A stretch of 64,000 nucleotides of DNA from Hyphomicrobiales bacterium (GTDB lineage: Bacteria > Pseudomonadota > Alphaproteobacteria > Rhizobiales > Rhizobiaceae): contig UBXV01000019.1 of assembly GCA_900469625.1 (NCBI GenBank), forward strand, positions 62,001 through 126,000, in the 5' to 3' direction. A program made the position numbers and the translations under genes. The notes beneath the pieces are model-generated. The model was not told the origin of the DNA, made no database searches, and was given only the letters and a program-made list of their open reading frames with translations. Below, piece by piece: positions 1-64,000 of this stretch; positions within the stretch are counted from its first letter, which is position 1; each line of letters opens with the position of its first letter.

Positions 1-948
<948 letters not shown>

Positions 949-1155
949 AATTCTCTTCCTGTTGACGCGCGCAGAGCGGGCTGCGCAGTTCTCAAAACCC
1001 GCGCATCTATACTGTGTTGTCTGCGGGAAAGCGACCCCGTTATGACGGGCGTTCCGGCCTTTTTGCATGACAAACGCTGGATTTAGCGCCTATATCTGGC
1101 ATCTCTCCCGCCCTTGCGGCAATCGATCCCCGTCATCTGAGCAGGTTGCAGCATC

Positions 1156-2040
1156 GTGAATTCCAGGGCCTATTTCTATCTTTGCATCACCGCGCTCTTC
1201 TGGGGTGGAAACTCCGTTGCCGGAAAAATGGCCGTCGGGCATGTCAGCCCGATGATGCTGACGACGCTTCGCTGGGTGTTTGCGCTTGCCATCATCCTGG
1301 CGCTGATGACGCCGCAGATCCGGCGCGACTGGGACAAGATCAAGCAGCATTGGCTGCAACTCCTGGCCTATGGCGCGATCGGCTTCACCACCTTCAACGC
1401 CCTGCTCTACTCCGCGCTGAAGTATACGAGCGCGATCAACGCCGTCATCCTGCAGGCCGGCATCCCGATGCTGATCTTCCTGTTCAATTTCATGCTGTTT
1501 CGAACCCGCGCGTCGATCGCCCAGGTGATCGGCTTTACCGTGACGCTGATCGGCGTGCTGATCACGGCCGCGCATGGCGATATCGCCAGCCTGCTGCAGT
1601 TGGAATTCAACTTCGGCGACGCCCTGATGATCGCCGCCTGCGTCGTCTATGCCGCCTATACCGTGGCGTTGCGCTTCAAGCCGGCGATGCATTGGCAAAG
1701 CTTCATTGCCGCTCCGGCCTTCGGCGCGCTGTTGAGCGCCATTCCGCTGCTCTTCTGGGAAATCGGCAGCGGCACGGCGATCGTCCCCGACATGACCGGC
1801 TGGATCATCGTCCTTTACGCCGCCATCTTCCCGTCACTGATGTCGCAGGTGCTCTATGTGCGCGGCGTCGAGATGATCGGCGCCAACCGGGCCGGGCTCT
1901 TCATCAATGCCATTCCGGTCTTCGGCACGCTGCTGTCGGTGATGCTGGTCGGCGAGACCTTCCACACCTTCCATTTCATCGCGCTGCTGCTTGTTCTCGG
2001 CGGCATCGCCATTGCCGAAAAGGGCCGCCCGAAGAACTGA
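1156..2040 (+). CDS. EamA/DMT-family inner-membrane transporter
   Basis: A 294-residue drug/metabolite-transporter superfamily protein, with two tandem EamA halves and about ten predicted membrane helices. The first helix carries the typical FYLCITALFWGGNSVAGK-type pattern (ALFWGGN near residues 13-19), and the second half starts near residue 150. The start is GTG; no in-frame ATG lies nearer the first helix. The substrate cannot be told from sequence: this family exports amino acids, nucleosides or drugs. It stands alone, divergent from purA, and converges with the GNAT gene. Confidence 0.88.
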   Translation: MNSRAYFYLCITALFWGGNSVAGKMAVGHVSPMMLTTLRWVFALAIILALMTPQIRRDWDKIKQHWLQLLAYGAIGFTTFNALLYSALKYTSAINAVILQAGIPMLIFLFNFMLFRTRASIAQVIGFTVTLIGVLITAAHGDIASLLQLEFNFGDALMIAACVVYAAYTVALRFKPAMHWQSFIAAPAFGALLSAIPLLFWEIGSGTAIVPDMTGWIIVLYAAIFPSLMSQVLYVRGVEMIGANRAGLFINAIPVFGTLLSVMLVGETFHTFHFIALLLVLGGIAIAEKGRPKN

Positions 2041-2083
2041 CGGCAATGCCGCGCCTGCGCGACAAACGGGCTCCCTCTTTGTT

Positions 2084-2599
2084 TCAGGCGAGTGTGCGCT
2101 CCATGTAGATCGCCTCGTCGCCGTAGCTTGCAAGCTTGACTGCCATCCGCTCGTCCATGCGAACGGAAAAGCCCTGCCGTTCCCAGAACCCGCGCGAATC
2201 GTAGACAGAGACCAGCGACATCGAGCCGTAGCCTTCCGAGCGGGCAATGTCGGCAAGGAGCGGCACGACGTTGCCCCCTGCCCCGGATCGGCGTGCCTGA
2301 GGCAACAGCGCCAGATCGTGAATGTACCAGGTGTCGGCGGCATCGGGGATTTCGCCCAGCATCATGTTCAGCGTCGGCGGCGCGCGCCGGATCCAGGGAT
2401 GGCTGAGCACATAACCCTGCACGCCGCCTCCCACCTCCAGCATGAAGCAGCCTTCGGGGCTGAGCTCGAGCCGATCGGCAAGCACGACGTCGTCTTCCTG
2501 AAGCGCCTCGTGCACCACCAGCTGAATTTCGGACACCGAAACGAGGTCGGGAAGGCTGGCTTCACGCCAGCTGAAGGTCTGTCTTGCCATCATTGTCAT
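2084..2599 (-). CDS. GNAT-family N-acetyltransferase
   Basis: A 171-residue cytosolic acyl-CoA-dependent acetyltransferase. The GNAT core is visible as the strand WYIHDLALLPQARRSGAGG near residues 88-106, a divergent acetyl-CoA-binding loop, followed by SVYDSRGFWERQGF, the usual C-terminal part of the fold. The frame stays open upstream to 2764, but the ATG at 2599 (MTMMARQ) gives normal family length, so I prefer it. The substrate is unknown. No operon partner is evident; serA ends about 180 bp upstream on the same strand. Confidence 0.82.
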   Translation of the reverse strand: MTMMARQTFSWREASLPDLVSVSEIQLVVHEALQEDDVVLADRLELSPEGCFMLEVGGGVQGYVLSHPWIRRAPPTLNMMLGEIPDAADTWYIHDLALLPQARRSGAGGNVVPLLADIARSEGYGSMSLVSVYDSRGFWERQGFSVRMDERMAVKLASYGDEAIYMERTLA

Positions 2600-2781
2600 C
2601 AACACTTCAAACTGAAAGACGCACCGGATTTCCCGATGCGTCTCTGATTGCTCTGGAACTTGTCTCTGATCCGCCGTCACCAGGCGAAACCGTCGCTGGC
2701 GCAAAAGCCCGAAAATCATGGCCGTTTTGCGCCCGCGCACCTTGCCCGCCACGCGGGCGGACAAGGATGCCCTGTTCGGCT

Positions 2782-4377
2782 TCAGTCGATATTGAACACC
2801 AGCGGCTTTGCCTGACGGATCGCGGCGTTGGCACGCAGCTTGTCGAGCACGTCTTCCGACACAGGGCCGTCGACGTAAAGCAGTGCGATGGCGTCGCCGG
2901 CTTCCTTCTCGCGACCGAGCTGGAAGTTGGCGATGTTGACGCCGGCATTGCCGAGCGTCATGCCGATGAAGCCGATCATGCCGGGCACGTCGGTGTTGGT
3001 GATGTAGACCATGTGGTTGCCGACGTCGGCGTCAAGGTTGATACCCTTGATCTGGATGAAGCGCGGCTTGCCGTCGGAGAACACCGTTCCGGCGACCGAG
3101 CGCGTCTGGTTTTCGGTCTTGACCGTAAGCTTGATGTAGCCGTCGAACACGCCGGTCTTGTCGCGCTTGACCTCGGACAGGATGACACCCTTTTCCTTGA
3201 TCATGATCGGCGCCGAAACCATGTTGACGTCGGCGACCTGCGGCCGGATGAGGCCGGCAAGCACGGCACTCGTCAGCGCCTTGGTGTTCATGCCGGCGGT
3301 CGCACCGTCGTAGAGGATCTCGATTTCCTTGATCGCGCTTTCGGTCACCTGGCCGACGAAGGCGCCGAGCACGTCGGCAAGCCGGATGAACGGCTTCAGG
3401 ATCGGGGCTTCCTCGGCAGTGATGGAGGGCATGTTGATGGCGTTGGAAACCGCACCCTTGACGAGGTAGTCCGACATCTGCTCGGCGACCTGCAGGGCGA
3501 CGTTCTCCTGGGCTTCCGTGGTCGACGCGCCGAGGTGCGGCGTGCAGACGACGTTCGGCAGGCCGAAGAGCGGGCTTTCGGTCGCGGGCTCGACCTCGAA
3601 CACGTCGAAGCCGGCGCCGGCGACGTGGCCCGACCGGATCGCGTCAGCCAGTGCCTTCTCGTCGACGAGGCCGCCACGGGCGCAATTAACGATGCGCACG
3701 CCCGGCTTGGTCTTGGCGAGCGCCTCGGCATTGAGGATGCTGCGGGTCTTGTCCGTCAGCGGCACGTGCAGGGTGATGAAGTCGGCCTGGGCGAGCAGCT
3801 CGTCGAGCTCGACCTTGGTGAGGCCCATCTCCTCGGCGCGCTCCTTCGACAGGAACGGGTCGTAGGCGAGCACATGCATCTTGAGGCCGATGGCGCGGGA
3901 GCAGACGATCGAGCCGATGTTGCCGGCGCCGATGACGCCGAGCGTCTTGCCGGTGATCTCGACGCCCATGAAGCGCGACTTCTCCCATTTGCCGGCCTGC
4001 GTCGAGGTATCGGCGGCCGGAAGCTGGCGGGCAACGGCGAACAGCAGCGCGATCGCATGTTCGGCCGTCGTGATCGAATTGCCGAACGGCGTGTTCATGA
4101 CGATGATACCGCGGCGCGAGGCGGCCGGGATATCGACATTGTCGACGCCGATGCCGGCGCGGCCGATGACCTTGAGGTTGGTCGCAGCCGCGATCAGCTT
4201 TTCCGTGGCCTTCGTTGCCGAGCGGATGGCAAGACCGTCATAGTTGCCGATGATTTCGGCGAGCTTGTCCTTGTCCTTGCCGAGCTTCGGCTGGAAATCG
4301 ACTTCGACGCCGCGGTCGCGGAAAATCTGGACGGCGGTTTCCGACAGTTCGTCGGATACGAGAACGCGAGGTGCCAT
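2782..4377 (-). CDS. serA: D-3-phosphoglycerate dehydrogenase
   Basis: Oxidises 3-phosphoglycerate to 3-phosphohydroxypyruvate with NAD+, the first step of serine synthesis. At 531 residues it is the long form: substrate domain, Rossmann NAD domain with GAGNIG at 150-155, catalytic Arg234, Glu263 and His281, an intervening ASB domain, and a C-terminal ACT domain from about residue 458 that in this family senses serine. The ATG at 4377 has an AGGAGG ribosome site 6 nt upstream; the frame is open further 5' but those codons do not belong to the family. It is the second gene of a serC-serA operon. Confidence 0.97.
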   Translation of the reverse strand: MAPRVLVSDELSETAVQIFRDRGVEVDFQPKLGKDKDKLAEIIGNYDGLAIRSATKATEKLIAAATNLKVIGRAGIGVDNVDIPAASRRGIIVMNTPFGNSITTAEHAIALLFAVARQLPAADTSTQAGKWEKSRFMGVEITGKTLGVIGAGNIGSIVCSRAIGLKMHVLAYDPFLSKERAEEMGLTKVELDELLAQADFITLHVPLTDKTRSILNAEALAKTKPGVRIVNCARGGLVDEKALADAIRSGHVAGAGFDVFEVEPATESPLFGLPNVVCTPHLGASTTEAQENVALQVAEQMSDYLVKGAVSNAINMPSITAEEAPILKPFIRLADVLGAFVGQVTESAIKEIEILYDGATAGMNTKALTSAVLAGLIRPQVADVNMVSAPIMIKEKGVILSEVKRDKTGVFDGYIKLTVKTENQTRSVAGTVFSDGKPRFIQIKGINLDADVGNHMVYITNTDVPGMIGFIGMTLGNAGVNIANFQLGREKEAGDAIALLYVDGPVSEDVLDKLRANAAIRQAKPLVFNID

Positions 4378-4425
4378 GATGGCCTCCTTGAAAAGATCAG
4401 GTCTGAATGGAATGCGGGTACAAGG

Positions 4426-4450
4426 GCTTCGCTCCCCGAGGGAGCGAAGC
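4426..4450 (-). other. Intercistronic hairpin between serC and serA
   Basis: A perfect 10-bp inverted repeat (GCTTCGCTCC / GGAGCGAAGC) with a 5-nt loop lies in the 84-bp gap between the serC stop and the serA start. It is not followed by a T-run in the direction of transcription, so it is unlikely to be a strong intrinsic terminator. A role in mRNA stability or in adjusting serC versus serA expression is inference. Confidence 0.55.
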
Positions 4451-4461
4451 AAACGCTTGGC

Positions 4462-5640
4462 TTAGGCCGCAGCCTGCGACAGCGTCGCCTTCTGGGTCTC
4501 GAAAGCCCAGGTCAGCCATGGCATCAGGGCCGCCATGTCGGATGCCTCGATCGTGGCGCCTGCCCAGATCCGAAGACCGGACGGTGCGTCGCGATAGTGG
4601 CCGATGTCGAATGCGACACCTTCCTTTTCGAGGAGGGCGACGACGCCCTTGGCGAAGGCCGACTGGCCGTCGGCATCAAGCGCTGCGACGTCCTTGTCGA
4701 CGATCTTGAGGCAGACCGAAGTGTTGGAACGGGTCTCGTCCTTGACAGCCAGGTTGGCGATCCAGCCGTTGGCGTCGACGAAGTCGAAGATCACCTGAGC
4801 ATTGGCATCGGCGCGCGCCATCAGGCCCTTGAGCCCGCCGACCTTCTCGGCCCAGACCAGCGCATCGATATAGTCCTCGACGCACAGCATCGACGGCGTG
4901 TTGATCGTCTCGCCGGTGAAGATGCCTTCGATCAGCTTGCCGCCAGACGTCATGCGGAAGATCTTCGGCAGCGGCCAGGCCGGCACATACGTCAGCAAGC
5001 GTTCGACGGCGCGCGGCGAAAGAATGATGACGCCATGTGCGCCTTCGCCACCGAGAACCTTCTGCCAGGAGAAGGTGACGACGTCGAGCTTGGTGAAATC
5101 GAGGTTCTGCGCAAACGCGGCCGAGGTCGCGTCGCAGATCGTCAGACCCTTGCGGTCGGCCGGGATGAAATCGGCGTTTTCGACGCGAACGCCGGAGGTC
5201 GTGCCGTTCCAGGTGAAGACGACGTCACGGTCGAAATCGACCTTGGAGAGATCGGGAAGTTCGCCGTATCCGGCTTCGAACTTGCGAACGTCGGCGAGCT
5301 TCAGCTGCTTGACCACGTCGGTCACCCAGCCGGCGCCAAAGCTTTCCCAGGCGACCATGTCGACGCCACGCTGACCGAGCAGCGACCAGAGCGCCATTTC
5401 GACGGCGCCGGTATCGGAAGCGGGCACGATGCCGATGCGGTAATCGGCCGGCACTTCAAGAATGTCACGGGTAAGATCGATGGCCTGCTTGAGCTTCGTC
5501 TTGCCGACCTTGGCGCGGTGCGAACGACCGAGCGGAGCGTCGGAGAGAGCTTCGAGCGACCAACCGGGGCGCTTCGAGCAAGGGCCAGAAGAAAAATGGG
5601 TGTTGCTCGGACGGAGGTCCGGCTTGGCAGGCTTCGTCAT
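4462..5640 (-). CDS. serC: Phosphoserine aminotransferase
   Basis: PLP-dependent transamination of 3-phosphohydroxypyruvate with glutamate to phosphoserine, step two of serine synthesis. At 392 residues it is a class V aminotransferase of the alphaproteobacterial type; the PLP-binding lysine is Lys194 in [10 protein letters not shown]. It starts [13 protein letters not shown], with the SD sequence held in the hairpin loop just upstream. It is the first gene of the serC-serA unit, and the leader at 5641-5688 probably controls its translation. Confidence 0.97.
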
Positions 5641-5688
5641 GTGCTATCCTTCCAGATAGATAGCCCTTCGTTGGGGAAGGGTGTCCCG
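5641..5688 (-). promoter_or_regulatory. serC leader RNA motif (two hairpins, SD in loop)
   Basis: Read on the minus strand, the short leader has two consecutive hairpins: CCCTTC/GAAGGG (5664-5681) and GCTATC/GATAGC (5643-5664), sharing one base at 5664. The second hairpin ends 2 nt before the serC ATG, and its loop holds the purine-rich GGAAG. This matches the published serC RNA motif of Alphaproteobacteria (Corbino et al. 2005), described upstream of serC-serA operons. Masking of the ribosome site is inference from the fold; no ligand is known to me. Confidence 0.8.
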
Positions 5689-5694
5689 CCGTCG

Positions 5695-5723
5695 GAAATA
5701 TTGCGGGTCTGGAAGGAAGTCAA
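5695..5723 (-). promoter_or_regulatory. serC promoter (-35/-10)
   Basis: On the minus strand TTGACT (5718-5723) and TATTTC (5695-5700) are separated by 17 bp. A start about 7 nt downstream would give a leader of roughly 48 nt, just enough to hold the two hairpins of the serC motif. Confidence 0.6.
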
Positions 5724-5804
5724 GCGACTTGTGTCGCAATCGAGAAAATTTATGGCGTCGCAGGCAAGATCCGAAAAGGCAGGCGTACGCCCGCCGACCG
5801 ATTG

Positions 5805-6647
5805 TTACCAGAACGAGAACCTGAGACCCGCTCTGAACTCGTGACGGGAAAGCCCGTCATCGAAGCCCTTTGCACCGGTGGCCCCGCCAAGCGCCTCGGC
5901 GCCGAAGCCGAACATCTCGCCGTCGCCGATATGCGAATAGCGGTAGCCGACATCGACCTTCAGGCGGTCGCTGAGGTCATAGGAGACGCCGGCCATCAGG
6001 GCGTAGGTGAAACGCCAGCTGTCGCGACCATCAAAGGAGACGCCGGCTGGCGCGCCGCCGCAGGCGCCACCACCGGCAACGCAAGCTTCGCTGGCGAAAG
6101 TCGTGTTCCAGCGCAGATTGGTCGCGCCGATACCAGCGCCGAGATAGGGCGTGAAGCCGGCAAGCGTTCCGAAGTCAACATAGGCGTTAGCCATGAGACC
6201 GAGCGCCGAGAAATCCGCCGTGGAAGAAAAGGCGCAGGACGTACCGGCGCCCTGCCCGGCGCAAGGGTTCGCCGAAAGCGACGAACCGTCGAAGCGGCCC
6301 TCGAAATAGTCGGCGGTCAGATCGGCGCGGAACGTATCGGTGATCTGGTAACCGAGGCCGATCGTGCCGGAGAGCGGCTTGTCGAAGCGCGCACTATCGA
6401 ACGGAATGGCGCTGTAGCTACCGGTGCCGGCATCATATGTGCGGTAGGAAGGATCGCCCTCGTTGCGCCAGCCGCTATAACCGATGTCGCCACGGATGTA
6501 GAGGCCGTTGCTGCCGGTCGCCTCCTGGGCGATGGTGATTTCTGGGGCGTCGATCGGGGCCTCGTCGGCGGCAAGCGCCGAGCCCGAAGCAAGAAGGCCG
6601 ATACCGAACGCGGCTCCGCAGATCCCGTTTCGCCATTCCATGCCCAT
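5805..6647 (-). CDS. Outer-membrane beta-barrel protein (Omp25/Omp31/opacity type)
   Basis: A 280-residue protein with a signal peptide (hydrophobic stretch to about residue 26, cleavage near SALAADEAP) and an eight-strand-barrel pattern of alternating aromatic residues. Typical phrases are GLYIRGDIGYSGW, YQITDTFRADLTADY and ANAYVDFG, and it ends in FSFW, the usual C-terminal aromatic barrel signal. It resembles the rhizobial and Brucella Omp25/Omp31-like family and is paralogous to the next gene. Three nearby ATGs (6647, 6641, 6636 region) are possible; all leave the signal peptide intact. A CtrA-type box lies 83-97 bp upstream. Confidence 0.88.
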   Translation of the reverse strand: MGMEWRNGICGAAFGIGLLASGSALAADEAPIDAPEITIAQEATGSNGLYIRGDIGYSGWRNEGDPSYRTYDAGTGSYSAIPFDSARFDKPLSGTIGLGYQITDTFRADLTADYFEGRFDGSSLSANPCAGQGAGTSCAFSSTADFSALGLMANAYVDFGTLAGFTPYLGAGIGATNLRWNTTFASEACVAGGGACGGAPAGVSFDGRDSWRFTYALMAGVSYDLSDRLKVDVGYRYSHIGDGEMFGFGAEALGGATGAKGFDDGLSRHEFRAGLRFSFW

Positions 6648-6729
6648 GCCCTTTCGCTGCCATTGCCGTCACCGGACGGGATCAAACCCGCCGGACGCTT
6701 CGTCTGCCGTTAACTATTGCAGACCGAGG

Positions 6730-6744
6730 TTAACTGTCGGTTAA
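6730..6744. promoter_or_regulatory. CtrA-type box upstream of first OMP gene
   Basis: TTAA-N7-TTAA, the full consensus recognised by the cell-cycle regulator CtrA in Alphaproteobacteria, lies 83-97 bp upstream of the ATG at 6647. The paralogous gene has the same motif at nearly the same distance. Binding is inferred. Confidence 0.55.
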
Positions 6745-6787
6745 CCATGCCCGTTAGGGTTTGCGTAAAACATCGGCGAAAACGACA

Positions 6788-6809
6788 AAGGCCGCCCGGA
6801 GGCGGCCTT
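6788..6809 (-). terminator. Rho-independent terminator of second OMP gene
   Basis: A 9-bp stem AAGGCCGCC/GGCGGCCTT with a 4-nt loop lies 25 bp beyond the stop of the 6834-7658 gene; on the minus strand it runs into a T-rich stretch. Confidence 0.7.
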
Positions 6810-6833
6810 CATGGCGAATGGGAAATCGTCGAC

Positions 6834-7658
6834 TTACTTGTAGACGATCGGTTCCGGCTCGTAAGGAACTTCGCAGACGTTGCCGAAGGAGTAACGCAGG
6901 CCGGCACGTGCCTCGTGGATGTTGAAGCCCTTGTCGTAGCCCGGGCCGCCGCCATTGGCGTAGCCGAACATGTTGCCATCATCCACCTGGCGGAAACGAT
7001 AGCCGACGTCAGCCTTGAGATTGCAGGTCAGGTCGATGGCCGTACCGGCCATCAGCGCATAGGTGAAGCGCCACTTGCTCTCGCCGTCATGCTCCGTCGT
7101 CGGGTCGCAGGCAGCCGGGTTGCTGACGCTGCAGCTGGTGTTGCGCAACTTGTCCCACTTGACGTGGGTGGCGCCGACACCGGCACCGACATAGGGCGTG
7201 AAGGCGCCATAGGTGCCGATATCGACATAGGCGTTGGCCATCAGGCTCCATGCGGAAACCGAGGTGACGTCGCGCGATACGCAGGGACCGGCCACGGAGC
7301 CGCAGAAGCCGAGCGTCGACCCGGTAAAGTCGCCGCCACCCCAGTAATCGGCCGTGACGTCGGCACGGAAGTAGTTGTTGAACTGGTAACCGACACCGAC
7401 GCCGGCAACCCAGGAATCGTCAATTTCGGCCGTCGCGAATTCCGCGATGGTGCCGCCCGGTCCGCCCTGGTAGAAATTCGCGCCGCGCAGGTCGTTCCAG
7501 GCATAACCGACATCGCCGCGCAGATACCAGCCGCTGGTCTGGATGACCTCGACCGGCTGCTCGACGATCGGTTCGACAGGCGGTTGGTAAATGTCGGCAG
7601 CAATGGCTGCGGTGCCGCTGAGCAAGACTGCAACAACGCCACTCAAAATTCTCTTCAT
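6834..7658 (-). CDS. Outer-membrane beta-barrel protein, paralogue of the preceding
   Basis: A 274-residue exported barrel protein. The signal peptide is MKRILSGVVAVLLSGTAAIA with cleavage before ADIYQPP. The barrel repeats match the 5805-6647 protein almost phrase for phrase (GWYLRGDVGYAW, YQFNNYFRADVTADY, ANAYVDIGTYGAFTPYVGAG), so the pair arose by duplication. It differs by a short tail after the last strand (VCEVPYEPEPIVYK). The ATG at 7658 has GGAG 8 nt upstream; a TTG at 7670 is less likely. It is separated from its neighbour by a terminator, so each gene has its own promoter. Confidence 0.88.
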   Translation of the reverse strand: MKRILSGVVAVLLSGTAAIAADIYQPPVEPIVEQPVEVIQTSGWYLRGDVGYAWNDLRGANFYQGGPGGTIAEFATAEIDDSWVAGVGVGYQFNNYFRADVTADYWGGGDFTGSTLGFCGSVAGPCVSRDVTSVSAWSLMANAYVDIGTYGAFTPYVGAGVGATHVKWDKLRNTSCSVSNPAACDPTTEHDGESKWRFTYALMAGTAIDLTCNLKADVGYRFRQVDDGNMFGYANGGGPGYDKGFNIHEARAGLRYSFGNVCEVPYEPEPIVYK

Positions 7659-7746
7659 GGCCCACTCCAATACGTTCTGTTGCTTGGTGCACCATGAAAG
7701 TGGTGTCCAAATCCTGACGTTGGCTATGGATAATGAGGGGGAAAGG

Positions 7747-7761
7747 TTAAGCTCGGATTAA
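7747..7761. promoter_or_regulatory. CtrA-type box upstream of second OMP gene
   Basis: TTAA-N7-TTAA lies 89-103 bp upstream of the ATG at 7658, which closely matches the placement in front of the paralogue. A TTAA-N6-TTAA near-match lies 23 bp further upstream. Confidence 0.55.
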
Positions 7762-7950
7762 CTACAAACGTTTACCGTGCGCGTTAAGAAACGTTAACAA
7801 GACAAGGCCGCCGGAAAGCGCTTTCTACTGACCAGCCAATAGAACAGGCTCGATTTCAGGCGAAAATCTTGGCGCAAGTACAGAGCGTGACGACATCGCT
7901 TGCACCATGTCTCACGCAGGCCGCGGCCACTAGGCGCGGCGATTGCAAAG

Positions 7951-7976
7951 AAAAGGCCGGTGTTGGTCACCGGCCC
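7951..7976 (-). terminator. Rho-independent terminator of glmM
   Basis: An 8-bp stem GGCCGGTG/CACCGGCC with a 5-nt loop, followed on the minus strand by TTTTCTTT, 27 bp past the glmM stop. Confidence 0.85.
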
Positions 7977-8002
7977 TGGAGGAAACTGCTGGCGCCGTGG
8001 CT

Positions 8003-9355
8003 TCAGGCAGCGCTGCGTGCGCTGCCGATGACGTTGATCAACCCGTCGACGATGCGCTCGACCTGACCACGGTCGTCGCCTTCCGCCATCACGCGGATCA
8101 GGGGTTCGGTGCCCGACGGACGGATCAGAAGCCGGCCGGACTTGGCAAGCTCGGATTCTGCATCGGCAATGGCCTGTCGCACCGTTGCGTCCTCGAGCGG
8201 CTTGCCGGCCGACACGCGCACATTCTTCAAAACCTGCGGGACCGGCTCGAAGCGGTGGCAAACTTCGCTCACCGGCTTGCCCTGGCGCTTGACGACCGCA
8301 AGGATCTGGAGAGCGGCGACAAGACCGTCACCGGTCGTGCCGAAATCCGACAGCACGATGTGGCCGGACTGCTCGCCGCCGACATTCAGGCCGTCCTGGC
8401 GCATCTGCTCGACGACGTAGCGGTCGCCGACCTTGGTGCGTCGCAGATCGATGCCGCGGCCCGTCAGGTAGCGCTCGAGACCGAGATTGGACATGACGGT
8501 TGCGGCGATAGCGCCGCCACGCAGCGTTCCCTCCTCGGCCCAGCTGTCGGCAATAACTGCCATCAGCTGATCACCATCGATCGTCGTACCGTTCTCGTCG
8601 ACGATCAGCACACGGTCTGCGTCACCGTCGAGCGCGATGCCGATATCGGCACGCACTTCATGCACCTTGCGCGAAAGGGCCGCCGGATGGGTCGAGCCGC
8701 AATCGAGATTGATGTTGACGCCGTTCGGTTCGGTGCCGATCGTCACCACCTCGGCGCCGAGCTCCCAAAGCGCCTGGGGTGCGACCTTGTAGGCGGCGCC
8801 ATTGGCGCAGTCGATGGCGATCCGCAGACCCTGTAGGGTCACGTCGCGCGGCAGGGTACGCTTGGCATGTTCAAGATAGCGATAGATGTCGCCATCGACG
8901 CGCTTGGCACGTCCGATATCTTCAGCTTTCGCCAGCTGGCCCGACAGATCCTGGTCGAGCAGCGCCTCGATCTTGGCTTCGATCTCGTCGGAGAGCTTGT
9001 AGCCATCCGGACCGAACAGCTTGATGCCGTTGTCCTGGAAGGGGTTGTGCGAAGCGGAGATCATCACGCCGATGTCGGCGCGCAAGGAGCGTGTCAGCAT
9101 GGCAACGCCCGGCGTCGGGATCGGTCCGAGCAGGAACACATCGAGACCCGCGGCGGTGAAGCCGGCCACCATGGCGTTCTCCAGCATGTAGCCGGAAAGA
9201 CGCGTGTCCTTGCCGATCACCACCCGATGGCGGTGGCCGCCATTGCGGAAAATCGTCCCGACGGCGATGCCGACCCGCATCGCGAGATCGGGCGTCATCG
9301 GAAAGATGTTCGACTGGCCCCGGATACCGTCCGTGCCAAAATACTTGCGCTTCAT
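8003..9355 (-). CDS. glmM: Phosphoglucosamine mutase
   Basis: Interconverts glucosamine-6-phosphate and glucosamine-1-phosphate on the way to UDP-GlcNAc for peptidoglycan and LPS. At 450 residues it has the family length. The phosphorylated serine is Ser102 in MISASHNPF, the metal loop DGDADR is present, and the C-terminal phosphate-binding loop reads [10 protein letters not shown]. The ATG at 9355 ([13 protein letters not shown]) is the family start, although the frame is open to 9541. It lies downstream of ftsH on the same strand, as in related genomes, but a terminator separates them. Confidence 0.97.
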
Positions 9356-9669
9356 AACAACTCCATCGTTCCGCTGGGCCAATGCAGGTTTTGCCTGCTT
9401 CACCTGTCTGCGTGCGCCGCGACTGGGTTTCATCGACCAGACCTCATTCATTCCTGTATCGCCCATGGGCCGCCGCCGCCATCGGCACGGCAGCAAGGAC
9501 CCGGAGCACTTCAATTCTTCTTTGACACAAAACCAAAGCAAACGGCAGCGGCGATAGCATCAGAAATCATTACATCGCGTTACCAAGTGCAATCCGTGTG
9601 CCGACATCAAAAAGCCGCCGCACCCTGCGGCGCGGCGGCTCTTGAAATCAGTGGCTCAAACCCGGGCCG
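9356..9669. other. Intergenic region between ftsH and glmM
   Basis: 314 bp between the ftsH stop and the glmM start. It contains the ftsH terminator and presumably the glmM promoter. I see no gene and no clear -35/-10 pair. Confidence 0.5.
9613..9640 (-). terminator. Rho-independent terminator of ftsH
   Basis: AGCCGCCG/CGGCGGCT stem, followed on the minus strand by a run of five T, 30 bp past the ftsH stop. Confidence 0.8.
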
Positions 9670-11613
<1,944 letters not shown>

Positions 11614-11713
11614 CGAACTCCCCGGAACCTTTCACGACCCGCGCATTTCGCCGGGCCGCTTTCTTGCCCCTAACATAGGGTTCTGGCAACGCCTTGCCAA
11701 GGCAAACCGCCAA

Positions 11714-13051
11714 CTACCGTTCCATTTCTGTCAATAGATCGTGAACCGGCGACCGAACATAGGGCTGACGCCCGAACAATCCGGCAATCATCTCAGCCAT
11801 CATCAAGTCGAAACCCGGCAAAAAGGTGTCGTAGGGGCTCAGGCGAGGCTCGATACGGGTCTGCGAACTGTCGCAGCCCTCTGTGGATACAACATGCGGC
11901 GACGAAACCGACGCCCTTCCGGCAACGCCCGGTGGCACGCCTGCGGCAATAAGTCTCTGCTGTTGCAGCCCCTGATCATCGCCAGCGGCGACCTCTACAA
12001 GGCCATGTCCGCCATTGTGCACGCGGAAGCGCCCGTCCCAGATGCCGGCCTCGCCGGGCCGCAAGGTCATGAGCGGCAGGTTGCGCGCTTCGCGATAGAG
12101 GTAAAGGCCGGTCGAACGGCTGTCGAATACCACCCGACCGGCAGTCAACCTTCCCCGTTGGTCGCTTTTTAGGAACGCTGCCAGCCGCTCGACTGTTTGG
12201 GCCGGCAGTGCGTGCGCACGGCCACCAACGACAGACGTCATTGCCAGAAGTGCACGGCGCCAATCGGCATCGACAAGGGCCGACCCGGCGTCGGTGATCT
12301 GCGCGACAAGGTTTTCATGAACGCGAGCGTGATGCTGGAGCCAGGCGGCGGCCCGCGCCGAGGAGCGCGTCCGGGACGCCGCATCCCAGGCGCCACGCGC
12401 ATCGGTGCCCGTTTCGGCAAGGCGCTTGCGGGTTCGCACCCGTTCGAAACGCATGTTGGCGTTGCTGGGGTCGTCGAACCAGGCCACCTGCGCCTCGGCG
12501 AGAAAGGCGCGAATGGTCGCGCGACGAAGACCGAGGAACGGACGCAACAACCAGAAGCGCCCGTCGTAGAGCGTTGCTGCGGCCATGCCGGCGGCACCCG
12601 GCCCCTGCCCGCGCTCGGATCGCATCAGGATCGTCTCGCGCTGATCGTCCAAGGTATGGCCGGTGGCGATGCAGGTAGCACCGAGGTCGTCGGCAGCGGC
12701 GGCGAGCAAGTGATAGCGCTCCTGCCGCGCCGCGGCCTGGATGCCGGACGCCGGCTTTTCGCCCTCCCAACGCTTGATGACGTGCGGGACCCCGAGGCTG
12801 GCGCAGAAAGCGGCCATCGCACGCGCCTCGTCAGCCGAGCCGGGCCTCAGGCCATGGTCGACCGTGCAGGCGCAAATCGACAGGCCGGCATCGCCGGTCG
12901 CCTCGATCGCCCTGGTGAGGGCGAGAAGCACGCCTTTGGAATCGCTGCCGCCGGAAACGGCCACGAGCAGTCGGGCAGGCTGATGAAAGGAGGAAAGAAA
13001 TCGTTTTGCCGCTTCGAGAACGGCCAGGCTGGCCTGCGTCTCAGCAGCCAA
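11714..13051 (-). CDS. tilS: tRNA(Ile)-lysidine synthase
   Basis: Modifies the CAU anticodon wobble C of tRNA-Ile to lysidine with ATP and lysine, so that AUA is read correctly. 445 residues: PP-loop SGGSDS at 33-38, then the N-type ATPase domain with DHGLRPGS and GHTLDDQRET, and a long C-terminal region. The predicted start is TTG, and it overlaps the end of cpoB by 11 bp, so translation is probably coupled. ftsH follows after 100 bp. Confidence 0.93.
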   Translation of the reverse strand: MAAETQASLAVLEAAKRFLSSFHQPARLLVAVSGGSDSKGVLLALTRAIEATGDAGLSICACTVDHGLRPGSADEARAMAAFCASLGVPHVIKRWEGEKPASGIQAAARQERYHLLAAAADDLGATCIATGHTLDDQRETILMRSERGQGPGAAGMAAATLYDGRFWLLRPFLGLRRATIRAFLAEAQVAWFDDPSNANMRFERVRTRKRLAETGTDARGAWDAASRTRSSARAAAWLQHHARVHENLVAQITDAGSALVDADWRRALLAMTSVVGGRAHALPAQTVERLAAFLKSDQRGRLTAGRVVFDSRSTGLYLYREARNLPLMTLRPGEAGIWDGRFRVHNGGHGLVEVAAGDDQGLQQQRLIAAGVPPGVAGRASVSSPHVVSTEGCDSSQTRIEPRLSPYDTFLPGFDLMMAEMIAGLFGRQPYVRSPVHDLLTEMER

Positions 13052-14072
13052 AGCGGCTCTGCTCGCTCGTTACCTTGGCGCGCACGGCCGGCGAGGCCTT
13101 GGGGTAGCGCTTGTTGACCTCGCGCAACGTGGCGCAGGCGGTTTCCTTGTTGTCGAGCGCGCCGAGCGACATGCCGAGCTTCAGAAGCATTTCCGGCGCT
13201 TTCGGCGATTTTGCGTGCGCCTGGTGCGCATTCAGGAACGTCTTGGCGGCTTCGCTGTATTTGCCTTGCGAGTACTGCGCCTCGCCCATCCAGAAGCTGG
13301 CGTCGGCGGCTTTGTCACCCTGCGGGAACACATCGAGATAGTCGCGGAACTCCTGCTCGGCGGTGCTGTAATCACCGGAGAGCACATGCCCATAGGCAGA
13401 CTGGTAGAGGTCGCCGGGGTTGTCGAGCGATGCCGTCTGCTGATCCGTGCCCGGATTGGCGTTGAGCCCGCCACCATTGCCCGGAAGGGCAACACCCGGA
13501 TCGACGCCCGGCAGCGTCGCATTGGCGCCCGGCTGTGCGTCCGTCGTCGTCGAGATCGGGTTGCCGCTCTCGTCGAAGACGATCTGTCCGAGCGTCGTCG
13601 GCGGCGCGGCACCGGTGGCGCCCGGATTGGCGCCCGATGCAGCCATGCCGGTGCCCGGATCGACCGGCGCCATCGTCTGGCTATCCGTCACCCCCGGGGT
13701 GACGGACGCCTGATCGCTGGATTTTGGCGTCTGCAATGCGCCGCTCTTCTTCGGGGAGGCCTTGCCGCTTTCCAGATCCTGGAAGCGGAACTCGTTGTCC
13801 TCCTGGAACTTCCGGATCTGCTCCTGCATCTGCAGAAGCTGGAAGCTCATTTCTTCGATACGCCCGTTGAGCGAGCGGATCTGTTCTTCAAGCTGGCCGA
13901 TCCGAGTGGTCTCGGAGGCCTGTACCTTCACGACGGGAAGACTGTGCGAGCCTGTCGTGTCGATGTGTGTCGTTCGGGCCAGGAGCCCGGAAAGCGGCAT
14001 GGCATTTGCTGTCTGGCCAAGGCCCGAAAGGGCCGCGAGACCAAGCAGTCCAGCCACGACAAATTTCTTCAT
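13041..14072 (-). CDS. cpoB: Tol-Pal system coordinator CpoB (YbgF)
   Basis: Periplasmic partner of TolA and peptidoglycan synthases during envelope constriction. 343 residues: signal peptide MKKFVVAGLLGLAALSGLGQ with cleavage after ANA, an N-terminal coiled coil (about 48-95, TRIGQLEEQIRSLNGRIEEM), a low-complexity Gly/Pro/Ala linker (about 105-215), and C-terminal TPR repeats (YQSAYGHVLSGDYSTAE onward). The linker is unusually long. The ATG at 14072 precedes the signal peptide. The gene follows pal, as is conserved in Proteobacteria. Confidence 0.93.
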   Translation of the reverse strand: MKKFVVAGLLGLAALSGLGQTANAMPLSGLLARTTHIDTTGSHSLPVVKVQASETTRIGQLEEQIRSLNGRIEEMSFQLLQMQEQIRKFQEDNEFRFQDLESGKASPKKSGALQTPKSSDQASVTPGVTDSQTMAPVDPGTGMAASGANPGATGAAPPTTLGQIVFDESGNPISTTTDAQPGANATLPGVDPGVALPGNGGGLNANPGTDQQTASLDNPGDLYQSAYGHVLSGDYSTAEQEFRDYLDVFPQGDKAADASFWMGEAQYSQGKYSEAAKTFLNAHQAHAKSPKAPEMLLKLGMSLGALDNKETACATLREVNKRYPKASPAVRAKVTSEQSRFGC

Positions 14073-14219
14073 TTCATTTGTCCTGTTCGAATACCGGTTT
14101 TCCCACCCTGGAATCGGGGCCCGCAATACATCTCGCCGATTCCTCTGGATGAATGCCGCACAGTTTTCCAATTACCCTGAAAAAGCAACGGAGTTCGGCC
14201 AAAGTGTGGTAAAAAAGCA

Positions 14220-14242
14220 AAGGGCGGCTCAGGGCCGCCCTT
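14220..14242 (-). terminator. Rho-independent terminator of pal
   Basis: A 9-bp stem AAGGGCGGC/GCCGCCCTT with a 5-nt loop; on the minus strand GCTTTTTTACC follows. It lies 28 bp past the pal stop, so cpoB-tilS may need their own promoter or readthrough. Confidence 0.85.
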
Positions 14243-14269
14243 ATAATTTAGCGATGCGTGATCGGAAGA

Positions 14270-14803
14270 TCACATGCCGGCGCCACCGAGGACGGTGACG
14301 GCACGGCGGTTCTGCGACCAGCACGAGATGTCGTCGCAAACGGCGACCGGCTTTTCCTTGCCGTAGGAGATCGTCTTCAGGCGGTTGGCCGGAACGCCAC
14401 GCGAGATCAGATATTCCTTGGTGGACGCAGCACGGCGAGCGCCGAGTGCCAGGTTGTATTCGCGCGTACCGCGTTCGTCGGCGTGACCTTCGACGGTGAC
14501 GGCGTAGTTCGGGTACTTGGCAAGCCACTGGGCCTGACGGTCGAGCGTCTGCTGGGCGTCGGCGCGAACCGAGGTCGAGTCCGTGTCGAAGAAGATGCGG
14601 TCGCCGACGTTGACGGTGAAGTCCTGCTGCGAACCCGGCGTTGCCGCGCCTGCGCCGCCGAGACCAAGCTCGCCCGCGCTGCCCGGAATGTTCTTCTTGG
14701 TCGAGCAGCCAGCGATGGCGAGGGTCATGACAAGAGCGATCATGACCGGGTTGCGAGCGATGGTCTGCATGCGGCCTGCGGCCGGGGTGTCAATTCGGCT
14801 CAT
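14270..14803 (-). CDS. pal: Peptidoglycan-associated lipoprotein Pal
   Basis: Outer-membrane lipoprotein that anchors the envelope to peptidoglycan and is recruited to the septum by TolB. 177 residues: lipobox LAIAGC gives lipidated Cys33. The OmpA-like domain occupies the C-terminal 110 residues and carries the diaminopimelate-contact motif EGHADERGTREYN. The ATG at 14803 has AAGGAG 8 nt upstream, which excludes the longer open frame to 14893. Confidence 0.97.
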   Translation of the reverse strand: MSRIDTPAAGRMQTIARNPVMIALVMTLAIAGCSTKKNIPGSAGELGLGGAGAATPGSQQDFTVNVGDRIFFDTDSTSVRADAQQTLDRQAQWLAKYPNYAVTVEGHADERGTREYNLALGARRAASTKEYLISRGVPANRLKTISYGKEKPVAVCDDISCWSQNRRAVTVLGGAGM

Positions 14804-14985
14804 GCGCCGGTCTCCTTGAGAAGTGTCTGAATTCACGGTTGCCAGACTGTAACCGGAAGCGGTTAATCGCTTTTCAACAGTTATGGTTAACAAATCGATA
14901 ATTTAAGCTCGGCGCCTGCTAGACCAGCACTTTGCGGCGAGAAAGCGGCATCGCTGCCACAATCCCCGCCGCAATGGCGAGCCCG

Positions 14986-16296
14986 CTATTCGAGCCGCGG
15001 CGACCAGGCAGGGTCCGAGGCGAAGCCCTGGGTCGGGACGGCCTGTTCGTTGTAGCCGGTCAGGTCGATCGAGTAGAGCTGCGGTCCGCCGGCACCGGCG
15101 TTCTGGCGGAAGAACATCAGAACGCGACCGTTCGGCGCCCAGGTCGGCCCTTCGTTGTGGAAGCCCGTCGTCAAGATGCGCTCGCCCGAACCGTCAGTCT
15201 TCATCACGCCGATCGAGAACTTGCCGCCCGACTGCTTGGTGAAGGCGATGAGGTCGCCGCGCGGCGACCAGACCGGCGTCGAGTAGGAACCATCGCCGAA
15301 GGAGATGCGGCGCTGGCCGGAGCCGTCGGCACCCATGACGTAGATCTGCTGGCGGCCGCCACGGTCGCTTTCAAAGGCGATCTGGCTACCGTCGGGCGAA
15401 TAGGACGGTGCGGTGTCGATCGCCGCCGTGCTGGTGAGGCGTGTCGTCGTGCGCGAACGCAGGTCCATCGTGTAGATGTTGGCGTTGCCCTCTTGCTGCA
15501 GGCTCATGATGACGCGTTGGCCATCCGGCGAGAAGCGCGGCGAGAACGTCATGCCCGGGAAATTGCCGACCACTTCGCGCTGTCCGGTTTCCAGCTGCAG
15601 CAGGTAAACGCGCGGCTGGTTGTTTTCGAACGACATGTAGGTGACTTCCTGGCGGTTCGGCGAGAAACGCGGCGTCAGGACGAGATCGTTCGAGTTGGTC
15701 AGGGCGCGCGCATTTGCACCATCCTGGTCCATCATCGCAAGCTGGCGCTTGCGGGCGGTCTTCGGGCCGCTTTCGGCGACGTAGACGACACGTGTATCGA
15801 AATAGCCCTTCTCGCCGGTAACGCGCTCATAGATCGCGTCGGCGATGATATGGGCGACGCGACGCCAGTTTTCAGGCTGGGTGAAGAACTGCTGGCCGGT
15901 CATCTGCGAACCTGCAAACGTGTCCCAGAGACGGAACTCCGCCTTCAGGCGGCCATCGGCCTCCTGCGTCACGCGGCCGGTCACCAGCGCCTGGGCATTG
16001 ATGACCTTCCAGTCCTCGAACCGCGGCGCGGCGTCGGGGTTGCTGATCTTCTCGATGAAGGCGCCCTTGTCGATCGGCTTGAACAGGCCCGAGCGCTTGA
16101 GGTCGGCTGCGACCACGTCGGAAATCTTCTGGCCGAGTTCACCCTGCAGGAAATCGGTGATCGCGATCGGCAACGGCTCGACATTGCCCTTGTTGATGTT
16201 GATTTCGACGACCGCATTCGCGGGCGTTGCCGCCACGAAGGCGGCCAACAGGCCCGCAGCCACCATCAGGGCGCGGAGAAAAGAGCTCTTGATCAT
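14986..16296 (-). CDS. tolB: Tol-Pal system periplasmic protein TolB
   Basis: Periplasmic hub that shuttles between Pal and the TolQRA motor. 436 residues: signal peptide to about residue 27 (VAATPANA), an N-terminal alpha/beta domain, and a C-terminal six-bladed propeller seen as repeats of [18 protein letters not shown] and [11 protein letters not shown]. It follows tolA by about 80 bp and precedes pal by 182 bp, a gap long enough to hold a pal promoter. Confidence 0.97.
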
Positions 16297-16375
16297 AGAG
16301 ACAAGCCTTTCAGCTTAGTACGAAGGGTTCGCAGGGTTGGGTTGCTATCCGGCATAAGTTCCAATCCCGGCAGCT

Positions 16376-17455
16376 CTAGAGTGCGAATTCCGAGGGGTCG
16401 AAGTTCAGCACGAGGGTATTCCATCCTTTTTCGCCGTCATATTTCTCTGGCGGCAGGTTCTGTAGCGGCGCCGAGCGACGGATCGCGCGAAGCGTGCTGC
16501 TTTCAACGGCGCGGCGCGTGCCTTCGGGGCCGCCGGTCGCGGTCACTTCCGGCGTGCCGACGATGTTGCCCGACGGGTCGAGCTGCACGCGGACCGTCAC
16601 ACGGACTTCCTCGACGCCGGTCAGGCCGGCGATCAGCGACCAGTTGCCCTGGATCTGGCCCTTTACGCCATCGATCTCGTTGGCGCTCAGGCCCACGCCG
16701 ATGGTCTTCTTGCCGCCGAGAGCGGCCTCCTGCGTCGAGCGCTTGGTACCACCAGCAGACGGTTCCTGCCGGTTCAGCAGGGCCGCGATCTCATCGGCGT
16801 TGAACTTGCTTTCCTCCGTGGAGGTCTTCTTCTTCTGTTCCTTCGGCGTCTGCTCGTTCTTGCGCTCGGGCGTCTTTGCCGACGTGGCCGGCTTTTCCAC
16901 CTTCGGCTTTACCGCAGGGGTCGGCACCTTTTCCGGCAGCGCTTCGGCTTCCGGATTTTCGGCCGGCTTTTCTTCGGCGGGCGTCGGTTCCGGCTTGGTC
17001 TCGGGCTTCACTTCCTGCTTGGCTTCCGGCAGTGCGGCGACTTCGGTTGCCGGTTCGGAAGCGGGCTTGGTGTCTTCGACCTTCTTGATTTCCTGCTCGA
17101 CCGGATCGGGCGCAGGCTCGGGCTTGTCGTTCTTTTCCGGCGAGGCCGTAGCCTCGCTCTTCGACGGCTTGACGTTTGGCGTCGGCGCCGTCTTCAGGTC
17201 CGTGTCGTTGTCGCCGATGTTCTCGGCCGGCTGGTTCGTTTCCGGACGCTTGGTGGGAACCGGCGACGAGGTCTCCTTCTTCGGAGCCTTCTTGTCGCCC
17301 TGCTGGACCTGCGTCATTTCCGAATAGGGGACGATGTCGACCGGCAGAGCCTCGACGTCGGCGACCTGGAATTCAGCCGGGCTGCCGAGCGAAACCATCG
17401 CCCAGGTGAGAACCAGAGCGTGCAGCAGACCAGATGTGGCGAGACTGCCCTTCAT
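16376..17455 (-). CDS. tolA: Cell envelope protein TolA (TonB-like C-terminus)
   Basis: Links the TolQR inner-membrane motor to TolB/Pal across the periplasm. 359 residues: a single N-terminal membrane helix (GLLHALVLTWAMVSL), a Pro/Glu/Lys-rich spacer (about 50-235) and a C-terminal TonB/TolA-like domain (from about 270, VRVTVRVQLDPSGNIVGTPEV). The spacer is proline-rich rather than the alanine-rich helix of enterobacterial TolA, so reach and flexibility may differ. The ATG at 17455 is preferred over an upstream TTG at 17461. Confidence 0.9.
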   Translation of the reverse strand: MKGSLATSGLLHALVLTWAMVSLGSPAEFQVADVEALPVDIVPYSEMTQVQQGDKKAPKKETSSPVPTKRPETNQPAENIGDNDTDLKTAPTPNVKPSKSEATASPEKNDKPEPAPDPVEQEIKKVEDTKPASEPATEVAALPEAKQEVKPETKPEPTPAEEKPAENPEAEALPEKVPTPAVKPKVEKPATSAKTPERKNEQTPKEQKKKTSTEESKFNADEIAALLNRQEPSAGGTKRSTQEAALGGKKTIGVGLSANEIDGVKGQIQGNWSLIAGLTGVEEVRVTVRVQLDPSGNIVGTPEVTATGGPEGTRRAVESSTLRAIRRSAPLQNLPPEKYDGEKGWNTLVLNFDPSEFAL

Positions 17456-17464
17456 GGCCAACGA

Positions 17465-17917
17465 TCACTTTTCCTGTTCTTGCAGCGTCACGAGGCCGAG
17501 GTTCTTGAACCCGGCTGCCGAGATGCGCGCCATGACCTTCATCACCGTGCCGTAGTCGGCATTGGTGTCGCCGCGAACATAGATGCGTTCGTTGTAGCCG
17601 GTGGTGGCGATGGCCTCGAGCTTCGGCACGACCTCGTCGATCGCGATCGGCGTTTCCTGCAGATAGATCTCACCGGCCGGGTTGACCGAAACCGTGATCG
17701 GCTGCGTATCGGAATTGAGGGCCTTGGCCTGCGTTTCCGGCAGATCGATCGGCACGCCGACCGTCATCATCGGTGCGGCGACCATGAAGATGATCAGCAG
17801 CACCAGCATCACGTCCACGAAGGGCGTGACGTTGATTTCGCTCATGATCGCTTTCTTGCCGCCGCGGCGACGACGACCGCCACCCGAACCTTTGGCTCCG
17901 CCAACCGACATACCCAT
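17465..17917 (-). CDS. tolR: Biopolymer transport protein TolR (ExbD family)
   Basis: Inner-membrane stator component of the proton-driven Tol motor. 150 residues: a Gly/Arg/Lys-rich cytoplasmic start, [22 protein letters not shown] with the conserved proton-path aspartate (VDVML) in the single helix, and a periplasmic domain. It sits between tolQ and tolA with gaps of 27 and 9 bp. Confidence 0.96.
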
Positions 17918-17944
17918 CAGCGTGGTCTCCGTGCTCTCTGGCGA

Positions 17945-18667
17945 TTACTGCGCGGCCTGGCGCGGGTTCTGCAGCTTCTCGTCGATCTGCCGCGACAGGA
18001 TCGCGGAAAACTCGTCGGCGAAGGCTTCCATGCGCGCAGACAGCTTGCCGGCGTCGGCAGAAAACTTGTTGTAGGCGATAACGGCCGGAATAGCGGCGAG
18101 CAGGCCGATGGCCGTTGCCAGAAGCGCTTCGGCGATACCCGGCGCCACGACCGCAAGGTTGGTCGACTTCGAACCGGCGATCGCCTGGAACGAGGTCATG
18201 ATGCCGACGACGGTACCGAAGAGACCGATGAAGGGGGCTGCCGAACCGATGGTCGCGAGCGAACCGAGGCGCGCTTCGAGCGATTCCGATTCACGGGCGA
18301 GCGTCACGTCCATGGCGCGGTCGATGCGCATCTGCAGACCGATCGGCGAACGCGCGCCGCGCTCGAAGCTCTTCTTCCATTCGCGCATCGCCGACACGAA
18401 GATCGCGCCCATGCCCGCCGTCTGGCGATCGGAGAGCGTGCGGTACAGCTCTTCGAGCGACTGGCCCGACCAGAACACCTGCTCGAACCCGTCGAGCTGG
18501 CGACGGACGCGGCCGTAGTTCAGCGTCTTGTCGACGACGATCGCCCATGTCCACACCGAAGCTGCGATCAGCCCGAGCATGACCAGCTTCACGACAAGGC
18601 CTGCCTGCATGAAGAGCGACCAGAGGCTCACATCGTGCGTGGCTGCGGCCAATCCAACCTGTTCCAT
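17945..18667 (-). CDS. tolQ: Tol motor subunit TolQ (ExbB/MotA family)
   Basis: Inner-membrane proton channel that energises TolA. 240 residues with three membrane helices: near 16-38, and two after residue 130 within [21 protein letters not shown] and [19 protein letters not shown]. The ATG at 18667 (MEQVGLAA) is the family start; the open frame continues to 18778 without family similarity. It is the first gene of the tol block here; ybgC, its usual upstream neighbour, is about 4 kb away beyond the ku-ligD cassette. Confidence 0.97.
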
Positions 18668-18976
18668 CGTTTTCAGTCCCCGAATCCAAACACCCGGCAA
18701 GAGCGGCTCATGCTCGTGACCGGGTAGCCCAAACGTCCTGTTGCAAGAGTGCCCCGGCGCCGCCGCTGGTCGCACCATCGCGACCTTTATTAGCTTCTGG
18801 TTGCCTTCTTGCCGTCAATTTTGGTCAAAGGATGACGTGCGCTGCACAAATCCTGATGGGCTGATTAAGACACCATTATGGTTAAGGGAGTGTTACCGGG
18901 ACTGTGTCTTTCCGGCCGCACCAGGGTGCCATAGGCGCGCCTGGGAACTTCCCCCGGCTGTGGGCGTTTTCTCGCC
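18668..18976. other. Divergent promoter region of tolQ and the ku operon
   Basis: 309 bp with no gene. Two TTAAG units in direct orientation (18864-18885 region) do not have CtrA spacing. I see no convincing -35/-10 for either direction and no RpoE- or sporulation-type signal that I would trust. Confidence 0.45.
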
Positions 18977-19258
18977 ATGAGCACACAACCGGCAACACGC
19001 GGCGTTCGGCGCGCCACGCCACAGCACTTCGATCAGCGCGACCGGCTGATCCTGGCGCTTTACGCGCAACTGAAGGCCGAGCGCGAAACCCGCGCGGCCC
19101 TTGAGGAGGCGTTGGCGAACGGCGTGCTGTCGCGCGAGGTGCTGCAGGCAATCGTCTCCGATCCGATACCCGCGATCACCAGCGACGACATCGCGGGCAT
19201 CGAACGCGTGCTTGCGGAGGATGCGGCCCGTGCGGCCTTGAACGCAGGAGATCCCTGA
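18977..19258 (+). CDS. Small protein of unknown function coupled to ku
   Basis: 93 residues, soluble and mostly helical. A charged helix RDRLILALYAQLKAERETRAALEEAL (about 21-46) is followed by VLSREVLQAIVSDP and an acidic end ITSDDIAGIERVLAEDAAR. I do not recognise the family. The stop TGA shares its last A with the ku ATG (TGATG), so translation is coupled to ku. Its position suggests a role in, or regulation of, end joining; this is inference from context only. The frame is free of the antisense-shadow pattern seen elsewhere. Confidence 0.65.
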   Translation: MSTQPATRGVRRATPQHFDQRDRLILALYAQLKAERETRAALEEALANGVLSREVLQAIVSDPIPAITSDDIAGIERVLAEDAARAALNAGDP

Positions 19259-20106
19259 TGCCGTCCCGCGCCCTCTGGAAAGGCCAGCTTCGCCTGTCCC
19301 TCGTCTCGATCCCCGTCGAGCTGTTCAGCGCCACCCGATCCGGCGCCAATGTTTCGTTCCGGCAGATCCACGAGCCCTCGGGCAAGCCGGTGCACTACGA
19401 AAAGGTGGTCGACGGCATAGGGCCTGTCGACACCGACGACATCGTGAAGGGCTATGAATACGAAAGCGGCAAATACGTTCTGCTCGAACCCAAGGAGGTG
19501 GATTCGATCAAGCTGGAGACGAAGAAGACGCTGGAACTGGTCCAGTTCGTCGGCGCCTGCGACATTTCGCCGATCTACTTCGACAAACCCTATTATCTCG
19601 TGCCGACTGACGATCTCGCCGAAGATGCCTATCGCGTTGTGCGCGACGCGTTGAGGGCTGCATCCAAGGTCGGGCTCGGGCAGCTGACGCTGCGCGGACG
19701 GGAATATCTTGTGGCCGTCAAGCCCTGCGGCGACGGCCTGCTTCTCGAAACGCTGCGCTACGCCGACGAACTGCGCAAGGCCGATCCGATGTTTTCTGGC
19801 CTGTCGGGCAAGAAGGCGGACAAGGAGCTGCTGGATGTCGCAACTGCGCTCATCGACCGCAAGACGGCACCCTTCGATGCGGCAGCCTTCAAGGACAACT
19901 ACACCGCGGCGCTCAAGGATCTGGTCAAGCGCAAGATGAAGGGCAAGTCCGCAACCGTTTCGGTCGACGAGGACGAGCGCCCGTCGCGCGGCGGCGACAA
20001 TGTCGTCGACCTGATGGCGGCGCTGAAGAAGAGCCTCGAAGGCACAGGCGGCAAGAAGCCTGCGGCAAAACCGGCGTCGACGGCGCGTCGGCGCAAGTCG
20101 GCGTGA
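19258..20106 (+). CDS. ku: Non-homologous end-joining protein Ku
   Basis: Homodimeric ring that binds double-strand DNA ends and recruits LigD. 282 residues: the Ku core runs from MPSRALWKGQLRLSLVSIPVEL to about residue 230, with RQIHEPSGKPVHYEKVVDG as a typical stretch. It is followed by a basic, Lys/Ala-rich tail (KKPAAKPASTARRRKSA) of the kind that binds DNA or LigD. ligD begins 8 bp downstream, so the two genes form one transcript with the small ORF. Confidence 0.96.
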   Translation: MPSRALWKGQLRLSLVSIPVELFSATRSGANVSFRQIHEPSGKPVHYEKVVDGIGPVDTDDIVKGYEYESGKYVLLEPKEVDSIKLETKKTLELVQFVGACDISPIYFDKPYYLVPTDDLAEDAYRVVRDALRAASKVGLGQLTLRGREYLVAVKPCGDGLLLETLRYADELRKADPMFSGLSGKKADKELLDVATALIDRKTAPFDAAAFKDNYTAALKDLVKRKMKGKSATVSVDEDERPSRGGDNVVDLMAALKKSLEGTGGKKPAAKPASTARRRKSA

Positions 20107-20114
20107 GATGAGCG

Positions 20115-22745
20115 ATGGCCGCCCGCCAGAACCCGCTCTCCGAATACAACCGCCGCCGCGATTTTTCCAAGACAGGTGAGCCGAAGGGCAAGGCGGCGCC
20201 GGCCGGCAAGGGTCGCAAGCGCTTCCTCGTGCAGAAGCATGATGCCACGCGCCTGCACTACGATTTCCGGCTGGAATGGGGCGGGGTCCTGAAGAGCTGG
20301 GCGGTGACCCGCGGGCCGAGCCTCAACCCCGAGGACAAGCGGCTCGCCGTCCGCACCGAGGACCACCCGATGGCCTATGGCGACTTCGAGGGAACGATCC
20401 CGGAAAAGCAGTATGGCGGCGGCACCGTGATGTTGTGGGACACCGGATGGTGGGAGCCCGACAACGATCCGGAAGAAGGCCTGCAAGACGGCAAGCTCAA
20501 GTTCCATCTGCATGGCGAGCGCATGCAAGGCGGCTGGACCCTGGTGCGCATGCGTCCCCGCCCGGGCGAGAAGCGCGAGAACTGGTTGTTGATCAAGGAG
20601 ACCGACGCCGTCGCCTCTGACGACGGCGAGAGCCTGATCGAGGATCACAACACCAGCGTCTTCACCGGCCGCACCATGACCGAGATCGCGGCCGGAAAGG
20701 GCGAAGCCAAGAAGCACGTCTGGCAATCGGAAAAAAGCGCGGCCGCCAACGTCAGGGCCGGCGCCATCGCCGCGCAGGAACCGAGCCCGAAACCGCCCCG
20801 GCGACCGGGAAAACCGCCGCGCTTTCAAAAGCCGCAACTTGCCACCCTCGTCTCGCAAGCGCCCGAAGGCGACGACTGGCTGAACGAGGTCAAGTTCGAC
20901 GGTTACCGGCTGCTCGTGGCGGTCGGCGGCGGCGAGGCCAGATGTTACACCCGCACGGGGCTCGACTGGAGCGACAAGTTTCATACGATCGCCGCCACGC
21001 TGGCAGAGCTCGACTGCAGTTCGGCTCTGCTCGACGGCGAGGCGGTGGCGGTCGACGGCGACGGCTCGTCGTTCTCGGCATTGCAGAAAGCCCTGAAGCA
21101 CGGCGGCGACACGCGCTTCTACGCCTTCGATCTCCTGGAGCTGAACGGTCGCGACCTGCGCAAGAGGCCGCTCGTCGAGCGAAAGACCGCGTTGAAAACG
21201 CTGCTCGACGCGATGGGGCCGACCGGAACGGTACAGTACAGCGAGCATGTGCGCGGCAACGGCGCCAAGGTCTTTGCCGCCATGTGCAAGTCCGGCCAGG
21301 AAGGCATCATCGCCAAGCAAGCGGACGCTCCCTACCAGAACCGGCGCACGCGCAGCTGGCTGAAGATCAAGTGCACGAAACGCCAGGAGTTCGTGATCGG
21401 CGGCTATTCCCCCTCCACGAAGAGGGGGCGCGCCTTCGCATCGTTGCTTGTCGGTACGTTCGAAAACGGCACGCTGGTCTACCAGGGTCGGGTCGGCACC
21501 GGTTTCGACGGCGCGCGGATGGAGGAGCTTGCGAACGCCTTTTCCAGGCGCCTGCGCAAGACGTCGCCCTTTGCCGCCGTGCCGGACGAGATCGCCCGAA
21601 GCGCGCTCTGGTTGACGCCGGATCTGGTGGCGGAAGTCGATTTCGCCGAGTTCACCGACGACGGACACATTCGCCATGGCGCTTTCGAGGGGTTGCGCCG
21701 CGACAAGGAGGCAAAGACCGTGACACTGGAGAGACCGAAGACAGCGAGAAAGCCCGAAGAACCGGCCAAGCGGCCGTCGGACAGCGCCAAACGCGGCGCT
21801 GACAAGGACCGGCCCGCTTCGGGCAAACCGTCGCGCGCCGCGACCGCCAGCGCCGACGAGACCGTTCTCGGTGTCCGCATCACCCATCCCGAGCGAACGC
21901 TGTTTGAGGGGGTGGCGATCACGAAGCTCGACCTCGCCCGTTACTACGCCGTCGTCGCGCAGAAGATGATGCCCTTTGCCGGCGATCATCTGCTGTCGCT
22001 GATGCGGTGCCCGCAGGGCAGCCGTGGCCAATGCTTCTACCAGAAGCATGCCAGCGAAGGTTTTCCCGGCGAGATCCTCGAGACGCCGGTGAAGGAATCA
22101 TCAGGAGATACCGAAAATTACATGTATGTCCGCAATGCCAAGGGGCTCGTGGCCGCGGTTCAGATGGGAACGCTGGAGTTTCATATCTGGGGCTCGCCGG
22201 TCGACAGGCTGGAGCTCCCGGACCGCCTGGTGTTCGACCTCGACCCTGATCCGAGCGTCGACTTTTCGACGGTCAAGGACGCCGCGGTCAGCCTTCGCGA
22301 CGCCCTCGACGATCTCGGCCTGCAATCGGTGCCGATGGTGACCGGCGGTAAGGGCGTGCACGTGATCGTCCCGCTGACGCCGCGCGCACCCTTTGAAGAC
22401 GCAAAGCGCTTTGCCAAGACCTTTGCCCAGGGTTTTGCCGATCGTGACCCGGACAATTTCATTGCCACGATGTCGAAGGAGAAGCGCAAGGGCCGCATCT
22501 TCATCGACTGGCTGCGCAACGAACGCGGCGCGACCGCGATCGCCCCCTATTCCACCCGGGCACGCGCCGGTGGGCCGGTGGCGACACCCGTGAGCTGGAG
22601 CGAGCTTTCCGATCTCGATGGCGCCAACTCGTTTCACATCCCCGACATTCTCGAGAGGCTCGAAGGCGATGTCGAGCCCTGGTCGGAGCTTGGCAAGACC
22701 AGGCAGTCGCTGACCAAGGCCATTCTCGCCGCGCTGCCCGACTAG
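20115..22745 (+). CDS. ligD: Multifunctional DNA ligase D
   Basis: End-processing and sealing enzyme of bacterial NHEJ. 876 residues in the order phosphoesterase, ligase, polymerase. The PE domain shows His42, Asp50 and His84 (EDHPMAYGDFEG). The ATP-dependent ligase has adenylated Lys260 in EVKFDGYRLL. A basic linker (about 540-580) leads to a primase-like polymerase with the metal pair in FDLDPDP near 708-710. All three domains look complete. The order matches that of Pseudomonas LigD, not the mycobacterial one. Confidence 0.97.
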   Translation: MAARQNPLSEYNRRRDFSKTGEPKGKAAPAGKGRKRFLVQKHDATRLHYDFRLEWGGVLKSWAVTRGPSLNPEDKRLAVRTEDHPMAYGDFEGTIPEKQYGGGTVMLWDTGWWEPDNDPEEGLQDGKLKFHLHGERMQGGWTLVRMRPRPGEKRENWLLIKETDAVASDDGESLIEDHNTSVFTGRTMTEIAAGKGEAKKHVWQSEKSAAANVRAGAIAAQEPSPKPPRRPGKPPRFQKPQLATLVSQAPEGDDWLNEVKFDGYRLLVAVGGGEARCYTRTGLDWSDKFHTIAATLAELDCSSALLDGEAVAVDGDGSSFSALQKALKHGGDTRFYAFDLLELNGRDLRKRPLVERKTALKTLLDAMGPTGTVQYSEHVRGNGAKVFAAMCKSGQEGIIAKQADAPYQNRRTRSWLKIKCTKRQEFVIGGYSPSTKRGRAFASLLVGTFENGTLVYQGRVGTGFDGARMEELANAFSRRLRKTSPFAAVPDEIARSALWLTPDLVAEVDFAEFTDDGHIRHGAFEGLRRDKEAKTVTLERPKTARKPEEPAKRPSDSAKRGADKDRPASGKPSRAATASADETVLGVRITHPERTLFEGVAITKLDLARYYAVVAQKMMPFAGDHLLSLMRCPQGSRGQCFYQKHASEGFPGEILETPVKESSGDTENYMYVRNAKGLVAAVQMGTLEFHIWGSPVDRLELPDRLVFDLDPDPSVDFSTVKDAAVSLRDALDDLGLQSVPMVTGGKGVHVIVPLTPRAPFEDAKRFAKTFAQGFADRDPDNFIATMSKEKRKGRIFIDWLRNERGATAIAPYSTRARAGGPVATPVSWSELSDLDGANSFHIPDILERLEGDVEPWSELGKTRQSLTKAILAALPD

Positions 22746-22826
22746 TCGGCGAGGCAACCAGCTCTCGTCGCGGCCCCCTCGACAAAGGCGCGCGCCGCCT
22801 TGCTCGGATCCGGACAGTCGGTAGGC

Positions 22827-23282
22827 CTAGCCGGCGCTTTGCCTTGCCCGCGTGAACTTCGTCGCCAGAGCTTCCGGCAGGCGTCGCGGACGGCCCTGAC
22901 CGTTGATGACGGCGATGATCACCTTGGCGGCGATCAGCAACTGGCCGTCACGACGGATTTCCTGCAGCAGCACCATCTTGGCGCCGCCCGCCTTCTCCGT
23001 CACCGTGCCGATGGTCAGCACATCGTCCATGCGCGCCGGCGCCTTGAAGTCGATCTCCATGCGATGCACGACGAAGACGAGGCCTTCGCTGTCGCCCTCG
23101 ATCGCCAGCGTCGCCTGTTCGACGCCGAGCAGCCGCAGGAAGTCGGTGCGGGCGCGCTCCATGAAATGCAGGTAGCGGGCGTGGTAGACGACGCCGGAAA
23201 AATCGGTGTCTTCATAGTAGACGCGCTGGACCAATCGATGACCGTCGTCGGTCAATTCGCCTGCGAGCGAGATCAGGGACAT
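22827..23282 (-). CDS. ybgC: Acyl-CoA thioesterase YbgC (Tol-Pal associated)
   Basis: Hot-dog-fold thioesterase of about 151 residues, cytosolic or membrane-associated. The catalytic aspartate lies in YEDTDFSGVVYHARYLHF near residues 23-40. In most Proteobacteria ybgC is directly upstream of tolQ; here it has the same orientation but is separated from tolQ by the ku-ligD cassette. It has a short 3' neighbour gap to ligD (82 bp, convergent). The precise substrate is unknown. Confidence 0.92.
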   Translation of the reverse strand: MSLISLAGELTDDGHRLVQRVYYEDTDFSGVVYHARYLHFMERARTDFLRLLGVEQATLAIEGDSEGLVFVVHRMEIDFKAPARMDDVLTIGTVTEKAGGAKMVLLQEIRRDGQLLIAAKVIIAVINGQGRPRRLPEALATKFTRARQSAG

Positions 23283-23349
23283 GCTTCTCTCCGACTAGAA
23301 TTCCCAGATCCTGTGCAGGAACAAAAACGCATTTGCAAGCATTGCAGCC

Positions 23350-23367
23350 CTGTCACAATCCTATCCT
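23350..23367 (+). promoter_or_regulatory. Pho-box-like element upstream of sqdB
   Basis: CTGTCAC-N4-CTATCCT lies 42 bp before the sqdB ATG. The first half is a perfect PhoB half-site, and the second matches CTGTCAT at 5 of 7. TGTCAC also forms an inverted repeat with GTGACA at 23372-23377. PhoB control fits the known rise of sulfolipids under phosphate limitation, but this single site is not proof. Confidence 0.45.
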
Positions 23368-23408
23368 ACAGGTGACACAGCTTTCCTTCCTGATCAGGAG
23401 ATCCGTGC

Positions 23409-24629
23409 ATGAAGATTGCGATCCTCGGCGGCGATGGCTTCGTCGGCTGGCCAACGGCCCTTCACCTCTCCGACGCCGGCCACGACATCCACATTCTCGA
23501 CAATCTCTCCCGTCGCTGGATCGACACCGAACTCGGCGTGCAATCGCTGACGCCGATGGATTCGATCCAGGAACGGACCCGCATCTGGCATTGCGAGACC
23601 GGCCGCCGCATCCACTTCAACCTGATCGATCTTGCCCGCGACTACGACCTTTTGAAGAACTGGCTGGCCGAGCATCGTCCCGATGCGATCGTGCATTTCG
23701 CCGAACAGCGCGCCGCGCCCTATTCGATGAAGAGCGACCGGCACAAGAACTACACGGTCAACAACAACGTCAATGCCACCCACAATCTGCTGAACGCGCT
23801 GGTCGAGATTGGTCTCGACGCGCATCTGGTCCATCTCGGCACCATGGGCGTCTACGGCTACTCGACCGTCGGCGCTGCGATCCCCGAGGGCTACCTGCCC
23901 GTCGGCATCGAGACGATGGCGGGCGAAACCGTGAGCCAGGAGATCCTTTACCCCTCCAACCCCGGCTCGATCTACCACATGACCAAGTGCCTGGATCAAT
24001 TGCTCTTCCAGTTCTATGCCAAGAACGACGGCCTCCGGATCACCGACCTGCACCAGGGCATCGTCTGGGGCACCCACACCGAACAGACCCGCAGGCACCC
24101 GCAGTTGATCAACCGCTTCGACTATGACGGCGACTACGGCACCGTGCTCAACCGCTTTCTCATCCAGGCGGCGATCGGCTATCCGCTGACCGTGCACGGC
24201 ACCGGCGGCCAGACGCGCGCCTTCATCCATATCCAGGATTCGGTGCGCTGCATCGAACTGGCGCTGAAGACGCCGCCGGCCCGCGGCAGCCGCGTCGAGA
24301 TCTTCAACCAGATGACCGAGACCCACCGGGTGCGTGATCTCGCCGAAATGATCGCCGCAATCTCCGGTTCGCAGATCGCCTGGCTCCCGAACCCGCGCAA
24401 GGAAGCGGCGGAGAACGATCTGGTCGTGAAGAATGAAAAGTTCCTGGCGCTCGGCCTTGACCCGATCCGCCTCAGGGATGGGCTCCTCACAGAGATCGTC
24501 GATGTCGCGCGAAAATTTGCCTATCGCGTCGATCGCTCGCGCGTTCCCGCCGTCTCCGCCTGGACGCGGGACATCGCCGCGCGCATCGACCACGACCCCG
24601 AAGGCAAGCGGCTGAAATCCGTTTCATGA
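23409..24629 (+). CDS. sqdB: UDP-sulfoquinovose synthase
   Basis: Makes UDP-sulfoquinovose from UDP-glucose and sulfite, the head group donor for the membrane sulfolipid SQDG. 406 residues of the extended SDR type: NAD loop GGDGFVG at 7-13, Thr145 in LGTMGVYGY, YHMTK at 189-193, and the family signature HFAEQRAAPYSM at 96-107. It is far longer than ordinary epimerases and matches SqdB throughout. Its stop overlaps sqdD by 4 bp. Confidence 0.95.
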   Translation: MKIAILGGDGFVGWPTALHLSDAGHDIHILDNLSRRWIDTELGVQSLTPMDSIQERTRIWHCETGRRIHFNLIDLARDYDLLKNWLAEHRPDAIVHFAEQRAAPYSMKSDRHKNYTVNNNVNATHNLLNALVEIGLDAHLVHLGTMGVYGYSTVGAAIPEGYLPVGIETMAGETVSQEILYPSNPGSIYHMTKCLDQLLFQFYAKNDGLRITDLHQGIVWGTHTEQTRRHPQLINRFDYDGDYGTVLNRFLIQAAIGYPLTVHGTGGQTRAFIHIQDSVRCIELALKTPPARGSRVEIFNQMTETHRVRDLAEMIAAISGSQIAWLPNPRKEAAENDLVVKNEKFLALGLDPIRLRDGLLTEIVDVARKFAYRVDRSRVPAVSAWTRDIAARIDHDPEGKRLKSVS

Positions 24630-25489
24630 CACCGGCCACCGATCTTGGCGAGGGGTTGCGCCCCTCTTACCCCGCCCGCTCCGACCATGCATTCGTGACA
24701 CTCGTCACCAACGCCGACTATGCGCTGGGCGCGCGCGCCCTCGCCCGGTCGATCCGCCTGACCAACACGCCCGCGGATATCGTCGTGCTCCATACCGGCG
24801 GTGTCGCGGCAGACGCGCTCGCGCCGCTGCGCGAATTCGGCTGCCGCCTCGTCGAAACGGATTTGCTGCCGCTCTCCGACGGTTTCAACGAACGCCACGC
24901 CCGCCGCAACGTCCACGACCAGGTGCCCTTTACCAAGGGTCGCAAGCCGGCATTCCACTCGCCGCTCGACAATTTCTGCAAGCTGCGGCTCTGGCAGCTG
25001 ACGGCCTATCGCCGCTGCGTGTTCATCGACGCGGACGCCATCGTTCTGAAGAACATCGACCGGCTTTTTCAATATCCGGAGTTTGCCGCAGCGCCGAACG
25101 TCTATGAAAGCCTTGCCGATTTTCACCGGCTGAATTCGGGCGTCTTCGTCGCCGAACCGTCGACGGCGACGTTCGCCGCCATGCTCGACAAGCTCGATGC
25201 GCCCGGCGCCTTCTGGCCACGCACCGACCAGACCTTCCTGCAGACATTCTTTCCCGATTGGCACGGCCTGCCGGTCACCATGAACATGCTGCAATATGTC
25301 TGGTTCAATCTGCCCGAGCTCTGGGACTGGTCGTCGATCTGCATCCTGCACTACCAGTATGAAAAGCCCTGGGAGCAAGATCATCCCCGCGCCGAACGGC
25401 TTCGCCCGTTGATCGATCTGTGGTTTGCCTATCTCTCGGGCGAGGCGATCCCCGACCTGGCAACGCTTGCCAATCCGGTGCGGTCATGA
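24626..25489 (+). CDS. sqdD: Glycogenin-like glycosyltransferase, probable SqdD
   Basis: 287 residues, GT8 fold. The metal-binding DxD is Asp135-Ala-Asp137 in VFIDADAIVLKNIDRLF, and FHRLNSGVFV follows. In Rhodobacter the glycogenin-like SqdD is encoded with sqdB and sqdC and is thought to move sulfoquinovose to its lipid acceptor; assignment here rests on fold and operon. The ATG overlaps the sqdB stop (ATGA), and the stop overlaps sqdC (ATGA). Confidence 0.85.
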   Translation: MTPATDLGEGLRPSYPARSDHAFVTLVTNADYALGARALARSIRLTNTPADIVVLHTGGVAADALAPLREFGCRLVETDLLPLSDGFNERHARRNVHDQVPFTKGRKPAFHSPLDNFCKLRLWQLTAYRRCVFIDADAIVLKNIDRLFQYPEFAAAPNVYESLADFHRLNSGVFVAEPSTATFAAMLDKLDAPGAFWPRTDQTFLQTFFPDWHGLPVTMNMLQYVWFNLPELWDWSSICILHYQYEKPWEQDHPRAERLRPLIDLWFAYLSGEAIPDLATLANPVRS

Positions 25490-26376
25490 CGCGCGTTCTC
25501 GTCTCGGGCGGCACCGGTTTCGTCGGGCGCTTCATCGTCGAACATCTCCTGGCACGCGGATATGACGTGCTCGTCGGCGCTCGCGCCCTGCCCGCGCCCG
25601 CCATGTTTTCGAGACCTGTCGCTTTCGTGCCGCTCACGCTCGACCCGGATGTCGACCAGAGCGCAGCCTTTCGCGGCGTCGACCATTTCGTCCATGCCGC
25701 GTTCCAGCATGTCGCCGGCCGTTACCGTGGCGGCGAAGGCGGCGACCCGGAAGGGTTTCGCCGCGCCAATCTCGATGGCTCCCTCCGCCTGTTCAAGACG
25801 GCGCGACATGAGGGCGTGCGGCGGTGCGTCTTCCTGTCGAGCCGCGCCGTCTATGGCGAACAGCCGCCGGGTGCGGCGCTTCTTGAAGAGACGCCTTGCC
25901 ATCCGCAAAGCCTTTACGGCGCCCTCAAGCTTGAAGCGGAACAGATGCTATCCGGCTTGGCCACCGACGCGTTCGCGACGACGAGCCTGCGCGTCACCGG
26001 TGTCTATGGCCCTTGCGGACATGAAGGCGCGCACAAATGGCAGTCGCTTTTCGATGATTACCTTTCAGGCCGCGCGGTCGAGCCGCGTGCCGGCACCGAA
26101 GTCCATGGCGACGACGTGGCCTCTGCCGTTCGCCTCACGCTCGAGGCGCCCGTCGGCGGCCTGAGTGCGGGCGTCTTCAACGTCTCCGATATCCTCATCG
26201 ACAACAATGCCATCCTGGCAATCGTTCGCGACCTCACTGGCTGCGGCCATGCGCTTCCGGGCCGCGCCGCAGTCACGGCCTTCAACGCCATGAATACTGG
26301 AAAGATCAAGGCCCTTGGCTGGCAGCCGGGCGGGTTCGGGCGATTGCGCGAAACGATCGGGACACTGCTCGCCTGA
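25486..26376 (+). CDS. sqdC: NAD-dependent epimerase/reductase, probable SqdC
   Basis: 296 residues of the extended SDR family: GGTGFVGRF at residues 8-16, and a YGALK catalytic motif near 144-148. Third gene of the sulfolipid operon. In Rhodobacter, loss of sqdC causes accumulation of a sulfoquinovosyl-dihydroxyacetone compound, so a role in a late step is likely. The ATG at 25486 is in the ATGA overlap with sqdD; the open frame upstream to 25420 is ignored. Confidence 0.83.
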   Translation: MTRVLVSGGTGFVGRFIVEHLLARGYDVLVGARALPAPAMFSRPVAFVPLTLDPDVDQSAAFRGVDHFVHAAFQHVAGRYRGGEGGDPEGFRRANLDGSLRLFKTARHEGVRRCVFLSSRAVYGEQPPGAALLEETPCHPQSLYGALKLEAEQMLSGLATDAFATTSLRVTGVYGPCGHEGAHKWQSLFDDYLSGRAVEPRAGTEVHGDDVASAVRLTLEAPVGGLSAGVFNVSDILIDNNAILAIVRDLTGCGHALPGRAAVTAFNAMNTGKIKALGWQPGGFGRLRETIGTLLA

Positions 26377-26415
26377 GCCTGGCGGCGCACGGCGATCGGC
26401 AGAGACCAACAGAAA

Positions 26416-26443
26416 GGCCCGGCGTCATGCCTGACGCCGGGCC
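26416..26443. terminator. Bidirectional terminator after sqdC
   Basis: A perfect 12-bp stem GGCCCGGCGTCA/TGACGCCGGGCC with a 4-nt loop lies between two convergent genes. T-rich flanks are short on both sides (CCTCCTTCT on plus, TTTCT on minus). Confidence 0.75.
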
Positions 26444-26486
26444 CCTCCTTCTGGCCACGGGTCAAACCGACCCGTGATCCCCCAAC

Positions 26487-27155
26487 TCAAGCCACCGAGG
26501 GCAACCCCATCATCGGCTCGATCCGCGGTCTCGGCTGTGCGGCAGGCGCCTTGTCACCCGGCAGGACGAAAAGCAGGCCATGCGAAATCACGATCGCGGT
26601 GGCCAACAGCAGCCCATAGGCCATCAGGATTACCGTCATTGGCACGACGAAATTGAGCTGCGGCAATGCGCCGAGCATCAATGGCACGTACCAGGAGGTC
26701 GCCGAAATCGCGCCGGCGATAAGGAAGGTGCTGCGCTGCCGGGTGGACATACCCTCCATCAGCGAGCGGCCGATCTGTGCTTTCACTTTCGGCAGAATGA
26801 CCGCATGGATGAAGGCACCATTGATCGTGAGGATGGCGACAATGGTCATCTTCGCCCAGACCTTTTCATTGCCGAGTTTGATCGGTTCGAAGAAGCCGTA
26901 ATAGGCGAGGAAGCCGAAGCCGGTAACCCAGAGCAGGATCAGGCCACAATTGACGATTTTCGACCCGAAGTGGAACACCGCCCAGTGTTCCCCGGTCACT
27001 TTCCCCTTGATGAAGAACCTGACGATCATCAGGTCGAGAACGGTGGCAGCGCCGAGGCCGAGCGCCAGGCCGATGAAGTGGAGAATGCGTAGACCCGTCC
27101 TGAGCGCGGCGACGGGATCGAGGCTCAGCGTGTTGATCAGAAACATGAGACCCAT
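26487..27155 (-). CDS. Conserved inner-membrane protein of unknown function
   Basis: 222 residues with about five or six membrane helices: ALRTGLRILHFIGLALGLG, IVNCGLILLWVTGFGFLAYY, AKMTIVAILTINGAFIHAVI, FLIAGAISATSWYVPLMLGAL and VVPMTVILMAYGLLLATAIV. The C-terminus is cytosolic and Pro/Arg-rich. His28, Trp59 and His119 fall in or near helices, but I cannot support haem binding. I do not recognise the family with certainty. It stands alone and converges with sqdC. Confidence 0.7.
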   Translation of the reverse strand: MGLMFLINTLSLDPVAALRTGLRILHFIGLALGLGAATVLDLMIVRFFIKGKVTGEHWAVFHFGSKIVNCGLILLWVTGFGFLAYYGFFEPIKLGNEKVWAKMTIVAILTINGAFIHAVILPKVKAQIGRSLMEGMSTRQRSTFLIAGAISATSWYVPLMLGALPQLNFVVPMTVILMAYGLLLATAIVISHGLLFVLPGDKAPAAQPRPRIEPMMGLPSVA

Positions 27156-27469
27156 GAAAGGTACCTTTTCGATATCGCAGGATCACATGGGAATGGCGCC
27201 ACCCCGATTGGCGCTTTCAAAGCTCCCTCAGACGGAATGAAATCAACGCTGAACTATAATTGCTTCTGTCTGTCCCAGACGGCACGTGATACTGCAAATG
27301 CCCTTGATCGCCCGGCACCCTGTTACTGTCGAAATCGGCTGAAAAGGCGGCGCGGATGTGGTTAAAATAAGAATACAATAAAGTAGACATATATTATCAA
27401 CAGATATTCAGTCCCACGCACGGCGATATAGCCAGCCGCATGGGCAACAACGACCGGTAAGCGTGGCCT
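27156..27469. other. AT-rich intergenic region
   Basis: 314 bp between the membrane-protein gene and the first metallophosphoesterase stop. Bases 27360-27410 are clearly more AT-rich than the surroundings. It probably holds the promoter of the minus-strand membrane gene; I see no gene or repeat. Confidence 0.45.
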
Positions 27470-28369
27470 CTAACCGACGTCGATGGCAACGATTTCCGGC
27501 GGCGAGCCGATCCGGATCGGAAGGTTCGACAGCCCCAATCCGCCCGAAACGATCATGTGGCGATCTCCTTCGACGATGTGGCCATAGGCAAAGCGATTGC
27601 CGTAGCGCGAAGGGACCAGCGGCGAATAGCCGAAGATCCTGACCTGGCCGCCATGGGTATGGCCGGCGAGCGTCAGCGCGACACGCTTCGGCACGTCGAC
27701 GAAGATATCCGGTTCGTGGGCCATCAGGATGATCGGGTCGTCTCCGTCGATACCGGCCAGCGTACCCGGCAAGTCGTCCAGTCCGGGGATCATTCCGGAT
27801 CCGTCAGGCGCCGGGTAGAGCGGTTCCAACTGATCCGCGAGGCCCGCGAGCCAGAAGGCGCGACCATCCTTTTCGAGCCGCAGCGCGCGATTGTCGTAAA
27901 CCGGGATACCGACACCGGCCAGCGCCCGGTGCGCGATTGTCGGTCCGCGTCCTGCCGCCCGGGCGACCGGATCGTTGATCCAATCATGATTGCCCATGAT
28001 GGCGTGAACGCCGAGCGGCGCCTTCAGCCGCGCCAGGGCCTCCGCCCAGCGGGTCGGTTCGATAAAGCCGGTCAGGCGCAGGCTGCTCATGTAATCACCG
28101 AGAAGAAGAATGATGTCGCCGCCAAGGGCGCTCGCCTGGTCGCAGATGCCGGCAATCCGGTTGACGGGCATCCAGGGCTCGCAGGCATGAATATCGGCGA
28201 GCACCACGATCCTGAGCTTCAGCCCTTCCGGCCAGTTGGCGGGCCTGACGGCATAGGCCGTGACAAGCGGACGCTGGAGCGGCTCGACCCCCACGGCATA
28301 GGCGCTGGTTCCGAACCCGGCCATCACCAATCCACCCAGGAGCTTGAGAAACCCGCGCCGTGCCAGCAT
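27470..28369 (-). CDS. Tat-exported metallophosphoesterase (YkuE-like), copy 1
   Basis: 299 residues. It begins MLARRGFLKLLGG, a twin-arginine signal, so the folded enzyme is probably exported. The calcineurin-like metal motifs are in order: LADIHACEP (D, H), LLGDY, GNHDW, MAHEPD and AGHTHGGQ. Relatives hydrolyse phosphodiester or pyrophosphate bonds in lipids; the substrate here is unknown. It is clearly paralogous to the next gene and lies 179 bp downstream of it on the same strand. Confidence 0.85.
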   Translation of the reverse strand: MLARRGFLKLLGGLVMAGFGTSAYAVGVEPLQRPLVTAYAVRPANWPEGLKLRIVVLADIHACEPWMPVNRIAGICDQASALGGDIILLLGDYMSSLRLTGFIEPTRWAEALARLKAPLGVHAIMGNHDWINDPVARAAGRGPTIAHRALAGVGIPVYDNRALRLEKDGRAFWLAGLADQLEPLYPAPDGSGMIPGLDDLPGTLAGIDGDDPIILMAHEPDIFVDVPKRVALTLAGHTHGGQVRIFGYSPLVPSRYGNRFAYGHIVEGDRHMIVSGGLGLSNLPIRIGSPPEIVAIDVG

Positions 28370-28548
28370 GCACTTTTTCCTTCGATGGATGGGCTTGGAA
28401 CCGCCCACAACCTGCGACGCGCTGGTGCAGGCAAGAGAAAGCCGCCGCCATCATCGAAGGCAAGCTTTGTGGCAGGATGATAGCGAGCCGGCAGCCGGGC
28501 CGAAATACGTCATTCGGCCGCGCGCCTAAGCCATGCGGCCGGAACCTT

Positions 28549-29451
28549 TCAGCCGAGATCGATGACGACGATCTCCGGCGGCACACCGAAGCGCACCGGC
28601 GCGATCGAGCAGCCGAGGCCGCCGGAGACGATCAGGCTACGATCGTCCTCGACCATGTGACCATAGGCATAACGATCGCCGAAACGGGACGGTACGACGG
28701 GCGCATGGCCGAGAAAACGCACCTGCCCGCCATGGGTATGCCCTGAGAGCGTCAAGGCAACGCGCGAGGGCACTCTCGCAAAAATGTCCGGCTCATGGGC
28801 CAGCAGGATCACCGGCGCGTCGTCGTCGACCTGCGCCAGCGTGCCGTCGAGATCGTCGAGGCCCTGCATATGCTTGCGCATCCACTTCTTGCCCGGCACC
28901 AGCGCGAGCTGGTCTTCCAGGCCGGCGAGCCAGAAGCCGAGCCCATCCTTCTCCAGACGGATGGCTCGGTTGCTATAGACGTTGATGCCGACATCGGCGA
29001 GCGCCCTGTGGCCGAAGGTGATCCCGCCGCTGTTCTTCTGCGCGGTCCTGTCCTCCCACCAGTCGTGATTGCCCATGACCGCATGCACGCCGAGCGGCGC
29101 CTCAAGCGTTGCCAGTGCCTTCGACCATTCGCTGGAATGCACGTAGCGCGTCACCAGGTTCATGCCGGCGGCATAGTCGCCGAGAAGCACTGTGATATCG
29201 CCACCCAGCGCATTGGCCTGCCGGCAGATCGAGGCGATGCGATTGGCCGACATCCAGGGTTCGCAGGCGTGGATATCGGCCAGCGCCACCACGCGCAGTT
29301 TTAAGCCGGGGGTCCACCCCGGAGGCGTCAGCGCATAGCGCGTTACGCTCAGCCGCGCGAGCGGCTCGATGGCAAAGGCGTAGCCCCCGAGCGCCGCCAT
29401 GCTGGCGATGCCGCCGCCGAGAAACTTCAGAAGCCCGCGGCGGGTGATCAT
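28549..29451 (-). CDS. Tat-exported metallophosphoesterase (YkuE-like), copy 2
   Basis: 300 residues with Tat motif TRRGLLKFLGG at 3-13 and the same five metal-binding motifs as copy 1 (ADIHACEPWM, LLGDY, GNHDWW, AHEPD, SGHTHGGQ). Its ATG follows the ruvB TGA with no base between, so it is translated from the ruv transcript. The C-termini of the two copies match (GVPPEIVVIDLG versus GSPPEIVAIDVG), which points to a tandem duplication followed by divergence. Confidence 0.87.
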   Translation of the reverse strand: MITRRGLLKFLGGGIASMAALGGYAFAIEPLARLSVTRYALTPPGWTPGLKLRVVALADIHACEPWMSANRIASICRQANALGGDITVLLGDYAAGMNLVTRYVHSSEWSKALATLEAPLGVHAVMGNHDWWEDRTAQKNSGGITFGHRALADVGINVYSNRAIRLEKDGLGFWLAGLEDQLALVPGKKWMRKHMQGLDDLDGTLAQVDDDAPVILLAHEPDIFARVPSRVALTLSGHTHGGQVRFLGHAPVVPSRFGDRYAYGHMVEDDRSLIVSGGLGCSIAPVRFGVPPEIVVIDLG

Positions 29452-30492
29452 TCACTCGTCCTCGAGCGTCAAACGAAACTGGGTCGCCTCGACCTCTTTC
29501 GGCGGATTGAGGCCGATATGCTTCCAGGCATTGGCGGTGAGCACACGGCCGCGCGGCGTGCGCTGGATAAAACCCTGCTGGATCAGATAGGGCTCGATGA
29601 TGTCTTCGATTGCATCGCGCGGTTCGGAAAGACCGGCGGCAATGGTCTCGATGCCGACAGGCCCGCCGGCGAAATTCTGCGCGATCATAAACAGATAACG
29701 ACGGTCGAGCTGGTCGAGCCCCATATTGTCGACGAGCAGCCGCGTCAGCGCCTCGTCGGCGATCGTCTTCGTCACCGCTTCGGCCCGCGCCACTTCGGCA
29801 AAATCGCGCACGCGGCGCAGCAGCCGGCCGGCGATGCGCGGCGTACCGCGGGCGCGCCGCGCAATCTCGCGCGCGCCGTCGTCGGTCATGCCGAGCCCCA
29901 TCAGCCGGGAACCACGGCGCACGATCGATTCCAGTTCCTCGACCGTGTAGAAATTGAGCCGCACCGGAATGCCGAAACGGTCGCGCAGCGGCGTCGTCAG
30001 CAGCCCGAGGCGCGTGGTCGCCGCAACCAGCGTGAACTTCGACAGGTCGATCTTCACCGATCGCGCCGCCGGCCCCTCGCCGATGATGAGGTCGAGCTGA
30101 AAATCTTCCATCGCCGGATAGAGGATTTCCTCGACCGCCGGATTGAGCCGGTGGATTTCGTCGATGAAGAGCACGTCGCGCTCTTCCAGATTGGTGAGCA
30201 ATGCAGCCAGATCGCCCGCCTTGGCGATGACAGGTCCCGAAGTCGAACGGAAATTGACGCCCAGTTCCTTGGCCATGATCTGCGCCAGCGTCGTCTTGCC
30301 CAGGCCGGGTGGGCCCACGAACAACACGTGGTCGAGCGCCTCGCCGCGGTTCTTCGCCGCCTCGATGAAGATCTTCAGGTTGGCGCGCGCCTCCGCCTGG
30401 CCGGTAAACTCGTCCAGCGACTGCGGACGCATGGTCGCATCGAGATCCTCGCCGCGCTTATCCGGCGTTATCAGGCGTGCGGCATCAGTCAT
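29452..30492 (-). CDS. ruvB: Holliday junction branch-migration helicase RuvB
   Basis: AAA+ motor that drives branch migration with RuvA. 346 residues: Walker A GPPGLGKT at 60-67, Walker B FIDEIHRL, sensor [16 protein letters not shown], and a C-terminal winged helix ending in TPRGR. The ATG at 30492 is chosen over an upstream open frame. Order on this strand is ruvC, ruvA, ruvB. Confidence 0.98.
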
Positions 30493-30579
30493 CCATCCGT
30501 TCCAATCGATCGGGCATTCGTGCACATGGTGTCAAAGAATATGGCCGTTTTGCATCGGCCGGCCCGACAAGGCAAGCGG

Positions 30580-31197
30580 TCATCGCGCCAATTCCTTGAG
30601 ACCGAGCCGGATCAGCTTGGCACTGTCGGCATCCTCGCCGGCGTTCTTCAGCGCCGCGGCGACCGCATTTGCCGCCTGGTCGCGCGAGTAGCCGAGATTG
30701 GTCAGCGCCGACACGGCATCGGAAACCGGTGCCGAGGCAACGCCCTCGCCCAGTTCCTGCTTGAGGCCGATCGTACCCGACATCTCGCCGGCAAAGGCAG
30801 GCGCCTTGTTCTTCAGTTCGGTGACGATGCGCACGGCCACCTTCGGGCCGACGCCCGGCGCGCGCGACACGGAGGTCTTGTCCTGCAGCGCGATGGCGTT
30901 TGCAAGTTCGCCCGGCGTCAGTGTCGACAGAAGCGCAAGCGCCACTTTGGAGCCAACCCCCTGCACGCTTTGCAGCAGGCGGAACCACTCGCGCTCCAGC
31001 GCCGTCAGGAAGCCGAACAGCTTCAACTGGTCCTCGCGCACATAGGTCTCGATGAACAGCACCGCCGCCTCCCCCGCAGAGCCGAGCTTCGACAGTGTCC
31101 GCGCCGAACAATGGGCGACATAGCCGACGCCATGCACGTCGAGAACGACGTGATCCTCGCCGATTTCGTCGATAGTACCCTTCAATTTGCCGATCAT
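30580..31197 (-). CDS. ruvA: Holliday junction DNA-binding protein RuvA
   Basis: Tetrameric junction binder that loads RuvB. 205 residues: N-terminal OB fold ([21 protein letters not shown]), two helix-hairpin-helix motifs ([23 protein letters not shown]), a flexible linker and the C-terminal RuvB-contact domain ([14 protein letters not shown]). The ATG at 31197 is the family start. Confidence 0.98.
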
Positions 31198-31269
31198 GTG
31201 GCGTCGTCTCTCGTGGATGGATTGCGGGACGGTCGAACCGACCATCGGAAATTAACGGTGGAAGCGCAA

Positions 31270-31782
31270 CTACCCCATCAGCGCCGCGAGCCGGCTCGTC
31301 ACCGACAGGCGGTTGTGCGCATGGCAGATAGCGATCGCCAGCGCGTCGGCCGCGTCGTTGCCCTTGAACTCGGCCTTCGGCATCAGCACCTTCAGCATCA
31401 TGTGGATCTGCTGCTTTTCGCCGTGACCGACGCCGATGACGGCCTTCTTGACGGCGTTCGGCGCGTATTCGGCAACCCGCAATCCGGCGCGTGCCGGCAC
31501 CAGCATGGCGATGCCGCGCGCCTGGCCGAGTTTCAGCGTCGCCGTCGCGTCCTTGTTGACGAAGGTCTGCTCCACGGCCGCCTCGTGCGGCTGGTAGCTA
31601 TGCACCACTTCGGCAAGACCGTCATGCAGCTGGCATAGCCGCGAAGCGAGATCCATGTCTCCGTCCGAGGTCACGGTGCCTGAGGCTACGAACCGCAGCG
31701 AATTGCCGAGCGTCTCGATGATGCCCCAGCCGGTACGGCGAAGGCCCGGATCGATGCCGATGATGCGAATCGTGGTCTGCAT
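31270..31782 (-). CDS. ruvC: Holliday junction resolvase RuvC
   Basis: Endonuclease that cuts four-way junctions symmetrically. 170 residues: acidic metal ligands include Asp11 in [13 protein letters not shown], the Glu in VEQTFVNKD, and [12 protein letters not shown] near the C-terminus. First gene of the ruvCAB cluster. The ATG at 31782 fits the family; the frame is open to 31929. Confidence 0.98.
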
Positions 31783-31953
31783 GAATTTCACCCTATGCTG
31801 CGTGTCGGGACGCTGCCAGCAAAAAGTGAACAAAACAAAAACATCCACATGGCGCGGCCGCCGCTCCCAGAAAACGTACCCGCCGCTCTTGGATTGAGGA
31901 ATTTTGACCTTACATAGGTCGTCAATCAATTTCGCTCAACAAAGGCCTTGCTC

Positions 31954-32955
31954 ATGGCGTCGTTCTCCGTCCTCGATCTCTCCCCGATCACCGAAGGCGG
32001 CAGTGTCGCCCAGTCGCTGGAAAACTCCAGGCTCCTGGCGCAGGCGGCCGAAGAAAACGGCTACAAGCGCTTCTGGCTCGCCGAGCATCACGGCATGAAG
32101 GGCATCGCCAGTGCCGCGACCTCGATCGTCATCTCCCATGTGGCCGCCGGCACGAAGACGATCCGCGTCGGCTCCGGCGGCATCATGCTGCCGAACCATT
32201 CGCCGCTGGTGATCGCCGAGCAGTTCGGCACGCTCGCCGCGCTCTATCCCGGCCGTATCGATCTCGGCCTTGGGCGCGCGCCCGGCACCGACATGCGCAC
32301 CGCCCAGGCGCTCCGGCGCAACATGGAGGCGAGCGCCAACAACTTTCCCAACGACGTGGTCGAGCTGCAGGCACTGCTCGGGCCTGCAGCCGACAATCAG
32401 GCGATCATCGCGGTGCCAGGCGCCGATACCAACGTGCCGATCTGGTTGCTGGGCTCCAGCCACTATAGCGCCCACCTTGCCGGCATGCTCGGCCTGCCCT
32501 TCGCGTTCGCCTCGCATTTCGCCCCGGACATGCTGCTGTCAGCGCTCGAAATCTATCGTGAACGCTTCACGCCGTCGGAGACGCTGGCCAAGCCGCATGT
32601 GATGGTCGGCGTCATGGGTGTGGCAGCTGAAACCGACGAAGAAGCGAACTATCTCTTCACCTCCATGCAGCAATCCTTCGTCGCGCTGCGCCGCAACGCC
32701 CGCGGCCGCTTCCCCGCGCCCGTCGCATCGATGGATGGCCTGTGGAGTTCGGATGAAAAGATCTTCGTCGACCACGCGATGTCCTATGCCATCGTTGGTG
32801 GACCGGAAACGATCCGCCGCAAGATCGGGACGTTCCTCGAGCAGACGAAAGCCGACGAACTGATTATCTCCATGCCGATCTTCGACATGGACGCACGGCT
32901 CAAATCGCTGCGGCTCTTTGCCGAGGCGCAGCAGCAGCTTTCAAAGGCGGCGTAG
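31954..32955 (+). CDS. LLM-class flavin-dependent oxidoreductase
   Basis: 333 residues of the bacterial-luciferase-like family, MsnO8/YhbW type: SVLDLSPI at the start, [39 protein letters not shown] and [10 protein letters not shown]. It probably uses reduced FMN and oxygen; the substrate is not predictable. The ATG at 31954 has AAAGG 9 nt upstream, preferred over the TTG at 31948. It is divergent from ruvC. Confidence 0.9.
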
Positions 32956-32959
32956 CCGG

Positions 32960-33595
32960 CTAGCCCTTGCCGGCGCGAAAGGCCGGCATGATCTCGTCCA
33001 TGCGATCGAAGAAGCGATCCGGCCCGAGCGTTTTCAGGAACGTGGGGTCGGCGTAGCCCCAGCCGACGGCACCGGCGGCGATCCGCGCCGTGCGGGCGGC
33101 CTCGATGTCGCGCGCCTCGTCGCCGATCGCAAGCATGCGCGACGGATCGATGCCGGCGAACTTGACCACCTTCTTGAAATGCTGCGCCTTGCCGAAGAGC
33201 GTGGCGCCGCATTCGAACACATCGATCGCGGCTGCGGTCTCGCCCAACGCCTTGCGAATGGCCGCCTCGCCATTCGAACTGACGACCGCGATGCCGACGC
33301 CCGCCGACTTCAGCTCGGCCAGCATCTCCGGCACGCCGGTGAAAAGCCGGATCGCATCTGACCGGCCAGCCATCTCCTGGCGCATGAACGTCGCGATCCG
33401 CGGCAGCTTCCACATCGGCACGCCCAGGTGGGCGATGATCTCGCGACTGCCCATGGCGCGCAGCCCCTTGAACTCCTCGACGGACAGCTGGCGAAATCCA
33501 AAGCGCGCCGCGGCGACGTTGCTGGCCGCCATGAACCACTCCGCCGTGTCGGCAAGCGTGCCGTCGAAGTCGAAGATCGCGAACTCGTATGTCAT
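32960..33595 (-). CDS. HAD-superfamily phosphatase
   Basis: 211 residues. Motif I FDFDGTLAD supplies nucleophile Asp9 and acid Asp11; motif II is VVSSNGE, Lys in KKVVKF, and motif III GDEARDIEAAR. A helical cap at about 15-85 places it with phosphoglycolate-phosphatase-like enzymes. The substrate is unknown. It is convergent with the flavin oxidoreductase gene (4 bp apart). Confidence 0.88.
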   Translation of the reverse strand: MTYEFAIFDFDGTLADTAEWFMAASNVAAARFGFRQLSVEEFKGLRAMGSREIIAHLGVPMWKLPRIATFMRQEMAGRSDAIRLFTGVPEMLAELKSAGVGIAVVSSNGEAAIRKALGETAAAIDVFECGATLFGKAQHFKKVVKFAGIDPSRMLAIGDEARDIEAARTARIAAGAVGWGYADPTFLKTLGPDRFFDRMDEIMPAFRAGKG

Positions 33596-33627
33596 CGGCG
33601 GCGCCCTATCGGAGATACCAAAGAAAA

Positions 33628-33651
33628 ACCCGTGCCCTCACGGACACGGGT
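33628..33651 (-). terminator. Rho-independent terminator of yebC
   Basis: An ACCCGTG/CACGGGT stem with a T-rich tail (TTTTTCTTT) on the minus strand, 33 bp past the yebC stop. Confidence 0.85.
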
Positions 33652-33683
33652 AGATCAATACCTGCAAAACGGAAAGATCCGGA

Positions 33684-34430
33684 TCAGGCCGAAAGCTTCG
33701 CCAGGACTTCGTCGGACACTTCGAAATTCGAGTAGACGTTCTGGACGTCGTCGTCGTCTTCGAGAATGTCGATGAGCTTCATCAGCGACTGCGCCTTTTC
33801 CTCGTCGACCGGAACGGTGTTCTGGGCCTTCCAGATCGCCTTGACGGTTTCGGCTTCGCCGAGCGTGTCTTCGAGCGCCTTGGAGACTTCGCCGATCGCT
33901 TCGAAACCGCAGATGATCGTGTGGCCCTCCTCATCGGTGGTCACGTCATCGGCACCGGCTTCGATAGCCGCATCCATGACCTTGTCGGCGGAGCCGACCG
34001 AAAGCTTGTAGGTGATCTCGCCGACGCGGTCGAACGAGAAGGACACCGAGCCGGTTTCGCCGAGCGCGCCGCCGGCCTTGGTGAAGGTCGAGCGGACGTT
34101 GGAGGCCGTGCGGTTGCGGTTATCGGTCAGCGCCTCGACGATGACGGCGACGCCGCCCGGGCCGTAGCCCTCGTAGCGCACTTCTTCGTAGTTCTCGGAA
34201 TCGCCGCCAGAGGCCTTCTTGATCGCGCGCTCGATGTTGTCCTTCGGCATCGACTGCGCCTTGGCATTCTGGATCGCCAGGCGCAGGCGCGCGTTCATCG
34301 ATGGATCGGGCATGCCGGTCTTGGCAGCGACCGTGATTTCGCGCGCGAGCTTGGAAAACATTTTCGAGCGCACCGCATCCTGACGGCCCTTGCGGTGCAT
34401 GATGTTCTTGAACTGTGAATGGCCAGCCAT
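33684..34430 (-). CDS. yebC: YebC/PmpR-family protein
   Basis: 248 residues. It starts [21 protein letters not shown], the invariant family opening, and contains [20 protein letters not shown] and the acidic C-terminal domain [18 protein letters not shown]. The family was described as transcriptional regulators and, more recently, as factors that help ribosomes through proline stretches. It is monocistronic, with its own terminator. Confidence 0.95.
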
Positions 34431-34516
34431 GGCACCCTCTGCATGCATGAATTTGAATGGAATGGGGCGCCTTATAGTTTTATTGCCGCTTTCCGTCCAG
34501 CAGGGGCCGGTTCTTT

Positions 34517-35026
34517 TCAGTTGGCGGAAATGCTGGCGCGGCTGAGAACGAAGGCATGACCGTCGTCGCGACGGCAGGAAAGACCCGTTCGCTCCGACGT
34601 GCAGGAGTATGGCCCACCCGACCATGTCGCCCCGTATTCGAGCACCGGCCCGGCAGAGCAGCAACTGGGATCGCCGACCGCGCGATCGATCGTCGCAGCA
34701 CCCGAGCGCCCGAGCGTCGCCCGGGCGTAGCGCGGCGCGATGATATCGCAGGCAAGTTCCGGACCGCCATCGAGGGGCTGATAGGTCGCCGTGCCGCCCG
34801 CTGGCGTATAGACGCAGCCGATATTGCCCGATGGCATCACGAACTGCTCCTGCTCGGCCTCAGGTGTCGCCATCGTCTGCGGCGCGATCTGGGGCGTTTG
34901 CTGCGGCTGCAGCGTATCGGGAGGGGGCAGACGCGGCGGCGGCGCGCCGCCGGCAACGGCTGTGCCCGCATTGGCCAAGATCGAAAGAGACGCAAACGCG
35001 ACGACGCCGAGCACTGACAACTTCAT
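34517..35026 (-). CDS. Secreted cysteine-containing protein of unknown function
   Basis: 169 residues with a signal peptide (cleavage after GTAVA near residue 25), a Pro/Gln-rich linker (about 28-58) and a small disulfide-type domain containing six cysteines: [39 protein letters not shown]. It ends GHAFVLSRA, a pattern that recurs in short exported actinobacterial and alphaproteobacterial proteins (DUF6636-like, a memory-based guess). Function unknown; it lies 16 bp downstream of the MBL-fold gene. Confidence 0.75.
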
Positions 35027-35042
35027 GGGGCAATCCCGATGT

Positions 35043-35879
35043 TCAGACGCCCTGGAGAATATAAATCAACGGTTTGCTTGGCAAGGAACGCAACGACACT
35101 TTGACGCTTGCCCCCGTCGCGAAGCTCTTGTCGAAATCGTCGCCGAACATGTCGAGGAAGGCGTTGATCGGCGGTCCGCGCCGGTGCATCGGCAGGATCA
35201 GCGCCGCACGCAGCCGGGTCACGACGCGGCTCATGCTTTCAGCGCCCATCGTCAGGCCACCGTCGACCGGCACCATCAGGACGTCGAGCCTGCCGATCTG
35301 CCGGTAATGGCTGTCGTCGAGTTCGTGGTGCAGATGGCCGAGATGGCCGATGCAGAGATCCGCCACCTCGAAGATGAAGATGGAATTGCCGTCATGCTCC
35401 ATCGTCGTGCCGCCGGAACGGATATCCGTGGTGACGTTGCGGATATAGGCGTCGACGACGACGACGTCGTGGCGCGCCGGCTCGCCATCTTCGCCCCAGC
35501 CGTGCAGCACCTTAGCGATCGCCGGATCGGGCGTCAGCGTGTAGTGGCTGGAATGCGCCCTGTTCATCGTCGCCACCGTCGGCGGTGCTTCCGGTCGGAA
35601 CCAGCCGTTGTAGTCGGTCGCGATCGAGACACCGCCAGGCGTCTCGATCAGGAAGGTCGAATGGCCGAGATAGCTGATCGTCACCTCGCCAGCCGCGTTT
35701 TGCGCGCCTGTCGCGGCAACCGGTGTGAAACTGGCAAAGGTTGCCCTAGGCAACGTCTCGGCGATCGCCTGGCACTGGCTCACCTGCGCGGGTGCCGCCT
35801 GCGCATGCGCGACCGATGGCCAGACGAAGTGAAGAAGCCAGATGGCGGCAAAAGTGTAGGCAAGGTAGCGGAGCATCAT
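35043..35879 (-). CDS. Exported UlaG-like metallo-beta-lactamase-fold hydrolase
   Basis: 278 residues. The signal peptide runs to about residue 26 (SVAHA). The MBL core follows: YLGHSTFLIETPGG, then RAHSSHYTLTP in place of the canonical HxHxDH (HSSHYT), GHLGHLHHEL, and MVPVDGG. This fits UlaG/RomA-type metal-dependent hydrolases with a modified metal site; catalysis remains to be shown. It is upstream of the cysteine-rich secreted protein and probably co-transcribed with it. Confidence 0.8.
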   Translation of the reverse strand: MMLRYLAYTFAAIWLLHFVWPSVAHAQAAPAQVSQCQAIAETLPRATFASFTPVAATGAQNAAGEVTISYLGHSTFLIETPGGVSIATDYNGWFRPEAPPTVATMNRAHSSHYTLTPDPAIAKVLHGWGEDGEPARHDVVVVDAYIRNVTTDIRSGGTTMEHDGNSIFIFEVADLCIGHLGHLHHELDDSHYRQIGRLDVLMVPVDGGLTMGAESMSRVVTRLRAALILPMHRRGPPINAFLDMFGDDFDKSFATGASVKVSLRSLPSKPLIYILQGV

Positions 35880-36118
35880 CCTTCACCTTTCACACCTCGC
35901 ACGCATGATCTGTGCACAAGCACCTTGCCTTGGGTACAGGTCATGCGGCCGTTTGAGATCATCGGCAGCACCTCTCCCGTTCGGGAACGCCGCCGTCACG
36001 GGCGAGAGGAGGATTGTTCAAGAGCGCTGTCGCGTCCAGCGGCAATGGTGGGGCAGCGCTCACGTTTGCGTCATTGTGCCGGCTTTGCGAACAGGATCAC
36101 GCAACCTGTTCACACAGA

Positions 36119-36146
36119 AGCGCCCCGGCGTTGCCGCCGGGGCGCT
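36119..36146 (-). terminator. Terminator hairpin of the RND operon
   Basis: A perfect 12-bp stem AGCGCCCCGGCG/CGCCGGGGCGCT with a 4-nt loop, 27 bp past the stop of the pump gene. The T-run is weak, so efficiency is uncertain. Confidence 0.65.
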
Positions 36147-36172
36147 CGGTCATGCGCGGCGATGCCTGAGCA

Positions 36173-39100
36173 TCACTCGGCGGGCGTCGCCATCGGCTCA
36201 CCTGTCGGCACCGGCTTGCGCCGGCGGAACGAGCGGAGCGCGACGTAGAACACCGGCGTCAGGAACAGGCCGAGGAAGGTCACGCCCAGCATGCCGGAGA
36301 AAACCGCCGTTCCGAGCGACTGGCGCATTTCCGCACCCGGCCCGGTTGCGATCATCAGCGGCACGACGCCGAGAATGAAGGCGAAGGCCGTCATCAGGAT
36401 CGGCCGCAGACGCAATTGAGCCGCCTCGACCGCTGCCTCGATCGGCGTTTTTCCCTCGTCCTCGCCTTGGCGGGCGAACTCGACGATCAGGATCGCGTTC
36501 TTCGCCGCAAGCCCGATCAGCACGATCAGCCCGATCTGGGTCAAGACGTTGTTATCGAGCCCGCGGATGAACACGCCGATGAGGGCTGCGAGCACCCCGA
36601 GCGGCACGATCAGGATGATCGCGAGCGGCAGCACCCAGCTCTCATACTGCGCCGCCAGCGCCAGGAAGACGAAGACCACCGACAGGCCGAAGATCAGCAC
36701 GGCGGTGTTGCCGGTCTGGCGCTCCTGGAAGGCGAGCTCCGTCCATTCGAAGGATGTGCCCTGCGGCAGGATCTGGCCGGCCAGCGCCTCCATCTTGTCG
36801 AGGCCGGTGCCGGTCGACACACCCGGCGCCGGGTTGCCCTGGAGCGGCACCGAGACATACATGTTGTAGCGCTGCACGAGAGCGGGACCCGCCGTGTCGC
36901 GGATCTCCACCAGCGTGCCCATCGGCACCAGGGCGCCGGTCGCCGAGCGAACCTTCAGCGCCAGGATGTCGTCGCGCTCCAGACGGTATTGCTGGTCTGC
37001 CTGCGCCCGCACCTGGTAGACGCGGCCGAAGGCGTTGAAGTCGTTGACATAGGACGTGCCGAGGTTGATCGACAGCGCCTCGAAGATGTTCGGGATCGGC
37101 ACGTTCAAGGTGCGCGCCTTGTCGCGGTCGATCGCCAGGAAGTATTGCGGGCTGGAGGCCGAGAACGTGGTGAAGACGCCCGTCAGTCCTTCAGTCTGGT
37201 TGGCAGCCCCCATCATCTGGTAGGCAAGCCCGAGCACACGGCGCATGTCGGCACTCTGCCGGTCGACGAGCTGCATCTTGAAGCCGCCGGAATTGCCGAT
37301 GCCGGGAACGGCCGGTGGCGGCACGGCGATGATGAACGCCTCCTGGATGCTCTGCATCGTGCCATAGAGCTGGCCGATGATCTGGTTGGCGCTCTGGCCG
37401 TGTTCCAGCCGTTCGTCGAAACTCTTGAACGATGCGAAGATCACGCCAGAGTTCGAGGCATTGGTGAAGGTGGCACCGTTGAAGCCGGCAAAGGCGACGG
37501 CGCTTTTCACGCCCGGCACCTGCTGGATCATCGTCGAGGCGCGCTTGACGACAGCGTCCGTGCGATCGAGCGAGGCCCCGTCCGGCAACTGGATGACGAC
37601 GATGGCGTAGCCCTGGTCCATCGTCGGCACGAAGCCGCGCGGCACGATCTGTGCCATGTACCAGGTGGCTCCGAGCAGTCCGACGAAGACGAACAGTGCC
37701 GCTGCGAGCGCCAGCCGGGTCGAGACCAGCTTGCGCACGATCCAGCCGTAACCCTCGGCCATCCGGTCGAAGCCGGTGTTGAACCCGTTGGCAAGCGAGC
37801 GGCCGAAGCGCGTGATCGGATTGCCGTGTTCGGCATGGTGCTCGTCATGCGGCTTCAGGAGAATGGCCGCAAGGGCCGGCGACAGGGTCAGCGAGTTCAG
37901 TGCCGAGATCGCGGTCGCAACCGAGATCGTGACGGCGAACTGCAGATAGAACTGCCCGGCGATGCCCGGAATGAAGGCCGTCGGCACGAACACCGCGATC
38001 AGCACCAGCGAGATCGCCAGCACCGCCGTGCCCACCTCGTCCATCGTCACATGCGCGGCCTCGCGCGGGCTCATGCCGCGCGCCAGGTTTCGCTCGACGT
38101 TCTCGACCACGACGATCGCGTCGTCGACGACGATACCGATCGCCAGCACCAGCCCGAACAGGGTCAGCATATTGAGCGAGAAGCCGAAGGCATAGAGCAG
38201 CGCGAAGGTGCCGACCAGCGACACGGGGATCGCGACGATCGGGATGATCGCCGTGCGCCAGGATTGCAGGAAGACGAGAACCACGAGCGCCACCAGAATG
38301 GCCGCCTCACCGATCGTCTTGTAGACCTCGTTGATCGATTCCGAAATGAACTCGGTCGGATTGTAGACGATCCGGTACTCGAGGCCGTCCGGAAAATCCT
38401 TCGAGACGTCCGTCATCACCTTCTGGATCGCGTCGGCCGCATCGAGCGCGTTGGTGCCGGGCCGCGAGAAGATGCCGAGCGCCACCGCCGGGCTGCCGTC
38501 GAGATAGCTGTTGTTGACGTATTCGCGGGCACCGAGCTCGATGCGCGCCACATCCTGCAGCTGAACCAGGCGCCCGCTCTCCGTCGCCTTGACGATGACG
38601 TAGCGGAACTGCCGGGCATCGCTGAACCGGCCGTCGGTGGTGACCGTATACTGGAACGCGCTGTCGCCGGGCGTCGGCGGCGCGCCGATCGAACCGCCGG
38701 AGACCTGCACGTTCTGCTCGCGCAGCGCCTGCACCACGTCGCCGGCCGTCATCGAATAGGCAGAGAGCTTTTCCGGATCGAGCCAGACGCGCAGCGCATA
38801 TTCGCGCTCGCCGAACAGGATGACGTCGCCGACGCCGTCAAGCCGGACCAGCAGGTCGCGGATGCGGGTACGGGCATAGTTCGACACGTAGAGCTGGTCG
38901 TAGCGCTCGTTCGGCGACAAGAGATGCACGACCATCATCAGGTCGGGCGAGCTTTTCGCCGTGGTGATGCCGATGCGCCGCACGTCTTCCGGCAGGCGCG
39001 GTTCGGCGATGGAGACACGGTTCTGCACCAGAACCTGGGCCTGGTCGAGGTCCGTTCCGAGCTTGAAGGTGATGGTGAGCGCCATCGAGCCGTCGGCGGT

Positions 39101-39352
39101 CGAATAGGAGGACATGTAGAGCATGTTCTCGACGCCGTTGATTTCCTGCTCGAGCGGCGTCGCCACCGTGTTGGCGATGGTTTCAGCGTCAGCGCCCGGA
39201 TAGGCGGTGCGCACGACGATCGTCGGCGGCGCGATTTCCGGATACTGCGCCACTGGCAGCTGGAAATAGGCGATGCTGCCGACGATCAGCAGGACGATCG
39301 AAAGCACCGATGCGAAGATCGGCCGGTCTACGAAAAAATGGGCAAATTTCAT
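36173..39352 (-). CDS. RND efflux pump inner-membrane transporter (AcrB/MexB type)
   Basis: 1059 residues, proton-driven tripartite exporter of hydrophobic compounds. Asp410-Asp411 in GIVVDDAIVVVENVER and the helix-10 lysine in IGLAAKNAILIVEFA mark the proton relay; twelve helices and two large periplasmic loops are present. It begins MKFAHFFVDRPIFASV, the typical HAE1 start. Its ATG overlaps the adaptor stop by 4 bp. No outer-membrane channel gene is linked, so a shared TolC must complete the pump. Confidence 0.97.
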   Translation of the reverse strand: MKFAHFFVDRPIFASVLSIVLLIVGSIAYFQLPVAQYPEIAPPTIVVRTAYPGADAETIANTVATPLEQEINGVENMLYMSSYSTADGSMALTITFKLGTDLDQAQVLVQNRVSIAEPRLPEDVRRIGITTAKSSPDLMMVVHLLSPNERYDQLYVSNYARTRIRDLLVRLDGVGDVILFGEREYALRVWLDPEKLSAYSMTAGDVVQALREQNVQVSGGSIGAPPTPGDSAFQYTVTTDGRFSDARQFRYVIVKATESGRLVQLQDVARIELGAREYVNNSYLDGSPAVALGIFSRPGTNALDAADAIQKVMTDVSKDFPDGLEYRIVYNPTEFISESINEVYKTIGEAAILVALVVLVFLQSWRTAIIPIVAIPVSLVGTFALLYAFGFSLNMLTLFGLVLAIGIVVDDAIVVVENVERNLARGMSPREAAHVTMDEVGTAVLAISLVLIAVFVPTAFIPGIAGQFYLQFAVTISVATAISALNSLTLSPALAAILLKPHDEHHAEHGNPITRFGRSLANGFNTGFDRMAEGYGWIVRKLVSTRLALAAALFVFVGLLGATWYMAQIVPRGFVPTMDQGYAIVVIQLPDGASLDRTDAVVKRASTMIQQVPGVKSAVAFAGFNGATFTNASNSGVIFASFKSFDERLEHGQSANQIIGQLYGTMQSIQEAFIIAVPPPAVPGIGNSGGFKMQLVDRQSADMRRVLGLAYQMMGAANQTEGLTGVFTTFSASSPQYFLAIDRDKARTLNVPIPNIFEALSINLGTSYVNDFNAFGRVYQVRAQADQQYRLERDDILALKVRSATGALVPMGTLVEIRDTAGPALVQRYNMYVSVPLQGNPAPGVSTGTGLDKMEALAGQILPQGTSFEWTELAFQERQTGNTAVLIFGLSVVFVFLALAAQYESWVLPLAIILIVPLGVLAALIGVFIRGLDNNVLTQIGLIVLIGLAAKNAILIVEFARQGEDEGKTPIEAAVEAAQLRLRPILMTAFAFILGVVPLMIATGPGAEMRQSLGTAVFSGMLGVTFLGLFLTPVFYVALRSFRRRKPVPTGEPMATPAE

Positions 39353-40503
39353 TGGGCCGTCCCCGCATCCTGTGCTTCGGGCGGCAGCACGACGATTTCT
39401 GGCTTGACCTTGGTGCCGGGCCGCGCCCGCATCAGGCCGTTGACCACGATGGTTTCGTCGCCGGTCATGCCGGAGCGGATGACGCGATAACCATGCAGCT
39501 TCGGCCCGAGCCGCACCGGCTTGGTCGAGACCGTACCATCTTCGCCCACCGCGTAGACGATGCGCTCGTTCTGGTCCGCGCCGATCGCCTCATCGGGAAT
39601 GAGCACGGCCTTGTAGGTGTTCGAGCCCTCCAGTTCGGCGCGACCGAACAGACCCGGCTGCAGCACGAACTTGGGATTGTCGAAGCGGGCGCGTACCCGC
39701 ATGGTCCCGCTCGCCTGGTCGAGCCGGTTTTCCGCGAAATCGAGCTTTCCCTTGAACGGCGCCTCGTTGGCATCGGCGATCGTGACCATGACCTCGAGCG
39801 AACCGCCGCCCTCCTGGAGCGCGCTGCCGCGCTCGCGGGCAACCCGCGCATAGGAGAGAAGCCGTCGCTCGTCGACGTCGAAATAGAAGTCGATCGGATC
39901 GAGCGACACGATCGTCGTCAGAACGGTCTGATCGGCCTGAACGAGGTTGCCGGTCGAAATCAGCCGGCGGTCGACGCGGCCGGTGAGCGGCGCCGTAATC
40001 GTCGTGTAATCGAGATCGAGCCTGGCGCGTTCGACGGCGGCTTCCGCCCCGCGCACGCTCGCCTGCGCCGAAAGCAGTTCACGGCGGTGATCGTCCAGTG
40101 TGGATACGGAAAGCGTGCCGGTGCCGGTGAGCGATTCCGTGCGCTTGAACTGGGTCTCGGCAAAGGCAAGCGACGAGCGCGCGGATTCGAGCGTCGCCTC
40201 GGCCTGCGACAGCGCCGTGCGATAAGGCCGCTGATCGATGACGAAGAGCTTGTCGCCCTTCTTCACCAGGGCGCCGTCGGTGAAGTTGACCTCGTCGAGA
40301 TAGCCGCCGACCCGGGCACGCACGGAAACCTCGTCGACCGCCTCGAAGCGTCCGATGAACTCGTCGCTGTCGATCACGTCGCGAACGACAGGCTTGGCGG
40401 CAGTGACGGTGGGAAGCTGCGCATCCTGCGCCGCCGCGTCTGTCACCGAGAAAAGGGAAATCGAAACGCCGAAGATCATCGGCAAATGCCATCTTGAAAA
40501 CAT
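39349..40503 (-). CDS. RND efflux periplasmic adaptor (MFP family)
   Basis: 384 residues. It has a signal peptide (ISLFSVTDAAAQ, no lipobox cysteine), a barrel-sandwich half motif VSVRARVGGYLDEVNFTDGALVKKGDKLFVIDQRPY, an alpha-hairpin (about 95-160), a second half-motif ITAPLTGRVDRRLIS, and a beta-barrel domain. It bridges the pump to the outer-membrane channel. The ATG at 40503 precedes the signal peptide; the open frame to 40716 is ignored. Confidence 0.93.
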   Translation of the reverse strand: MFSRWHLPMIFGVSISLFSVTDAAAQDAQLPTVTAAKPVVRDVIDSDEFIGRFEAVDEVSVRARVGGYLDEVNFTDGALVKKGDKLFVIDQRPYRTALSQAEATLESARSSLAFAETQFKRTESLTGTGTLSVSTLDDHRRELLSAQASVRGAEAAVERARLDLDYTTITAPLTGRVDRRLISTGNLVQADQTVLTTIVSLDPIDFYFDVDERRLLSYARVARERGSALQEGGGSLEVMVTIADANEAPFKGKLDFAENRLDQASGTMRVRARFDNPKFVLQPGLFGRAELEGSNTYKAVLIPDEAIGADQNERIVYAVGEDGTVSTKPVRLGPKLHGYRVIRSGMTGDETIVVNGLMRARPGTKVKPEIVVLPPEAQDAGTAQ

Positions 40504-40904
40504 GCATGCTCTCCGAATGCACCGACAGCGCCGCGCTTCAAATCGGGCGCGGATGGACGCTGTCACGCTTGAAACTTGCTGCACAACTGACGCGAATCGA
40601 CGCGGATCCGGGCAAATCGCAGTAAAATAGAGAACGCCCGGCATGGGACATTGGTCGTCCGAATACCTGCGGCGACATTTCAAACCCGCAATCCTGTGCT
40701 GCGGATGGTACTTCAATATGGAAGACTTGCGGACGTCGGCCGCGACCGAAACGGCGCTGACGTGGCGTTAACCTGCCATCATTTCGCCGGGTTGTCACCT
40801 TGAAAAAAATCAATTCCGCGAAGGTGATACGCGTGCAATCCCGCGCCTTTCTCAGGCGCGGGCTCGAGGGATTATTGGCTGGAAACAGGCAATCTCGTTG
40901 CGTC
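40504..40904. other. Intergenic region upstream of the RND operon
   Basis: 401 bp. No regulator gene is present next to the pump. A hairpin CCCGCGCCT/AGGCGCGGG (40840-40862) lies 43 bp past the ymdB-like stop and may end that transcript, though no T-run follows. I find no operator-like palindrome near the adaptor start. Confidence 0.5.
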
Positions 40905-41729
40905 TCAGGCCCAGAAATCCGGGATCGTTTCCGTCAGGCGGGGACCGAGGCGCAGTGGTGCGATCTTCTCGGCAAGACCGGTGCGGTCGGAAATCTCGAC
41001 GCCGAGGCCGCAGATGGTTGCCGGACCGGACGCCGCCTCGAAGCGGCCCTTCGGCATCTTCGAAATGAAGCGGTTGAGCGGTTCTTCCTTGTCCATTCCG
41101 AGCGAGGAATCATAGTCGCCGCACATTCCGGCATCACTCATATAGGCGGTGCCGCCATTGAGGATCTGGTGGTCGGCGGTCGGCACATGGGTGTGCGTGC
41201 CGACGACGAGACTTGCGCGCCCGTCGACGAAATGACCGAAGCATTGTTTCTCGCTGGTCGCTTCCGCGTGGAAATCGAAGACGATGGCGTCGGCCTGTTC
41301 GCCGAGCGGGCAGGCCGCAAGGATCGCCTCGGCCGACTTGAAGGGATCGTCGAGTTCGGGATGCATGAAGACCCGGCCCATGACATTGGCAACGAGCACG
41401 CGCGCGCCGTTGCGGGCAAAGAACAGGTTCGAGCCGCGACCGGGCGTGCCGGCCGGATAGTTGGCCGGCCGCAGGAACTGGTCGTGCCGCTCGCAGAAGA
41501 CGACGGCTTCTTTCTGGTCCCAGACATGGTTGCCGGTGGTGACGACATCCGCGCCGGCATTGATCGTCTCCAGGAAGATATCTTCGGTGATCCCGAAGCC
41601 GCCGGCGGCGTTCTCGCCGTTGACGATGACGAAATCGAGCTTCAGATCACTGACCAATCCCGGAAGGCGCTCCCAGACCGCCGTGCGACCCGTCTTGCCG
41701 ACCATATCCCCCAGAAACAAAAGCCTCAT
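40905..41729 (-). CDS. TIGR00282/YmdB-family metallophosphoesterase
   Basis: 274 residues, cytosolic. Metal motifs: LFLGDMVGKTGR (D), VNGENAAGG (N, E), TGNHVWDQKE (N, H), DFHAEATSEK and VVGTHTHVPTADH. YmdB relatives hydrolyse 2',3'-cyclic nucleotides. In alphaproteobacteria the gene usually neighbours the cyclo-ligase gene, as here. Upstream spacing to the cyclo-ligase stop is 117 bp, so the two may share a transcript. Confidence 0.92.
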   Translation of the reverse strand: MRLLFLGDMVGKTGRTAVWERLPGLVSDLKLDFVIVNGENAAGGFGITEDIFLETINAGADVVTTGNHVWDQKEAVVFCERHDQFLRPANYPAGTPGRGSNLFFARNGARVLVANVMGRVFMHPELDDPFKSAEAILAACPLGEQADAIVFDFHAEATSEKQCFGHFVDGRASLVVGTHTHVPTADHQILNGGTAYMSDAGMCGDYDSSLGMDKEEPLNRFISKMPKGRFEAASGPATICGLGVEISDRTGLAEKIAPLRLGPRLTETIPDFWA

Positions 41730-41846
41730 GCCCGTTCAATCCCACCAGAGCAATTCGACCAAAACCACGTCGCGGCCTTGCGTTCGAAACTGCGTAAAAC
41801 AAAGACATAGAGCATGGCCGGCAATCACCGGACTGCCCGAAACGCT

Positions 41847-42422
41847 CTAGAAATACCGAAACCCGCTTTCCGTCAGGACGGCGTCCAGCGCGACGTCGTG
41901 CGGTTCAGCCGGCACTGATGCCACTTCCTGGCAGTCGAATGCAATCCCGATCAGCTTCGGCAGGTGGCCTTTGTCGCGCAGTCTATCGATTGCGCGGTCG
42001 TAATAACCGGCGCCGTAACCGATCCGATGGCCGGTCGCATCGAAGGCAGACAACGGCACCAGCATGATATCAGGGTCGAGTTCCGGCGCGTCCGGTCCAG
42101 GTCCCGTCGTTCCGAAACCGGTCTGGATGACGGGAGCGCCGTTCAGCAATTCGCGAAACACGATCGTCTGCTTGTCCATGATGACGGGCAGGCAGAGGCG
42201 CGCACCGCGATCGCGAAGTCGCGCCATCAGCGGACGGATGTCGACCTCCGAGCGGATCGGCCAGAAGCCGGAAACGATGTGGCCCGGATCGAGCGCAATG
42301 ACGTCGCCAGCGTGGTCGGCCATGGTCAGGCTCGCCTCGATGCGGCTCTCCGGCGCCATCGCGTCGCGCAGCGCCAGCCTCTCCTTGCGCAGGGCGGCTT
42401 TCAGATCCTTTGGCGACATCAT
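41847..42422 (-). CDS. fau: 5-formyltetrahydrofolate cyclo-ligase
   Basis: Converts 5-formyl-THF to methenyl-THF with ATP, feeding one-carbon units. 191 residues: LKAALRKERLALRDAM start, VSGFWPIRSEVDIRPLM, and the loop MLVPLSAFDATGHRIGYGAGYYDRAI with the ATP-contact GYGAGYYDR. The start is ATG at 42422 or the adjacent ATG at 42419; GGAGGGGA precedes both. The order zapA-6S RNA-fau is an old bacterial association, kept here but with two genes inserted. Confidence 0.93.
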   Translation of the reverse strand: MMSPKDLKAALRKERLALRDAMAPESRIEASLTMADHAGDVIALDPGHIVSGFWPIRSEVDIRPLMARLRDRGARLCLPVIMDKQTIVFRELLNGAPVIQTGFGTTGPGPDAPELDPDIMLVPLSAFDATGHRIGYGAGYYDRAIDRLRDKGHLPKLIGIAFDCQEVASVPAEPHDVALDAVLTESGFRYF

Positions 42423-42734
42423 TCCCCTCCGACAGAGTGCAGGCAGACTTTCGACCGGCGCCACATTCTTTTCCCGAAATGAAACAGAACACTGTTTTCC
42501 GATCGATTTCCGGCCCAGCGCCCGTGGCATGGCACGTCGCAGCCCCTAGCTCGAACCACGTCACGGCCGGTTTTGCAACAGTTTGCGACAGTCGCTCGCC
42601 ATGTTCCCGCAACGGCACAGAGTTAGCGTTCCGTTCATCATGGCCAACGGTTCTGCTTTCGCATCCGAGGGGACGCGTGCAAATACAGACATGATTTCAA
42701 ATAATTAGCAGGAACTAATGCCCGCGTTCGATGC
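42423..42734. other. Divergent promoter region between fau and the small HTH gene
   Basis: 312 bp. I find no RNA motif or operator that I can name. There is no credible ORF. Confidence 0.4.
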
Positions 42735-42986
42735 ATGAACGCGCTCCTGCAGGCAGCAGTGGAAAAGCCGAAGTCCATGAAGGACCAGATGAACGAACTC
42801 GAACCGTTGGAATTGCGTTGCCTGACGCTGGCCGCCCGTGGCCGCACCCGTCAGGACATGATGCGCGAGACCGATATACCGCTCGATCGTATCGACCGAG
42901 CGCTTCAGGATGCCATGCGCAAGCTTCAGGCCGGCAACCTTGCAGAGGCGATCTTTCGTGCCGCCCGGCTCGACATCATTTCATAG
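42735..42986 (+). CDS. Small helix-turn-helix protein (LuxR/sigma-4-like)
   Basis: 83 residues. The core LEPLELRCLTLAARGRTRQDMMRETDIPLDRIDRALQDAMRKLQA (about 23-67) has the spacing of a LuxR or sigma-region-4 HTH: helix, turn at RGRT, recognition helix ending in LQDAMRKL. No receiver or ligand domain is attached, so it may act as a stand-alone DNA binder. The start may instead be the ATG at 42777 (MKDQMNEL), which has GGAAAAG 11 nt upstream. Confidence 0.7.
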   Translation: MNALLQAAVEKPKSMKDQMNELEPLELRCLTLAARGRTRQDMMRETDIPLDRIDRALQDAMRKLQAGNLAEAIFRAARLDIIS

Positions 42987-43211
42987 CAGCCAGTGCGAGC
43001 GAAAGACCGCATCCCGGCTCACCCGCTCCTCCCAGCGATCCTTGAACGACAGTTGAGCGCATCCGGCATCTCGCAGCAGGTGCGGCTTATCGTTCGGTAT
43101 CGCTGGCGCCGGCATGGACGCTGCTGCCAACAGCGAGTGGCTGTGCGACTGCAGTCGGGCGCGCAGTGTGGACTGGAGGTCGGAGAAGAAGGCAAGAGCA
43201 AGAACGCTCAT
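42981..43211 (-). CDS. Possible small protein divergent from the LysR gene
   Basis: 76 codons from the ATG at 43211, beginning MSVLALAFFSDLQSTLRARL and ending VSRDAVFRSHWLL. The GC-rich shadow effect cannot be excluded, but nothing else is coded on either strand here and the ORF lies in the position usually taken by a LysR target. No family is recognised. Confidence 0.35.
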   Translation of the reverse strand: MSVLALAFFSDLQSTLRARLQSHSHSLLAAASMPAPAIPNDKPHLLRDAGCAQLSFKDRWEERVSRDAVFRSHWLL

Positions 43212-43319
43212 CGGGACAACCCTGGTGTCGATTGGTTGCGCCGATTGTCCTCGCCTCGTTGACATCTGACAAACGAATTGCAAGCATGACTGCCATCAGA
43301 AACTCTGATGGTGACGTCC

Positions 43320-44198
43320 ATGTCCACACCTCTCGACAGCGATCTCCTCAGAACGTTCCTCGCGGTCGCCGACGCCGGCAACCTGACGCGCGCCGCCACC
43401 AGCATCGGGCGCACGCAATCGGCCGTCAGCATGCAGCTGAAGAAACTCGAGGACATGCTCGGCGACCCGCTGTTCGAGCGCCACTCGCGCGGCGTGGTGC
43501 CGACGGCGCAGGGCCTGCGCCTCGTCGACAATGCCCGACGGATCGTCGCCTTGCTCGACGACACCGCCGCATCGATGCGCCTGCCCGCGCTCGACGGAAC
43601 GGTCCGGATCGGGATTTCCGAGGAATACATCAACTCGACCCTCCCCAAGGCGCTGGGCGCCTTTGCTGCCGTTCATCCCGGCGTGGAGGTGACGGTGCAG
43701 CAGGGCGTGTCGATGTCGAATGTCAATGCGCTGGCTGCCGGCGAAATCGACATCGCCGTGGTGTTCGAACCGGGCGGCCCGACACGCAACGAAGTGCTGA
43801 TGGTCGATCCAACCGTCTGGGTGACGTCGGACCAGCATGAAGCCCATCATCGACGCCCGCTGCCGATTGCCACCTACACGTATCTTTCTGGCGGGTGGTG
43901 CGACGAGCTTGGCAGGAAGAGCCTGAAGGACCGCGGCATCGACAGCCGCGTCGCCTATGCCAGCCGCACCAGCAACGGCCTGATCGCCGCCGTGATCTCC
44001 GGCCTTGCCATCGCGCCACTGTCGCGCAGCGCAATTCCGGCAGGTTGCCGCGAACTGACGGAGGAAGACGGCTTCGGCGTCATCGACTTTTCCAACGTCG
44101 TCCTGCGCACGAGGCCCGGCCGCCGCTCACAGACCATCGACGCGATGGCCGACGCCATCCGCAGCGCCTTTGCCGCGGGCTCGCATCAACAGAGCTGA
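43320..44198 (+). CDS. LysR-family transcriptional regulator
   Basis: 292 residues. The N-terminal winged HTH (LLRTFLAVADAGNLTRAATSIGRTQSAVSMQLKKLEDMLG) is followed by a substrate-binding domain with VRIGISEEYINSTLPKAL. Another ATG at 43308 would add four residues. The inducer and target are unknown; the nearest divergent ORF is the 76-codon candidate at 42981-43211. It lies in opposite orientation between fau and 6S RNA. Confidence 0.9.
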   Translation: MSTPLDSDLLRTFLAVADAGNLTRAATSIGRTQSAVSMQLKKLEDMLGDPLFERHSRGVVPTAQGLRLVDNARRIVALLDDTAASMRLPALDGTVRIGISEEYINSTLPKALGAFAAVHPGVEVTVQQGVSMSNVNALAAGEIDIAVVFEPGGPTRNEVLMVDPTVWVTSDQHEAHHRRPLPIATYTYLSGGWCDELGRKSLKDRGIDSRVAYASRTSNGLIAAVISGLAIAPLSRSAIPAGCRELTEEDGFGVIDFSNVVLRTRPGRRSQTIDAMADAIRSAFAAGSHQQS

Positions 44199-44224
44199 AG
44201 GGGAAGAGGTGCGATCCACACAAC

Positions 44225-44371
44225 CGATGGATATTTTACGATCCCGGGTGCCTACAAACGTAGGTGGGCGCCATATGTCCGGACCCACGGGTCCGGCCAG
44301 GGACAGCTCCCTTGAGATCGAGTATGGCCCCGGGGATTGTGTTTCCTGTCGGGAAGCGCAGACCGCATCCA
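44225..44371 (-). ncRNA. ssrS: 6S RNA
   Basis: Regulatory RNA that mimics an open promoter and sequesters RNA polymerase. On the minus strand a -10 box CTATAT (44374-44379) precedes it. Closing-stem pairs are visible: TGGAT/ATCCA (44367-44371 with 44228-44232) and GCGGTC/GATCGT (44361-44366 with 44238-44243). Inner hairpins include CCTAC/GTAGG, AGGGA/TCCCT and CCGGACC/GGTCCGG. It lies directly downstream of zapA, where alpha- and gammaproteobacterial 6S RNA is found. The exact ends are approximate. Confidence 0.82.
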
Positions 44372-44422
44372 ACATATAGAGCCGAACCCATCGTCGCGCC
44401 AGTGCCCGCCCGACGAAAGAGC

Positions 44423-44800
44423 TCAGTTTGTCGAAGAAGGTGCCCGGCCGTTGAGTTTGGCGGCAATGGTGTGGATCTGCGAGGTGACGTCGGAGAGCGC
44501 CGAAGCCAAAAGTTCCTCGCTGCGCGCCTGGTCGGTGAGTGTCGAGTCACGGCCGCGCTTGAGGGCGTCCACCTCTGCTTCAAGCGCTTTCAGCCGGCGG
44601 TTCACTTCGCTGAGTTCGTCCATGACCATGATGCCGGCCATCACGGTCAGCCTGAGGTCGCCGATTTCGCCGAACTGGGTTTTCAGGTGACCGACATACT
44701 GATCGAAGTTCGTGGCCAGTTCGATCAGATGATCTTCCTGCCCCTCTTCGCAGGCCATGCGATAGGCCTTGCCGTCGATCGATACTGTCACCTGCGCCAT
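44423..44800 (-). CDS. zapA: Cell division protein ZapA
   Basis: Z-ring-associated protein that bundles FtsZ filaments. 125 residues: N-terminal globular part MAQVTVSIDGKAYRMACEEG, VMAGIMVMDELSEVNRRL, then a C-terminal coiled coil (about 60-110). It follows the DUF4164 gene by 12 bp and probably shares its transcript. Confidence 0.92.
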   Translation of the reverse strand: MAQVTVSIDGKAYRMACEEGQEDHLIELATNFDQYVGHLKTQFGEIGDLRLTVMAGIMVMDELSEVNRRLKALEAEVDALKRGRDSTLTDQARSEELLASALSDVTSQIHTIAAKLNGRAPSSTN

Positions 44801-44812
44801 GTCGCTTAAACC

Positions 44813-45103
44813 TCAGCGGTCGAGCACCGCTCGAATGGTTTCCATCGCCGTCACGAGGCGTCGGGAAACCTCGCGGTTGACCTCTTCAAGCCGGTTGGCC
44901 CGGAACTGTGACTGGTCGAGTTCCTGCGCCAGCCGCGATCGGTCCGTATTGACCCGGCGAACCTCGCCCTCGAACTCGCCGAGATCGCGTTCCCTGTCAA
45001 AACGGCTGTCGATCGCGTTCTCCAGGGACTGAACCGCGTTCTTCAGTTCGTCGATCGCCGCTTTGACCGTCTTTGCCGGCATGTTTTTCGATACCTCGCC
45101 CAT
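44813..45103 (-). CDS. DUF4164-family coiled-coil protein
   Basis: 96 residues, almost entirely coiled coil (LKNAVQSLENAIDSRFDRERDLGEFEGEVRRVN, then LAQELDQSQFRANRLEEVN). The family is found beside zapA in Rhizobiales. A role in division is inferred from position and the coiled coil; no activity is known. Confidence 0.85.
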   Translation of the reverse strand: MGEVSKNMPAKTVKAAIDELKNAVQSLENAIDSRFDRERDLGEFEGEVRRVNTDRSRLAQELDQSQFRANRLEEVNREVSRRLVTAMETIRAVLDR

Positions 45104-45418
45104 GAGGCCGAATCGCCAGCATCCCGTCCGCCGCTTCGGCTCACTCCTTTTTAAACCTATTACGCAAATCTCAACAATGCCAACTGCAGCAAAGCATTAC
45201 GGAAGCTGTGGATGGTTTGCATAGCCGGCTCATCCGGCCGCAGCGCAAAAACTCTGCTGCGCCGCGATATCAGCCCTTGAAAACCCTGCTGCCAATGGCC
45301 GCGCAAGGCCTGTATTTGTTGACTCGCGCGGCGCAGATGCTATGTGTCTGCCGCTTCTTGCACGGTCTTTGGAGGATAGAGACCGTCCCCTGACCACCGA
45401 ACTCAAAACGGAACAGTC
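45104..45418. other. Divergent promoter region of DUF4164-zapA and tkt
   Basis: 315 bp with no gene. The tkt promoter is recognisable at 45318-45345. The left part, before the DUF4164 gene, shows no clear motif. Confidence 0.5.
45318..45345 (+). promoter_or_regulatory. tkt promoter
   Basis: GTTGAC (45318-45323) and CTATGT (45340-45345), 16 bp apart, are close to the rhizobial housekeeping pattern CTTGAC-N17-CTATAT. They lie about 75 bp upstream of the tkt ATG. Confidence 0.6.
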
Positions 45419-47401
45419 ATGATCTCTCGCGAAAAACACGACCGGATGGCGAATGCGATCCGTTTCCTCTCCATGGACGCCGTCGAGAAGGCAAATTCAG
45501 GTCACCCGGGCCTGCCCATGGGTGCAGCTGACATAGCGACAGTCCTCTTCACGCGCTTCCTCAGCTTCGACCCCAAGAACCCCGCCTGGCCGAACCGCGA
45601 CCGCTTCGTGCTGTCGGCAGGCCACGGCTCGATGCTGCTCTATTCGCTGCTCTATTTGACGGGCTACGAAGACATCTCCATCGAAGAGATCAAGAATTTC
45701 CGCCAGCTCGGTGCACGCACCGCCGGCCACCCGGAATATGGCCACGCCGCCGGCATTGAAACGACCACCGGTCCGCTCGGCCAGGGCATTGCCAACGCCG
45801 TCGGCATGGCGATTGCCGAGCGCAAGCTGGGCGACGAGTTCGGCAAGGACCTGATGGAGCACTACACCTACGTGCTCGCCGGTGACGGCTGCCTCATGGA
45901 AGGCATCAGCCAGGAAGCGATCTCGCTCGCCGGCCACCTCAAGCTCAACAAGCTGATCGTCTTCTGGGACGACAACAACATCTCGATCGACGGCCCGATC
46001 TCGATCGCCGATTCGACCGACCAGCATGCCCGCTTCCGCGCCAGCAACTGGAACACCATCGCCGTAGACGGCCATGATCCGGACGCGATCGCCGCCGCGA
46101 TCGAACAGGCGCAGAAGTCCGACAAGCCGACGATGATCGCCTGCAAGACGACGATCGGTTTCGGCGCGCCGAACAAGGCCGGCACCCACAAGGTCCACGG
46201 CTCGCCGCTCGGCGCCGAAGAAATCGCCGCCACCCGCAAGGCACTCGGCTGGGAAGCCGAAGCCTTCGTCGTTCCGTCCGACGTGCTCGACGCCTGGCGC
46301 CTCGCCGGCCTGCGTTCGACCAAGGCCCGCAAGGACTGGGAAGAGCGCCTCGACAAGACCGACGCCGAGAAGAAGGCGCAGTTCGTTCGCCGCTTCTCCG
46401 GCGAACTCGAGGGCCGTCTGGCGTCGGCCATCGACGACTACAAGAAGAAGCTGGCTGAAACCAAGCCGTCGCCGGCAACCCGCAAGGCTTCCGAAGACGC
46501 CCTCGAAGTCATCAACGGCGTTCTGGCTGAAACCATCGGCGGCTCGGCCGACCTCACCGGCTCGAACAACACCAAGACCAGCCAGACCAAGTCGATCACG
46601 CCTGACGACTTCTCGGGCCGCTACATCCACTGGGGCGTGCGCGAGCACGGCATGGCTGCTGCCATGAACGGCATGGCGCTGCATGGCGGCGTCATCCCCT
46701 ATTCCGGCGGCTTCCTGATCTTCTCGGACTACTGCCGTCCGTCGATCCGTCTGGCAGCGCTGATGGGCATCCGCGTCATCCACGTGCTGACGCATGATTC
46801 CATCGGCCTTGGCGAAGACGGCCCGACCCACCAGCCGGTCGAGCACATGGCAGCGCTGCGCGCCATCCCGAACCTCTTGATGTTCCGCCCGGCAGACGCC
46901 ACGGAGACGGCTGAGTGCTGGCAGCTGGCGCTCGAAAGCCACAACCGCCCGTCCGGCATCGCGCTCACCCGCCAGAACCTGATGGCCGTGCGCACCGAGT
47001 ACGAGGAAGAAAACCTCTGCGCCCGCGGCGCCTACGACCTGATCTCGGCAAGCGACGCCAAGGTGACAATCTTCGCCACCGGCTCGGAAATCGAAATCGC
47101 CGTCAAGGCCTGCCAGGCACTGACCGCCAAGGGCATCTCGACGCGCGTCGTCTCGGTCCCCTGCTTCGAGCTCTTTGCCGAACAGAGCGAAGACTACCAG
47201 CAGGCGATCATCGGCAACTCGCCGGTCAAGATCGCCGTCGAAGCCGGCATCCGCCAGGGCTGGGACCACTTCATCGGTTCGGATGGCACCTTCATCGGCA
47301 TGTCGTCCTTCGGTGCCTCCGGTCCCTACAAGGAACTCTACAAGCACTTCGGCATCACGCCCGAGGCGGTTATCGCCGCTGCGGAAGCCAAGCTGTCCTG
47401 A
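45419..47401 (+). CDS. tkt: Transketolase
   Basis: Transfers two-carbon units between sugar phosphates with thiamine diphosphate, in the pentose-phosphate and Calvin pathways. 660 residues: [22 protein letters not shown], the TPP motif [23 protein letters not shown], and the pyrimidine-domain sequence [18 protein letters not shown]. It is first in a tkt-gap-(glycolipid-binding protein)-pgk-fba block; a strong terminator follows it before gap. Confidence 0.98.
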
Positions 47402-47408
47402 TCAAGCC

Positions 47409-47443
47409 GCGGGGCGCGCTCGAAAGCGCGCCCCGCTTTTTTT
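47409..47443 (+). terminator. Rho-independent terminator after tkt
   Basis: A perfect 12-bp stem GCGGGGCGCGCT/AGCGCGCCCCGC with a CGAA tetraloop and seven T. It lies only about 30 bp before the gap start, so it either separates tkt from gap or acts as a partial attenuator. Confidence 0.9.
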
Positions 47444-47476
47444 CCGACCATGCATTCAGACAGGGAGAGACCCGAT

Positions 47477-48487
47477 ATGACAGTGAAAGTCGCCATTAAC
47501 GGTTTTGGCCGCATCGGCCGCAACGTGCTGCGCGCCATCGTTGAATCCGGCCGCAAGGATATCGAAGTCGTTGCCATCAACGACCTCGGTCCGGTCGAGA
47601 CCAACGCGCACCTCCTGCGCTTCGATTCGATCCACGGCCGTTTCCCGGCTGACGTGAAGGTCGAGGGCGATGCGATCGTCATCAACGGCGGCAAGCCGAT
47701 CAAGGTGACGGCGATCCGCAACCCGGCCGAACTGCCGCACAAGGAACTCGGCGTCGACGTCGCGATGGAATGCACCGGCATCTTCACCGCCCGTGACAAG
47801 GCCGCCTTGCATCTCGAAGCCGGCGCCAAGCGCGTCATCGTTTCGGCTCCGGCCGAAGGTGCTGACCTCACCGTCGTCTACGGCGTCAACCACGACAAGC
47901 TGACGAAGGATCACCTCGTCATCTCCAACGCCTCGTGCACGACCAACTGCCTTGCACCGGTCGCCAAGGTTCTGAACGACGTCATCGGCATCGACCACGG
48001 CATGATGACGACGATCCACTCCTACACCAACGACCAGCCGTCGCTCGACCAGATGCACAAGGATCTGTACCGCGCCCGCGCTGCTGCGCTCTCGATGATC
48101 CCGACCTCGACCGGTGCCGCCAAGGCCGTTGGCCTCGTCCTGCCGGAACTGGCGGGCAAGCTCGACGGCTTCGCCATGCGCGTTCCGACCCCGAACGTCT
48201 CGGTCGTCGACCTCAAGTTCGTCGCCAAGCGCGAAACCACCAAGGAAGAGATCAACGCTGCGATCAAGGCAGCCGCTGACGGCCCGCTCAAGGGCATCCT
48301 CGGCTACACGCTCGCTCCGAACGTCTCGATCGACTTCAACCACGACCCGCATTCCTCGGTCTTCCACATGGATCAGACCAAGGTGATGGAAGGCAAGTTC
48401 GTCTCGATCCTGACCTGGTACGACAACGAGTGGGGCTTCTCCAACCGCATGTCCGACACCGCGGTTGCGATCAGCAAGCTCATCTAA
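47477..48487 (+). CDS. gap: Glyceraldehyde-3-phosphate dehydrogenase
   Basis: NAD-dependent oxidation and phosphorylation of glyceraldehyde-3-phosphate. 336 residues: [12 protein letters not shown] loop at residues 8-16, catalytic Cys154 in SNASCTTNC, and [12 protein letters not shown]. The ATG at 47477 is the family start with GGGAGAG 9 nt upstream. It is followed by the glycolipid-binding-family gene after 5 bp. Confidence 0.98.
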
Positions 48488-48492
48488 CTCGG

Positions 48493-49077
48493 ATGTTTCG
48501 CGCCCTTTCCCAAACGACGGTCCGCTGGCGTCCGCTGGAAGGGGAAGGGCTCGAACATCTGACGCTCACGGCTACGGCCGACGGCGCGGTCATCCGCGCC
48601 GTCGGCGTTCTGATCGGTAACCGTGGCGGCGCACCCTATGGTGCGCGCTACCGGATCGATTGCGATGCCGGCTGGCAGGTTCGAAAACTGATGGTCGACA
48701 CGACCGATGGCCGCAGCCTGCACCTGCGCTCGGACCATCCCGGCCGATGGGCGACGGCCGCCGGCGCGGCACTGCCCGAATTCGACGGCTGCATCGATAT
48801 CGACCTTGCCGGCACGCCCTTCACCAACACGCTGCCGATCCGCAGGCTCACGCTTGATCGCCAGGCCGGCACCGTGAAGCTGAACATGCTCTACGTGCCG
48901 TTCGACACGTTCGAGCCCGTCGTCGACGGCCAGCACTATACCTGCCTCGAAGACTTCAGGCTCTACCGCTACGAGGCCGAGGACCGCAGCTTTGCGGCGG
49001 ACCTGCCCGTGGACGAGGACGGCCTCGTCATCGACTACCCCACCCTTTTCCAAAGACTATCACCGGAGACGATCTGA
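48493..49077 (+). CDS. Putative glycolipid-binding domain protein (PF06475)
   Basis: 194 residues, all-beta. Motifs typical of the family: [11 protein letters not shown]-like [54 protein letters not shown]. There is no signal peptide or membrane helix. The family name rests on structural similarity to a mycobacterial protein; its role is unknown. It starts 5 bp after gap, and its TGA overlaps the pgk ATG (TGATG), so it is embedded in the glycolytic transcript. Confidence 0.82.
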
Positions 49078-50276
49078 TGACTTTCAAGACCCTCGACGAC
49101 CTGACCGAGATTGCCGGCAAGCGCGTGCTCGTGCGCGTCGACCTCAACGTGCCGGTCAAGGACGGCGTGGTCACCGACGCGACCCGCATCGAGCGCGTTG
49201 CGCCGACGATCCGCGAGCTGTCGGAAAAGGGCGCCAAGGTCATTCTGCTGGCGCATTTCGGCCGCCCGAAGGGTGAACCCGTCGCCGAGATGTCGCTGAA
49301 GACCATTGCACCTGCCGTCGAAGACATTCTCGATCAGCGCGTGCACTTCGCCGCCGACTGCATCGGCGACAAGGCCGCAAACGCGATTGCCGAAATGAAC
49401 GACGGCGACGTGCTGCTGCTTGAAAACACCCGCTTCCACAAGGGCGAGGAAAAGAACGAGCCCGAATTCGTCAAGGCGCTTGCCGCCAATGGCGACATCT
49501 ATGTCAACGACGCCTTCTCGGCTGCCCATCGCGCCCACGCCTCGACCGAAGGCCTCGCCCACCACCTTCCGGCCTATGCAGGCCGCACCATGCAGGCCGA
49601 GCTCGAGGCACTGGAAAAGGGTCTCGGCCAGCCGAAGCGCCCGGTCGTTGCCATCGTCGGCGGCGCCAAGGTCTCGACCAAGATCGATCTCTTGCAGAAC
49701 CTGGTGAAGAAGGTCGACGCGCTGGTCATCGGCGGCGGCATGGCCAACACCTTCATCGCCGCAAAGGGCGTCAATGTCGGTAAGTCGCTGTGCGAGCATG
49801 ATCTTGCCGATACCGCCAAGGCGATCATCGCGGCGGCCGCAGAGGCCGGTTGCGCCATCGTCCTGCCGGAAGACGGCGTGGTTGCCCGCGAATTCAAGGC
49901 TGGTGCCGACAACGAAGTGGTCGACATCAATGCCATCCCCGCCGATGCCATGATGCTCGACGTCGGTCCGAAGTCGATTGCCGCCGTCAACGACTGGATC
50001 TCGAAGGCCGAGACGCTGGTCTGGAACGGCCCGCTCGGCGCCTTCGAAATCGCCCCCTTCGACAAGGCGACGGTCGCCGTTGCCAAGCATGCGGCTGCCC
50101 GCACGCGCCAGGGCTCGCTGGTGTCGGTCGCCGGTGGCGGCGATACGGTTGCCGCCCTCAATCATGCCGAAGTCACCGACGATTTCAGCTATGTCTCGAC
50201 GGCCGGCGGTGCCTTCCTCGAGTGGATGGAAGGCAAGCCCCTGCCGGGCGTCGACATCCTGCGCCAGCAGAACTAA
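49077..50276 (+). CDS. pgk: Phosphoglycerate kinase
   Basis: Makes ATP from 1,3-bisphosphoglycerate in glycolysis, or the reverse in gluconeogenesis. 399 residues: [11 protein letters not shown] at 18-28, the substrate segment [24 protein letters not shown], and the nucleotide loop [11 protein letters not shown] near the C-terminus. Translationally coupled to the gene upstream. Confidence 0.98.
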
Positions 50277-50284
50277 GCCAAACC

Positions 50285-50317
50285 TTTCAGGCGCGCGGAC
50301 CTTCCGCGCGCCTGAAA
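50285..50317 (+). terminator. Terminator hairpin after pgk
   Basis: A 14-bp stem TTTCAGGCGCGCGG/CCGCGCGCCTGAAA with a 5-nt loop, 8 bp past pgk. No T-run follows on this strand (A-rich instead), so termination might be Rho-assisted. Confidence 0.65.
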
Positions 50318-50519
50318 CACAGAAAAAACAAAAACAATTCAACCGATTAAAATAATTTAAATCGTTTCAGTCGCTTTTCCTGCCTTTTTCCCGGACAATT
50401 TCTCGCAGTTACTCGCGCCCTCGCTTGGGGCGTGGCGGCCGCGTATGCGCCGTCGGTCCCGAAACTGTTTCAGTGGTCGCCCGATCCGTTGACGATCGGC
50501 GCCGTCTAGGGAGAAAAAC

Positions 50520-51545
50520 ATGAGCGAAAGACTGGAAGACATTGCCGTTGCCATGGTCGCCAACGGTCGCGGCCTGCTTGCCGCCGACGAGTCCACGGCA
50601 ACGATCAAGAAGCGCTTCGACGGCATCGGCCTTGAATCGACCGAGACCTCGCGGCGCGACTATCGTGAGATGCTGGTGCGCGCCGATGAGGCGATGCGCA
50701 AGTACATCTCCGGCGTCATTCTCTACGAGGAAACCCTGTTCCAGAAGGCGGCCGACGGTACGCCGCTGGTCGACGTCATCCGCGCCAGCGGCTCCATACC
50801 CGGCATCAAGGTCGATGCCGGCGCCAAGCCGATGACCAATTTTCCGGCAGAGACGATCACCGAGGGTCTCGATGGGCTCGCACAGCGCCTGACGAGATAC
50901 CACGAAGCCGGCGCCCGCTTTGCCAAATGGCGCGGCGTGATCGCCATTTCCGACACCTTGCCGAGCGCCGGCGCCATCAGGGCCAACGCCCATGCGCTGG
51001 CGCGCTATGCCGCTCTTTGCCAGGAGGCAGGCATCGTTCCGATCGTCGAGCCCGAGGTGCTGATGGACGGCGCACCCGGCGACCATTCGATCGACCGCTC
51101 CGAGGCCGTCACCGAGTGGACGCTGCGTCTCACCTTCGAGGCGCTCGCCGAGATGCGGGTGAAGCTCGAAGGCATGATCCTGAAGCCGAGCATGGTGATC
51201 GACGGAAAGAAGGCGCGCAAGGCCTCGGTCGCCGAAGTGGCCGAACGCACGGTCCGGGTGCTGCGACGCACGGTGCCATCGGCCGTGCCCGGTATCGCGT
51301 TCCTCTCCGGCGGTCAGACGACCGAGGAGGCAACCGCGCATCTCTCGGCGATGAACGCGGCTCACGACCTGCCCTGGAAGCTCACCTTCTCCTATGGTCG
51401 CGCCCTGCAGCAGGAGGCGCTGTCGGCCTGGAACGGCAAGGCGGAGAACGTCGCCGCCGGCCAACGCGCCTTCTCGCACCGCGCCGAAATGTGCAGCCTG
51501 GCTGCAAAGGGCAGCTGGAAGAAGGATCTGGAGAAGGCTGCCTGA
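50520..51545 (+). CDS. fbaB: Class I fructose-bisphosphate aldolase
   Basis: Schiff-base aldolase that splits fructose-1,6-bisphosphate. 341 residues. It resembles eukaryotic-type class I aldolases: GRGLLAADESTATIKKRF at 17-34, YEETLFQKAADGTPLVD, PIVEPEVLMDG, the lysine in GMILKPSMV, and SGGQTTEEATAHLSAMN. There are no class II metal motifs. Its own upstream region (243 bp) and terminator imply separate transcription from pgk. Confidence 0.95.
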   Translation: MSERLEDIAVAMVANGRGLLAADESTATIKKRFDGIGLESTETSRRDYREMLVRADEAMRKYISGVILYEETLFQKAADGTPLVDVIRASGSIPGIKVDAGAKPMTNFPAETITEGLDGLAQRLTRYHEAGARFAKWRGVIAISDTLPSAGAIRANAHALARYAALCQEAGIVPIVEPEVLMDGAPGDHSIDRSEAVTEWTLRLTFEALAEMRVKLEGMILKPSMVIDGKKARKASVAEVAERTVRVLRRTVPSAVPGIAFLSGGQTTEEATAHLSAMNAAHDLPWKLTFSYGRALQQEALSAWNGKAENVAAGQRAFSHRAEMCSLAAKGSWKKDLEKAA

Positions 51546-51571
51546 GCGCGGCTGCAACCGGTTCAGCTAGA

Positions 51572-51602
51572 CAAGAAGGGGCCGTTTGTCGGCCCCTTCT
51601 TG
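51572..51602 (+). terminator. Rho-independent terminator after fbaB
   Basis: A 13-bp stem CAAGAAGGGGCCG/CGGCCCCTTCTTG with a 5-nt loop, 26 bp past the stop. Confidence 0.8.
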
Positions 51603-51754
51603 CTGTTCCGCCCGTGTCCAATCGACCGCTCTTCACTGAACTTGTCACCAAGACAAGTTGCCGTCTTTGCCGGCTCCGACACCTGTCTTAAGCCTTTCGC
51701 TCCAGGCCATCCGGCAGAAGGGATCGCTGCCGAAACCAGCGGGAGCGATCGCCC

Positions 51755-52690
51755 ATGACGTCCATTTCACCCGTGCACTCCGTCGACTACGTCACCATCG
51801 ACGTCTTCACCGATGACCGTTTCGCCGGCAACCAGCTCGCCGTCATTCCCGACGCACGCGGCCTGAGCGATCGGCAGATGCAGGCGATCGCGACAGAGTT
51901 CGGCTACTCCGAGGTCACCTTCGTGCTGCCGCCCGAGGACGCCGCCAACACCGCGCGGGTGCGCATCTTCACACCGACGATGGAGATCCCGTTCGCGGGA
52001 CACCCGAATGTCGGCACCGCCTTCGTGCTTGGCCGGCAAAGCGAGATCTTCGGCCGCGCGCCCGGCGATCACCTGCGGTTCGAGGAACGTGCCGGCCTCG
52101 TCGATGTCGCCCTGACGCGGGCCGATGGTGCCGTGACGGGCGCACGCATCGTCGTGCCCCGCCCCTTGAGCATTGGCCCTGACATCGATGTCGAGACGAT
52201 CGCGGCCTGCGCCATGACCCCAACCGAGGCGATCGTCACCGGTAATCACAAGCCCGTGCGCGTGTCCGTCGGGCTGCCCTTTGCCGTTGCCGAACTGAGG
52301 GATGTTGCCGCTCTATCGGCGGCCCGTCCCAACGTCACCGCCTTCGAAGCGGCCAATCAGCGCTACAAGCCGGACGAAGACAGCTTCAGCCTGTTCCTCT
52401 ATGCACGCTCGGGCGAAAACCCGTGGCGCTTGCGTGCCCGGATGTTTGCCCCCCTCGACAATGTCATCGAGGATCCGGCAACCGGCAGCGCCTCGGGCGC
52501 CCTTGGCGCCTATCTCGTTTCGCTTCTGCCCGAGGATACCGTCGACGTCGATCTGACCATCGAGCAGGGCGTCGAGATGGGCCGCCGCAGCATCATCGAG
52601 GTCAGCGTCAGCAAGAACAGTGGCGCTGTCGCCAGAACCAGCATCGCCGGCACCTGCGTTACCGCGATGAAGGGGTCCATCGAACTCTGA
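51755..52690 (+). CDS. PhzF-family isomerase-like protein
   Basis: 311 residues of the diaminopimelate-epimerase fold. The start [21 protein letters not shown] and the catalytic-type glutamate Glu53 in FGYSEVTFV, with [13 protein letters not shown] and [16 protein letters not shown], are diagnostic. The biological substrate is unknown; no phenazine genes are nearby. Monocistronic between two promoters. Confidence 0.93.
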
Positions 52691-52746
52691 AGCGCGACTG
52701 CGCCTACCCTTGCGAGCACCAACCCGCTGGGTGCCGCAGAAACATG

Positions 52747-52776
52747 TTGACTCATAATTAGGTGCCTTATTATAAG
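52747..52776 (+). promoter_or_regulatory. MarR-gene promoter with operator-like dyad
   Basis: TTGACT (52747-52752) and TATAAG (52771-52776) are 18 bp apart. The spacer holds an imperfect 20-bp palindrome, ATAATTAGGTGCCTTATTAT (52754-52773), that a MarR dimer could cover. The expected transcript start falls on or 1 nt before the ATG at 52784, so the mRNA may be leaderless. Confidence 0.6.
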
Positions 52777-52783
52777 TCGCCTT

Positions 52784-53317
52784 ATGACGATGCTCGAACA
52801 AAAACACCTTGCCCTGATCGATGAAGCCATGCGGCGCGGCGACCCTTCGACCGGAAACCTGCGCCTCTGCTTCGAGGTCCTGTCACTTGCCGCCGCCATC
52901 GATCGCGACTGCGCCGCACGGCTTTCGCCGCACAACCTGTCCGAAGGAAAGTTCGTGCTGCTGTTCCTGCTGCATCGGCTGCCGGATGGCCTGTCGCCGT
53001 ATGAACTCGCCGACCGTGCCGGCGTTACCCGGGCCACCGTTACCGGCCTGCTGGATGGGCTGGAGCGCGACGGCTTTCTCGCCCGCAGGCAGAGCAAGGA
53101 GGACCGCCGCAAGGTGCAGGTGGAGCTGTCGCCGAAGGGAAAGGATGTGGCGCGCGCGCTGTTCGAGACGCACACGCGCTGGATCGCATCGCTATTTTCC
53201 GGCTTGGACGAGAATGACCAGGAGACCCTGAGCGCCCTGCTTCATCGTGCCTGGCGCAACACCGACGCCGGCCGAAAGGCTGCGCTGGAGACGGCCGATG
53301 GCGAGGCAACTCAATGA
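52784..53317 (+). CDS. MarR-family transcriptional regulator
   Basis: 177 residues. A winged HTH lies at about 68-125: LSPYELADRAGVTRATVTGLLDGLERDGFLARRQSKEDRRKVQVELSPKG is the classical recognition helix plus wing, given here by its start LSPYELADRAG and its end VELSPKG. The N-terminal extension of about 30 residues may help dimerise or bind a ligand. Its stop overlaps the next start by 4 bp. It probably represses its own promoter. Confidence 0.9.
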   Translation: MTMLEQKHLALIDEAMRRGDPSTGNLRLCFEVLSLAAAIDRDCAARLSPHNLSEGKFVLLFLLHRLPDGLSPYELADRAGVTRATVTGLLDGLERDGFLARRQSKEDRRKVQVELSPKGKDVARALFETHTRWIASLFSGLDENDQETLSALLHRAWRNTDAGRKAALETADGEATQ

Positions 53318-54081
53318 GCGCTGTCTCGCGGCGCGTCGTCGATATCGACCCGCAGCATCTGCAGCAACTGAACGCCGGAACCACGGAAGCCGCAACGTTG
53401 ACGGAATGCCTTGCCGTCGATTTCGAGGCGTTGATGCGGGCGGCCGTGCCGGAGGTCGGTGACGATGCCCTCGCGGCCATCGGCGCCCTCGCCGGCAGCG
53501 GCATCTCCAGGCGTATGGCGCTATCAGCCGGATTGATCCGCGAGCGGCTCGGCGACGGCGCCGTCGCGACCTTGCAGCAGCATCGCTCGGACACCGTTCG
53601 AAGCTGGGCTTGCTTCATGATCGGCGCTCATCCGACACTTGCGCTGGAAGACCGCCTCGCCGCAATCCGCCCCTTGGCAGACGATCCGCATTTCGGCGTT
53701 CGCGAATGGGCGTGGATCGCGGTGCGCCCGCAGCTTGCGCAGGACATGGCCAAGGCGATTGCGCTTCTTGCCGACTGGACGTCGTCGCCCTCCGACCGGC
53801 TGCGCCGGTTCGCCAGCGAGGCAACGCGTCCGCGCGGTGTCTGGTGCAGCCATATCGTCGCACTCAAACGCGACCCGCAAATGGCGCTTGCCATCCTTGC
53901 CCCCCTGAAGGCGGACCCGTCTCGCTACGTCCAGGATTCCGTCGGGAACTGGCTGAACGACGCCGCAAAGGATCGGCCGGACTGGGTGCGCCATCTCTGC
54001 GCCTCCTGGCAAAGCGGCCACGAAAGCGCGGCAACCGCGCGGATCTGCAAGCGCGCCCTTCGATCCCTGGATCGCCACTGA
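53314..54081 (+). CDS. HEAT-repeat protein resembling DNA alkylation repair enzymes
   Basis: 255 residues, all helical. HEAT-like units: LRRFASEATRPRGVW, LAILAPLKADPSRYVQDSVGNWLNDAAKD and HFGVREWAWIAVRP. This pattern is that of the COG4335 (AlkC/AlkD-like) glycosylases that remove alkylated bases. I cannot assign the catalytic aspartate from sequence alone. It overlaps the MarR gene by 4 bp, so the regulator and the repair-like protein form one unit. 10 bp separate it from the next gene. Confidence 0.78.
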   Translation: MSAVSRRVVDIDPQHLQQLNAGTTEAATLTECLAVDFEALMRAAVPEVGDDALAAIGALAGSGISRRMALSAGLIRERLGDGAVATLQQHRSDTVRSWACFMIGAHPTLALEDRLAAIRPLADDPHFGVREWAWIAVRPQLAQDMAKAIALLADWTSSPSDRLRRFASEATRPRGVWCSHIVALKRDPQMALAILAPLKADPSRYVQDSVGNWLNDAAKDRPDWVRHLCASWQSGHESAATARICKRALRSLDRH

Positions 54082-54091
54082 AAGAAAAGAC

Positions 54092-54436
54092 ATGACCCAT
54101 TACCTGAGCGAACTCTACACCCCGAAAGAGGCCTGGCTTGCGCTTGACGCCGCCGCGCGCAACCGGTTTTTCGAGGCCGTCGGCAGCGGCCTGGCCGGGC
54201 TCTCTGCCCTCGGGGTGGAACCGATCGCCTTCGGCGCGGTTGATCCGAGCAAACGTCACGCCGCGCCGCATCGCTACTTCGCCCTCTGGCGCTTTCCGGA
54301 CGAAGGCGCCTTGGACGCTCTTCTTGCGGGCATCGCCGCATCCGGCTGGCACGACTATTTCGAGACGGTCAACGCCGCTGGAAAAGCGGTCGACCTGGCC
54401 GGACATCTTGACCAGTTGGCTGCCACCGGCAGCTGA
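54092..54436 (+). CDS. Small soluble protein of unknown function
   Basis: 114 residues, probably an alpha/beta dimeric-barrel type: LSALGVEPIAFGAVDPS, APHRYFALWRFPDEGALDALLAGIAASGWHDYFETVNAAG. The phrase YFALWRF... GWHDYF recurs in DUF6616-like proteins, a memory-based comparison. It has no cysteine, signal peptide or membrane helix. Third gene of the MarR-HEAT unit. Confidence 0.68.
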   Translation: MTHYLSELYTPKEAWLALDAAARNRFFEAVGSGLAGLSALGVEPIAFGAVDPSKRHAAPHRYFALWRFPDEGALDALLAGIAASGWHDYFETVNAAGKAVDLAGHLDQLAATGS

Positions 54437-54501
54437 CGTAGCCTTCGGCAACGGCTAGAGTGGATGGATCGAGCACCCTCCAGGCAAGGCCGGTGGTAGC
54501 C

Positions 54502-55260
54502 ATGACGCAAGTGACGCGACATCTCATCGCCCGAAGCGATGGCGCCGGAGTGGAGCTTTTTCAAGCCCGCTCTCCGGCCGCGGCGCCCGCCGGAGCAATC
54601 CTGTTTGTCCATGGCAATCAAGCGGGACAGCGCCTTGGAGCGGTGGAAAACGTCGATAACGGCACGCTGCTGCGCTTCTCAGCCGGCTTGAACATCACGG
54701 CAGCTGCGGTCTCGCAGCCTGGCTTCGGAGCATCCGAGGGCCCGCCCGATTTCTGCGGTCCGGGTACCCAGCAGGCGATCCTGGCCGCCCTGTCATTCTT
54801 GCGAAAACAACCCTATGTCGATCCTGGCCGGATCGTGCTTTGTGGCAACAGTCGTGGCGCTGTCGCATCGGCAATGGTCGCCACCCAGGTTGCCGATCTG
54901 CGCGCCGTTGTGCTGATGAGCGGCGTCTACGATCTCGAGGCGGCTTTTGAAGGCAGTCCGCAAGGCCTGCAACTGGCGATCGAGAAGGAGGCGGGCCTGT
55001 CGCGCGACGCTTTTCTTGCTCGCTCGGCTCTCCATCATGCCCATAAGATCCGATGTGAGGCGATGTTGCTGCATGGACGGCGTGACGATCGCGCGCCTGT
55101 TGCCCAGGCCGAATTGTTCGCACAGGCGCTCTCAGACGCCGGGCTCCCGGCAACGCTCAGCCTCTTCGACTGCGGCCATCAGATTCCGAGGGACTATGTG
55201 CGCGCGGCCCTTCACCCGTTCCTCAGGGGCATATTCGCTCCGGCTGTCACGCTTCATTAG
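54502..55260 (+). CDS. Alpha/beta hydrolase
   Basis: 252 residues, cytosolic. The oxyanion segment is FVHGNQAG and the nucleophile is the serine of GNSRGAVAS (a GxSxG elbow). The acid is likely in LHGRRDDRAPV, and the base histidine in FDCGHQIP. This is the prolyl oligopeptidase/dienelactone-hydrolase shape; the substrate is unknown. ATG at 54502 with GGTGG upstream. It may be a fourth member of the MarR unit (65 bp gap). Confidence 0.82.
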   Translation: MTQVTRHLIARSDGAGVELFQARSPAAAPAGAILFVHGNQAGQRLGAVENVDNGTLLRFSAGLNITAAAVSQPGFGASEGPPDFCGPGTQQAILAALSFLRKQPYVDPGRIVLCGNSRGAVASAMVATQVADLRAVVLMSGVYDLEAAFEGSPQGLQLAIEKEAGLSRDAFLARSALHHAHKIRCEAMLLHGRRDDRAPVAQAELFAQALSDAGLPATLSLFDCGHQIPRDYVRAALHPFLRGIFAPAVTLH

Positions 55261-55342
55261 GCAACGATAGCGTCCTTCCGTCAGGACATGCGGAAAGGCA
55301 GAGGCATGGCGAGTTTCTGTGTGCCTCTAAACCGGAAACGCC

Positions 55343-55888
55343 CTAGGAGGCATCCGGCACCAGAGCGACGATATCGCTGAAGATGTCGCGCCACTCCGTG
55401 TCGTCCATGTCGACGAAGCCGAAACTGCGCAACAGGAACGCGCCTTCGGTGGCCAGAAAGGCGATGCGCGCGCGGCGCCCCTCCTCCGTCGATAGATCGA
55501 GGCTGTCGAGCCGCCCTCGATACCAGATCCGGTTCTTCTCCATATGCTCTTCACGCTGCAGAAGGGCGGCCATCATCCCCGACGTTCGCGCGTTTTCCGC
55601 CGTGTTCAGGTGCTCGGTCACCTCGGCATGGGCGCGCATGGCGGTCGCCGCGTCGGAGGCATCCCCCACCTTCGCCGCCACCGCATTGTCGAAATGATTG
55701 AACCACCGCTCCATCATCGCGTCGATCAGGCCATCCTTGTTGCCGAAGCAATATTGAACGCCGCCCTTGGTAATGCCCGCCGCCTTGGCGACCGCGTCTA
55801 TCGTCAGGCCGGCTGCACCCACGGCGCTGACCACCGCCTCCGCAGCGTCCAGCACCTTGTCGCGATCGATCGTCCGGCGTCGCCCCAT
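55343..55888 (-). CDS. TetR-family transcriptional repressor
   Basis: 181 residues. The N-terminal HTH ITIDAVAKAAGITKGGVQYCFGNKDGLI-type sequence begins near residue 28 (LTIDAVAKAAGITKGGVQYCF), with a helical ligand-binding C-terminus. It is divergent from the MFS exporter gene; a 10-bp palindrome lies 23-32 bp upstream of its start. It probably represses both genes until an exported compound binds. Confidence 0.9.
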   Translation of the reverse strand: MGRRRTIDRDKVLDAAEAVVSAVGAAGLTIDAVAKAAGITKGGVQYCFGNKDGLIDAMMERWFNHFDNAVAAKVGDASDAATAMRAHAEVTEHLNTAENARTSGMMAALLQREEHMEKNRIWYRGRLDSLDLSTEEGRRARIAFLATEGAFLLRSFGFVDMDDTEWRDIFSDIVALVPDAS

Positions 55889-55910
55889 GTCAGATTCCCT
55901 CTTTCAATTC

Positions 55911-55920
55911 CATACGTATG
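55911..55920. promoter_or_regulatory. Probable TetR operator
   Basis: A perfect palindrome CATACGTATG in the 105-bp gap between the divergent TetR and MFS genes, at the edge of an AT-rich -10-like tract (TATATAAT). Binding is inferred. Confidence 0.5.
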
Positions 55921-55993
55921 TATTTATATAATCGCCCTGATGTCAACAAGGCCATAGGTCCCGCCGCGGGCGGGACGGCCACAGAGGTGTACC

Positions 55994-57502
55994 ATGTCCC
56001 CGCATAATCGCTGGCTCATTCTGGCCATCGTGTCGAGCGCGCTGTTCCTGATCGTCGTCGATATGACCGTGCTCTACACGGCCCTGCCGCGGCTGACGCA
56101 CGATCTCGGCGCTTCGGCGTCGGAAAAACTCTGGATCGTCAACGCCTACGCGCTTGTCGTTGCAGGCCTCCTGCCCGGGCTCGGCACGCTCGGCGACAGG
56201 CTCGGCCACAAACGGCCCTTCATCGCAGGCCTCGCCGTGTTCGGCCTTGCCTCGCTGATCGCCGCTTATGCGCCCAGCCCGTCGGTCCTGATTGCCGGCC
56301 GCGTGCTTCTGGCCGTCGGCGCCGCGCTGATGATGCCGGCGACACTGTCGATCATCCGGTTGACCTTCACCGACGAACGCGAGCGGGCACTGGCAATCGG
56401 CGTCTGGGCGGCCATCGCGTCGGGCGGCGCGGCCATCGGTCCGGTGCTCGGCGGCTTCCTGCTCGAGTACTTCTGGTGGGGCTCTGTCTTTCTCATCAAC
56501 GTGCCGATCGTCGCAGTCGCCTTGCTGCTCGGCGTTGTCGTGCTGCCCGACAGCAAGGGCAACAAGGACCATCCCTGGGACCCGCTCGGCTCACTTCAGA
56601 TCATGGTCGGCCTGATCGGCCTTGCCTATGCCATCAAGGAGATGAGCAAGCGCGAACCTTCGGCAGAGGCAGCTGTCGCCGCCGCTGCGATCGGCGCTGC
56701 TGCCCTCGTCCTGTTCGTGCGCAGGCAAAGACGCAGCCCCCACCCGATGATCGACTTCGGCCTGTTCCGCAACGCGGCCTTTTCCTCGGGCGTCGCTGCA
56801 GCCCTCGTGGCGTCGGCGGCTCTCGTCGGCGTCGAGCTCGTGCTCACGCAGCGACTGCAGCTTGTCTCAGGCTATTCGCCGCTTGAGGCCGGCATTTTCA
56901 TCCTGCCGATCCCGCTTGCCGCCTTCATCGCCGGGCCGCTCACCGGCATGATGCTGCCACGCCTCGGCCCCGAAATCGTGCTGCGCACAGGCCTGATCAC
57001 CGCGGCAGCCGGACTTGGCGCCTTTCTAGCCGTGCACGAAGCCGGCATGCTCGGCCAGATCGTCAGTCTTGTCGTGCTTGGCCTTGGCATCGGCGCATCG
57101 ATGACAGCCGCCTCCAGCGCCATCATGTCCAACGCTCCGCCGGAGCGCGCCGGCATGGCGGCCTCGGTCGAGGAAGTGTCCTTCGAGCTCGGCGGCGCCA
57201 TCGGTATCGCGGTTCTAGGCAGCGTCATGTCCGTGGTCTACACCGCTTTCATCGTGCTACCGGAAGGCGCTGGCGTATCGCCGATTGCCCGCGACAGCCT
57301 CGACGAGGCCTTGCTGCTGGCTGAAAAGCTGTCGCCCGAGACGGCCGAGAGCCTGGTGGCGCTCGCAAGGGCAGCCTTCGAAAAGGCATTTGTCGCCGTC
57401 GTGCTTTCGGCAACCGGCCTGCTGCTTGCAACCGGCGCCGGCATCTGGTGGTGCACGCGCGGTAAGGTGGGGCGACCGGTTCAAACCCACCGCGGCCATT
57501 GA
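55994..57502 (+). CDS. MFS multidrug exporter (14-helix DHA2/EmrB-SmvA type)
   Basis: 502 residues with about fourteen membrane helices. Motif A occurs as GLGTLGDRLGHKRPF, motif D/C region as LAVGAALMMPATLSIIR and ASGGAAIGPVLGGFLLEYFWWGSVFLINVP. Extrusion of quaternary-ammonium or dye-like compounds is typical for SmvA/QacA relatives. Controlled by the divergent TetR gene. Confidence 0.93.
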   Translation: MSPHNRWLILAIVSSALFLIVVDMTVLYTALPRLTHDLGASASEKLWIVNAYALVVAGLLPGLGTLGDRLGHKRPFIAGLAVFGLASLIAAYAPSPSVLIAGRVLLAVGAALMMPATLSIIRLTFTDERERALAIGVWAAIASGGAAIGPVLGGFLLEYFWWGSVFLINVPIVAVALLLGVVVLPDSKGNKDHPWDPLGSLQIMVGLIGLAYAIKEMSKREPSAEAAVAAAAIGAAALVLFVRRQRRSPHPMIDFGLFRNAAFSSGVAAALVASAALVGVELVLTQRLQLVSGYSPLEAGIFILPIPLAAFIAGPLTGMMLPRLGPEIVLRTGLITAAAGLGAFLAVHEAGMLGQIVSLVVLGLGIGASMTAASSAIMSNAPPERAGMAASVEEVSFELGGAIGIAVLGSVMSVVYTAFIVLPEGAGVSPIARDSLDEALLLAEKLSPETAESLVALARAAFEKAFVAVVLSATGLLLATGAGIWWCTRGKVGRPVQTHRGH

Positions 57503-57511
57503 TCCCCATGG

Positions 57512-57537
57512 TCCGCGCGCCGATGCTGGCGCGCGGA
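57512..57537. terminator. Hairpin between MFS and cyclase genes
   Basis: A 10-bp stem TCCGCGCGCC/GGCGCGCGGA lies between two convergent stops, 10 bp from each. It lacks a T-run; a bidirectional Rho-assisted terminator is possible. Confidence 0.45.
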
Positions 57538-57547
57538 GCAGCCGCGA

Positions 57548-59485
57548 TCAGTGCCGCACCGCCTCGCATTGGGCGATGGCCTCGACCATGGCCTGGAACC
57601 GCACATGATGGCGGACGGCATCGAGATCGGAATCCTGTTTGAACCAGAGCAACTGGTAGCAGGAACTCTGTGGCAACAGGCTCTCCAGCATGTCGAGCGC
57701 GGTGTCGACATCGCCAAGGATCGAGTAGACGCAGGCCGTGTTGTAACGCGCCACGACATCATCGGGATCGATGGCGATCGCACAGGCCGCCCATTCGCGC
57801 GCCCTGTCCGCCTCGCCCATATGGGCAAGCGCGAGCGCGCCGCGGTGGGCCGGCCCGGAATTTTCAGGATGGGACTCCAGCGCCCGTTCCGCGCGCGAAA
57901 TGCCGATCTTCGCCCAATGTCCGCGTTCGGTCTCCAGGCCGATCGACTTGTAGGCGCTCATCAGGTGGATCGGCGAAAGATAATCGTCCGGCCGGATTTC
58001 CGCCGCCCGCTTGAAGAACTCGATCGCCGTCTCGAATTCGCCGCGCATGAAGAGAAAGCGGCCATAGTGAAAGTTGGCCTCGTAGAGCTGGGGATCGAGC
58101 GCCAGGGCGCGCTCGAACTCGACGACGGCCTCCTCGCTTTGCCCGTCCTGATGCAGGACCAGGCCCCTTGAGGCGTGGGCCTCGGCGAGATCCGGATCAA
58201 GCGCCAACGCCCGCGCGGTCGTGTTCAGGATGCTTTCCAGCGGATACTCGTGTTCGTGCCAGTCGCGAAGGGCGGATTCGCAGTCGGCGATGCCGGCATA
58301 GGCGCGGGCAAAGTTCGCGTCGAGCTCGACGGCCTTCTGGAACATGCGCCGGGCAAGCAGCAGATAGGAGCGGGTCCAGGCATGCGAGAACCGCCGGCCA
58401 CGCAGATAATAGGTATAGGCCTCGACGCTCGTCGTCGGGTCGCGCTCGATCGCCTTCTTCTCCTCCGGCAAAAGCTTGATGCGCAGCTGGTTGACGATGG
58501 CGTGGGTAATCTCGTCCTGGATGGCAAAGATGTCGGTCAGGTCGCGGTCGTAGCGGTCGGCCCACAGATGCGTGCCGGTCAGCGCATCGATCAGCTGCCC
58601 GGTGATGCGCACCCGGCCGCCGGCCTTGCGAACGCTGCCCTCGAGTATGAAGCGAACGCCGAGCTCCTGCGCCGCCGTCTTCACCCGGACCGACCGGCCC
58701 TTGTAGGTAAAGACCGTGTTGCGAGCGACGACATGCAGCTGCGAGATCTTCGAAAGATCGGTGATGATGTCCTCGGTGATGCCGTCGGAGAAATACTCCT
58801 GTTCCGGATCGTGGCTCATGTTGGTGAAGGGCAAGACCGCCACCGACAGGCCGTAGCCGTCGTCCACTGTCACCGGATGCGTGCCGTTCGCCACCTTGGC
58901 GATCTTGGTCGGCGCCCCGAGCGCCACGGAATAGACGTGCACGCCGGCTGCAATGTTCTTCAGCGCGTGCTGACCCTTGTCGACGAAGCCGACATCGAGC
59001 CGCGAGCCGACATGGTCGCGCACGGAGGCGGAGACGGCGATGCCGGAGGGCTCGGCCAGCCCCTCGAGCCGGGCCGCGACGTTGACGCCATCGCCGAAAA
59101 TGTCGCCGTCCTCGACGATCACGTCGCCCAGGTGCACGCCAATGCGCAGCTCGATGCGCTTCAGCTGCGGCACGTCCTCGTTGCGGATCAGCATGCCGCG
59201 CTGGATATCGACGGCGCAGGCGACCGCGTGCACGACACTGGCGAACTCCACCAGGATGCCGTCGCCGGTCAGCTTGACGATCCGGCCCTTGTGCCGGCTG
59301 ACCTTAGGGTCCACCAGCTCGTTCTTGTGCCGCTTCATGGCGGCCAGCGTACCGGTTTCGTCAGCGCCTATGAGACGACTGTAGCCCACGACATCGGCAG
59401 CGAGGATGGCGGCAAGGCGGCGTTCCAAGTAACCCCCGAATTCATCTCCTTGATGAAGCGGACAATCTAGCGCGTTCTTCATCAT
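57548..59485 (-). CDS. Class III nucleotidyl cyclase with TolB-like and TPR domains
   Basis: 645 residues, no membrane helix. The cyclase domain (about 20-185) has metal aspartates Asp31 (LAADVVGYSRL) and Asp75 (KLTGDGILVEF) and FGDGVNVAARLE. A TolB/FlgO-like segment follows (VAVLPFTNMSHDPEQEYFSDGITEDI), then about six TPR repeats to the C-terminus (AYAGIADCE, EANFHYGRFLFMRGEFETAIEFFKRAAE). The adenylate substrate is likely but not shown. Rhizobia have many such cyclases. Confidence 0.92.
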   Translation of the reverse strand: MMKNALDCPLHQGDEFGGYLERRLAAILAADVVGYSRLIGADETGTLAAMKRHKNELVDPKVSRHKGRIVKLTGDGILVEFASVVHAVACAVDIQRGMLIRNEDVPQLKRIELRIGVHLGDVIVEDGDIFGDGVNVAARLEGLAEPSGIAVSASVRDHVGSRLDVGFVDKGQHALKNIAAGVHVYSVALGAPTKIAKVANGTHPVTVDDGYGLSVAVLPFTNMSHDPEQEYFSDGITEDIITDLSKISQLHVVARNTVFTYKGRSVRVKTAAQELGVRFILEGSVRKAGGRVRITGQLIDALTGTHLWADRYDRDLTDIFAIQDEITHAIVNQLRIKLLPEEKKAIERDPTTSVEAYTYYLRGRRFSHAWTRSYLLLARRMFQKAVELDANFARAYAGIADCESALRDWHEHEYPLESILNTTARALALDPDLAEAHASRGLVLHQDGQSEEAVVEFERALALDPQLYEANFHYGRFLFMRGEFETAIEFFKRAAEIRPDDYLSPIHLMSAYKSIGLETERGHWAKIGISRAERALESHPENSGPAHRGALALAHMGEADRAREWAACAIAIDPDDVVARYNTACVYSILGDVDTALDMLESLLPQSSCYQLLWFKQDSDLDAVRHHVRFQAMVEAIAQCEAVRH

Positions 59486-59603
59486 CTGTCCTGCGCACTT
59501 TTCCAGCTACTACTATTGATCGAGTAACGGGATAGCAGAGTAGATCCGATGGTGCAGTTTCCAAAGGTACAACCGAGGCGCACACAACGACAGATTGGGC
59601 CGA

Positions 59604-59759
59604 TTAGGGTCGAATGAGCACCGTGATCATCATCATGACGATCGCAAAGACGGCGATCTTCCAGAAGTCGCGCCGTTGCCTGAGCCCCGGCAGGCCGATC
59701 GGCCAGACCAGCTGGATGGCCATCGCCAGAAGCAGAATGATCGCCAGCGCCTTCGACAT
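59604..59759 (-). CDS. 51-residue predicted membrane protein
   Basis: Short ORF with two hydrophobic helices: ALAIILLLAMAIQLVWPIGL and FWKIAVFAIVMMMITVLI, separated by a basic loop (RQRRDF). ATG at 59759 with GGATAGGCTGGA just upstream. The helical pattern and start signal look real, and nothing is coded on the other strand here. Function unknown; positive-inside topology suggests both ends on the same side. Confidence 0.65.
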   Translation of the reverse strand: MSKALAIILLLAMAIQLVWPIGLPGLRQRRDFWKIAVFAIVMMMITVLIRP

Positions 59760-60014
59760 ATCCAGCCTATCCCGGGATTTATTCCCAAACCCGGCGCCAG
59801 TGTCACGCCGCCGTCACCTTGTCGTCGCATGGAACGGCGCCTGCCGCTTCGGCCTGCAACCGCGTCAACCCGAAATTCGATTCCGAATTCAGGGATGATG
59901 CGTTAGAGGGCTATTGTTTCCGTCACCGATTTGCAATGACCGGCCGGACAGAATCCGGCTGGCAATTCGGGGCATGCCGCCCTAACTTGCTGACGGCAGA
60001 ACGATTTCGGATGG

Positions 60015-61322
60015 ATGATGAGAAAAAACCTGCTCCCCGTCGCCTCTCTCCTGCTGGGCACGCTGTTTCTCTTCCTGGGCAACGGCCTGCAGGGCCTGCT
60101 TCTGCCGGTCAGGGGCACCGCCGAAGGCTACCCCACCACCATCCTCGGCCTGATCGGCACGTCCTGGGCTGCGGGCTTCGTGCTTGGCTGCTTCTTCGCC
60201 CCGAACGTGGTCAAGCGCATCGGCCATGTGCGCGCCTTCAGCGTCTTTTCGTCGCTGATCGCCATCGTCGCGCTGACCACCGGCATCCTGATCGACCCCA
60301 CCTGGTGGTTGATCCTGCGGGCGCTCACCGGCTTCGCCACCGCCGGCACATCGATGATCATCGAAAGCTGGCTCAACGAGCGCGCCACCAATGAGAGCCG
60401 CGGCGTCATCTTTTCCCTCTACATCGCCATCACGCTCTTCGGCGTCGTCGGCGGCCAGATGATGATCCCGTTCGGCGATACCTCGACCAGTACCCTCTTC
60501 ATGATCTGCGGCATTCTCTATTGTGTCGCGATGCTGCCGACGCTGTTGTCGAAAGCCGCAACGCCGCAACCGCTGAAACAGGTCCAGCTCGACCTGCGCG
60601 GGCTCTATCGCAATTCCCCGGTCTCGTTCCTCGGCATCCTGCTCGTCGGTATCGCCAACGGTGCCTTCGGCACGCTCGGTGCCGTTTTCGGCCGCCAGGC
60701 AGGTCTCTCCGACAGCACCGTGGCGGCGATGATGAGCGTGGCGATCTTTGCCGGCGCCGTCATGCAGTTGCCCGCCGGACGCCTCTCCGACCGCATCGAC
60801 CGGCGCTACGTGCTGGCAGCCCTCGCCGCCGTCGGCGCACTTGCGGGGCTCCTGATCTTCCTGGTCGAACCGACCCAGGTCTGGATCGTGCTGACGCTGA
60901 TCGCGATCTATGGCGCCGCGGCCAACGCGCTCTACCCGATCGCCGTTTCGCATGCCAACGACTTCGCGACCGCCGAGGATTTCGTCAAGGTTTCCGGTGG
61001 CTTGCTGCTGCTCTATGGTATCGGCACCATCATCGGCCCGACCATCGGCGGCCCGGTCATGTCCGCAACCGGCCCCTATGGCCTGTTCATGATCACCGCC
61101 TGCGCCCATATTCTCATCACCGCCTACGCCATCATCCGCAGTCGCATGCGTGCACCGGTTCCCGTCGCCGAGCGCGATGCGTTCTCGCCGATCAATGCCG
61201 GCACGACCATGACACCGGAGAGCCTGCAGCTGTCGCCGCGCGCAGCGCCTTTCGACGAAACACACGACGAAGGCGGCGATATCGACCCGGAACAGGAGGA
61301 AAAGCCGAATGGGCCTGTTTGA
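60015..61322 (+). CDS. MFS transporter (YcaD-like)
   Basis: 435 residues, twelve predicted helices. Motif A-like GLSDSTVAA... GRLSDRIDRRYVL in the second half, ESWLNERATNESRG in the first. C-terminal cytosolic tail of about 50 residues is Asp/Glu/Pro-rich. Substrate unknown. The ATG at 60015 (a second ATG is adjacent). Its end overlaps the DUF1192 gene by 14 bp. Confidence 0.9.
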   Translation: MMRKNLLPVASLLLGTLFLFLGNGLQGLLLPVRGTAEGYPTTILGLIGTSWAAGFVLGCFFAPNVVKRIGHVRAFSVFSSLIAIVALTTGILIDPTWWLILRALTGFATAGTSMIIESWLNERATNESRGVIFSLYIAITLFGVVGGQMMIPFGDTSTSTLFMICGILYCVAMLPTLLSKAATPQPLKQVQLDLRGLYRNSPVSFLGILLVGIANGAFGTLGAVFGRQAGLSDSTVAAMMSVAIFAGAVMQLPAGRLSDRIDRRYVLAALAAVGALAGLLIFLVEPTQVWIVLTLIAIYGAAANALYPIAVSHANDFATAEDFVKVSGGLLLLYGIGTIIGPTIGGPVMSATGPYGLFMITACAHILITAYAIIRSRMRAPVPVAERDAFSPINAGTTMTPESLQLSPRAAPFDETHDEGGDIDPEQEEKPNGPV

Positions 61323-61497
61323 CGAAGACCAGCCGAAGAAGAAACTTGCACACGAGATCGGCAGCGACCTGTCCCTGTTGTCGGTCGACGAACTCAGCCA
61401 GCGCATCGCTCTTTTGAACGAGGAAATCGCCCGGCTCGAGGCGGAGCGTGAGCGCAAATCCGCAAGCCGATCGGCCGCCGAAAGCCTGTTTCGCTGA
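61309..61497 (+). CDS. DUF1192-family small protein
   Basis: 62 residues: MGLFDEDQPKKKLAHEIG start, LSVDELSQRIALLNEEIARLEAE, a short coiled coil. A widespread alphaproteobacterial family without a known function. It overlaps the transporter gene by 14 bp and so is co-transcribed. Confidence 0.88.
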   Translation: MGLFDEDQPKKKLAHEIGSDLSLLSVDELSQRIALLNEEIARLEAERERKSASRSAAESLFR

Positions 61498-61535
61498 CGG
61501 CGGCACAAGGACATCCGGACCGAAACGACGCTTTC

Positions 61536-61550
61536 TTAACGGTATATTAA
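61536..61550. promoter_or_regulatory. CtrA-type box 1
   Basis: TTAA-N7-TTAA located just upstream of the putative sRNA. A -10-like TCCTAT lies 17 bp beyond the second half-site hexamer. Confidence 0.55.
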
Positions 61551-61574
61551 GCATTTTCCGCGATAGTCTTCCTA

Positions 61575-61674
61575 TCCGGAGCTTTCCGGACTCAGACAAT
61601 TTCTCCGACTGGCGAATGGGTCTGATTTTTCTCCCTGTTTTACCTTGAGAGCCGCTTTCCGCGGCTCTTTTTTT
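61575..61674 (+). ncRNA. Candidate small RNA with intrinsic terminator
   Basis: About 100 nt with no ORF. Stem-loop 1 is TCCGGA/TCCGGA (61575-61590). Stem-loop 2 is TCAGAC/GTCTGA (61592-61625). A U-rich single strand follows, then a terminator AGAGCCGC/GCGGCTCT (61648-61668) with seven T. A -10-like box and a CtrA-type site precede it. It could instead be the 3' end of the DUF1192 transcript. The exact 5' end is inferred. Confidence 0.5.
61648..61674 (+). terminator. Rho-independent terminator
   Basis: An 8-bp stem AGAGCCGC/GCGGCTCT, 5-nt loop, T7. It ends the candidate sRNA and separates it from the RcdA-like promoter. Confidence 0.9.
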
Positions 61675-61709
61675 GTTTTGTCATAGGGTGCTGCAAAGAA
61701 TTGTGGAGA

Positions 61710-61724
61710 TTAACCCTTTCTTAA
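61710..61724. promoter_or_regulatory. CtrA-type box 2 (RcdA-like gene)
   Basis: TTAA-N7-TTAA 125-139 bp upstream of the ATG at 61849, downstream of the sRNA terminator, so it belongs to the RcdA-like gene. Confidence 0.6.
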
Positions 61725-61848
61725 GAATGCTCTTGCGCGAAATGCGCTATGGCATCATTCTTCAGCCATAGAGGCCGGCAAGGAAACTTTTCCCAAAGCC
61801 GCCCGTTACCCGACTGTCGTGATGCGTTTGAACCAGGGAAAACAGGTC

Positions 61849-62367
61849 ATGTCCGAACGAGGATTGAATACCGTCAGTTTCGCGGGCCACGCGGCGGCGT
61901 CGGCGCAATTCAAGGCGCTCTATTCGGAAGGCATGGGTCTGGTCGAAGAAACGGCGAGCTATCTCGACGGCCCGGGCCGGCTGGCATCCAAGGTCCTGCC
62001 GCGCATGGCGTCGGTGCTCTACGCAGCGGAATCCATGCGCCTGACCACACGCCTGATGCAGATGGCATCCTGGCTCCTGCTGCAGCGCGCCGTCAACAAC
62101 GGCGAAATGAGCCGCGACCAGGTGCTTTCGGAAAAGAGCAAGGTTCGCCTCGACAGCTTCAACGTCGACCGCGCCGCACCGGGCTGGAACGAACTGCCGG
62201 AAGCCTTCCGCGATCTGATCGAGCGCTCGCTGCGTCTGCAGAACCGCGTCGCCCTGCTCGACCGCGAGATCTACCGCCCGCAGGAAGCCTCGACCTTTGT
62301 TCCGGACAACCAGAACGGCGTCAAGGCACAGATCAAGCTGCTCCAGACGGCCTTCGGCACCAACTGA
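61849..62367 (+). CDS. rcdA: DUF1465 protein, probable RcdA (CtrA-degradation adaptor)
   Basis: 172 residues, mostly helical, cytosolic. It matches the family of the Caulobacter adaptor RcdA, which helps ClpXP degrade CtrA: SAQFKALYSEGMGLVEETASYLDGPGR and MRLTTRLMQMASWLLLQRAV are the conserved helices. The start MSERGLN (61849) is preferred over the ATG/GTG at 61819. A CtrA-type box sits upstream, which would give negative feedback. RcdA in Sinorhizobium is reported to be CtrA-regulated; I have not verified identity by alignment. Confidence 0.78.
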   Translation: MSERGLNTVSFAGHAAASAQFKALYSEGMGLVEETASYLDGPGRLASKVLPRMASVLYAAESMRLTTRLMQMASWLLLQRAVNNGEMSRDQVLSEKSKVRLDSFNVDRAAPGWNELPEAFRDLIERSLRLQNRVALLDREIYRPQEASTFVPDNQNGVKAQIKLLQTAFGTN

Positions 62368-62406
62368 TTTTCAAGAGTATTCGGCAGTCCTCTGCCAGCG
62401 AAACGG

Positions 62407-62432
62407 ACCCGGCCCTCAAGCCGGGTTTTTTC
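62407..62432 (+). terminator. Rho-independent terminator of the RcdA-like gene
   Basis: An ACCCGGC/GCCGGGT stem with a 6-nt loop and six or seven T, 40 bp past the stop. Confidence 0.88.
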
Positions 62433-62509
62433 ATGCGCCGTTTCGGCGACCCACTTGCTCCCGGTTACAGGAGGGACCGTTGGGCGACAAATAAACGCAG
62501 AACAACAAA

Positions 62510-62530
62510 AAGCCCGGCAGAGCCGGGCTT
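62510..62530 (-). terminator. Rho-independent terminator of rpmE
   Basis: A 9-bp stem AAGCCCGGC/GCCGGGCTT with a 3-nt loop, followed by TTTTTGTTGTT on the minus strand. Confidence 0.9.
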
Positions 62531-62556
62531 CGAAAACGCGCCAAGAGAGCGTGCGA

Positions 62557-62778
62557 TTAGAGGCCGAGGCCTTCGAAACGCTTCTTGAACTTGGAGACGC
62601 GGCCGCCGCGGTCCATGAGCTGCTGGTTGCCGCCGGTCCAGGCCGGGTGCGACTTCGGGTCGATTTCCAGGTTCATGGTGGCGCCTTCAGAACCCCAGGT
62701 CGAGCGGGTTTCGTACTCGGTGCCGTCAGTCATGACCACCTTGATCAGGTGATAGTCGGGATGGATATCTGCCTTCAT
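62557..62778 (-). CDS. rpmE: 50S ribosomal protein L31
   Basis: 73 residues: [22 protein letters not shown], then [25 protein letters not shown], diagnostic of L31. It contains no cysteine, so it is the zinc-independent form. It lies in the usual rhizobial position beside an ABC exporter gene on the other strand. Confidence 0.97.
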
Positions 62779-62987
62779 AATGATCTTCCTAGAGTTCCAG
62801 GGTCCAATTGTCGCAAGGCATTGCGACTTCGAGACCGAACACGTAAATGAAGCCGCAGACCGCCAGATGGGCCACGGCTTCCCAATTCGATGCCGTGCCT
62901 ATACATGAAGGTCTGCGGGATAACAAGTGCCGCGCGGAAGACTCATGGGCAAACCCGCCCCCTCCGTGATTGGCGAACGGGGGTCAT

Positions 62988-64000
62988 GTGTCCGAACGAG
63001 AAAACCAGTCGCCAGCGCGCAAATCCATTCGCCCTCTCGCCACGCTGATACCCTACCTCAAGCGCTATCGCTATCTGGTCATCGGCGCCGGGATTTCGCT
63101 CGTCGTTGCCGCGGTCACCACCCTGACGCTGCCGCTTGCCGTCAGGCGCATGGTCGATAACGGCTTTTCCAATTCCGACAGCGGTTTCATCAATACCTAC
63201 TTCGCGATGCTGATGATGCTTGCCATCATTCTCGCTCTGGCAAGCGCGGCGCGCTACTACTTCGTCATCACCCTTGGCGAGCGCATTGTCGCCGATCTCA
63301 GGCGCAATGTCTTCAGGCACGTCACCCGCCTCTCCGCCTCGTTCTTCGACGTCAACCAGTCGGGCGAAATCGTCTCGCGCCTGACGGCAGACACGACGCA
63401 GCTCAAATCCGCCGTCGGCGCCACGGCTTCCGTCGCTCTGCGCAACCTGATCCTGTGTCTCGGCGCCATCGGCATGATGGTCTATACCAGCCCGAAGCTG
63501 TCGAGCCTGGTGCTGGCCGCCATCCCGGTCATCGTTTTCCCGCTGGTCGGCTTCGGCCGCTCGGTACGCCGCCGCTCGCGCCAGGCGCAGGACACGCTGG
63601 CGACGGCCTCGGCCTATGCCGGCGAGGCGATTGCCGCCTCGCGCACGGTCCAGGCCTTCAACAGCGAGGACATCGCGAACAATCGCTTCGGCTCGGCCGT
63701 CGAGGACGCCTTCGGCGCGGCCCGCTCGGCGATCAAGGCGCGCTCCATGCTGACGGCCTTCGCCATCACCATGGTGTTCGGCAGCGTCGTCGCAGTTCTT
63801 TGGTTCGGCGCGCGCGATGTGCTCGCGGGCAATCTGTCGGCCGGAACGCTCAGCCAGTTCCTGCTCTATTCGGTCTTTGCCGCCGGCAGCCTCGGCTCGC
63901 TGTCCGAAGTGTGGGGCGAACTCTCGCAGGCTGCCGGCGCCGCCGAGCGGTTGAACGAACTGTTGAGTGAGGTTCCCGACATCAAGGCGCCGGAAAACCC
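62988..64000 (+). CDS. ABC exporter, permease-ATPase half-transporter, 3' end outside window
   Basis: 337 codons of a type IV ABC exporter (subfamily B, MsbA-like). The visible part is the membrane domain: TLIPYLKRYRYLVIGAG, VVAAVTTLTLPLAVRRMVD, and the ICL1/helix segment SASFFDVNQSGEIVSRLTADTTQLKSAVG. It is followed by TM helices up to SVFAAGSLGSLSEVW. The ATPase domain lies beyond the edge. The GTG start at 62988 has GGGGG upstream; no ATG in frame fits better. It is divergent from rpmE. Confidence 0.88.
   Translation, partial: MSERENQSPARKSIRPLATLIPYLKRYRYLVIGAGISLVVAAVTTLTLPLAVRRMVDNGFSNSDSGFINTYFAMLMMLAIILALASAARYYFVITLGERIVADLRRNVFRHVTRLSASFFDVNQSGEIVSRLTADTTQLKSAVGATASVALRNLILCLGAIGMMVYTSPKLSSLVLAAIPVIVFPLVGFGRSVRRRSRQAQDTLATASAYAGEAIAASRTVQAFNSEDIANNRFGSAVEDAFGAARSAIKARSMLTAFAITMVFGSVVAVLWFGARDVLAGNLSAGTLSQFLLYSVFAAGSLGSLSEVWGELSQAAGAAERLNELLSEVPDIKAPEN

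Follow-up and report, generated by a model that had tools for sequence, protein, structure and literature searches.

The 101-nt RNA predicted upstream of rcdA is probably a trans-acting small RNA (sRNA) that is controlled by CtrA through one CtrA-type box and represses a DUF6101 gene, a second box serving rcdA separately. The sRNA itself is already known; what is new here is the pattern of phasing and persistence of the boxes, together with the antisense match to DUF6101. The features of the locus are listed below, with coordinates in the window, that is, the whole 64,000-nt stretch of DNA that was analysed:

61309..61497, plus strand: DUF1192 gene, the upstream neighbour (Pfam PF06698, E 8.9e-24)
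61536..61550, plus strand: CtrA-type box 1 (TTAA-N7-TTAA, exact match), assigned as the sRNA promoter
61562..61567, plus strand: -10-like hexamer GATAGT, picked by eye (column conservation in 81 loci)
61574..61674, plus strand: predicted sRNA of 101 nt, orthologue of Sm84/SmelC671 (fold, conservation, synteny and a 100-nt transcript published for S. meliloti)
61575..61590, plus strand: stem-loop 1, with a compensatory G-C to A-U change in relatives (fold and alignment)
61592..61625, plus strand: stem-loop 2 (fold; outer pairs kept in 24/24 aligned relatives)
61626..61646, plus strand: single-stranded core with CUCCCU, the predicted pairing region (fold and conservation)
61647..61674, plus strand: intrinsic terminator, whose 5' arm is also predicted to pair with the DUF6101 leader
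61710..61724, plus strand: CtrA-type box 2 (exact in 81/81 loci), assigned as the rcdA promoter
61849..62367, plus strand: rcdA (DUF1465; Pfam and NCBIfam)
62557..62778, minus strand: rpmE (ribosomal protein L31), the downstream neighbour

The sequence-only reading of this region had placed TTAA-N7-TTAA boxes at 61536 and 61710, and both are exact, the 64 kb window holding four such exact matches against 0.04 expected from shuffles. It had also described three stem-loops and a strong terminator between the boxes, and the segment 61575-61677 does fold into three stem-loops at -37.5 kcal/mol (z -4.27, with 0/200 shuffles equally stable), the third being the terminator, a hairpin at 61647-61669 followed by a T-run. 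The gene described as RcdA-like is rcdA by both libraries used, since its product matches Pfam DUF1465 with an E of 5.7e-59 and the NCBIfam equivalog "protease adaptor protein RcdA" with 209 bits for a cut-off of 170. The proposed segment of about 100 nt held in length, but it can be called ORF-free only loosely, because two mechanical ORFs run into it (61448-61648, plus strand, 66 aa; 61192-61599, minus strand, 135 aa). The length of the unit varies between 96 and 103 nt in 76 of the 81 loci described below, and the differences are no multiples of three (for the remaining five loci the start was misplaced). Two further exact boxes (6730-6744 and 7747-7761) lie 77-83 nt upstream of the starts of two tandem minus-strand genes, 5805-6647 and 6834-7670, whose products look by eye like outer-membrane beta-barrels, and ctrA is found on the same contig (G000:C37:51018-51620, plus strand), about 10 kb before the window and about 73 kb from rcdA.

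Conservation was followed in a close set of 81 loci, made up of the window and the best 80 of 561 RcdA relatives; in that best 80 the closest named ones belong to Ensifer/Sinorhizobium, and the genome of the window is itself Sinorhizobium/Ensifer-like. The 23-nt core CTCCCTGTTTTACCTTGAGAGCC and box 2 are exact in all 81 loci, and box 1 is exact in 53, with 7/8 positions kept in 20 and 6/8 in eight. Box 1 is found at 91-97 nt from the sRNA core (sd 1.3) and box 2 at 131-142 nt from the rcdA ATG (sd 2.5), whereas the distance between the boxes ranges from 170 to 278 nt (sd 27), so that each box appears to be tied to its own output. A box at a fixed place of the promoter is what would be expected of a CtrA-regulon member, and this phasing supports the earlier proposal that the sRNA and the adaptor gene are placed for co-control by CtrA. 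In six Sinorhizobium/Ensifer loci (L036, L037, L038, L040, L042 and L048) the stretch from the terminator of the sRNA to box 2 holds around 100 nt extra. The -10-like hexamer begins 11 nt past box 1, and among the 81 loci it is near-invariant only at the A and T of 61563-61564.

The fold was also followed in the alignments. Stem-loop 1, which RNAalifold's alignment misplaced and which was therefore counted in a separate one, has a G-C pair replaced by A-U in relatives, G-U being the intermediate, and 95.8% of its cells are paired, a value reached by 5/500 shuffles; its covariation score was likewise equalled by 5/500, and its two pairs with double-sided changes by 134/500. In stem-loop 2 and the terminator stem RNAalifold found double-sided changes in 0/18 pairs, and hence no compensatory support.

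To place the sRNA on the map of S. meliloti 1021 we used as synteny anchors a 6S RNA (44209-44367, minus strand) and a serC leader (5639-5691, minus strand), both above the Rfam cut-off. The gene order of the window, which we take to be tkt-gap-hyp-pgk from our own reading of its ORFs, fits the published operon smc03978-81. In strain 1021 the 6S RNA occupies 2972090-2972252 (minus strand) and SmelC671/Sm84 2986421-2986520 (plus strand, 100 nt), an RNA named in PMC3927594, PMC2573895, PMC7143759 and PMC2873474. According to the published passages on Sm84, it lies between SMc03988 and SMc03989, both on its strand; it comes with a terminator and a sigma-70 promoter, the latter predicted, and its expected size is around 110 nt; and its transcript was detected by northern blot, as a band of about 80 nt that is shorter than the 100-nt RNA-seq unit, by RNA-seq and by microarray, in the latter under all six stresses tested. 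The RNA of the window occupies the syntenic place after 6S, on the same strand and between same-strand genes, and from its predicted 5' end it measures 101 nt up to the intrinsic terminator, compared with 100 nt, from predicted start to last T, for the orthologue beside rcdA in S. meliloti 4H41. Synteny, strand and length identify the sRNA as Sm84/SmelC671, although its distance from 6S, which the published coordinates put at 14.2 kb for 1021 and which is 12.4 kb in 4H41, speaks against this. Identity with two other S. meliloti sRNAs is ruled out by their loci: GspR is found near 3.51 Mb, flanked by SMc03844 and SMc03845, whereas EcpR1 has divK-pleD and rpmG as its neighbours.

For a wider search, a covariance model was built from the transcribed part only, and at E <= 0.001 it matched 56/199 genomes of the order, own genome included. 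We fetched 39 of the other 55 matching loci, four of which (L219-L222) come from the same family-level group as the window. An exact CtrA-type box is present upstream of the RNA in 24/39, for 0.50 expected from dinucleotide shuffles, and in 20 of the 35 loci from other families; the remaining 15 keep 7/8 positions in 14 cases and 4/8 in one, L233, which has no rcdA and is probably a false match of the model, although it is still counted in the denominators. A box within 500 nt past the terminator, before rcdA, was found in just 6/39 loci, and in 2/35 from other families. These sequences suggest that the old CtrA site next to rcdA is the promoter of the sRNA. In L229 (G043) the sRNA and an exact box are present, and rcdA was undetected within the 3.5 kb fetched.

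The genomic neighbourhood could also suggest that the RNA is a regulated 5' leader, an attenuator, of rcdA and not a separate RNA, as rcdA follows on the same strand in 37/39 of these loci, within 121-481 nt in 36 and at 1182 nt in one more. We consider this highly improbable, as in all 81 close loci rcdA has its own box past the terminator, the six loci mentioned above carry their extra DNA just between the two, L229 keeps RNA and box with rcdA undetected, and the core matches the leader of another gene, the two varying together from one sequence class to another, as described below. An equally small chance is given to the RNA being nothing but the 3' UTR of DUF1192 or a product of processing of its mRNA, with the terminator belonging to that mRNA. 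The common strand, the 76 nt between the DUF1192 stop and the predicted 5' end, and the published northern band, shorter than the RNA-seq unit, would fit with such an origin; the near-constant distance between RNA and box 1, the partly conserved -10-like element and the predicted sigma-70 promoter of the S. meliloti RNA argue against it, as does the fact that DUF1192 was undetected by tblastn beside 15/39 relatives, a weak test for a 62-aa protein. That the sRNA is an independent one, as the sequence-only reading had it, is supported.

When the window locus was scanned with Rfam, no family reached its cut-off, and the score with BjrC1505 (RF02356) was 24.7 bits for a cut-off of 50. By contrast, 17 of the 20 order-level loci scanned reached this cut-off (L206, L212 and L226 were below), and L221, from the window's family-level group, acts as a bridge with 72.8 bits. 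As the window's copy is below threshold, its kinship with BjrC1505 is drawn from these relatives in other genomes, with which it shares the orthologous place and the core. The RF02356 model spans the CtrA-type box, which probably puts its start upstream of the real 5' end. At the class level, RF02356 matched 23/193 genomes, the G174 match being located elsewhere, and 0/14 control genomes, C. vibrioides being named among them; in the 18 loci fetched, rcdA was downstream in 12 and a box with at least 7/8 positions was found in 17, a count that is biased by the inclusion of the box region in the model and was not used as evidence. On these grounds the sRNA appears to belong to an alphaproteobacterial family, with Sm84/SmelC671 as its Sinorhizobium form and BjrC1505 as its distant members.

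If GATAGT is a real -10 element, box 1 covers the -35 position, and a box over the -35 position is the layout of CtrA-activated promoters. This layout makes it rather unlikely, though by no means negligibly so, that box 1 is a site of repression, or of mere binding, by CtrA and that some other signal is the main driver of the sRNA; such a reading would be favoured by the detection of the S. meliloti RNA under all the stresses reported for Sm84, and the binding motif is silent on the sign of the control. We prefer activation of the sRNA by CtrA at box 1. By the account of a S. meliloti ChIP-seq report, CtrA is found at the rcdA promoter, yet rcdA shows no response when CtrA is depleted, data that concern the rcdA promoter, not box 1 alone, and a strain other than that of the window. 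An old CtrA site that is in fact the sRNA promoter would explain binding without an rcdA response, giving this published puzzle a simple answer. Small RNAs go unmentioned in the main text of that paper; CtrA is unmentioned in PMC3927594 and PMC2573895, both of which name SmelC671 or Sm84; the mentions of CtrA in the passages of the review PMC7143759 concern GspR and EcpR1; and no CtrA dependence of this sRNA was seen in the literature searched. For agrobacteria, multiple transcription start sites and possible CtrA sites have been described upstream of rcdA in all three lineages, and one of these starts could be that of the sRNA. Taken as sequence evidence, the predicted CtrA link of the sRNA is well supported.

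As to its target, 27/29 nt of the core region are antisense to the leader and ribosome-binding region of the DUF6101 gene, which is located elsewhere in the genome, divergent from a DUF1217 gene and adjoining UbiA. In the predicted duplex, pairing extends across the Shine-Dalgarno region as far as the start codon, with an energy of -42.0 kcal/mol versus -34.7 for the best unrelated 80-nt stretch among 6382 others of the window; three window stretches at -64.5, which by our reading are the complement of the sRNA gene itself, were set aside. DUF6101 was found in all 60 genomes searched (60 of the 80 named), and GCTCTCA, the complement of the end of the core, is present in the DUF6101 leader in 61/61, own genome included. 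A search of the own genome with the 19-nt complement gave two perfect matches, the sRNA gene and the DUF6101 leader, and a third with three mismatches, the reversed-pattern control also giving three matches. With the 17-nt complement of the core and up to three mismatches, seven matches (one of them the sRNA gene) were found versus seven for the reversed-pattern control, so this search provides no further target candidate. No DUF6101 match was obtained in 7/30 sRNA-bearing genomes of the order, where other targets must exist if the RNA acts by pairing.

The pairing was then compared between families, in which sRNA and leader differ in sequence: the core group has sRNA CCUUGAGAGCC with leader GGCUCUCAAGG, family f6 has sRNAs such as ACUUCGAGAGC with leader GCUCUCGAAGU (G041), and G162 has sRNA CUCCUGAGAGCC with leader GGCUCUCAGGAG. 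A second DUF6101-like gene was observed in G162 (L262, E 1.4e-43). The pairing of the own sRNA with its own leader beats 100/100 shuffles in 74/84 genomes, in the understanding that the shuffles are crude (permutations of 2-base blocks), that the genomes are related and not independent, and that the leaders of distant genomes were anchored by tblastn and not by annotated starts. All shuffles were beaten in 60/61 genomes of the core group, 2/2 of g47, 1/1 of g48, 3/3 of f43, 2/2 of f13, 5/5 of f6 and 1/1 of f47, and in none of nine genomes from f16 (0/3), f11 (0/1), f27 (0/1), f39 (0/3) and f37 (0/1). The sRNAs were also swapped between the 12 families, with the core group represented by eight sampled genomes. 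Core-group leaders gave -35.4 with their own sRNA versus -26.5 with those of f6, and f6 leaders -38.3 with their own versus -23.6 with those of the core group, the swapped pairing being weaker where the sequence classes differ. The own sRNA ranked first in 5/12 families (g47, g48, f43, f6 and f37), second in the core group, f13 and f27, and 5th to 9th in f47, f11, f16 and f39. Between the better-paired families sRNA and leader thus appear to co-vary, the partners having changed together in part, and a co-varying antisense match to an mRNA start, as expected for a trans-acting sRNA, was found in those 74 genomes and not in f16, f11, f27, f39 or f37. These data make DUF6101 a strong predicted target of the sRNA. 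The protein gave no significant sequence match to solved structures (best E of 0.32), and it is unnamed in the literature searched.

The sequence-only reading had instead pictured an RNA arm of a feedback loop on CtrA. Its location beside rcdA with a CtrA-type box, and the precedents of GspR and CcnA, which act on ctrA according to the published passages, speak for an sRNA acting directly on the ctrA mRNA as GspR does in S. meliloti. The ctrA leaders (-330 to +60) of eight genomes were confronted with their own cores, with 200 shuffles each, and shuffles as stable as the leader were 166, 98, 47, 129, 150, 22 and 119 in seven genomes and eight in G048, the only one that stands out. In 7/8 genomes the ctrA leader pairs no better than shuffles, the conserved partner found is the DUF6101 leader, and direct action on ctrA is very unlikely.

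We propose that box 1, over the -35 region, is most likely the site at which CtrA binds to control, probably by activation, the transcription of the sRNA from a start at or near 61574, box 2 serving rcdA separately. The single-stranded CUCCCUGUUUUACCUU core and the 5' arm of the terminator would then pair with the leader and Shine-Dalgarno region of the DUF6101 mRNA and repress its translation. A single intergenic region would in this way give two CtrA-linked outputs, the adaptor that leads to the destruction of CtrA and, beside it, an RNA by which another gene is shut off. For a broader version we see about even chances, namely that the ancestral CtrA site next to rcdA, in Rhizobiales as well as in some further alphaproteobacteria, is the promoter of the sRNA and not that of rcdA, the sRNA being a long-standing post-transcriptional branch of the CtrA regulon and providing a cell-cycle-timed shut-off of the DUF6101 protein and of other mRNAs through its anti-Shine-Dalgarno core. 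For a catalogued, unstudied sRNA both a regulator and a target now appear likely, SmelC671 and BjrC1505, so far two RNAs under separate names, become linked, and DUF6101 becomes directly testable as a CtrA-linked, RNA-controlled protein.

Compared with known systems, the closest is Sm84/SmelC671 (ReC71 in R. etli), with which the RNA of the window shares the succession of 6S, the SMc03978-81 operon and a same-strand sRNA, as well as a broad distribution in Rhizobiales; the published passages on it give no function, CtrA link or target. BjrC1505 has the same core, terminator and box position, although the window copy is below its threshold. GspR and EcpR1 of S. meliloti are also cell-cycle-linked trans-acting sRNAs, of about 100-145 nt, but with other loci and other neighbours, and GspR pairs with ctrA and cspA5. 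CcnA of Caulobacter, for which a predicted CtrA site and a lower level in a ctrA-ts strain have been described, is a precedent of a CtrA-dependent sRNA, but it is encoded at the replication-origin locus and acts on ctrA and gcrA. Finally, mmgR (RF00519, suhB) has a similar CUCCCU core followed by a terminator, and the window segment 61595-61682 (plus strand) scores 22 bits with its model, whose cut-off of 41 it does not reach; the two RNAs may be distant kin.
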